DNA of 33,199 nucleotides. Origin: Nitrospirota bacterium (lineage in GTDB: Bacteria; Nitrospirota; Nitrospiria; Nitrospirales; Nitrospiraceae). Positions 1 through 33,199 of the stretch are shown here, in pieces. Position 1 is the stretch's first letter; each line of letters begins with the position of its first letter. The notes under the pieces were generated by a model. That model did no database searches. It saw nothing but the letters and a program-made list of their open reading frames with translations, and was not told the DNA's origin. The DNA is taken from NCBI GenBank assembly GCA_028876065.1, contig JAGWTI010000032.1, positions 1 to 33,199 of the forward strand, read 5' to 3'. Made by a program: the position numbers and the translations under genes.

Positions 1-140
1 CACTGTTGTGCAAAAGCTGCCGGTGAGAGATACCCCAGTCTGGCTTGACGCCGCTGGCGGTTATAGAAGATCTCGATGTACTCGGTGATCTCCTGCCGGG
101 CTTGCTCGCGGGTCTCGTAGCGCCGGTGATGCACCAGTTC
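1..140 (-). mobile_element. IS3-family transposase OrfB, C-terminal remnant
   Basis: Reading the minus strand from 140 to 1 gives about 46 residues beginning ELVHHRRYETREQARQEI and ending near the LGYLSPAAFAQQ stretch, which is the typical end of the integrase core (rve) of IS3/IS150-type OrfB transposases. The catalytic DDE part is missing because the match stops abruptly at 140, and the last residues run off the start of the window. It is therefore a dead fragment. The junction at 140/141 joins it to the broken gene on the opposite strand, so this is a recombination scar and not an intact IS end; I see no terminal inverted repeat at the junction. Confidence 0.85.
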
Positions 141-142
141 AG

Positions 143-637
143 ACGGATATTGCAATCAAACAAGTTTTCCATGATTCGGAGGTAGACCTTGGCATCCGCT
201 GGGACAATGGTCATTTTCTGCCCTCAGGGGCGCCCCTTTTAGACAAAACTCTTGTGAATGATGTCTTGGGATACTTAGCAGCCAAAGGTTATGAAGGGGT
301 GCTAGAGCCCTTTAGAAAAGGGTTGGATCATTTTCTACACTCGGAGAAAAAGGCAGAGTTGCTATCAGATGTCATCACTGACATGTATGAGGCCCTAGAA
401 GCTCTTGTGAAAATCTACACGGGACGAGACAAGGATCTGTCCGCTAACGCGGAGCTCTTTATTTCAAAACTGAAAGTCTCGGAGGAATACAAGCCCGTCA
501 TTAAGAGCTATATTGACTATGCCAATGAGTTCCGACATGCTGCCGAAAAGGGACAGAAGAAGCCCTCGCCTTCACGTCAAGAAGTTGAGTCGTTTATCTA
601 TATGACAGGACTATTTATTCGGCTAGCAATAATGTAG
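143..637 (+). pseudogene. 5'-truncated HEPN-like (abortive-infection type) protein
   Basis: An open frame continues upstream of the first usable start (GTG at 254) right to the IS remnant and beyond it without a stop, and the translated part from about 146 (DIAIKQVFHDSEVDLGIRW) looks like genuine protein, so the gene has lost its 5' end. The C-terminal 110 residues are all-helical and end with a YANEFRHAAEKG segment. This layout resembles the HEPN domains at the C-terminus of AbiJ-like and related phage-defence or toxin proteins; the usual RxxxxH ribonuclease motif is not clearly present. Base composition is visibly more AT-rich than the following genes, which suggests horizontal origin. A residual 127-aa product from GTG 254 is possible. 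The family assignment is by fold-like resemblance only. Confidence 0.55.
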
Positions 638-874
638 AGGCCAGGCGCTAGCGCATGCCTGATGGGACTATTAACTGTATTGCGGCTATCCAGACATTCG
701 AACGGCTACTGGCCCCTGCTTCATCATTTACTCTCTCCCCCTTTGATCGATGCGTCTTGCGGGTGGCGCTAACCAGGGGCCTCGGCTGCGTGCAGTGGAT
801 CCCTACACCGGCCGGGGTGGTCGGCGACAGGTCTCGCTCTTGATCAAACAGGCCACTCTTTGTCGCGACCGTTT
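638..874. other. Gene-free stretch between HEPN remnant and M48 peptidase
   Basis: Both flanking genes end here (convergent). Short open frames exist on both strands but they are mutual shadows without a ribosome binding site or recognisable protein character. No convincing terminator hairpin was seen. Confidence 0.4.
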
Positions 875-1561
875 CTATAGGTCCGCGCAATAGGCCTGAA
901 CCACCAAAATCCTGGTCGGCAGGCTGGGATGATCGCCCAGGTAATCGGCCCAGAGGTTGTCGCCGCTATGCTGGCGTAGGATCTCCAGCGTCTTTGGCAT
1001 TTGGTCGCAGCCTGACGGCCGGTTGGGGCCGTGCCATTTCAGGCTCGCCTCCCGCAAGAATTTGGCTCCCTCCAGGTCTGCCGCCGTTTCGTCCTCGCGC
1101 GTATAGGCGTTCGAGACAGCATCGGTAGCCAGTGAGCCGACGTTGCCGATCGCATAGCCGATCCATGTGATCTGCGAAATCACAAAGAAGACGGACTTGA
1201 AGGCCATCTTGATCTTGTGCCGCTTGGCATAGGCGTCCAGGTGGCCGAGCGTGTAATGGGACAGTTCATGGGCGAGGATGGCCTGAAGCTGCTCGTCCGT
1301 CAGTGACCGGAGTGCTCCTTCCGTGACCACCAGGCTGTGCGTGCAGCGTCCTTCGTCGTCGGACGAGACGAAAGTGACCGCCGCGTTGATCTGCTCGGTT
1401 TTCTCGATGACCAGGCAGGCTTTTGGCCGGGGATTGAGCGACGCTTCCAGCGGCGCCATCAGCGAGGCCAGACGTCCCAGCTCCGTCTCTTCCGCCTGCC
1501 TGGTCGTCTTCCCCGCACAGCCCGCGAGGAACACCAGCACGACAATTACCATCCCGCGCAT
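875..1561 (-). CDS. M48-family metallopeptidase, lipoprotein
   Basis: Predicted zinc endopeptidase anchored to a membrane on the periplasmic side. From the ATG at 1561 (228 aa) the product begins MRGMVIVVLVFLAGC, a lipoprotein signal with lipobox LAGC (lipid Cys15). The HELSH zinc motif starts at His98 and a downstream EDETAAD segment supplies the third, glutamate ligand typical of M48/BepA-LoiP-like enzymes, whose members degrade misfolded envelope proteins. The frame stays open up to 1726, but that extension runs through a dispersed repeat (1576-1618) and has no signal-peptide logic, so the short start is preferred; ATG 1573 is an alternative. No strong Shine-Dalgarno is seen at either. The exact substrate is unknown. 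Confidence 0.8.
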   Translation of the reverse strand: MRGMVIVVLVFLAGCAGKTTRQAEETELGRLASLMAPLEASLNPRPKACLVIEKTEQINAAVTFVSSDDEGRCTHSLVVTEGALRSLTDEQLQAILAHELSHYTLGHLDAYAKRHKIKMAFKSVFFVISQITWIGYAIGNVGSLATDAVSNAYTREDETAADLEGAKFLREASLKWHGPNRPSGCDQMPKTLEILRQHSGDNLWADYLGDHPSLPTRILVVQAYCADL

Positions 1562-1575
1562 CGCTGGAATCATGA

Positions 1576-1618
1576 ATCGAGCGAGCACGTGTTCATTGCG
1601 CGCTCTGCAAGCAAAAGG
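1576..1618. repeat. Dispersed repeat, copy 1
   Basis: ATCGAGCGAG, then 12 bases, then GCGCGCTCTGCAAGCAAAAGG. The same arrangement recurs at 2151-2194 with a similar gap and one change in the long block (CTGCGAGC). It lies immediately 5' of the M48 gene, where it creates an artificial upstream extension of that reading frame. Confidence 0.6.
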
Positions 1619-1634
1619 GTGGCTGAGAGCGGCT

Positions 1635-1883
1635 TTAAGAAACCGAAATGTATTCTGCAGACGAGTGGGATTCCGGGATGGGCAGATTATCTTCTTGTAG
1701 CCCGTGGACATGCGGTTGGAATGCACGTGTTTCCTTAAACTCGTCTCGGAATTCGTTTCGCATGTCTTGGAGTTCGTGCCGGATGACGGAATGCCCTTCA
1801 GCGATTTGTCTTACGTCGCTACGGAGGGCCTCTGCCACGACGCCAAAGTGGCGCTTAATTTCCTCGACCTGATCGGCTTCCAT
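1635..1883 (-). CDS. Small coiled-coil protein, probably 3'-truncated
   Basis: Starts MEADQVEEIKRHFGVVAEAL at the ATG at 1883 (GTG 1892 is an alternative) and continues with charged heptad-like sequence through HELQDMRNEFRDEFKETRAF. Similar small proteins with an IKRHFGVVAE start occur in Nitrospira and other bacteria and usually continue with a second coiled-coil segment; that is recalled family knowledge. Here the remaining 27 residues lack this character and reach into the repeat-rich region upstream of the M48 gene, so the 3' part has probably been replaced. Function unknown. Confidence 0.5.
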   Translation of the reverse strand: MEADQVEEIKRHFGVVAEALRSDVRQIAEGHSVIRHELQDMRNEFRDEFKETRAFQPHVHGLQEDNLPIPESHSSAEYISVS

Positions 1884-2236
1884 GTACTTCACCCTGCTTC
1901 AGGTTTTGGGGCTAGAAATTATTTGGTGTGCACTCACAAGCTGCAATCATTGAGACTAGAAACCTCTATAGACCGATCTGCCTGAAAAAGCAATGGTCAG
2001 GAACGTCGGGTTTTGGATGCCGAGAGGACGACATTGCGAGTGTACAGTGCTGATTGCTGAGCGAAGCACCACCTCTCTCCTCCTGACCGGTGTATATCGC
2101 GGGGCTGCGATTCCAGGGTGGGGGCGTTTGGGCGTCTCCTAACTGCGCGCATCGAGCGAGGGTTTTCTGAAGCCGCGCGCTCTGCGAGCAAAGGAGACGC
2201 CCTGCGCCCCGTCACCCATCCTCGGCCCCGCGTCTA
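1884..2236. other. Gene-free, repeat-bearing stretch
   Basis: No credible gene is visible on either strand in about 350 bases. It contains the inverted-repeat-bounded element at 2130-2202 and otherwise unremarkable sequence. A promoter for the small coiled-coil gene on the minus strand would have to lie near 1890-1960, but no clear hexamer pair was found. Confidence 0.5.
2130..2202. repeat. 73-bp element bounded by a 10-bp inverted repeat
   Basis: GGGCGTCTCC at 2130-2139 and its perfect complement GGAGACGCCC at 2193-2202 bound the element. The interior holds ATCGAGCGAG and CGCGCGCTCTGCGAGCAAAGG, the second copy of the dispersed repeat seen at 1576-1618. The size and terminal symmetry resemble a non-autonomous miniature element or REP-like hairpin. 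Confidence 0.55.
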
Positions 2237-2905
2237 CTACACCGGCCACTCCTCCTCGTTCCAGGACATCTCCCAAAACATCCACTCATATCTCGAGCTG
2301 ATCACGAAGACCTCTTCCATCCTCTGCCTCTCGGCCTTGCTCGCCTGTGCGGCCCACTGATCCACTTTCGCCCGCATCCATTCCTGGACCGCGGCGAATT
2401 CCGGCGACGCATAGAGCAGCAGCCAGTCCCGGTAGGGATGGTCCTCGCGCGGCAGGCCCTTCTTCAACAGGTGCTTGCCGACGACACAATAGATCCAGGC
2501 GCAGGGGAGGGCGACGACGGTAATTTCAGCCGCCGACCCTGTGGCCGCGACCGAGAGCATGTGTCTGGTGTAGGCATAGTTGGTCGGGGCCATGGGGACC
2601 GAAGTCATCTGCTTGGGCGTCAGCTTCCATTTCTTGCCGTAGCTCTCGTGGAGGCTCCGCTCGACCAGGATCGTCTCCTCCGCCAGCTTGTTGAACCGCA
2701 GTGCCGACTCGGCTTCCGGCGCCTTCTGCGCCGCCGCCGAAAAGATGCGGGCCAGGTCCCCGAGAAAGCGCGCGTCCTGCAAAATGTAATACTTGAACTT
2801 GCGCTGCGGCAGCGTCCCCTTGCCCAGCGCCACGACGAAGGGATGGGTCAGTTGTGCGTCCCAGATGGGTTGGGCGAGCTTGCGAAGATGATTGCAAAAC
2901 GACAT
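2237..2905 (-). CDS. tenA: TenA/thiaminase-II family protein
   Basis: TenA enzymes hydrolyse the amino group or C-N bond of degraded thiamin pyrimidines, salvaging 4-amino-5-hydroxymethyl-2-methylpyrimidine in the cytosol. The 222-aa product has the expected all-helical length and key residues at positions matching Bacillus TenA numbering: Asp44 (ILQDARF), Tyr112 (NYAYT), the nucleophile Cys135 (LPCAWIYC) and a late glutamate in SSRYEWMFW. Position 47 is Phe where the Bacillus enzyme has Tyr. The start at 2905 has GGAGAG eight bases upstream. An apparent extension to 3589 in the same frame is the antisense shadow of the transhydrogenase gene and is rejected. It lies 90 bases downstream of sthA; no TPP riboswitch is visible in that gap. 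Confidence 0.92.
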   Translation of the reverse strand: MSFCNHLRKLAQPIWDAQLTHPFVVALGKGTLPQRKFKYYILQDARFLGDLARIFSAAAQKAPEAESALRFNKLAEETILVERSLHESYGKKWKLTPKQMTSVPMAPTNYAYTRHMLSVAATGSAAEITVVALPCAWIYCVVGKHLLKKGLPREDHPYRDWLLLYASPEFAAVQEWMRAKVDQWAAQASKAERQRMEEVFVISSRYEWMFWEMSWNEEEWPV

Positions 2906-2918
2906 AGCTACACTCTCC

Positions 2919-2945
2919 GGAGCTGATGGCTTATGGCTGATAACC
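2919..2945. repeat. Partial heptad-type repeat in the sthA-tenA gap
   Basis: GAGCTGATGGCTTATGGCTGATA reads as near-repeats of a 7-base unit (GCTGATG, GCTTATG, GCTGATA). It resembles the left arm of the 69-bp element at 11246-11314 but has no matching right arm. Confidence 0.45.
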
Positions 2946-2994
2946 GGAATGGAGGTCGCACGACAGGGAAGGGTCGATCGGAGCGGGACATGCG

Positions 2995-4386
2995 TTAGTT
3001 GCGGCCGAGGCGGTTGATTCCGTCCAGGGCGGCCGTGCGATAACACTCGGCGAGGGTCGGGTAGTTGAAGACGTTGTGGACGAAGAAGTCCACGCTCCCT
3101 CCATAGGTGATGACCGCCTGGCCGATGTGGACCAGCTCCGTGGCCCCTTCGCCGATGATGTGGATGCCCAGCAGTTCCAGCGTGTCCCGGTGGAAGATGA
3201 GCTTGAGGAGCCCTTCCAGGTCGCCGAAGATCTGGCCGCGGGCGATTTCCTTGTAGAAGGCCCGGCCCACTTCGTAGGGGACGCCGGCCTTGGTCAGCTC
3301 TTCCTCGTTCTTGCCGACGGTGGAAATCTCCGGGATCGTGTAGATGCCGTAGGGCATGACCTTGGGCAGGGAGGACTGGGCGACGTTGAAGGCGTGGCAG
3401 GCGGCGAGCCGCCCCTGTTCCATGGAGGTGGAGGCCAGGCCGGGAAAGCCGATGACGTCGCCGGCCGCATAAATGTGGGGGACCTCCGTCTGGTAATGTT
3501 CGTTCACCTTGATCTGGCCCATCTTGTCCGTGGCGATCCCGATGGCGCCCAGGTTCAGCTCGTCCGTGTTGGCCATGCGCCCCATGCAATAGAGCAGCAT
3601 GTCCGAGATCACCGTCTTGCCGCTCTTGAGGGAGGCCACGACGCGGCCCCGTTCGTCCTGGGTGACTTTGTCGAGGTCCTCCCCGAGCTTCATCATGACC
3701 CCGTTGGTGCGCATGTGATAGATCAGGGCCTGGACCACTTCCTGATCCACGAAGCGCAGGAGCTCGTTGCGCCGTTCCAGCAGCGTGACCTTGATGCCGA
3801 AGGCGGCGAACATGGAGGCGTACTCGCAGCCGATCACGCCGCCCCCGACCACGGTCATGGTCTTGGGGAGCGAGTCGGTGGAGAGGATCGAGTCGGAATC
3901 GCAGATGGTCTTGTCGTTGAACGGCACTTCGTCGCCCCGGCGGGGGCGCGACCCGGAGGCGATGACGATGTACGGGGCCGTGAGCGTATCCGTCTGGCCG
4001 GTCGTGCGTTTGACTTGCACGGTGTGGGGGTCGATGAAGGAGGCGGTGCCGTGGACGATGTCGACGTCGTTGCGTTCGAGCTGGTTGATGATGACGTCCA
4101 GCTCGTGCTTGATGACCAGGTCTTTCCTGGTCATCAGGTCGCTCATGGTGAAGTTCTTCTTGAGCGAATAGGCCATGTTGGGCAAGGAGCGGAGCTTGAA
4201 CCCGTGCAGGTAGTAGATGGCGTCCTTGAGGGTCTTGCTGGGGAGGGTGCCGGTATTGACGGAGGCGCCGCCGACGGCCGCCTGCTTTTCGATGATCGCG
4301 ACGCGTTTGCGGAGTTTGGCCGCCTGGATGGCGGCCTTCTGCCCGGCCGGTCCGCTGCCGATGACGATCAGATCATATTCCGCCAT
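2995..4386 (-). CDS. sthA: Soluble pyridine nucleotide transhydrogenase
   Basis: Cytosolic flavoprotein of the SthA/UdhA type that exchanges hydride between NADPH and NAD+. The 463-aa product has an N-terminal FAD Rossmann motif GSGPAG (residues 10-15), a second nucleotide-binding segment TVVGGGVIGCEYASMF and a C-terminal dimerisation domain. It resembles dihydrolipoamide dehydrogenases, but the redox CxxxxC is absent: the segment reads GGASVNTGTLPSK, with no cysteines, which favours transhydrogenase over disulfide reductase. Start ATG 4386 is preceded by AGAGG at 6 bases; TTG 4392 is possible. It lies 85 bases after tpx and upstream of tenA on the same strand. Redox partner context with the peroxidase is suggestive only. 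Confidence 0.88.
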   Translation of the reverse strand: MAEYDLIVIGSGPAGQKAAIQAAKLRKRVAIIEKQAAVGGASVNTGTLPSKTLKDAIYYLHGFKLRSLPNMAYSLKKNFTMSDLMTRKDLVIKHELDVIINQLERNDVDIVHGTASFIDPHTVQVKRTTGQTDTLTAPYIVIASGSRPRRGDEVPFNDKTICDSDSILSTDSLPKTMTVVGGGVIGCEYASMFAAFGIKVTLLERRNELLRFVDQEVVQALIYHMRTNGVMMKLGEDLDKVTQDERGRVVASLKSGKTVISDMLLYCMGRMANTDELNLGAIGIATDKMGQIKVNEHYQTEVPHIYAAGDVIGFPGLASTSMEQGRLAACHAFNVAQSSLPKVMPYGIYTIPEISTVGKNEEELTKAGVPYEVGRAFYKEIARGQIFGDLEGLLKLIFHRDTLELLGIHIIGEGATELVHIGQAVITYGGSVDFFVHNVFNYPTLAECYRTAALDGINRLGRN

Positions 4387-4412
4387 ACTCAACCTCTAGA
4401 AGCCACGAACAT

Positions 4413-4481
4413 GAAGAGCATATGGCCAATGGCCTATGGCAAGAGTCGCTCAGGCCAGAAGCTATACGCCATTAGCTCTTC
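4413..4481 (-). repeat. 69-bp inverted-repeat element, copy A
   Basis: Bounded by GAAGAGC/GCTCTTC. Read on the minus strand it aligns without gaps to 11246-11314 over all 69 positions, with about 7 differences. The interior arms are built from 7-base units (ATGGCCA ATGGCCT ATGGCAA). The tpx stop codon (4472-4474) and its last codons lie inside the repeat. Confidence 0.85.
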
Positions 4482-5134
4482 TCCAATGATCGGGCCGCTT
4501 TGAACGCCGCGTCCATGTCCGGCAACTGGGCCAGCTCCGGCGTGATCTGCAGGTAGCGGACCACGTTGTCCTTGTCCACTACCATCACGGTGCGGGCCAG
4601 GATGTGCGGGCCGGGAACCAGCAAGCCGTAGGCCTTGCCGAAGTCCCCTCCTCGATAATCGGACAAAAAGGTCACATTCTTGATCTTGGCTTCCTCGGCG
4701 AAGCGTTTTTGAGCGAAGGGCGTGTCCACGCTGACCGTGATCAGCTCCACGCTCTTGTCCAATCCATCGTTCTGTTCGCTCAGATAATGGGTCTGCTGCT
4801 CGCAGACTTTGGTGTCGAGCGAGGGGACGACGCTGATGATCCGGACTTTGCCTTTCCCCTCGGCGATGCTGACCAGGCCGAGGTCGGCCTTGGCCACCTG
4901 GACTTCCCGGAGGCTGTCGCCCTGCGTGATGCCCGGTCCGGCCAGGGCGAGGGGCGTCCCTTTGAAGGTGACGCTGTGGCCCTCTCCCGCGGTCGCGCTG
5001 CTTTTGGCGACGGGGAAGTCCTGGTAGGCAAAGCCTCTCTGGTTGTCTCCGGTCATGGCGCATCCGGCCAGGCCGATGCAACCGATCAACGCCGCATACA
5101 AGCTGCACATCTGTATCTGTCGGACTCTGGTCAT
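4472..5134 (-). CDS. tpx: Lipoprotein thiol peroxidase lacking the resolving cysteine
   Basis: Atypical 2-Cys peroxiredoxin (Tpx) family, which reduces hydroperoxides. The 220-aa product starts with a signal ending LAGC (lipid Cys25), so it should be anchored outside the cytoplasmic membrane, unlike the usual cytosolic Tpx of about 167 aa. The active-site block PSLDTKVC gives peroxidatic Cys111 with Thr108, and Arg181 (LARTVMVVD) completes the pocket. The E. coli resolving cysteine lies in RFCGAEG; here the equivalent segment is RFAEEAKIKN, so Ala146 replaces it and no other mature-domain cysteine is seen. A 1-Cys mechanism with an external reductant is inferred. Start ATG 5134 follows AGAGGG. 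The final codons and stop come from a dispersed repeat. Confidence 0.85.
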   Translation of the reverse strand: MTRVRQIQMCSLYAALIGCIGLAGCAMTGDNQRGFAYQDFPVAKSSATAGEGHSVTFKGTPLALAGPGITQGDSLREVQVAKADLGLVSIAEGKGKVRIISVVPSLDTKVCEQQTHYLSEQNDGLDKSVELITVSVDTPFAQKRFAEEAKIKNVTFLSDYRGGDFGKAYGLLVPGPHILARTVMVVDKDNVVRYLQITPELAQLPDMDAAFKAARSLEKS

Positions 5135-5232
5135 GGTCGTCCCTCTCAATGAATCTCGTCCTTGTCTTGCCGCTGCCTGCCCATCTGCCGGGTAAGCATA
5201 GCGCAAGGTTGGCCCTGTTGTCTCGTCGTTTT

Positions 5233-6171
5233 TTATGGGAGGAACCGGAGGAGGAGGGGATTGACCAGGTCTGGCCTCTCCCATTGGGGAATGTGGCCCG
5301 CCTGGGGGACCAGTTCCAGGGTCGAGCCGGGGATCGTGGCAGCCAGGTCTCGGCCGACTTGCGGGGGGAAGATCCGGTCTTCCTGGCCCCAGATGATGAG
5401 GGTGGGGCGGGCAATCGCGCCGATCCGTTTGGCAAACCCCTCCTCCCATTGGGGCAGGGCCCTGGCCTGGGCCATGATGGGCGGGATGAGTCCCGGCCGC
5501 CGGCGGTTGCGGTAGGCCCGGTCGAGCACCGCCTGGGTGAGCCGGCTCTGGTCGTAGACGATCTCTTGCAACACCGACTCCGTGAGGCCCCGCCCGGCCA
5601 GCCAGTTGCCCAGTCGGACGAGCCAGGTCGGGGCGCTGGTTTCGATGGCCCGTTTGACGAGGGTGCCGGTGAGTTTTTCGCGCACATGGTCCGGGAACCC
5701 GCTGATCAGGACGAGCCGGTCCACCCGCTCCGGATGGGCCAGGGCCATGCCGATGACCAGCCCTCCGCCCATCGAGTTGCCCACGAGCGAAGCCCGCTGG
5801 ATTCCCAGCGCGTCCATGAAGGCGCTCAAGAAGGCCACCATGTCATCGGGACTGTAGTCTTGGTCCGGTTTGTCGGAGAGGCCGGAGCCGAGCAAGTCCA
5901 ACGTGATCAGCCGATGGCCCGTGGCCAAGGCCTCTTGCTGATATTCCCACTGCCACATGGACCCGCCGAAGCCATGGATGAGGATGACCGGGTCCCCCTG
6001 GCCTTCATCCAGGTAGGCGATCCGGTGGCCCTGAACCAGAACCGTCTTGATGGGGAGCCGTTGGAACGAATCGAACCAGGGCGGAGGGTCCTGGACGGTG
6101 GTGCAGGCGGTCACGAGAAGGGGAAGGAGCAAGAGGACGAGGGAAACCATCCGGGAGGGCGCATGGCGCAT
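5233..6171 (-). CDS. Alpha/beta-hydrolase lipoprotein
   Basis: A 312-aa alpha/beta-hydrolase fold protein with a lipoprotein signal (LVTAC, lipid Cys23). The oxyanion HGFGG segment (66-70), nucleophile elbow GNSMGGG (Ser133), acid Asp265 in GQEDRIFP and base His293 in AGHIPQWE form a complete catalytic triad, so it should be an active serine hydrolase; the family ranges from esterases and lipases to C-C bond hydrolases and the substrate cannot be read from sequence. ATG 6171 lies 3 bases after the stop of the carboxylase subunit gene, and GGAG overlaps that stop, so the two are translationally close and likely cotranscribed. tpx follows 98 bases downstream. Confidence 0.85.
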   Translation of the reverse strand: MRHAPSRMVSLVLLLLPLLVTACTTVQDPPPWFDSFQRLPIKTVLVQGHRIAYLDEGQGDPVILIHGFGGSMWQWEYQQEALATGHRLITLDLLGSGLSDKPDQDYSPDDMVAFLSAFMDALGIQRASLVGNSMGGGLVIGMALAHPERVDRLVLISGFPDHVREKLTGTLVKRAIETSAPTWLVRLGNWLAGRGLTESVLQEIVYDQSRLTQAVLDRAYRNRRRPGLIPPIMAQARALPQWEEGFAKRIGAIARPTLIIWGQEDRIFPPQVGRDLAATIPGSTLELVPQAGHIPQWERPDLVNPLLLRFLP

Positions 6172-6174
6172 GCG

Positions 6175-8136
6175 CTACTCCAATTGGATGAGCGTTTCGT
6201 CGGTCTTGACGTCGTCTCCGTCCTTCGCATAGAGGGCGGCCACGGTCCCGCCGACGGGGGCCGGCACCCGGCTTTCCATCTTCATCGCTTCGATGATCAG
6301 GACCGGATCGCCGGCGTTGACCCGGTCGCCCTTGGCCACCAGGACTTTCACCACGCGGCCCGGCATGGGCGAGCTGATGTCGCCCGGCTTGGTCGGTTTG
6401 GGCCGCTTGGGCTTGCCGGCTTTGCCCTGGTCGGGCGGCTCCGGGACTCCGGCCAGCACTTCCTGGATCGGCTCCAGATGCACTTCTTCGAGCTTGTCGT
6501 TCACCCGGATGTAGTAGGGCTTGCGGCCGTCGCTCTTGCGGCCCGAGCCGGACACCTGGATGTGGAAGGTCTCGCCGTGCACGGTGACGTTGAATTCCGC
6601 CGGCGCCAGGTGCAGCTCGTGGGCGACCGCCGGGCCCTTCTCCGGCGGGGTCTCCAACGGCTCCGGCTTGAGATCGCCTTTCTCCCGCGCCTCGAAGAAC
6701 TCCCGCGCGATGGCCGGGAAGAGGGCGAAGGAGAGCAGATCTTCCTCGGTCGCCGCCTTGCCGGCCGATTCCCGCTTGGCCGCTTCCAGCTCCGGCTCGA
6801 GCCGGTCCGCGGGCCGGCTGGTGATCGGCTCCTCGTTGCCGATGGCGCGCGCCGCCACCTCGGCGGAGACCGGGCCAGGCGGCTGGCCGTAGAGGCCCAG
6901 GAAGTAGTTCTTGGTCTCGGTGGTGATGACTTTGTACCGTTCGCCGGTCAGCACGTTCAGCGTCGCCTGAGTGCCGACGATCTGGCTGCTGGGGGTCACC
7001 AGCGGCGGGTAGCCCATGTCCTGCCGGACGCGGGGCACCTCCTCCAGCACCTGCCGCATCTTGTCGATGGCGTTCTGCGCGGCGAGCTGGGCGGCCAGGT
7101 TGGAGAGCATGCCGCCGGGAATCTGCGAGGTCAGGATTTCCGCGTCCACGCCGGTGAAGTCGCTCTCGAATTGCTGGTACTTGCGGCGCACGGTGCGGAA
7201 ATGTTCCGCGATCGGCACGAACCGCGTGAGTTCCAGGCCCGTGTCGTAGGGCGTGCCCCGCAGCGCGGCCACCAGGGTCTCGGTGGGCGGATGGGAGGTG
7301 CCACCGGCCAGGGGCGAGATGGAGGTGTCCAACATGTCGAGCCCGCCCAGCACGGCCATGAAGGCCGACATGGAGGCCATGCCGGAGGTGTAGTGGCTGT
7401 GCAAGTGGATCGGGGCGCGGACCGCCGCCTTGAGCCGCTTGACCAGGGTATAGGCGTCGGCCGGCGCCAGCAGCCCGGCCATGTCCTTGATGCAGATGGT
7501 GTCGGTGCCCAGGTCCTCCAGCTTCTTGGCCAGGTCGACGAACCGGTCCAGGTTGTGGACCGGGCTGATCGTGTAGCACAGGGAGGCCTCGACGTGCTTC
7601 CCGTTGGCCTTGACCTCGTGCATGGCCCGTTCCATGTTGCGCACGTCGTTGAGGGCGTCGAAGATGCGGAACACGTCGATGCCGTTGGCCGCGGACCGTT
7701 CGATGAACTTCTCCAGCACGTCGTCGGCATAGTGCCGGTAGCCCACGATGTTCTGGCCGCGCAGGAGCATCTGCAGCCTGGTCCTGGGCATGGCCTGCTT
7801 GAGGGCCCGCAGCCGCTCCCAGGGGTCTTCCTTCAAAAAGCGCAGGCAGGTGTCGAAGGTGGCGCCGCCCCAGACTTCCAGCGACCAGTAGCCCACCGCA
7901 TCCAGGCTCTGGGCGATCGGCAGCATGTCCTCGGTGCGCATGCGGGTGGCCAGCAAGGATTGATGGCCGTCGCGCAGCGCCACGTCCGTGAGCAGGAGTT
8001 TTTTCTCCGGCGCCGAGCCGACCGGAAGCAGGGGTTTCGCCGTCTCCCTGAACGGCCCTTTGGCCTGGGCCTTCGGCACGGACCGGAGGTGGCTGCCTTT
8101 GCGCGAAGCGGATTTCTTTTTCGGAATTTTTGCCAT
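6175..8136 (-). CDS. pycB: Carboxyltransferase/biotin-carrier subunit (pyruvate or 2-oxoglutarate carboxylase type)
   Basis: Transfers CO2 from carboxybiotin to a 2-oxo acid. Domains in order for 653 aa: a lysine-rich leader of about 45 residues, an HMGL-like carboxyltransferase TIM barrel starting TDVALRDGHQSLLATRMR, a conserved carboxylase domain, a Pro/Lys linker, and a C-terminal biotinyl domain with EAMKM, biotin-bearing Lys619, 34 residues before the end as is standard. ICIKDMAG and HLHSHYTSG supply the metal site. No membrane-partner genes (oadB/G type) are nearby, which argues against a sodium-pump decarboxylase. The size is close to the large subunit of Hydrogenobacter 2-oxoglutarate carboxylase (CfiA) as well as PycB; sequence alone does not settle the substrate. 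No clear Shine-Dalgarno precedes ATG 8136. Confidence 0.87.
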   Translation of the reverse strand: MAKIPKKKSASRKGSHLRSVPKAQAKGPFRETAKPLLPVGSAPEKKLLLTDVALRDGHQSLLATRMRTEDMLPIAQSLDAVGYWSLEVWGGATFDTCLRFLKEDPWERLRALKQAMPRTRLQMLLRGQNIVGYRHYADDVLEKFIERSAANGIDVFRIFDALNDVRNMERAMHEVKANGKHVEASLCYTISPVHNLDRFVDLAKKLEDLGTDTICIKDMAGLLAPADAYTLVKRLKAAVRAPIHLHSHYTSGMASMSAFMAVLGGLDMLDTSISPLAGGTSHPPTETLVAALRGTPYDTGLELTRFVPIAEHFRTVRRKYQQFESDFTGVDAEILTSQIPGGMLSNLAAQLAAQNAIDKMRQVLEEVPRVRQDMGYPPLVTPSSQIVGTQATLNVLTGERYKVITTETKNYFLGLYGQPPGPVSAEVAARAIGNEEPITSRPADRLEPELEAAKRESAGKAATEEDLLSFALFPAIAREFFEAREKGDLKPEPLETPPEKGPAVAHELHLAPAEFNVTVHGETFHIQVSGSGRKSDGRKPYYIRVNDKLEEVHLEPIQEVLAGVPEPPDQGKAGKPKRPKPTKPGDISSPMPGRVVKVLVAKGDRVNAGDPVLIIEAMKMESRVPAPVGGTVAALYAKDGDDVKTDETLIQLE

Positions 8137-8181
8137 GTCGATTGCGCGCGGGGCGGTCCCCGGCCGCGCACTCCTTACGCC

Positions 8182-9600
<1,419 letters not shown>

Positions 9601-9723
9601 GATCGGAGAGGGCTCCTTGGCCGCACGTGCCGCTCCATGGCCGTCTTGCACCATGGTCCGAATCGGAGCGCGTAAGCTAGCACAGCTGTTTACGGAAAGT
9701 CGAGAGAGCCGGCAGGGGAAATC

Positions 9724-9762
9724 CCGGCTCCGGAGCGCCTCGTCGTCGGCGCCCGGAGCCGG
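9724..9762 (-). terminator. Strong hairpin downstream of the TIG-domain gene
   Basis: CCGGCTCCG (9724-9732) pairs perfectly with CGGAGCCGG (9754-9762), and GCGCC/GGCGC (9735-9739/9748-9752) extends the stem inward. On the minus strand it follows the TIG gene stop by 29 bases and is followed by GATTTCCC, a short T run. Probably a transcription terminator separating this operon from the carboxylase genes. Confidence 0.55.
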
Positions 9763-9791
9763 AAACAAGCAGAGGTATTCGGGGGGATGGC

Positions 9792-10262
9792 CTACTTGGA
9801 TTTGATCAGAAATCCCTTGGAGCGGGCGTTGCCGCCGCCGGCGACCACGTCGATGAACGACATGCCCGTGCGGGCCTCGGGCACGACCACTTCGATCGTG
9901 GTGTCGTTCACGAGGGTGTACTGGACGGGGGCGCCTCCGGTCGCGCTGAAGGCCACGCCGTGGAAGCACTCCTTGGTGCCGAAGTTCTCGCCCTTGATCG
10001 TGATCTTCTGCCCCGGCGCCGCTTCGTCCGGCTCGACTTTGAAGACTTTGGGCCGCTTGCTCCGGTCGCAGACCGGGTCTTTTTCGATCTTGTTCGCGTC
10101 GAAGCCCTTGATGGATTCCGTGCCGAACATGCTGAAGCCGGTGCCTTCCTCCATGCTGCCTTCTGGCGCGGCGCCTTCGGCGGCCCAGACCCCCGGGGCC
10201 TGTATGCCGGCCAGCCCCACGGCCGCCAGTAACACCATCGTGCGGAATGCCTGTCTGCCCAT
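9792..10262 (-). CDS. Secreted IPT/TIG-domain protein
   Basis: A 156-aa exported protein: signal peptide ending near GVWAAEG, a short acidic linker, then an immunoglobulin-like TIG/IPT domain from about residue 70 (PKVFKVEPDEAAPGQKITIKGENFG) to the end. Such domains are binding or structural modules; no catalytic residues are apparent. Two cysteines (DPVCDRS and KECFHG) could form a disulfide. ATG 10262 is chosen over the upstream in-frame start because AAGGAGG sits 6 bases before it. The gene begins 30 bases after the stop of the binding-protein gene on the same strand, so the two are probably one operon and may work together in the periplasm. Confidence 0.75.
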   Translation of the reverse strand: MGRQAFRTMVLLAAVGLAGIQAPGVWAAEGAAPEGSMEEGTGFSMFGTESIKGFDANKIEKDPVCDRSKRPKVFKVEPDEAAPGQKITIKGENFGTKECFHGVAFSATGGAPVQYTLVNDTTIEVVVPEARTGMSFIDVVAGGGNARSKGFLIKSK

Positions 10263-10292
10263 ACGTCCCTCCTTCAACGCGACCGGTCGCGA

Positions 10293-11117
10293 TTACGACT
10301 TCGGATCAATGGGGGTATAGAGGTCATCCAGAATTTTTTGCCCCTCTTTCGAAAGGGCGAAGGCTTCAAAGGCCTTGACGAGCTGGTTCGGCTCTTTCTT
10401 CGACAGGAAGAGCACGGGGCGGCGCAATGTGTACCGCCCGTCCTTCACCGGGGGCTTTTCCGGCTCCACCTTGTCGATCGGCAGCAAGCGCACGGCGACG
10501 CCGGAGGAGACGGCTTCCAGGGCCGGCACCAGCGAGACGAAGGTGACCGCCGAGTTCGGAGGGAGCGTGCCGGCTACGGTCTTGATCGCCTTGTCGTCCG
10601 GGCCGATGGCCTTGGTATGGTCGGGAATCTGCCCGACGATCCCCAGTTGCTGCTCGAAGGCATCGCGGATATTGCGGTTGGCCGGCCGGTCGAGGATCAG
10701 CACCCTGGTGTCCGGCCCGCCCAGTTCGGACCAGAATTTGACCTTGCCGGTGAAGAGGTCGGCCGCCTGCTTGGTCGTGATTTCCTTGGTCTGGTTGGAG
10801 AGGCTGACCATGATGGCGATGCCGTCCCAGGCGACCTGGGTGGCGTTGAGCTCGGGGTCCGGCTTGCCCATCACGGCCAGTTGCGCCTGGCCCGATTTGA
10901 CCAGCTCGATGGGCTTGGAGATCTCGTCCCACTGGACGTCGATGTAGGCCCGCGGGTTGGCCTTTTCAAACGCCCGGGCCAGTTTCTCGATGACGGTCGA
11001 TTCCGGCCCGTTGCCGACGATGGTCATGGAGCCGGCGGCATCGCCGGCGGCCGCCGGACCGGCTCCCGCCAGAGCGGCGACGCACAGCCCGATCAGCAGT
11101 CCTGCTGCAGCACGCAT
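10293..11117 (-). CDS. PstS-like periplasmic substrate-binding protein
   Basis: A 274-aa protein with an N-terminal signal peptide (ending AGAGPAAAGDAAG) and a PBP-like fold of the phosphate-binding type: SMTIVGNGPESTVIEKLARAFEKANP is the usual first strand and helix, TKQAADLFTGKVKFWSELGG is the typical hinge block, and the C-terminus LSKEGQKILDDLYTPID is the common end. No permease or ATPase genes accompany it, so it is an orphan binding protein; phosphate, another oxyanion or a sensing role are all possible. ATG 11117 is preceded by GGAGG at 5-6 bases. The TIG-domain gene follows. Confidence 0.78.
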   Translation of the reverse strand: MRAAAGLLIGLCVAALAGAGPAAAGDAAGSMTIVGNGPESTVIEKLARAFEKANPRAYIDVQWDEISKPIELVKSGQAQLAVMGKPDPELNATQVAWDGIAIMVSLSNQTKEITTKQAADLFTGKVKFWSELGGPDTRVLILDRPANRNIRDAFEQQLGIVGQIPDHTKAIGPDDKAIKTVAGTLPPNSAVTFVSLVPALEAVSSGVAVRLLPIDKVEPEKPPVKDGRYTLRRPVLFLSKKEPNQLVKAFEAFALSKEGQKILDDLYTPIDPKS

Positions 11118-11245
11118 GAAGCCTCCTGTCTGCGCCCGGATGAATCGCGGAGAAGTCGGATAAATGGATCATGGGGCATGATCGCCAGGAACGGCGGCAA
11201 AGTCAAGTCAGGGGAAAGCGGCTGGACGGCGAAGGGATTGGCCGA

Positions 11246-11314
11246 GAAGAGCTGATGGCGTATAGCTTGTGGCCTGAGCGATTCTTGCCATAAGCCATAC
11301 GCCATACGCTCTTC
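11246..11314 (+). repeat. 69-bp inverted-repeat element, copy B
   Basis: Same length and orientation-reversed partner of 4413-4481, bounded by GAAGAGC and GCTCTTC. The interior reads as 7-base units (TTGCCAT AAGCCAT ACGCCAT). It lies downstream of fmdB and upstream of the binding-protein gene, in non-coding DNA. Confidence 0.85.
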
Positions 11315-11383
11315 GCTTCGCCGTCGGCCGATCGGAGAGGGAGCGTGCGGATGGGCGGCAGGGGTGTGTCGGGTCGAAACCGG

Positions 11384-11692
11384 TCAGTTGCCGCCGCTCG
11401 AGTCCGGTTTGGGCGTCCCGAAGTTGTCCGGGGCGGGCAGGACCCGCTTGCCCATGGCCGGCGGCAGCTTGGAGAATTTGTCCATCCGCTGGTTGAGCAT
11501 GTCGTAGGCCTTCATCTCCTTGAAGCCGGGCTTGTGGTCGCCGACGATCTGGGAGGCGAAGGAGGACATCAACCTGGTGGCTTTCTGGGCGCGGCAATGA
11601 GGGCAGACCGTATCTTCCGCCCGGAAGCTGACCGGTTGGACCTGCTCGAACGGTTGGCCGCAGCCTTCGCAGCGATACTCATACAATGGCAT
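11384..11692 (-). CDS. FmdB-type zinc-ribbon protein
   Basis: A 102-aa protein beginning MPLYEYRCEGCGQPFEQ, with CxxC pairs at CEGC and CPHC: the short N-terminal zinc ribbon of the FmdB/CxxC_CxxC_SSSS family. The remainder is Lys/Met-rich and unstructured-looking, longer than the minimal family member. Family members are small putative regulators of unknown mechanism. Start ATG 11692 has AAGGAG at 7 bases. A TATAAT lies on the same strand at 11733-11738. Confidence 0.8.
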   Translation of the reverse strand: MPLYEYRCEGCGQPFEQVQPVSFRAEDTVCPHCRAQKATRLMSSFASQIVGDHKPGFKEMKAYDMLNQRMDKFSKLPPAMGKRVLPAPDNFGTPKPDSSGGN

Positions 11693-11732
11693 GGAGTGAC
11701 TCCTTTGTGTCGCTCGCCGTGAACGAGGCCCC

Positions 11733-11738
11733 ATTATA
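11733..11738 (-). promoter_or_regulatory. -10 element for fmdB-type gene
   Basis: Perfect TATAAT on the minus strand 40 bases before the start codon. The matching -35 is weak (around 11755-11760). Confidence 0.45.
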
Positions 11739-11795
11739 CCCGAAACGGCTGGCCGATGCGACTCCCGCGGCTCCGACCGTTCCGCGCGCGGGCTC

Positions 11796-11825
11796 TTGAC
11801 CCTGAGCCGATCCGTCGAGTATGGT
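11796..11825 (+). promoter_or_regulatory. Sigma70-type promoter for the leader and small gene at 12019
   Basis: TTGACC (11796-11801), an 18-base spacer, then TATGGT (11820-11825). It predicts a transcript starting near 11832 with a leader of roughly 185 bases before the 58-codon gene. Confidence 0.5.
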
Positions 11826-11880
11826 AGCGCCGGACGCGTGCGGTGTGACGAACGTACGCGTGATCACTTGAGGGTTCTAT

Positions 11881-11995
11881 CCGGCTGCCAAAGTGATCTG
11901 ACGAGCAGCCGGTTCAAACGGGGCGTTGAGAAATCCAGGTTTCCCGGAGGCAAGGAAACTATCCGCCGCGCGGTGATCGAACGCGGCGGCTCAAC
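11881..11995 (+). ncRNA. Candidate structured leader: hairpin plus three-way junction
   Basis: Complementary blocks read directly: CCGGCTGC/GCAGCCGG (11881-11888/11905-11912) form one hairpin. GTTGAG/CTCAAC (11925-11930/11990-11995) enclose two further stems, GTTTCC/GGAAAC (11939-11944/11954-11959) and CCGCCGCG/CGCGGCGG (11963-11970/11982-11989). The enclosed stems end 10 bases before the Shine-Dalgarno of the next gene. I do not recognise it as a known riboswitch class. It could be a regulatory leader or an unrelated fold. Confidence 0.45.
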
Positions 11996-12018
11996 AAAGT
12001 GTTGTAGGGAGGCGGTCC

Positions 12019-12195
12019 ATGCCGTTGTTGTTGCGGAAGTACAAACTGGCCAGTGGGATGATGCAGGAAGAGCGGATCGACGATCCGGACCGGATCGAGC
12101 GGTACATGAAGCTCTTCGAGAAGGACGACATCAAGAAGTTGGAAGCCGGTGGCAGGGTGTTCATCGAGAAGGATGAGTGGCAGCTCTTTCCGTAG
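12019..12195 (+). CDS. Small hypothetical protein, 58 aa
   Basis: ATG 12019 follows GGGAGG at 7 bases. The charged product runs MPLLLRKYKLASGMMQEERI and ends DEWQLFP; it has a helical acidic/basic middle (ERYMKLFEKDDIKKLE) and a VFIEKDEW end. No membrane segment and no cysteines. It is intergenically isolated, with the structured leader upstream and repeat-like sequence downstream. Codon use is GC-rich like the neighbours, and the combination of ribosome binding site, promoter and clean stop supports a real gene. Function unknown. Confidence 0.6.
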   Translation: MPLLLRKYKLASGMMQEERIDDPDRIERYMKLFEKDDIKKLEAGGRVFIEKDEWQLFP

Positions 12196-12474
12196 CAGGA
12201 TGCCGAACGATCCCGCCCGTTTCGTTCCCGCTTCGCTCAGAGCCTCAACGTACGGTTAAGCAAAAGGCAACGCGCCTCTCCGCTCGCCTCTGATCGAAAC
12301 GAGCGGGTCCCGCGAAGCTTGGTACGTACGACCTCGCCTCGTCGCTTGCCGCGGCCCTGCCGCACGGCCTGGTTGAGTATTCCGGCGGCGCGGTCTGTTG
12401 CGGGCGGGGTATGGGCGTGATAGGCTCTGGTGCAGCCGGGGAGCGTTCTGGCCTGTCGGCCTAGAGGGAGACGC
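12196..12474. other. Repeat-like intergenic stretch
   Basis: No gene seen. The segment 12355-12385 (CTGCCGCACGGCCT followed by GGTTGAGTATTCC) resembles the reverse complement of 31181-31210 (GCGGACGGCCT, TTTTGAACATCC), suggesting diverged copies of one dispersed repeat. AAGCAAAAGG near 12260 is also shared with the repeat at 1576-1618. Confidence 0.35.
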
Positions 12475-12678
12475 ATGGTCTACTGGATCCACATCGCCCG
12501 TTCGATCGACCGGGTCACGCTCCACAAGGAAAAGTGTGCCGAGGTGCCGTCCAACAACGTCCAGACGGACTTCTGGGAAGGCGGCTGGTTCGACTATCCG
12601 ACCAAGGAACGGGCCCTGGCGGCCATGGAGCAGGCCGGGGTCTCCCTGGAAAAAATGTGCCCGCTCTGCAAACCGTGA
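12475..12678 (+). CDS. Small hypothetical protein with a CxxC end
   Basis: A 67-aa product starting MVYWIHIARSIDRVTLHKEK at ATG 12475, with AGAGGGAG seven or so bases upstream. A His/Cys pair (LHKEKC) in the first third and CPLC at the extreme C-terminus could together bind a metal. The centre, DFWEGGWFDYPTKERALAAM, is aromatic and well conserved in character. Reading frames starting earlier (12430) lack a ribosome binding site and are not preferred. A heptad-repeat hairpin begins directly after its stop. Function unknown. Confidence 0.65.
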   Translation: MVYWIHIARSIDRVTLHKEKCAEVPSNNVQTDFWEGGWFDYPTKERALAAMEQAGVSLEKMCPLCKP

Positions 12679-12685
12679 AGAGGCC

Positions 12686-12757
12686 GTCAGTCGTCAGCTT
12701 TCAGCTGTCAGCCACAGAAAATGGCAACTCTGAAGCTGAGGGCTGATAGCTGAGAGC
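12686..12757. repeat. Heptad-arm hairpin, TCAGC type
   Basis: Left arm TCAGTCG TCAGCTT TCAGCTG TCAGCCA; right arm of complementary units GCTGA. Arms pair imperfectly around a 12-base AT-rich loop. It starts 8 bases after the stop of the 67-aa gene and ends 9 bases before the transporter start. Confidence 0.75.
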
Positions 12758-12766
12758 GTCCCTCGC

Positions 12767-13636
12767 ATGCCCCACCTCATCCTGGTGCTCAGCGCGCTGA
12801 TCTGGGGCGCCACCTATCCCTCCACCAAAGCCGTCCTTACCCAGCTGCCGCCCTTCTCCTTCATGTTCGTGCGCTTCTTCCTGGGCTGCCTGCTGGTGGT
12901 CGTGGCCGTGCTCGTGCTGCGGCGCCGCATCCGGTGGGATCCGGCGACGCTGCGCATGAGTTTCATCGCCACGGTTTTTCTCTTTCTCGGGTTCGCGCTG
13001 CAAACAGAAGGGCTGGTCACGACGACGGCCTCCAAGTCCGCCTTCATCACCGTGCAATATGTCTTTCTGGTACCGCTCTTCCTGCGCCGGTTCGGCGGGC
13101 GCACCTGGGCGGCGGCGGCGCTTTCCGTGGCCGGCTTGTGGCTGTTGGTGGACCCGCAGGGGGAGATGACGAGAGGAGACCTGCTGACGCTGGGCTGTGC
13201 GGCGGCCTATGCGGGCCATATCAGTTGCCTGGAATCTTTCACGCAAAAGAGCGATCCGCTCTCGCTCTTTCTCTGGCAGTTGGCGATGATCACGGCCGCC
13301 ATGTTTCCGGCCATGCTCTGGGAGCGGCCGGGGGGCGATGCCTTCGCGCTCACGCCGCTCCTGCTCTCGGCCTTGCTCGTGAACGGCGTCTTCGCGACCG
13401 GGGCGTTCGCGATTCAGGTCTGGGCGCAGAAACGGCTGCCGGCGCCGCGGGTGGCCCTGATTTTTTCCTTGGAGCCCCTGTTCGCGGCCTGGCTGGCCTG
13501 GCTGTTTTTGGGGGAGCAGTTGAGCGGGCGCGGCTGGGTCGGCAGTATGCTGATCGTGGGCGCCGTCTTGTTGGGGACCTTGGGACCGGCGGCCTCGGAG
13601 CCGAGAACGCCGCTGGCCTCGTCGCACGCGAGCTGA
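12767..13636 (+). CDS. EamA/DMT-family transporter
   Basis: A 289-aa polytopic membrane protein with about ten hydrophobic helices in two EamA repeats, the first starting LILVLSALIWGATYPSTKA and the second around DLLTLGCAAAYAGHISCLE. The PTYPSTK-like first helix and the late EPLFAAWLAWLFLGEQLSGRGWVGSMLIVGAVLLG block are classic for the drug/metabolite transporter superfamily. Substrate unknown; members export amino acids, nucleotides or other metabolites. The Shine-Dalgarno is weak, and the start lies 9 bases after the heptad-repeat hairpin, so the repeat could influence its translation. Confidence 0.85.
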   Translation: MPHLILVLSALIWGATYPSTKAVLTQLPPFSFMFVRFFLGCLLVVVAVLVLRRRIRWDPATLRMSFIATVFLFLGFALQTEGLVTTTASKSAFITVQYVFLVPLFLRRFGGRTWAAAALSVAGLWLLVDPQGEMTRGDLLTLGCAAAYAGHISCLESFTQKSDPLSLFLWQLAMITAAMFPAMLWERPGGDAFALTPLLLSALLVNGVFATGAFAIQVWAQKRLPAPRVALIFSLEPLFAAWLAWLFLGEQLSGRGWVGSMLIVGAVLLGTLGPAASEPRTPLASSHAS

Positions 13637-13663
13637 TCGGTCGGTGCAATCGAAAGGATCGTC

Positions 13664-14131
13664 ATGGCGCAGAAATTCGGGAACGGCCGGTGGGTGAAGG
13701 AAGGGGTGCTGGACAACCGCGTGGCTGGGACGGTGGTGGGGCGGATCACGTTCGCGGCGCTCGGGCCGGTGGACTTCTATCTGATCGGGGACTTCAAGGG
13801 CGAGATCGCCGGCAAGGCCATTCGTTTTCGCAACAGCCAGTTTGCCGACGAGGATCTGGCCGGGCAGGTGCTGGGGGACTTCGAGGTGCCGCAAGTCGGG
13901 GAGGTGAGTTTGATTTCGTTCGATCCCCATCCGCTCCTTTCGCCGCATCCCTATCTCGAATGGTTCTCGCTGCGGAAGAACCATTATCGGATCGAGCTGG
14001 CGGCGGGCGATGCCTGGATTCTGTCGGATGAAGAGGCGGCGACGCTCGATCAGGAGCACGAGACGATTCGCGAGACGCTCAGTTCGCGCGCGAGGTCAAC
14101 GAGGGGGAGAAGCGATTCGGACTGGGTCTAG
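13664..14131 (+). CDS. Hypothetical protein, 155 aa
   Basis: Starts MAQKFGNGRWVKEGVLDNRV at ATG 13664 with AAAGGA five bases upstream. The first 110 residues look like a compact beta-rich domain (VVGRITFAALGPVDFYLIGDFKGEIAGKAIRFRNSQ) with Gly-Asp turns; the C-terminus is a charged, Ser/Arg-rich tail. No signal peptide or membrane segment. It follows the transporter by 27 bases on the same strand. I do not recognise a functional family. Confidence 0.65.
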   Translation: MAQKFGNGRWVKEGVLDNRVAGTVVGRITFAALGPVDFYLIGDFKGEIAGKAIRFRNSQFADEDLAGQVLGDFEVPQVGEVSLISFDPHPLLSPHPYLEWFSLRKNHYRIELAAGDAWILSDEEAATLDQEHETIRETLSSRARSTRGRSDSDWV

Positions 14132-14177
14132 GAGGGGAGCGGAAGGCCGGACGACCCGTTGGCCACAGAAGATACCT

Positions 14178-14202
14178 TCGTGGGCACTCTAGCTGCCCAC
14201 GA
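14178..14202. terminator. Hairpin between convergent genes
   Basis: TCGTGGGCA (14178-14186) and TGCCCACGA (14194-14202) form a perfect 9-bp stem with a 7-base loop. It sits between the hypothetical gene ending at 14131 and the desaturase ending at 14242, so it could serve both strands. No T run follows. Confidence 0.45.
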
Positions 14203-14241
14203 GCCTGCTCAAACCGATGTGAAGTGAGAGGAGCCGCCGGC

Positions 14242-15213
14242 TTACGCCACCGCTTCCATGTCCAGGCGTTTGGAATCCCGGATGCGGTCCGGCACCGGCT
14301 TCAAGTCCCAGATCAGCCCCGTCCAGGACAGGAGCACGAGGCCGTAGTAGGAGAGGTCGATCTCCCACCAGTAGAAGCCCTGGCGGGTGGACGTGGGATA
14401 GTGGTGGTGGTTGTTGTGCCAGCCCTCGCCGAGGGTGATGAGGGCCAGGATAAACGAATTGCGGCTGGTGTCCCCCGTGTCGTACCGCTGTTCGCCGACC
14501 ATGTGGGCCAGGGAGTTGATCGTCTGCGTACAGTGGAAGAGGACGACGGTGGAGATGAAGAATCCCCAGATCAGCATCTGGAATCCGTTAGTGCCCAGGC
14601 CCGGGGCCACCCGTTCCAGGATTGCGCCGAGGCCGTAGAGCGACGTGCCCAGCAGGATCGGCACCAGGGTGTCGAAGCGGTCCAGGAACCGCAGTTCCGG
14701 AAACTTGGCCAGGTCGGGCACGGCTTTCAAGTTGGTCAGGAAGCTGGCCGGCGTCATGATCCAGCCCATGTGGCTCATGAAGAACCCGTGCTGAATCGGC
14801 GAATGCACGTCCTGCGGCTGGTCGGAATAGAGATGGTGGTGCCGGTGATGGGCGGCCCACCAGAGCGGCCCGCGCTGGACGGCGGAGGCGCCGAGGACGG
14901 CGAGGGCGAACTGGCCCCAGCGTGTGGTCTTATAGGTCCGATGGGAAAAATAGCGATGATAGATGGCGGTGACGGCAAACATGCGGATGACATAGAGGGC
15001 GAAGGCCACGCCGACCGCGGTCCAGCTCCATCCCGCCCAGATCACGCAGAGGCACATGGCGTGGAGCCAGAGGAACGGGAGACAGCGCAGCCATTCGATC
15101 TTCTGTCCGTCCTGGCTGCGGGGCTGGTCCATGCCCTCCCAGGAGTCGAACCATCGAATGAAAGACCGGAACAGATTAGTCCGACGTGCTGGGGCGCTGG
15201 ATGAATGGTGCAT
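14242..15213 (-). CDS. Acyl-CoA/acyl-lipid delta-9 type fatty acid desaturase
   Basis: Membrane di-iron desaturase that introduces a double bond into a saturated acyl chain. The 323-aa product has the three histidine boxes of the stearoyl-CoA desaturase/OLE1 family: HRYFSH (86-91), HHRHHH (122-127) and HNNHHH (266-271), with hydrophobic helices around residues 42-75 and 185-225. The end EIDLSYYGLVLLSWTGLIWDLK is typical of bacterial members. ATG 15213 lies 9 bases after GGAG, but another in-frame start further upstream is not available. It is probably transcribed alone; an unexplained open frame overlaps its start in another phase. Confidence 0.88.
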   Translation of the reverse strand: MHHSSSAPARRTNLFRSFIRWFDSWEGMDQPRSQDGQKIEWLRCLPFLWLHAMCLCVIWAGWSWTAVGVAFALYVIRMFAVTAIYHRYFSHRTYKTTRWGQFALAVLGASAVQRGPLWWAAHHRHHHLYSDQPQDVHSPIQHGFFMSHMGWIMTPASFLTNLKAVPDLAKFPELRFLDRFDTLVPILLGTSLYGLGAILERVAPGLGTNGFQMLIWGFFISTVVLFHCTQTINSLAHMVGEQRYDTGDTSRNSFILALITLGEGWHNNHHHYPTSTRQGFYWWEIDLSYYGLVLLSWTGLIWDLKPVPDRIRDSKRLDMEAVA

Positions 15214-15462
15214 CAGGCATGGCTCCGTTGTCAGTGGTGTACAGCGATACGACTGACGTGGTTATGGGATTGTAGATCGCCGGCCCGAGGACTAGCTTGG
15301 CACATTGGCACTGCACGGTACCCGATTTGAGAGGATAAATCAAGCCCCCTGCAGAGCATGCGACTTTAGCGCCTTGTGGATGGGGCGGAGCCAAGCAGAT
15401 GGTAAGGGAAGCGGAGGCACAGGAAGCGTGTCGCGCGCATGAGCGGACGGTTCAGCGTCCGG
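15214..15462. other. Intergenic stretch with a possible small minus-strand frame
   Basis: A minus-strand frame (15176-15394) starts at TTG and contains several cysteines (VACSAGG, QCQCAK); it overlaps the desaturase start in a different phase and has no clear ribosome binding site, so it is not called as a gene. CGGACG/CGTCCG (15444-15449/15456-15461) is a small hairpin just downstream of the DUF523 gene. Confidence 0.3.
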
Positions 15463-16425
15463 TCAGTGATTACGGAGCATCAGCTCCTTCGGATGTGGAC
15501 TGAGGTAGACCTGGTCGGCCAGGTAGCGGATCTCCAGACGCCGGACATAGTGCTTGACGAGGGTGAGCGGCACGATCAACGGGGTCAGGCCCCGATGGTA
15601 GTCGTGCAAGACCTCCTGCCATTCTTCCCGCTCGGCTGCGCTCAGGCGTGACTTGAAAAATCCGACCATGTGCTGAAGCACGTTGGCATGCTTCCGGACC
15701 GTGGTTTTCACCCGCAAGGCCTCCATGAACAGGCGGCCATAGGCTTGCGTCAGGTCGGTGGGCCGATATCGCTTCGCGTTCCCCACCAACCGGCCGAGCT
15801 GCTCATAGTGGGGGCGGCTGTGGGCCAGCAGCAGAAATTTGTGCGCGGTGTGGAAGACTGCCAGTCCCCGCCTGGTTGGGCGATGCCGCTGCCATTCGCG
15901 CCAGCGGGCATAGCTGAAGACCCGCTCGAGAAAATTGTCGCGGAGCGAAGGATCGGCGAGCCGGCCTTCTTCTTCGACCGGGACGAGCGGGAACCGTTCC
16001 TGAAAGATGCGCGCAAAGAGGCCGACTCCGTTCCGGGTTGGCATGCCTTGCTCGTGATAGATGCGTACCCGTTCGACCCCGCAGCTCGGGGAGCCTTGCT
16101 TGAACACGTACCCGGACAGGTCCAGGGTCTTCAGTTCCCGCACGCGATGATGGGAGAATCGCTCCATCATGTGGGTATGGTCCAGGCCGGACGTGACGGT
16201 GAGGAGGCGCGGCGCTTCGGGTTGGCCGACCAGCCGCATGGCTTCGCGAGGCGTGCCGAGCCCCGCTTCGACTTCGGGACAGACCGGCACCCATTCCACG
16301 TGTCGGCCGAGGGTGTCGGCGAGAAAACTGTCCCGTTTGTGTCCGCCGTCGTACCGGACTTTCTCGCCCAGCAGGCAGCGGCTGATGCCGATTCGAATAG
16401 GCAGGGGGCTTGTCGTGGACATCAT
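15463..16425 (-). CDS. DUF523-DUF1722 protein (YbbK/YbgA type)
   Basis: A 320-aa fusion of two uncharacterised domains. The first, about residues 10-155, is DUF523 (IRIGISRCLLGEKVRYDGGHK, with VPVCPEVEAGLGTPREAMRL and the GSPSCG cysteine), and the second, about 195-310, is DUF1722 (HKFLLLAHSRPHYEQLG through LVKHYVRR). The fused form is common in bacteria and often sits near DNA-repair or pigment genes. Conserved cysteines suggest a metal or redox centre. MetMet start at 16425/16422; the Shine-Dalgarno is weak. It begins 13 bases after the CbiX-like gene stop on the same strand. Confidence 0.85.
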   Translation of the reverse strand: MMSTTSPLPIRIGISRCLLGEKVRYDGGHKRDSFLADTLGRHVEWVPVCPEVEAGLGTPREAMRLVGQPEAPRLLTVTSGLDHTHMMERFSHHRVRELKTLDLSGYVFKQGSPSCGVERVRIYHEQGMPTRNGVGLFARIFQERFPLVPVEEEGRLADPSLRDNFLERVFSYARWREWQRHRPTRRGLAVFHTAHKFLLLAHSRPHYEQLGRLVGNAKRYRPTDLTQAYGRLFMEALRVKTTVRKHANVLQHMVGFFKSRLSAAEREEWQEVLHDYHRGLTPLIVPLTLVKHYVRRLEIRYLADQVYLSPHPKELMLRNH

Positions 16426-16438
16426 GAAGGGCCCACCC

Positions 16439-16978
16439 TCAGCCCTGTCTTGCCGGTTCCGGCGCCGCCGACATAAACCGGTGCAAGTGCTCGGCGAGCA
16501 TGGAGCAGACCATCGTCAGGTCGAACGGCCAGGCATAGCGCAGCGTCACCTGGGGATATCGGATGCGCAGCCGTTGAAGCGTGTCCGGAATTTCCAGTTC
16601 CGAATGCGACCCCCCCGGGGTGAACATGGATGACACGACCGTGATCTCCCGCGCGCCGGCGCCGACCAACTCCGCGACCGCCTCTTCGAGCGTGGGGGAA
16701 CAGAATTCATTGTAGGCCAGCGCCAGCGGCATGCCGTTCAAGAACGGGCGCAGGTGGGCGGCCAGGGCCTCCAGCCCCGTCTGATAGGGATCGGTCTGCG
16801 CCGAGCGGGGCCAGCGTCTGATCCGTTGGTCCAACTCGATCTCCTCGCTCGTGGGCGGCGCGCCGGAGGAGCGACGCTGCGCCTCCAGACGCTTCAGCTT
16901 GGTGACCAGTTCCTGGGGATAGTCTTTCGGCACGCCTCCGTGCCCGACGAGGATGGCCGCCTGTGGGCTTGTATGCAT
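16439..16978 (-). CDS. CbiX-like sirohydrochlorin/tetrapyrrole chelatase
   Basis: CbiX/SirB-type class II chelatases insert cobalt, nickel or iron into tetrapyrroles in the cytosol. The 179-aa product has the two metal-site histidines in family context: His13 in AILVGHGG and His125 in FTPGGSHSELEIP. The short form fits CbiX-small proteins, which work as dimers, though it has an extra charged stretch at residues 30-60. ATG 16978 is preceded by AAGGAGG, overriding a longer frame to 17044. It is divergent from hemE across a 133-base gap, consistent with a role in the same pathway, but its substrate and metal cannot be decided. Confidence 0.72.
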   Translation of the reverse strand: MHTSPQAAILVGHGGVPKDYPQELVTKLKRLEAQRRSSGAPPTSEEIELDQRIRRWPRSAQTDPYQTGLEALAAHLRPFLNGMPLALAYNEFCSPTLEEAVAELVGAGAREITVVSSMFTPGGSHSELEIPDTLQRLRIRYPQVTLRYAWPFDLTMVCSMLAEHLHRFMSAAPEPARQG

Positions 16979-17111
16979 GGCATGCACCTCCTTCGTGCAT
17001 CGCGCTGTCGGCTGCAGAGTGCCGAAGCACAGCCGAACAGTCAAGAACGGTCGGCGAAGCCGAGAGTGCCCAGTAGATTTCAGCGGCCATCCACGCTAGA
17101 ATGCGCGCCTG

Positions 17112-18137
17112 ATGAACGATCGATTTTTGAAAGCCTGCCGGCGGGAGCCGGTGGATTGCACGCCGGTCTGGTTTATGCGCCAGGCCGGACGGTACATGCA
17201 GGAATACCAGGCGATCCGCGCCCAGCATTCCATTCTGGAAGTCTGCAAGACGCCCGAGCTCGCCGCCCAGGTCACGCTCCAACCGATCGACCGGTTCCCG
17301 CTGGATGCCGCGATCATTTTCGCCGACATCCTGTTGCCGTTGGAGGCGATGGGGCTTCAGCTGGAGTTTGCCGAGGGCGAGGGGCCGATCATCCACAACC
17401 CCGTCCGGGACCGAGCCTCGGTGGACCAGCTGCAGCCGGTGGACGGCGACGAGCTGGCCTACGTCGAAGCGGCGATCCGACAGGCGAGGCGTGCGCTGAC
17501 CGGCAAGGTGCCGTTGATCGGGTTTGCCGGCGCGCCGTTCACTCTGGCGAGTTATGCGATCGAGGGCGGCGGGTCGCGGAACTACATTTTGACGAAACAG
17601 TTCATGTACCGGGAGCCGGAAGCCTGGCACCGGTTGCTGGACAAGCTGGCGCGAGTCGTGACCGGTTACCTGCGGCGCCAGATCCGCGCCGGGGCCGAGG
17701 CGGTGCAGTTGTTCGACAGCTGGGTGGGCTGCCTGTCTCCGGGAGACTATGCCGAGTACGTGCTGCCGCACGTGCAGCTGATTTTCGACGGGCTCAAACG
17801 CGAGCAGGTGCCGCTGATCCATTTCGGCACCGGCACCGGTTCGTTGCTCCGGCTCATGCGTCAGGCCGGCGGCGATGTGATCGGCCTGGACTGGCGCGTC
17901 CACTTGGATGACGGGTGGCGGACGGTGGGTCACGATGTGGCCGTTCAGGGGAACCTGGACCCGGTGGCTCTGTTCGCGCCGTTGCACGAGATCGAGCGGC
18001 GCGTGGAAGAGATCCTGCGTCGCGCAGCCGGCCGGCCCGGACACATTTTCAACCTGGGCCACGGGATCCTGCCGAACACGCCCGTCGAAAGCGTCGCCGC
18101 CACCGCCGAGATGGTGCACAAGCTCAGCCAACGGTAA
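17112..18137 (+). CDS. hemE: Uroporphyrinogen decarboxylase
   Basis: Removes four acetate carboxyls from uroporphyrinogen III to give coproporphyrinogen III in cytosolic heme synthesis. The 341-aa product has both family signatures: PVWFMRQAGRYM near the N-terminus and GFAGAPFTLASYAIEGG in the middle; the length is standard. ATG 17112 has no good Shine-Dalgarno, and a TAGAAT at 17097-17102 would put the transcript start within a few bases of the ATG, so a near-leaderless message is possible. First gene of hemE-hemH-hemG; hemH follows after a heptad-type repeat. Confidence 0.96.
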   Translation: MNDRFLKACRREPVDCTPVWFMRQAGRYMQEYQAIRAQHSILEVCKTPELAAQVTLQPIDRFPLDAAIIFADILLPLEAMGLQLEFAEGEGPIIHNPVRDRASVDQLQPVDGDELAYVEAAIRQARRALTGKVPLIGFAGAPFTLASYAIEGGGSRNYILTKQFMYREPEAWHRLLDKLARVVTGYLRRQIRAGAEAVQLFDSWVGCLSPGDYAEYVLPHVQLIFDGLKREQVPLIHFGTGTGSLLRLMRQAGGDVIGLDWRVHLDDGWRTVGHDVAVQGNLDPVALFAPLHEIERRVEEILRRAAGRPGHIFNLGHGILPNTPVESVAATAEMVHKLSQR

Positions 18138-18200
18138 ATGATCAACAGTGAATCGTAATTGTTATCGACCCCTTCACCGTTCACGATGCACCATCACGAT
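18138..18200. repeat. Heptad-type repeat between hemE and hemH
   Basis: Right part TTCACCG TTCACGA TGCACCA TCACGAT reads as 7-base units; the left part (ATGATCA ACAGTGA ATCGTAA) is a weaker complement. It begins directly after the hemE stop and covers the alternative upstream start of hemH. Confidence 0.5.
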
Positions 18201-18206
18201 ACGTCC

Positions 18207-19157
18207 ATGCCGGGATCACAAAGACCGATCGCTGTGTTGCTGATGGCTCTGGGAGGGCCGGGCAAGCTGGAAGACGTGGAGCCCTACCTCCTGGATGTGC
18301 GGGGCGGGCGGCCGACGCCTCCGGAGTTGGTCGAGGAAATTCGGGAGCGGTATCGGCTGACCGGCGGGAAGTCGCCGGCCCCCGACATTACGCGCGAGGT
18401 CGCGCGCAAGCTGGAGCAGCGACTCAACGGGCCGGGCGGCGAACGGGTCCGCTGCTATGTCGGGTTCCGCCACTGGCGCCCCTACATCAAAGATGCCTAT
18501 GCGGAGCTGCTGGCCGACCGGCCGGAGCGGTTGATCGGCCTGTGCATGGCGCCGCAATATTCCTCGCTCAGCGTCGGCGCCTACGTGAAGAAGGTCGAAG
18601 AAGCCAAGGTTGAGCTGGGAGGCGACTTCCCCATCACCTACGTGCAGAGTTGGCATCGGCATCCGGGGTTGATCGCGGCGCTGGCCGCGAACGTCAAGGT
18701 CGGGCTGGAGAAGTTTCCGGTAGAGATTCGCGGACGAGTGCCCGTTCTTTTTACGGCCCACAGCCTGCCCGAGCGGATTCTGGCCACGCAGGACCCCTAC
18801 CCCGATGAAGTCCGAGGCACGGTGGAGGCCGTCTGCCGGCAGTTGGGCCCGGTCCCGTCGCGGTTCGCCTACCAAAGCCAAGGCCGGTCCAACGAGAAGT
18901 GGCTGGGGCCGACCGTGGAAGCCACATTGGAGGACTTGCACCGAGAGGGGCACCGGCAGGTGCTGATCGCTCCGATCGGGTTTTTGTCGGACCACCTCGA
19001 GGTCCTCTACGATGTGGATATCGAGTTCAAACACCTGGCGGCCGCCAAGGGCATGCAGCTGGAACGGATTCCCATGCTGAACGCGACTCCACCGTTGATC
19101 GATACGCTGGCCTCGATCCTGGAGACGCATCTGGCCGCCCCCGTCGGACGATCGTGA
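18207..19157 (+). CDS. hemH: Ferrochelatase
   Basis: Inserts Fe2+ into protoporphyrin IX or coproporphyrin III. The 316-aa product begins MPGSQRPIAVLLMALGGPGK; His185 in VLFTAHSLPERI and Glu265 in FLSDHLEVLYDVDIE are the catalytic metal-site residues, and the GFRHWRPYI and APQYSS blocks are normal for the family. The frame is open back to 18159, with an ATG at 18186 that falls inside the repeat; the downstream ATG 18207 is preferred because it matches the usual family start, although neither has a Shine-Dalgarno. hemG starts 4 bases after its stop. Confidence 0.93.
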   Translation: MPGSQRPIAVLLMALGGPGKLEDVEPYLLDVRGGRPTPPELVEEIRERYRLTGGKSPAPDITREVARKLEQRLNGPGGERVRCYVGFRHWRPYIKDAYAELLADRPERLIGLCMAPQYSSLSVGAYVKKVEEAKVELGGDFPITYVQSWHRHPGLIAALAANVKVGLEKFPVEIRGRVPVLFTAHSLPERILATQDPYPDEVRGTVEAVCRQLGPVPSRFAYQSQGRSNEKWLGPTVEATLEDLHREGHRQVLIAPIGFLSDHLEVLYDVDIEFKHLAAAKGMQLERIPMLNATPPLIDTLASILETHLAAPVGRS

Positions 19158-19161
19158 CGCA

Positions 19162-20625
19162 GTGAGCGGCGCCCCTCGACATGTGGCCATCGTCGGCGGC
19201 GGAATCGCCGGTCTGTCGACCGCCTTCGCCTTGCAGGAGCAGGCGGCCGAGGCGGAGTTTCCCCTCTCCATCACCGTGATCGAAGCGGGCTCGTCCTGGG
19301 GCGGCAAGATCGCCACCCACCGGGTCGGCGAGCTCGTGATCGAGCGGGGCCCGGATTCGTTCCTGTCCCAGAAACCGGCGGGCCTCGAACTCTGCGCGAA
19401 GCTGGGACTGTCCGACCGCTTGGTCAACACCAACCCCTCGGGCCAGGGAGCCTTCGTGTACTCGCGGGGCAAGCTGCGTCGGTTGCCCGAGGGGCTCGTC
19501 CTCTTTGTGCCGTCCAAGCTGGGCCCGTTCCTCCGGAGCGGGCTCCTATCGCTGCCCGGCATCATGCGGATGGGCGCCGATCTGGTCTTGCCGCGGCAGC
19601 ATGTGAAGGGCGATGAATCCCTGGCGGATTTTTTCCGCCGGCGCTTCGGGGCCGAGGCCTTCGATCGGCTGATCGAGCCGCTCATGGCCGGCATCTACGC
19701 GGGGGACGCGGAGCAGATGAGCCTGCGCGCGACCTTCCCGCGTTTCATCGAGCTGGAGCGCAAGCATGGGAGTCTGATCCGCGGCATGCTCGCCGGCCGC
19801 CGGAACGCCGCTTCATCCGGCCAAGCTCCCCAAGCCGGACCGTCTCCCCGCACGATGTTCGTGACGATGAAGAACGGGATGGACGAGCTGGTGCAGGCTT
19901 TGGTCGGCCGTGTCGAGCGGGCCGGCGCGGCGTTACAGCCGGGCCGCCGCGTGCACTCGCTGCGCGCCCCCTCCGTGCGATCCAAAGTCTGGACCTACGA
20001 TCTGGTGTTGGAGGACGGAGGGGTCGTGACCGCCGATGTCGTCGTGCTGGCGGTCCCGGCCTACGTGGCGGCTCCCCTCATCCGTCCGCACAGCCGGCCG
20101 GCGGCGGAAAAACTGGAGGCGATCCCCTATGCGACGACGGCGACGGTGTCCCTGGCCTATGCCGCCACGGACCTGGGTCCGCAGGTGCGGGGCTTCGGTT
20201 TCGTGGTGCCGCGCGCGGAACGGCGGGATCTGATCGCGGCGACCTGGACCTCTCTGAAATGGCCGCACCGGGCGCCGCCCTCCCAGACGCTGATCCGGTG
20301 CTATCTGGGAGGCGTAGGGCGGGAGCAAAGCTTGGCGCTGGACGACGATGCGCTTTTGCGCCGAGTGAAGGAGGAGTTGCGGGCGATGGTCGGGGTGACC
20401 GCCGAGCCGGCCTATGCCGACGTGTCTCGTTGGGAGCGGGGGATGCCCCAGTACACGATCGGCCATCCGAGTCGGTTGGAAGCGCTGCAGGTGGCCTTGA
20501 ATCCCTACAAGGGGCTGTACCTCACCGGCGCCGCCTATCGGGGCGTGGGCATCCCGGACTGCATCAAGGACGGATCGGACACGGCGGCGCACATCGTCCG
20601 CTATCTCGCCGAGCGCCGTGCCTAG
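19162..20625 (+). CDS. hemG: Protoporphyrinogen/coproporphyrinogen oxidase, HemY type
   Basis: Oxygen-dependent FAD oxidase that converts protoporphyrinogen IX (or coproporphyrinogen III in CgoX enzymes) to the porphyrin. The 487-aa product opens with the dinucleotide motif VAIVGGGIAGLSTAFAL, has the RGPDSFL segment and the MAGIYAGDAEQMSLRATFPRF substrate-domain block, and ends with the C-terminal FAD motif YLTGAAYRGVGIPDCIKDG. A variable loop at 215-230 is rich in Gly/Pro. The GTG start at 19162 lies 4 bases after the hemH stop, indicating coupling. The HemE-HemH-HemY order is the Bacillus-type arrangement; which of the two late pathways operates is not decided here. Confidence 0.92.
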   Translation: MSGAPRHVAIVGGGIAGLSTAFALQEQAAEAEFPLSITVIEAGSSWGGKIATHRVGELVIERGPDSFLSQKPAGLELCAKLGLSDRLVNTNPSGQGAFVYSRGKLRRLPEGLVLFVPSKLGPFLRSGLLSLPGIMRMGADLVLPRQHVKGDESLADFFRRRFGAEAFDRLIEPLMAGIYAGDAEQMSLRATFPRFIELERKHGSLIRGMLAGRRNAASSGQAPQAGPSPRTMFVTMKNGMDELVQALVGRVERAGAALQPGRRVHSLRAPSVRSKVWTYDLVLEDGGVVTADVVVLAVPAYVAAPLIRPHSRPAAEKLEAIPYATTATVSLAYAATDLGPQVRGFGFVVPRAERRDLIAATWTSLKWPHRAPPSQTLIRCYLGGVGREQSLALDDDALLRRVKEELRAMVGVTAEPAYADVSRWERGMPQYTIGHPSRLEALQVALNPYKGLYLTGAAYRGVGIPDCIKDGSDTAAHIVRYLAERRA

Positions 20626-20641
20626 CCTGCGTCGCCTGGTC

Positions 20642-20670
20642 TTGCCAAGCATCCACGGCAAATTTATAGT
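20642..20670 (+). promoter_or_regulatory. Sigma70-type promoter for the rhodanese gene
   Basis: TTGCCA (20642-20647), a 17-base spacer, TATAGT (20665-20670). The next gene starts at 20718, giving a leader of about 40 bases. Confidence 0.6.
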
Positions 20671-20717
20671 ACGGTGCGTATCGACGGGGCGAACGGCTCC
20701 CTGCGGAGGAGGTGCGA

Positions 20718-21311
20718 GTGGAAGGATGGTTGTGGGGCTTGGCCGGCAGCGGCTTGGCCGTGGCGCTGGCGGCATTACGTCGCTCGGCCAGGCTGACCCA
20801 CGAGCTTGACCGGATGAAGCGGGAACAGCAAGAGGTCGGCGCAAGGCTCAGGCAGTTCGGCGAAGATCTGAAAGGGACGGTCGAGCCCCTGCGCGTCCAC
20901 CTCGCCACGGTGGCCGGCGGGCGTCCGGTGCCGAGAGAGCTGATCCTCAGCGGGCGGCTGTACCGGACCCTGTCCGCGTCGGAAGCGCAGCGGCTGTACG
21001 AGCAAGCGCCGGGACGGGCGTTTCTGCTGGATGTGCGGAGCCCGCGCGAGTATGCCATCAAGCGGATTGCCGGCGCGACCTTGGTGCCGCTTGAAGAGTT
21101 GGAGCAACGGTATCAGGGGGACATCCCCCAGGGCGTGGACCACGTGTTCGTCTATTGCGCGACCGGCGAACGGAGCCGACTGGCCTGCGATTTCCTCAGC
21201 CGGAAAGGGTACGCGAATCTCTGCCACGTCCGGGATGGGTTGCAGGGATGGGGCGGGCCGACCGAAGGGGAAGGCGCGCTGACGCTGATCCAGATCGAAC
21301 GAAAGACGTGA
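20718..21311 (+). CDS. Membrane-anchored rhodanese-domain protein
   Basis: A 197-aa protein with an N-terminal hydrophobic segment (WLWGLAGSGLAVALAAL), a coiled coil at about 25-65 and a rhodanese domain from 85 to the end. The active loop reads VYCATGERSR, with Cys147 available as a persulfide carrier, and DVRSPREYAIKRIAGA is the standard rhodanese strand-loop. Sulfur transfer is the family role; acceptor unknown. Two GTG codons compete: 20718 is chosen because AGGAGG ends 5 bases before it, while the same sequence would overlap 20712. It has its own promoter and is followed 2 bases later by the next gene. Confidence 0.8.
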   Translation: MEGWLWGLAGSGLAVALAALRRSARLTHELDRMKREQQEVGARLRQFGEDLKGTVEPLRVHLATVAGGRPVPRELILSGRLYRTLSASEAQRLYEQAPGRAFLLDVRSPREYAIKRIAGATLVPLEELEQRYQGDIPQGVDHVFVYCATGERSRLACDFLSRKGYANLCHVRDGLQGWGGPTEGEGALTLIQIERKT

Positions 21312-21313
21312 CC

Positions 21314-21721
21314 ATGGCCGATCCCTTTTCGATCCTCAACGTGCTGGGGCCGTATCGCGAACCGCACGAGCCGGCCTTGTCGTACGACTATTCGATCCAA
21401 CGGCCAAGCTGGCCGACGGCCCATGCCGTCCGCATCAAAGTGTCGCTCGCGGCCGAGCTCGACTACCTCAAGACGACGGTGCTGGGCCTGTCCGGCGGCA
21501 CTCCCGGCCAGCAACTGCGCATCAATCAGCTGCTGACGAAGCGTATCGCGGACCGCAAGTTGCAGATCGCCAACGAAGAAGGGATGTTCTCGCAGCGCCT
21601 GGATGTCAAAATCGACCCGTTCACCGGGCCGTTCGCCCATCTGTTCGCGCGGCTTGAGACCTGGATGCAGGAGAACAAGGCGGCGCTGCGGGAGGAAGTC
21701 CGGCAGGCGGTCGGCCTCTAG
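21314..21721 (+). CDS. Hypothetical protein, 135 aa
   Basis: ATG 21314 begins 2 bases after the rhodanese stop, so cotranscription is likely. The product MADPFSILNVLGPYREPHEP contains an aromatic N-terminal part (SYDYSIQRPSWPTAHAVRI), a helical middle rich in Leu/Lys/Arg and a final amphipathic helix. No membrane span, no cysteine and no motif I recognise. Codon use matches the neighbours. Confidence 0.6.
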   Translation: MADPFSILNVLGPYREPHEPALSYDYSIQRPSWPTAHAVRIKVSLAAELDYLKTTVLGLSGGTPGQQLRINQLLTKRIADRKLQIANEEGMFSQRLDVKIDPFTGPFAHLFARLETWMQENKAALREEVRQAVGL

Positions 21722-22008
21722 CACGCGGCATCCTTTCCCCACCCTCAAACCCCTCAACAAGTCCAGCAAAATTCCGGAAAATTTCATCGGTTTTGTTTCC
21801 CCAGAATCTGTGGATAAGTCTGGGGGCAAGTCGTGCTGGGTTGGAAGAATGCGCCGTCTGAACGCAGGTGGAACAGAGTGCCTAACTTTTAGGCATTGTG
21901 GTCGGTGTGACATGGGCCACTAGATCTTGTGGGCCACGTAGTTTTTCCCAATGGTAAGTCAGGGCCTGAGCATAGCTTGTGTACAAGCCGGGCGTTCCGA
22001 TCGGCCGC
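21722..22008. other. Intergenic stretch with a DnaA-box-like site
   Basis: TGTGGATAA at 21809-21817 is the complement of the consensus DnaA box TTATCCACA. It lies between CCCCAGA (21799-21805) and TCTGGGG (21819-21825), an inverted repeat. Only a single box is present and no AT-rich unwinding region or origin gene is nearby, so an origin is not supported. Confidence 0.4.
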
Positions 22009-22674
22009 TTAGAAGAGCTGGCGAAAGGTTTTGGAGTGGACCCCGGACTCGTCGGCAAAGCCCAAGGATGCCTGATCCGGATGGCCGGTATCGTTCAAGT
22101 CGATGCGGTAGTGGCCGCGCACGGCTTCCATCGCCGTCTCGAAGGGAACCGCTTGCGGATAGAGTTCGCCGGGCGCGTGAGCGCCCCGCGCCAGCACCCC
22201 GATGGCGGCGGGCTTGGCATATTGCGCGTCGGAAAAGATATAGATGTCGGCAATGGCATGGTCGCCCAGCTTGTGGCCGGGTGATGTGGCGGGGAGCATG
22301 GTCGAGAGTTGGTTGGCCAATCGGGCGCTATGCAGCCGTTTCAAGAGCCCGGCGATCTGGCTCTCCGTCGCTTGCGGCGGGACGACGATGCCCACGGCAT
22401 TGATCTCGGGAATGGTGGTCTTGACCTTGAACATGACCGGCGCCGCGTCCGGCTCCTCTATGACGACGGCCGGGGTCGGCTCGGGCCCGATCATGGGCTT
22501 TTGCTTGGAACTGGGAATGTAGAGCCACATGAGCAGCCACAGGCCGAAGATGACCCCGAAGACGACGACCAGGGGGTGGGCGCCGGCTCGCCGGCCTTCT
22601 TCGTAAGGCCCGGGAGTCTGATTCGCCTGGGCGTCGGTCGATCGGTCGGGTGTCTGGTTCTGTTCGTCGTGCAT
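22009..22674 (-). CDS. Membrane-anchored hypothetical protein, 221 aa
   Basis: Cytoplasmic Gln/Thr-rich N-terminus of about 30 residues, one membrane helix at 34-53 (LVVVFGVIFGLWLLMWLYI), then a soluble domain presumably outside. The domain from about residue 78 (MFKVKTTIPEINAVGIVVPPQATESQIAGLL) to 200 reads as alternating strands and helices and has no catalytic signature I recognise. It starts 15 bases after the mazG stop and is probably in the same transcript. No clear Shine-Dalgarno. Confidence 0.65.
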   Translation of the reverse strand: MHDEQNQTPDRSTDAQANQTPGPYEEGRRAGAHPLVVVFGVIFGLWLLMWLYIPSSKQKPMIGPEPTPAVVIEEPDAAPVMFKVKTTIPEINAVGIVVPPQATESQIAGLLKRLHSARLANQLSTMLPATSPGHKLGDHAIADIYIFSDAQYAKPAAIGVLARGAHAPGELYPQAVPFETAMEAVRGHYRIDLNDTGHPDQASLGFADESGVHSKTFRQLF

Positions 22675-22689
22675 GCGGCTCGTGCCCGG

Positions 22690-23550
22690 TTATGTCTGGG
22701 GGGTGTCGAGACCGGCGTCGGCGTCGTCCGAGGAGGAAGCCAGCACCCGTTTTGCGTCGTTCCAGAGTCGATCCAGCTCGTCCAGCGTCATGCGGTCGAG
22801 GGGGCGTCCGGCGCGGGCGGCGGCCGCCTCCATCAACTGGAAGCGAGCCACAAACCGGTTGGTGGTGCCGCGCAGGGCCTCTTCCGGGTTGACTTTGACG
22901 AACCGCGCCAAGTTGACCAGCGCGAAGAACAGATCTCCGAACTCCGACTCGACGCGGTCGGCCTTGTCGTCGGTTTCGTCCGCCAGGGCTTCGCGCAATT
23001 CGCGGACTTCCTCCTCGATTTTCTCGATCACGCGCTCGGTGCCTTCGCGGGTATGGGGCCAGTCGAAGCCCACCCGCGACGCGCGCGCCTGCACCTGAAA
23101 GGCCCGCAGAAGCGACGGCAGGGTTTTGGGGACGCCGTGCAGCGCGGATTCCGCCTGGCCGGCGCGGGCCCGTTCGTCCCGCTTGATTTGCTCCCAATTC
23201 GAATAGACCTGATCGGGGGACAGGGTGTCGCCGGGTTGCTCCTGTTTGGCGAACACGTGCGGGTGGCGGCGGACCAACTTGTCGGCCAGTTGGTCCAGCA
23301 CCTCGGTGATCGTGAAGGTGCCCTCCTCCGTGCCGATCTGCGCATGAAACAGGACCTGCAGGAGCAAGTCGCCCAATTCCTCCCGGAGCTTGCGGGCGTC
23401 CTTGTGGTCGATGGTTTCGAGGACCTCGTAGGCCTCTTCGATGAGGTAGGGCTTCAACGACTCGTGCGTTTGCTTGCGATCCCAGGGGCAGCCCTCGGGC
23501 GCGCGCAGCGTCGCCATTAAGTGGACCAGTCGATCGAAGGATTCCGACAT
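22690..23550 (-). CDS. mazG: Nucleoside triphosphate pyrophosphohydrolase MazG
   Basis: House-cleaning enzyme that hydrolyses NTPs and dNTPs to monophosphates. The 286-aa product carries two MazG repeats, each with the metal-binding EExxE...ExxD pattern: LIEEAYEVLETIDHKD with ELGDLLLQ in the first, and KIEEEVRELREAL with EFGDLFFA in the second. The RAPEGCPWDRKQTHESL start is universal in the family. ATG 23550 follows GAGAGG at 6 bases; a longer frame to 23583 reaches into the promoter and is rejected. Confidence 0.95.
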   Translation of the reverse strand: MSESFDRLVHLMATLRAPEGCPWDRKQTHESLKPYLIEEAYEVLETIDHKDARKLREELGDLLLQVLFHAQIGTEEGTFTITEVLDQLADKLVRRHPHVFAKQEQPGDTLSPDQVYSNWEQIKRDERARAGQAESALHGVPKTLPSLLRAFQVQARASRVGFDWPHTREGTERVIEKIEEEVRELREALADETDDKADRVESEFGDLFFALVNLARFVKVNPEEALRGTTNRFVARFQLMEAAAARAGRPLDRMTLDELDRLWNDAKRVLASSSDDADAGLDTPQT

Positions 23551-23581
23551 GCTGTGCCTCTCCAGCCGCGAACGGCCTGCC

Positions 23582-23609
23582 ATTATACCTGTTTTGCCCC
23601 CGGCTTCAA
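23582..23609 (-). promoter_or_regulatory. Sigma70-type promoter for mazG
   Basis: On the minus strand: TTGAAG (23609-23604), a 16-base spacer, then a perfect TATAAT (23587-23582), 31 bases before the mazG start codon. Confidence 0.65.
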
Positions 23610-23708
23610 CGAGCGGCCTCCTCGATCGGTCCGTTGCGTGGCCATGGGGAATATGGTACCGTACCTTCGCGCAGACCGGGGACGTGACGGAGAGGGGTGG
23701 AGTCGACC

Positions 23709-24134
23709 ATGAGCGCGGATGAAGGCGAGGGATTTGTCATTCGGGATCGGCGCGGTCGGTCGGAGGACCGGGGTTCCGATGCCGCGGGGTCGCCGCAGGC
23801 CGAGCCGTTGAAACCGGGGCCGCAGGCGGCTCCGCAGCGCCAGGCGGGCGCGGCGCCCGAGTCGGGTCTGCCCGTGACCTTTTCCTCCTTCGTGTTCTCG
23901 CTCGGCACCTCGGCGCTGATGCTGATGGGCGAGCAGTTGGATCCTCGCCAGCCCCACGTGCCCGTGAATCTCGCGCAAGCCAAGGAAATGATCGATATTT
24001 TGTCGGTGCTGGAGAGTAAGACGAAAGGCAATCTGACCACGGAGGAGCAGGCGGTGCTGGATGACTTGCTGTACGCCCTGCGCATCAAGTACGTGGACCT
24101 GGCGTCGGGGAAACCAGCCGCCAAATCGCCTTGA
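23709..24134 (+). CDS. DUF1844-domain protein
   Basis: A 141-aa protein: an acidic/Arg-rich disordered N-terminus of about 50 residues, then a DUF1844 domain (PVTFSSFVFSLGTSALMLMGEQLDP, with DILSVLESKTKGNLTTEEQAVLDDLLYALRIKYVDL). DUF1844 members are small helical proteins of unknown function found in many phyla. ATG 23709 follows GGAG at 6 bases. Divergent from mazG. It is followed by 131 bases without a feature before the next gene. Confidence 0.78.
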   Translation: MSADEGEGFVIRDRRGRSEDRGSDAAGSPQAEPLKPGPQAAPQRQAGAAPESGLPVTFSSFVFSLGTSALMLMGEQLDPRQPHVPVNLAQAKEMIDILSVLESKTKGNLTTEEQAVLDDLLYALRIKYVDLASGKPAAKSP

Positions 24135-24265
24135 TCGCGCATTATCCAGTCGCTCCCGCTGCTCCGCTTCTCCTCTTCCAGCCTTTGTGTCCGTTGCGTC
24201 TGCAAGCGTGGCACGCCCAGTATGACATAGGCCGAGGTGCTCAGGACTGAATCGGGCAACCCGCG

Positions 24266-25522
24266 ATGACACTTCATCTGCAGATGGCGCTCCGTGCGCC
24301 GGCGTTCCCGCTCCTGGCCGTTCTCTGGTGCGGCATGGCGTGGGGAGGCGGGCTGCAGGGGCAAGGGGATGGACGCGACGTTCCCGCCCTCGCCCAGGAC
24401 CAGCCGACGGTCGCCGGCGCGTCCAGTGCATCCAATCCATGGGAGGGCGCGGCGGCTCCTCGCTGGGCGGCTCAGGCCTGGGCCGCCGGTGGATGGACGT
24501 TGCTCGACCGGGGGGATGCCCGGGGCGCGCAACAGGCCTTTGAGGCGGCCGCCGAGCTGATGCCGCAGGAGGCCGTGTATTGGGTCGGACTCGGGTTGAG
24601 CTGGCATCGGGCGCGGCGAGACAGCCAAGCCCTGCCGGCGCTGGAACATGCGCTGGTCCTCGATCTGCATGTCGGGCAAGCCCATAAGCTGTTGGGCGAC
24701 ATTTTGGAACGGCATGGGGACGTCCGGGGGGCGCTGGCCCATTTTGAAATCGCGTTGCGGCAGGATCCGGCCGATGTCGAGGTGAAGGAGCGCCTCCCCG
24801 GGCTGCGGCGCGCGGCCCAGTTCGAAGGCACCCTCAGCCGTCTGTTCAATCAACATTTCGTCGTGGCCTACCAGGGGATTCAGAACCGGGCCATCGCGCT
24901 GCAGGTGGCGCAGCAATTGGACCAGACAGCCGAGCAGGTGGGGCGCCTCTTCGACTATGTCCCGCAGGATCCGTTCGTCGTCATCCTCTATCCGGCGGAG
25001 CAGTTTCGCGCCGTGACGGGAAGCCCCCGTTGGGCCGGCGGCTTCTTCGACGGCCGCCTGCACCTGCCCGTCGAAAGCCTGGCCGACCAGCCGCAGTCCT
25101 CGCGGGTGCTGCTCGCGCACGAGTATGCGCACGCGGTGGTCCATCGGCTCAGCGCGGGTCAGGCGCCGATGTGGTTGCAGGAGGGGTTGGCGCTCTACTG
25201 TGAAGATCCGTCCGGCTCCGCCCCGCTGCCGTCGCGCTTGGCGAACGAGACGGAGTTGCGGCAAGCTCAGAACCATTTCCTGGGAGAGTCGCCGCGCGCC
25301 GCGGCCCAGGCCTATGCCGAGAGCGCACAGATGGTGCGGGCGTTGATCAAGAAGCACGGCCTGGAAAAAATCCGCCGTCTCCTCCGCGTCTTGGCGGACG
25401 CGCCGAGCTTTGAAGAATCCTTCGCGTCCGTGTTGGGGGAGCCGTTCCGTGGGGCGACGGATGGACATCTGCCCGCCGAGGTCAGCCCCGCCGGTCGCTC
25501 CGAGGGAGGCCGCGCAGGCTGA
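24266..25522 (+). CDS. TPR-containing peptidase-MA-like protein
   Basis: A 418-aa exported protein: signal-like N-terminus (FPLLAVLWCGMAWGG), tetratricopeptide repeats over about 70-170 (AQAWAAGGWTLLDRGDARGAQQAFEAAAELMP and following), then a gluzincin-type domain with HEYAH at 285-289 and the WLQEGLALYCE glutamate block some 20 residues later, the peptidase-MA pattern. A zinc endopeptidase is expected; the substrate is unknown. Its TGA overlaps the ATG of ntrY (TGATG at 25520-25524), so the protease and sensor kinase are translationally coupled. No strong Shine-Dalgarno at ATG 24266; ATG 24284 is an alternative. Confidence 0.8.
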   Translation: MTLHLQMALRAPAFPLLAVLWCGMAWGGGLQGQGDGRDVPALAQDQPTVAGASSASNPWEGAAAPRWAAQAWAAGGWTLLDRGDARGAQQAFEAAAELMPQEAVYWVGLGLSWHRARRDSQALPALEHALVLDLHVGQAHKLLGDILERHGDVRGALAHFEIALRQDPADVEVKERLPGLRRAAQFEGTLSRLFNQHFVVAYQGIQNRAIALQVAQQLDQTAEQVGRLFDYVPQDPFVVILYPAEQFRAVTGSPRWAGGFFDGRLHLPVESLADQPQSSRVLLAHEYAHAVVHRLSAGQAPMWLQEGLALYCEDPSGSAPLPSRLANETELRQAQNHFLGESPRAAAQAYAESAQMVRALIKKHGLEKIRRLLRVLADAPSFEESFASVLGEPFRGATDGHLPAEVSPAGRSEGGRAG

Positions 25523-27795
25523 TGGCGGACACGATCGTGCCAACTCCTGTCACGGAAACGGCGGCGGAAGGCGAGCGGCGGCGATTTTACTCGCGTCCTG
25601 TCTGGATCGTGTTGTGGCTGCTCCTGCCCTGTCTGGCGCTGACCTTCTACTACGCCCAGGACCTCTCCCAGTACCAGGTTCCCGACCGAATCGATCCCGA
25701 TTCGCTGCTGCCCAGCCCGAGTTACGCCTTCGTGCTGCTCCTGGTCAATCTGGATCTCATCGGACTGGTCGTCTTGACGCTGCTCCTGTCCCGCAACCTG
25801 ATCAAGGCCTATTTCGAGCGGCGGCACCGGCTGGTCGGGTCCGGGTTCCGGGCCAAACTCGTGGCGGCCTTTATCGGCTTCGCCTTGATCCCAACGGTGC
25901 TGCTCGCGGTCGTGGCCAGCGGGCTCGTCAACAAGGCCGTCGACGTCTGGTTCAACGAGCAAATCGAGAAAGTGCTGGCGGATTCCTACGACGTGGCGCG
26001 CATGCACCACGAAGGCCATACCGTCCTGGCGGTGAACAGCGCGCGCGCGATCAGCCGCGAGATTTTCCGCGAGGACATGCTGATTCCCGAGCAGCGCGAA
26101 TTGCTGATCGCCACGATGGATCGGAAACGGGCCGAGCACAACCTGGCCGGCGTGGAGATCTATTCGGCCAAGATGGAACCGCTGACCAAGGCGGTGGCTC
26201 CGGAGGTGCCGGCTCCCGTGCTGGATCAGCCGATCGGGCAGTTGGTGCTGCAGGTGTTGAAAGAGAAGGGAGAGCTGACGTCGGTGCAGGAGACGCAAAC
26301 CGGCCGGCTGATCCGCGCCGGCGTCCCGATTGCCTCCAATGCCCGAGAAGGCGAAGTGGACGGGGTCGTCGTGGTGGATGCCTACGTGCCGGAGTCCCTG
26401 CTGGCCAAGATGGAGGGGATTTCCCGCCAGTACACGGAATATCGGCAGGTCAAGGCCCTGCGCAATCCGATCAAGGCCGGCGCCTACCTGTTCGTGGCCG
26501 TGGTGACGGTCATGATCCTGTTCGGCGCCACCTGGTTCGGCTTTTACGTCGCGCGCGGCATTACGGTGCCGATCCAGCGGCTGGCCGAAGCCACCGAGGC
26601 GGTGGCCCAAGGGAACCTCAACGTCAGACTGGACGTCAAAGCGACCGATGAGATCGGCACGCTCGTCGAGTCCTTCAACCGGATGACGGCCGATCTGAAA
26701 GGGAGCAAGTCGAAGCTGGAGGAAGCGAACGTATCGCTGCGGCGGTCGAACGTCGAGCTGGATCGCCGGCGCGCGTACACCCAGGCCGTGGTGGATACCA
26801 TCGCCGCCGGGGTCCTGTCCATCGACAGGCAGGGGGTGATCACGACCTTCAATCCCTCGGCCGAGCGCATTCTGGGGGTGTTGGGCAACCAGATGCGCGG
26901 CCGGACGGTGCACGAGGCGTTTAAGGAGTTGGGCGTGGAGCTGTTTCAAAGCGCCTACGACCGGATGCTGGCGGAGCGCCGCGACAGCCTCTCGCAGGAG
27001 GGGCCGCTGGACGTGCAAGGCAAGTTTCTGACCATCGGTCTGAACTGCTCGCGGATGCGCGACGAGGCGGGCAAGGACCTGGGGTTCGTGTTCGTCTTCG
27101 AAGATTTGACCGAGCTGATCAAGGCGCAGAAGACCGCCGCCTGGCAGGAAGTAGCGCAGCGGATCGCGCACGAGATCAAAAACCCGCTGACGCCCATTCA
27201 GCTCTCGGCCCAGCGGCTGCGCAAGAAATTTTTCGAGAAGTCGCCGGACTTCGAGGGGATTTTCGACGAGTCCACGGAAGTGATCGTGAACGAGGTGAAC
27301 AGTCTCAAGAAGATGGTGGACGAATTCTCGAAGTTCGCGCGCATGCCGGCGCCCCGCATGGCCAGGGAGTCGCTGCACGACATCATTCGGGACGTGGTGA
27401 CCCTCTACCGCGGCGCGCATCGGGAGATCGAGTGGACGGTGAAGCTGGACGACACGCTCCCCCCGATGAACCTGGACCGGGAGCAGATCAAGCGGGTCTT
27501 CGTGAATCTGCTGGACAATGCCGTGCAGGCGATGAACCACAAGGGACGGCTCTGGATCACGACCCGCTACGAAGCCAAACGGCATCGGGCGGTGGTGAGC
27601 GTGGCGGACGAGGGGAGCGGCATCAACCCGGAGGATCAAGAAAAGCTCTTCGTGCCCTATTTCTCGCGGAAACGGACCGGAACCGGATTGGGTTTGGCGA
27701 TCGTCCACCGCATCATCACGGACCACGACGGACAGATCCGCGCCGCCAACAACCAACCGAAGGGCGCGGTGTTCACGATCGAGTTGCCGGTGTGA
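25522..27795 (+). CDS. ntrY: NtrY-type sensor histidine kinase
   Basis: Membrane kinase of the NtrY family, the partner of NtrX. The 757-aa product has N-terminal membrane helices (about 27-45, 67-90, 112-135), an extracytoplasmic sensor region, another helix near 315-340, a HAMP domain, a PAS domain (AVVDTIAAGVLSIDRQGVITTFN) and the kinase core: H-box RIAHEIKNPLTP with phospho-acceptor His550, N-box NLLDNAVQAM and G-boxes ADEGSGI and GTGLGLAIV. All are intact. In other bacteria NtrYX responds to nitrogen status or redox; the signal here is unknown. It overlaps the upstream protease gene by one base, and a heptad-repeat hairpin separates it from ntrX. Confidence 0.93.
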   Translation: MADTIVPTPVTETAAEGERRRFYSRPVWIVLWLLLPCLALTFYYAQDLSQYQVPDRIDPDSLLPSPSYAFVLLLVNLDLIGLVVLTLLLSRNLIKAYFERRHRLVGSGFRAKLVAAFIGFALIPTVLLAVVASGLVNKAVDVWFNEQIEKVLADSYDVARMHHEGHTVLAVNSARAISREIFREDMLIPEQRELLIATMDRKRAEHNLAGVEIYSAKMEPLTKAVAPEVPAPVLDQPIGQLVLQVLKEKGELTSVQETQTGRLIRAGVPIASNAREGEVDGVVVVDAYVPESLLAKMEGISRQYTEYRQVKALRNPIKAGAYLFVAVVTVMILFGATWFGFYVARGITVPIQRLAEATEAVAQGNLNVRLDVKATDEIGTLVESFNRMTADLKGSKSKLEEANVSLRRSNVELDRRRAYTQAVVDTIAAGVLSIDRQGVITTFNPSAERILGVLGNQMRGRTVHEAFKELGVELFQSAYDRMLAERRDSLSQEGPLDVQGKFLTIGLNCSRMRDEAGKDLGFVFVFEDLTELIKAQKTAAWQEVAQRIAHEIKNPLTPIQLSAQRLRKKFFEKSPDFEGIFDESTEVIVNEVNSLKKMVDEFSKFARMPAPRMARESLHDIIRDVVTLYRGAHREIEWTVKLDDTLPPMNLDREQIKRVFVNLLDNAVQAMNHKGRLWITTRYEAKRHRAVVSVADEGSGINPEDQEKLFVPYFSRKRTGTGLGLAIVHRIITDHDGQIRAANNQPKGAVFTIELPV

Positions 27796-27804
27796 AGGAG
27801 CCTT

Positions 27805-27870
27805 CAGCTATCAGCGGTCAGCCATCAGCGACAAGTCTTTGCTGAATGCTGAAAGCTGACGGCTGATAGC
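27805..27870. repeat. Heptad-arm hairpin between ntrY and ntrX
   Basis: Left arm TCAGCTA TCAGCGG TCAGCCA TCAGCGA; right arm GCTGAAT GCTGAAA GCTGACG GCTGATA. The outer parts (AGCTATCAGC/GCTGATAGC) pair perfectly. It lies 10 bases after the ntrY stop and 20 bases before the ntrX start, so it is inside the apparent operon. Confidence 0.85.
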
Positions 27871-27890
27871 TTTATTGGAAGAGGAGAAGA

Positions 27891-29276
27891 ATGGCTGAAT
27901 CGATTCTGATCGTGGACGACGAACCCGGCATCCTCAGCAGCGTAAGCAAGATTCTGGAGGATGAGGGGTACCAGGTCATGACGGCCAAAAGCGGCGTCGA
28001 GGCGCTCAAGATGATCGCCGCCGAGCCGCCGGATCTCGTCTTGCTGGACATCTGGATGCCCGAGATGGACGGGCTGGAGACCTTGAAGAAGATCCGGGAG
28101 CAGGCTCCCAAGTTTCAGGTCATGATGATGTCGGGACATGGGTCCATCGAGACGGCGGTCAAGGCGATCAAGCTGGGGGCCTACGACTATATCGAGAAAC
28201 CGCTTTCGCTGGACAACATCATGCTGCGGGTCCGGCACGCGTTGGACCAGCGCCGTCTGGAGGAAGAAAACCTCAAGCTGCGGACGACCGTCGCGCGGCG
28301 GTTCGAGCTGGTGGGCGAATCCCCGGCCATGCAGAAGCTGCGGCAGCTCATCGAGACGGCCGGCCCGACCACCGGGCGTGTCCTGCTTGCCGGGGAGAAC
28401 GGCACCGGCAAAGAGCTGGTGGCCCGGGCGATCCACATGGCCAGCCCCCGCCGGGGCAAGCCCTTCATCGCGGTCAACTGTGCGGCGATTCCCGAAACCC
28501 TGATCGAAAGCGAGTTGCTCGGTCACGAGCGGGGGGCCTTTACCGGGGCCACGACGCAGAAGCGGGGGCAGTTCGAGCAGGCTGACGGAGGCACGCTCTT
28601 TCTGGACGAGATCGGAGATATGAGCCTGAGCACCCAGGCCAAGGTGCTCCGGGTGCTGCAGGAACAACAGTTCATGCGCGTCGGCGGCAACAAACTGATC
28701 AAGGTGGATGTGCGCGTGATCGCCGCGTCGAATAAGAACCTGGCCAAGGAAATCGAGAAGGGCCACTTCCGGGAGGATTTGTTCTATCGGTTGAACGTGT
28801 TGCCGATCGAGGTGCCGCCTCTGCGCGAACGCCGGGAGGACATTCCGCTGCTGGTCGAACATTTTCTGCACATGGCGGCGGACGAGCAGGGGCTGAAACT
28901 GAAAGAAGTCGCCCCGGATGCCTTGGCGGTGTTGCAGCACTATGAGTGGCCGGGGAACATTCGCGAGCTGCGCAACCTGATCGAGCGGTTGCTGATCATG
29001 GTGCCGGGCCCCGTGATCGAGGCGTCCCACATCGAGGGGGTGTTGCAAGCCAAGCCTGCGGCCGCCGGTGCCACGGCCGGAGCCGCTGCGCTCGCCGCCC
29101 AGGCCTACGATTCGCTCAAGGACGCGCGCAACGCCTTCGAGCGGGACTATATCGCCCGCAAGCTCCGCGAACACAACTGGAACGTCTCCCGCACGGCCGA
29201 CGACCTCAAGATCGAACGCAGCCATCTGCACCGCAAGATCAAACTGTTGAACATCGAGCTGCGTCCCGAGCACTAG
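27891..29276 (+). CDS. ntrX: NtrX-type sigma54-dependent response regulator
   Basis: A 461-aa regulator with a receiver domain (acidic pocket DDE, phospho-Asp53 in LVLLDIWMP, Lys103 in IEKPL), a central AAA+ domain (Walker A GENGTGKE at 168-175, the sigma54-contact loop GAFTGA at 215-220, Walker B LFLDEIGD) and a C-terminal helix-turn-helix (WNVSRTADDLKIERSHLHRKI). All motifs needed for sigma54 activation are present, which is notable because some NtrX proteins have lost GAFTGA. ATG 27891 follows GGAAGAGGAG. A short hairpin follows its stop. Confidence 0.95.
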   Translation: MAESILIVDDEPGILSSVSKILEDEGYQVMTAKSGVEALKMIAAEPPDLVLLDIWMPEMDGLETLKKIREQAPKFQVMMMSGHGSIETAVKAIKLGAYDYIEKPLSLDNIMLRVRHALDQRRLEEENLKLRTTVARRFELVGESPAMQKLRQLIETAGPTTGRVLLAGENGTGKELVARAIHMASPRRGKPFIAVNCAAIPETLIESELLGHERGAFTGATTQKRGQFEQADGGTLFLDEIGDMSLSTQAKVLRVLQEQQFMRVGGNKLIKVDVRVIAASNKNLAKEIEKGHFREDLFYRLNVLPIEVPPLRERREDIPLLVEHFLHMAADEQGLKLKEVAPDALAVLQHYEWPGNIRELRNLIERLLIMVPGPVIEASHIEGVLQAKPAAAGATAGAAALAAQAYDSLKDARNAFERDYIARKLREHNWNVSRTADDLKIERSHLHRKIKLLNIELRPEH

Positions 29277-29300
29277 CCGGCTGCGGAGGCGGCCGGCTTT
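29275..29300 (+). terminator. Hairpin with short T run after ntrX
   Basis: AGCCGGC (29275-29281) and GCCGGCT (29292-29298) with a 10-base loop, followed by TT. The left arm overlaps the ntrX stop codon. Weak T tract, so termination is only probable. Confidence 0.45.
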
Positions 29301-29400
29301 CCTCCCGGTTGCTTCGGCCCGCTCGACCGACCAGGTGCGCGCCTCGCCGTCTTCCGTCCTCGCGGCCTTGTTCGCGGCCGCTTTGTGCGGTCTCCATCCG

Positions 29401-29429
29401 TTGATCTTTGGGGTGGGCTTCGGTAAGAT
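29401..29429 (+). promoter_or_regulatory. Sigma70-type promoter for purM-purN
   Basis: TTGATC (29401-29406), a 17-base spacer, TAAGAT (29424-29429), 33 bases before the purM start. Confidence 0.6.
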
Positions 29430-29462
29430 GCCGCACTCCGTTCCTTTCACGAGCCGGGGCCA

Positions 29463-30497
29463 ATGACCACCTATCGTCAAGCAGGAGTGGATATCGACGC
29501 GGGGGACGAACTCGTCCGTCGCATCACGCCGCTGGTCCGCACGACCTTTCGCCCGGAAGTCATGACGGACTTGGGCGGGTTCGGCGGCCTCTTCCGTTTC
29601 CAAGCCGAGAAGTATAAGGAGCCGGTCCTGGTGTCCGGCACCGACGGGGTCGGCACCAAGCTCAAGATCGCCTTCCTGATGGACAAGCACGACACGGTCG
29701 GGATCGACCTGGTGGCCATGTGCGTGAACGATGTGGCGGTCAGCGGGGCCGAGCCCTTGTTCTTTCTGGATTACTTTGCGACAGGGAAATTGGCCGTCGC
29801 CAAGGCCGAAGCGGTGGTGAAGGGGGTGGCCGAGGGCTGTCGTCAGGCCGGCTGCGCGCTGATCGGCGGGGAAACGGCCGAAATGCCGTCGTTCTATCCG
29901 GAAGGGGAATATGACCTGGCCGGTTTTTCGGTCGGCGTGGTGGATCGGCCGAAGATCATCGACGGGCGGGCCATCAAGCCGGGTGATGCGGTGATCGGCC
30001 TGGCCTCGACCGGCTTGCACAGCAACGGCTATTCGCTGGCCAGGCGTGTGCTGCTGGAAGAGGGTAAGCTGGCTCTCGCGAGCAAGCCGGCCGATTTAGA
30101 CCGGACATTGGGAGAAGTCTTGCTGGCGCCGACCAGGATCTATGCCAAGCAGATCCTGGCTTTGGCTGCAGCATTCACGATCAAAGGGATCGCCCATATC
30201 ACCGGGGGAGGATTGACCGAGAATCTGCCGCGCGTGTTGCCCGACGGGTGCATGGCGCAATTGAAGCGTGGCGCCTGGCCTGTGCCGCCCTTGTTTGCCA
30301 TGTTGGCCCAAATGGGCAAGGTGGAGCAGGGGGAAATGTATCGGGTGTTCAATATGGGCATCGGCTTGGTGCTGGTGGTGCCGGTTGAGCAAGCCGATCA
30401 GGTCATTCGTCTCGCGGGCGAGCTGGGAGACCGGGGCTATCGGATCGGCGAGATCGTGGCGGGGCCGGCAGGGGAGCAGAGCGTCGCTTATGTCTAA
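29463..30497 (+). CDS. purM: Phosphoribosylformylglycinamidine cyclo-ligase
   Basis: ATP-dependent closure of FGAM to AIR in purine synthesis. The 344-aa product begins [20 protein letters not shown] and has the [18 protein letters not shown]/substrate loop, the [23 protein letters not shown] block and [16 protein letters not shown], all family hallmarks, with normal length. The Shine-Dalgarno is weak. Its stop overlaps the purN start by 8 bases (ATGTCTAA), so the two are translationally coupled. Confidence 0.96.
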
Positions 30498-31152
30498 GCT
30501 GCGGCTCGGCGTCCTCGTGTCGGGGCGGGGCTCCAATCTCCAGGCGATCATTGACGCAATCGAGGCGGGGACGCTCCAGGCTGAGATCGCCCTCGTCCTG
30601 TCCAATAAGCAGGATGCGGTGGCTTTGGAGCGGGCCCGCAAGCATCGGATCGAAACCCATTTCCTCGACCCGAAGCCCTTCAAGGACCGTCCGGACGCGC
30701 GCGAGGCCTATGACCGGGCCATCCTGGAAGTGCTGGGAAAGCACAGGGTTGAACTGGTCATCCTGGCCGGCTACATGAAGATCGTCACGTCGGTCCTGAT
30801 CGACGCCTATGCGAACCGGATGATGAACATCCATCCGTCGTTGCTCCCGTCCTTCCCCGGCTTGGAGGTGCAGAAGAAGGCGCTGGACTGGGGCGTGAAG
30901 ATCGCCGGCTGCACCGTGCATTTCGTCACGGAAGGGGTGGACGAGGGGCCGATCATCATCCAGGCAGCCGTGCCGATCCTCGAGGGGGATACGCCGGAGG
31001 CTTTGGCCGCCCGTATCCTGGTGCAGGAGCATCAGCTCTATCCGCGGGCGATCCAGCTTTTTGCGGAAGGGAAGCTGAAAGTGGACGGCCGGAGGGTGTT
31101 GGTCGCCGGAGCTTCAGCCCAAGGAACGGCAGCGCTGGTCAGTCCGTCCTAG
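30490..31152 (+). CDS. purN: Phosphoribosylglycinamide formyltransferase
   Basis: Transfers a formyl group from 10-formyl-tetrahydrofolate to GAR. The 220-aa product has the N-terminal [16 protein letters not shown] phosphate loop, the catalytic Asn/His block [13 protein letters not shown], the [14 protein letters not shown] aspartate segment and the family end [15 protein letters not shown]. It carries about 16 extra residues after the usual end. Starts inside the last codons of purM. A hairpin repeat and the tRNA gene follow. Confidence 0.95.
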
Positions 31153-31224
31153 TACTCACCGAGACAAAGCCATCTCCCGTTCAGGATGTTCAAAAAGGCC
31201 GTCCGCGAGGGGTTGTAGTTCTCG

Positions 31225-31278
31225 GTTGTCAGTGTTCAGTTGTCAGTTCCGGAAACTGAGAACTGACTGCTGACAACT
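31225..31278. repeat. Heptad-arm hairpin, TCAGT type
   Basis: Left arm GTCAGTG TTCAGTT GTCAGTT; right arm AACTGAG AACTGAC TGCTGAC, pairing over about 25 positions with a few mismatches around a CCGG centre. It lies between purN and tRNA-Ala. The adjoining block 31181-31210 is a possible copy of the repeat near 12355. Confidence 0.75.
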
Positions 31279-31351
31279 CTTGAAAAATGACGCGAGAACG
31301 AAGCTGGAGGTCTTTTCCAACATCCTGCTAGAGGGAACGAATCGACTCGTG

Positions 31352-31357
31352 TATAAT
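31352..31357 (+). promoter_or_regulatory. -10 element of the tRNA-Ala promoter
   Basis: Perfect TATAAT 15 bases before the mature tRNA 5' end. The -35 region is not obvious at the expected distance. Confidence 0.55.
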
Positions 31358-31372
31358 GGCGGCTATTCGGGT

Positions 31373-31448
31373 GGGGGGCTAGCTCAGTTGGGAGAGCACG
31401 ACGTTCGCAACGTCGGGGTCGGGGGTTCAAATCCCCTGCCCTCCACCA
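31373..31448 (+). tRNA. tRNA-Ala (anticodon CGC)
   Basis: A 76-nt cloverleaf folds by eye: acceptor GGGGGGC/GCCCTCC, D stem GCTC/GAGC, anticodon stem CGACG/CGTCG with loop TTCGCAA (anticodon CGC, reading GCG alanine codons), variable loop GGGTC, T stem GGGGG/CCCCT with loop TTCAAAT, discriminator A and encoded CCA. The last 22 bases are also antisense to the end of the recombinase reading frame, which places an integration site at this tRNA. Confidence 0.97.
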
Positions 31449-31924
31449 CCATCGTTGGTATCATTGAAAAGCCGGCCATAAGTACCTGTTGCAGCAAATT
31501 GATATCCTGGCCGCCCCCCCTCTAGAACAGGCTGGCAAATCACTTTCCCCTCGATCAGTTTCCTGAGAATCTGCCGGGCCTGTGGAGTGTGCCGGCCAAG
31601 TAGGGCCTTCACGTCCTTGATCTTGGCCTGAAGGTTTCGGGCAAGAACCTTGGCGTCCAATGAGGCTATGTTTTCAAAGTCGTTTAGTTCTGCCAACTGT
31701 CTGGCCAGCGCTTTCTTGCGAGCTTCCTCTGATCTGAGAGAATCGAACACAAAGTCGGTCCCTTTACCCTGTGCCACTGCCTCAACCAAGTGGTGCAATC
31801 GGGTCTCGATAAGGGACAGTTCCCGCTCTATGGCTACCCGCCGGTCTGGGAATTGAATCCGTTCGGAGCGGATTTTCTCTAAGGCACGGCGCACGGATTC
31901 CTCCAAAATCCGCTCGTCGAGCAC
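31427..31924 (-). pseudogene. Serine recombinase, C-terminal part after a frameshift
   Basis: This frame starts (as read) VLDERILEESVRRALEKI and contains the long coiled coil and the conserved end EGGRPGYQFAATGTYGRLF of large serine recombinases, so it is the displaced tail of the gene starting at 33096. It has no start signal of its own. Restoring one base near 31924 would rejoin the two. The last residues, rich in Gly, are encoded by the antisense of the tRNA-Ala 3' end. Confidence 0.8.
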
Positions 31925-33096
31925 CTCTGAATCGAGTGGAGGAGTGCGGAGTCTAGAATGTCCATGCCTACCAGGGCGCTATTCGAACAAACAGCGGTCC
32001 CTCGCTTGTGGTAATACACGCAGCCGTAGACCTTCCGTTCATGCCGGCCTCGCGTCCGATTGAAGACAGACAGTGATCCTCCGCAAACGGCACACCGAGC
32101 GATGCCACTGAGTAGATACTGGGAGCGAGCATCCACTCCTGACGGTCGCCCAAGAAGGCGTCCACCTGTTCCACGTAAATAGCAGCGCCGGGCCTTCGTC
32201 AGTTGTCCCTGGACCTTACCCCATAACTCCTCTGGGATGATCCGTAATTCGGGAGCCTCCAAGCGCAACCACTCCGATACTGGCCGCTTCCGTTGTTTCT
32301 TCGTCCCGCCACGCTGGACCGCTTGTGATCGGTTCCACAGGACCACTCCACAGTACATTTCCCGGTGGAGCATCTCACGAATGGCACTGGGAGCCCAGCC
32401 ATGTATACCGTGCCGGGGAGGGGATACCTTCTCATTGTTGAGCATCTTCGCAAGCCGTGTGAGTCCGAGCCCTGACGCATATCCCTCAAAGATTCTGCGA
32501 ACGATAGCAGCTTCAGTAAGATTGATACGCCGGATCACGCATTGACGGTGAGGCTTCCCATCAGGACCAGGTTCACCGAAGACATCAACGTTGTCATAGC
32601 CAAAGACCTTTCCGCCAACTACGTGGCCAGCCTTGGCCTTCCGAAGCATGGCATCGTGGGTACGTTGCTTGGCCCTCTCCCGCTCCATTTCAGATGCAAA
32701 GTTTGACAATGAGACCATGACCTTGTCGAGGGCCGTGTCCAAGCGACGCTCTTGGTCAGTCAGATAGAAGAACACCCGCACACCCGCATCGGTGATCTGC
32801 TTCAGTGCGTAAGAAGTCTCGATAGACTCTCTGCCTAGCCTGGACTCCTCAGACATGATGAGGACCTGAAAGGGTGGGTGAGGTTTCAGGCTGTTCATGA
32901 GCCGAAGGAAACCTGGCCGCTTCACGAACTCAGCGCCACTGATGCCGTCGTCCTGGTAGATATGCTCCTCGGCCACCGTCCAACCCTTCGTAGCTGCGTA
33001 GGCTTTGGCGTGCTCAACCTGCCGGGTGACGGACTTCTCTTCGTCACTCATGCCGTGCTGTTCTGTAGATTTTCTCGCATAGATGGCTGCGATCAT
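31879..33096 (-). CDS. Large serine recombinase (integrase), frameshifted before its end
   Basis: Site-specific integrase. Resolvase domain: catalytic Ser10 in IYARKSTEQ and the SRLGRESIE motif. Then a recombinase domain (about 150-290) and a zinc ribbon (CAVCGG ... CGVYYHKRGTAVC). After SALLHSIQR the frame turns into an out-of-frame tail ending at 31879, while the genuine C-terminus continues in the next frame from about 31924, consistent with loss of one base. Catalytic and zinc domains are intact; loss of the terminal coiled coil would likely impair integration or excision. A sequencing slip is the alternative. Start ATG 33096 has GAGG at 7 bases. Base composition is less GC-rich than the core genes, as for acquired DNA. 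Confidence 0.85.
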   Translation of the reverse strand: MIAAIYARKSTEQHGMSDEEKSVTRQVEHAKAYAATKGWTVAEEHIYQDDGISGAEFVKRPGFLRLMNSLKPHPPFQVLIMSEESRLGRESIETSYALKQITDAGVRVFFYLTDQERRLDTALDKVMVSLSNFASEMERERAKQRTHDAMLRKAKAGHVVGGKVFGYDNVDVFGEPGPDGKPHRQCVIRRINLTEAAIVRRIFEGYASGLGLTRLAKMLNNEKVSPPRHGIHGWAPSAIREMLHREMYCGVVLWNRSQAVQRGGTKKQRKRPVSEWLRLEAPELRIIPEELWGKVQGQLTKARRCYLRGTGGRLLGRPSGVDARSQYLLSGIARCAVCGGSLSVFNRTRGRHERKVYGCVYYHKRGTAVCSNSALVGMDILDSALLHSIQRCSTSGFWRNPCAVP

Positions 33097-33114
33097 GCTT
33101 TGACCTCATCAGCG

Positions 33115-33131
33115 GGTGAAATATTTACACC
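33115..33131. repeat. Short dyad in the recombinase leader
   Basis: GGTG and CACC flank an AAATATTT palindrome between promoter and start codon. A possible operator or a chance dyad. Confidence 0.3.
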
Positions 33132-33137
33132 TGCTGC

Positions 33138-33166
33138 GATTATTACGGAAAGACACAAAGTGTCAA
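33138..33166 (-). promoter_or_regulatory. Recombinase promoter with an overlapping dyad operator
   Basis: On the minus strand a perfect TTGACA (33166-33161) is followed at 15-18 bases by an AT-rich TAATAATC block serving as -10. GACAC-AAA-GTGTC (33152-33164) is a perfect 5-bp dyad overlapping the -35, well placed for a repressor. Confidence 0.5.
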
Positions 33167-33199
33167 ATGTTATTTTTGGTCAAAACCTGGAGGGGATTT

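Follow-up and report, generated by a model that had tools for sequence, protein, structure and literature searches.

The REP, REPIN and BIME elements are short, many-copy intergenic palindromes that occur in clusters and are patchily distributed between relatives (PMC3733652, PMC3116915, PMC6006769), and REPs are marked by GTAG and CGTC tags (PMC3733652, PMC6006769). The BOX elements of Streptococcus pneumoniae, described together with RUP and SPRITE, are modular stem-loops nested with other repeats (PMC3049150). The repeat unit analyzed here resembles the first group in being a short palindromic sequence present between genes in many copies, clustered and patchy, and it resembles BOX in its variable module number, its presence in leaders and spacers and its nesting, BOX being nearest in behavior with no sequence relation claimed. 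No description of a repeat of this kind in Nitrospira was found in the open-access literature; a table of counts in the RepRanger paper has an entry for Nitrospira moscoviensis, in a passage that gives no motifs. The unit apparently represents an undescribed family of dispersed palindromic repeats, unusual in that its copies dock where genes and tRNAs begin or end.

In the window, the whole 33,199-nt stretch of a Nitrospirota contig (JAGWTI010000032.1) that was analyzed, positions 11796-12195 were singled out by a sequence-only reading, which proposed that an 8-bp hairpin and a three-way junction form a structured RNA leader between a promoter-like sequence and a strong Shine-Dalgarno site ahead of a tiny gene. 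The features of this region are as follows.

11796-11825, + strand: promoter of the small gene, TTGACC-N18-TATGGT (consensus scan; pattern recurs in 80/80 orthologs)
11864-11936, + strand: repeat unit 1, a diverged copy, stem 11881-11888/11905-11912 (model R1, 17.2 bits, E 0.008 in the window)
11941-12012, + strand: repeat unit 2, stems 11963-11970/11982-11989 and 11992-11996/12000-12004 (R1, 73.2 bits)
12007-12012, + strand: Shine-Dalgarno site GGGAGG, adjoining the unit 2 3' end (same junction at other copies)
12019-12195, + strand: conserved 58-codon gene with no assigned function (relatives, alignment)
12193-12376, no strand assigned: larger dispersed repeat holding unit 3, terminator-like elsewhere (73-75% identical stretches elsewhere in the genome)
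12258-12329, + strand: repeat unit 3, nested in the larger dispersed repeat (R1, 51.9 bits)

The promoter, the Shine-Dalgarno site and the tiny gene all proved to be present as proposed. The TTGACC-N18-TATNNT pattern lies upstream of every one of the 80 testable orthologs, as against 1.5% of shuffled controls. The small gene has 118 relatives, and the 80 among them that were listed lie nearly all on Nitrospira-type contigs. Its 58-aa product is 71-90% identical in 15 relatives, the resulting protein alignment (16 sequences) has 26 invariant columns, and a search of Pfam and NCBIfam with the product returned no match. On these comparisons, the promoter and the 58-codon gene are conserved across Nitrospira; absence of the gene from relatives, which the sequence-only reading had named as grounds for abandoning the leader, was thus not encountered. 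A divergent FmdB-like zinc-ribbon gene (11384-11692, - strand; Pfam Zn_ribbon_8) likewise starts ahead of the small gene in many orthologs, and the pair looks conserved.

In a starting search, short matches to positions 11946-11999 were spread over the genome. A covariance model, R1 (72 positions, 13 pairs), was built from an 11-copy alignment and matched the window three times, at the units listed above, so that the 8-bp hairpin and the three-way junction correspond to two neighboring copies of one unit of ~72 nt. This unit runs from about YACTGGAGGCAAAGTAACTAT through an 8-bp stem with loop NNNTGATCGAA to TTCAAGC-GAA-GCTTGGTA, and is arranged singly or in short arrays in intergenic spacers. 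R1 finds 43 candidate copies in the window's genome at E ≤ 1, and 42, 50, 61 and 71 copies in genomes G001, G003, G007 and G022, respectively, at E ≤ 0.01, the E-values being rough because of a short calibration. Among 198 genomes sampled from the phylum, 29 are positive, and 28 of these belong to the window's own family; copy number and confinement to one family are thus directly observed. Since the units recur dozens of times in genomes of the Nitrospira family, they constitute a repeat family and not a single-gene leader. We consider it likely that the structured leader consists of two neighboring copies of a dispersed, modular and probably mobile palindromic repeat of the Nitrospiraceae. 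Plasmid and phage records searched with the unit gave no match, and on this ground a plasmid- or phage-borne repeat was rejected.

The 12193-12376 repeat, which separates the small gene from its downstream neighbor, has relatives elsewhere in which AAAAAGGCC...GGCCTTTTT-like, terminator-like flanks enclose a unit mid-way; unit 3 itself has no alignable counterpart in the relatives compared. A second module type shares arrays with the main unit at four loci of the window's genome (L146, L144, L132 and L126); in it, CTGGAGG..TTTCTCC precedes a GGCGGC-like stem whose loop resembles CAATnnCGATAAACCGATA, and it carries the GAA-loop hairpin of the main unit.

The hairpins described from the sequence are all present in the window. 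The 8-bp hairpin (11881-11888/11905-11912) is part of repeat unit 1, and the three-way junction can be drawn from the arms GTTTCC/GGAAAC (11939-11944/11954-11959) and CCGCCGCG/CGCGGCGG (11963-11970/11982-11989) and the 6-bp closing stem GTTGAG/CTCAAC (11925-11930/11990-11995). The closing stem, however, is unsupported across copies: in 60 non-compound copies, pairing between the unit's 5' flank and its 3' strand yields a mean helix of 4.4, identical to that obtained with permuted partners (4.4). Its CAAC bases also form a conserved hairpin, CAACA-AAG-TGTTG (11992-12004). As judged from these copies, conservation does not extend to the three-way junction as a fold. The idea that the closing stem might alternate with the GAA-loop hairpin in a switch was likewise rejected, own pairing being no better than permuted pairing.

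Compensatory changes, which the sequence-only reading had proposed as a check, were found for two helices, one of 8 bp that encloses loop NNNTGATCGAA and one of 5 bp capped by a GAA-type loop, but not for the closing stem. Alignment A3, for which the model was not used, has 17 double-change cells versus 4.9 in shuffles. The larger alignments, which lean towards the modeled structure as they were fitted to R1, give 104 versus 27 and, for 62 distinct copies in which 97.4% of cells pair, 126 versus 35.5. A weaker hairpin around GGAGGCAAAG is variable among copies and lies outside the model. As evidence, folding energy was discarded, z being close to 0 (-0.23 for 11864-12018, -0.18 for 11921-12012); the above-chance signal is repetition and covariation across copies, which a reading of the single stretch could not reveal.

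Comparison of orthologous leaders suggests how the structured stretch was assembled. In most orthologs, the distance from the end of the -10 box to the ATG is 42-49 nt; it is 118 nt, with one hairpin unit, in same-genus genomes (L207-L209) and at L009 and L010, and 193 nt, with two hairpin units, in the window. The steps of ~72 and ~75 nt correspond to one repeat unit each. In the alignment of the window with G001, G003 and L009 (loci L207, L209 and L009), unit 2 is missing from the relatives' leaders as a single block of ~75 nt (about 11921-11996), whereas unit 1 is common to the window, the same-genus relatives and L009/L010. An R1 scan of 80 ortholog loci, with a threshold above the score of the diverged unit 1 of L009/L010, found a copy near the gene in L014 alone, interrupted by other sequence. 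At L211 and L014, which represent another lineage, the leader unit lies beside the Shine-Dalgarno site and is split by a different repeat, GTCAGTTCTCAGTTTTC...

The structured elements are flanked by a conserved promoter on one side and the Shine-Dalgarno site on the other; they therefore fall within the mRNA leader, and to this extent, as in its covarying helices, the proposed structured RNA leader is borne out. It is not specific to the small gene, as far as the orthologs compared indicate: most of them have a short 5'UTR devoid of units. This bears directly on whether the region could be a cis-regulatory RNA leader or riboswitch belonging to that gene and sensing through the three-way junction. 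Such a leader would be expected at this position, between promoter and Shine-Dalgarno site, and would account for covarying helices, yet the elements are absent from most orthologs, the closing stem is unsupported and the unit also lies beside many unrelated genes and tRNAs. The sequence-only reading had matched the region to no known riboswitch or ribozyme class. At the gathering score, an Rfam search returned only tRNA matches, and relaxing the limit to an E of 10 added nothing but a snoRNA-like match attributable to chance. Identification as a riboswitch or ribozyme was rejected on the lack of an Rfam match, the absence in orthologs and the unsupported closing stem; nothing supports ligand sensing or switching, and we regard this explanation as highly improbable.

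We propose instead that an ancestral distance of ~46 nt from the -10 box to the ATG was lengthened by repeat units to 118 and then to 193 nt, insertions that would have left the promoter, the Shine-Dalgarno site and the gene unbroken. The likeliest outcome in the window would be a longer, hairpin-rich leader from which the gene is still translated using its own Shine-Dalgarno site, and copies situated in leaders would alter translation or mRNA stability only modestly, if at all.

The 3' end of the unit is the most regular feature of its placement. Of 57 copies that do not belong to the compound repeat, at least 50 carry TGG immediately downstream of GGTA. Four contexts were distinguished, in proportions that are approximate since gene calls came from a simple codon model of our own and loci are best-scoring matches. 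In the first, which is the main context in G022, the unit lies directly before a Shine-Dalgarno site (GGTATGGAGG, followed within a few nucleotides by the start codon). In the second, the unit's own ATG may serve as start codon (L125, L142, L143 and L223); the terminal GGTATGG may, for example, provide the start of an oxygen-independent coproporphyrinogen oxidase-like frame in L143. In the third, the unit adjoins a tRNA CCA end on the opposite strand (examples are L121, L138, L141, L145, L220, L248, L261, L264 and L266), a tRNA 5' end being adjoined once (L135). All checked tRNAs encode CCA, whether near a unit or not, indicating that the unit did not supply it. In the fourth, the unit is enclosed centrally by a larger terminator-like repeat and typically follows a stop codon at about 55-75 nt.

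This distribution could also arise if the units were portable leaders acting on translation or stability at the RNA level, selected upstream of many genes, for instance through a common binding protein. Most G022 copies lie 4-13 nt ahead of a start codon in the same direction, and the conserved loop TGATCGAA and the covariation would fit such a role. However, other copies are antisense at tRNA ends or lie within terminator-like repeats, units are poorly conserved at orthologous genes, and the genes downstream of the G022 copies look unrelated, presumably encoding, from their translations, a small heat-shock protein, EF-P, MraZ and others. G-U pairs are also rare: over 107 copies, the 8-bp stem has 844 Watson-Crick pairs and 1 G-U pair in a count that maximizes Watson-Crick pairs, and the G-U share is about 1% in a model-based count, compared with 2.9% in local tRNA stems. 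In these GC-rich stems, the scarcity of G-U hints weakly at selection on DNA hairpins or exchange of whole stems. Dispersed RNA-level control thus appears unlikely. It counts against the mobile-repeat reading, however, that a function as RNA or as a protein-binding site could likewise explain why loop and linker are conserved.

The presence of units is directly seen to be limited to particular lineages. The EF-P leader carries a unit in G022 alone among 19 genomes compared, and of 18 genomes compared at the spacer preceding a 2-oxoacid oxidoreductase gamma-like gene, only G000, G001 and G003 have units there. Orthologous arrays beside a zapA-like gene differ in unit number and order between G000 and G003. 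These comparisons show that copies are gained and lost between relatives; they fit transposition as well as recombination within arrays, which could account for part of the turnover. No clean pair of empty and filled sites for a solo unit was found between close strains. The one clean block difference, which lies inside an older unit, has no visible target-site duplication, and the other sites were too diverged for this comparison.

If the units spread as a strict REP family, they would be moved by a RAYT (Y1) transposase. Like REPs, they are high-copy extragenic palindromes in clusters (PMC2817692, PMC3733652), with the expected high copy number outside genes, and some host genomes encode Y1 transposases. 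The GT[AG]G/CGTC tag is nevertheless absent from the stem foot, nearly all copies having AACTAT or AACCTCT before the 8-bp stem and TTCAA after it, and arrays are direct, not inverted. PF01797 is absent from three copy-rich genomes (G001, G003 and G007, with 42, 50 and 61 copies), and a scan of 26 Y1 loci for units found none of note nearby. With neither the tag nor a flanking transposase found, RAYT/REP identity was rejected, and we judge this origin very unlikely. The unit further departs from REP, REPIN and BIME elements in its length of ~72 nt, its two supported hairpins, its long conserved single-stranded parts, its direct tandem arrays and a 3' end that regularly adjoins a Shine-Dalgarno site, a start codon or the CCA end of a tRNA. 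BOX elements, for their part, have terminal inverted repeats, which the unit lacks, and target duplications, none being visible at the one clean block difference, and three module types in fixed order are a feature of BOX; by inspection, the unit ends CTACTGGAGG and GCTTGGTATGG are not mutually inverted, as those of MITE or BOX elements would be. An integron attC-like site was considered for the GTT...AAC ends and rejected, the ends not being conserved among copies; in attC sites, moreover, the order is the reverse of GTT first and AAC last.

By inspection, the unit has a candidate likeness to IS200/IS605 ends, comprising a strand-specific hairpin, a conserved loop, a conserved 5' linker as possible guide and a constant TGG flank (complement CCA) at one end; unlike IS200/IS605, the unit encodes no transposase. 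The units probably spread as non-autonomous mobile DNA, presumably recognized in the form of single-stranded hairpins and inserted beside TGG (complement CCA). Neither the PF01797 search nor the scan of the 26 Y1 loci revealed an autonomous partner or transposase for the units, and spreading would require an enzyme other than any found in this analysis. We raise only tentatively the further possibility that the units are a new, RAYT-independent class of mobile stem-loop DNA that sets its 3' end exactly beside TGG, would for this reason dock at Shine-Dalgarno sites, at start codons and at the CCA ends of tRNAs, and builds modular leaders and tRNA-flanking hairpin arrays across the Nitrospiraceae. 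Were RAYT-free movement true, the question would become which enzyme spreads such palindromes.

Nitrospira are major nitrite oxidizers and include the comammox bacteria. A repeat that rebuilds 5'UTRs and flanks tRNA genes while leaving them unbroken would allow fast leader change between close relatives. Searches for structured RNAs would be misled by such units, whose copies show strong covariation and occupy leaders without belonging to any particular gene.

Elsewhere in the window, a 1508-aa open frame without family match (5149-9675, + strand) is probably a shadow of carboxylase genes on the opposite strand, which encode a biotin carboxylase (8185-9969) and a carboxyltransferase with biotin carrier (6178-8136).
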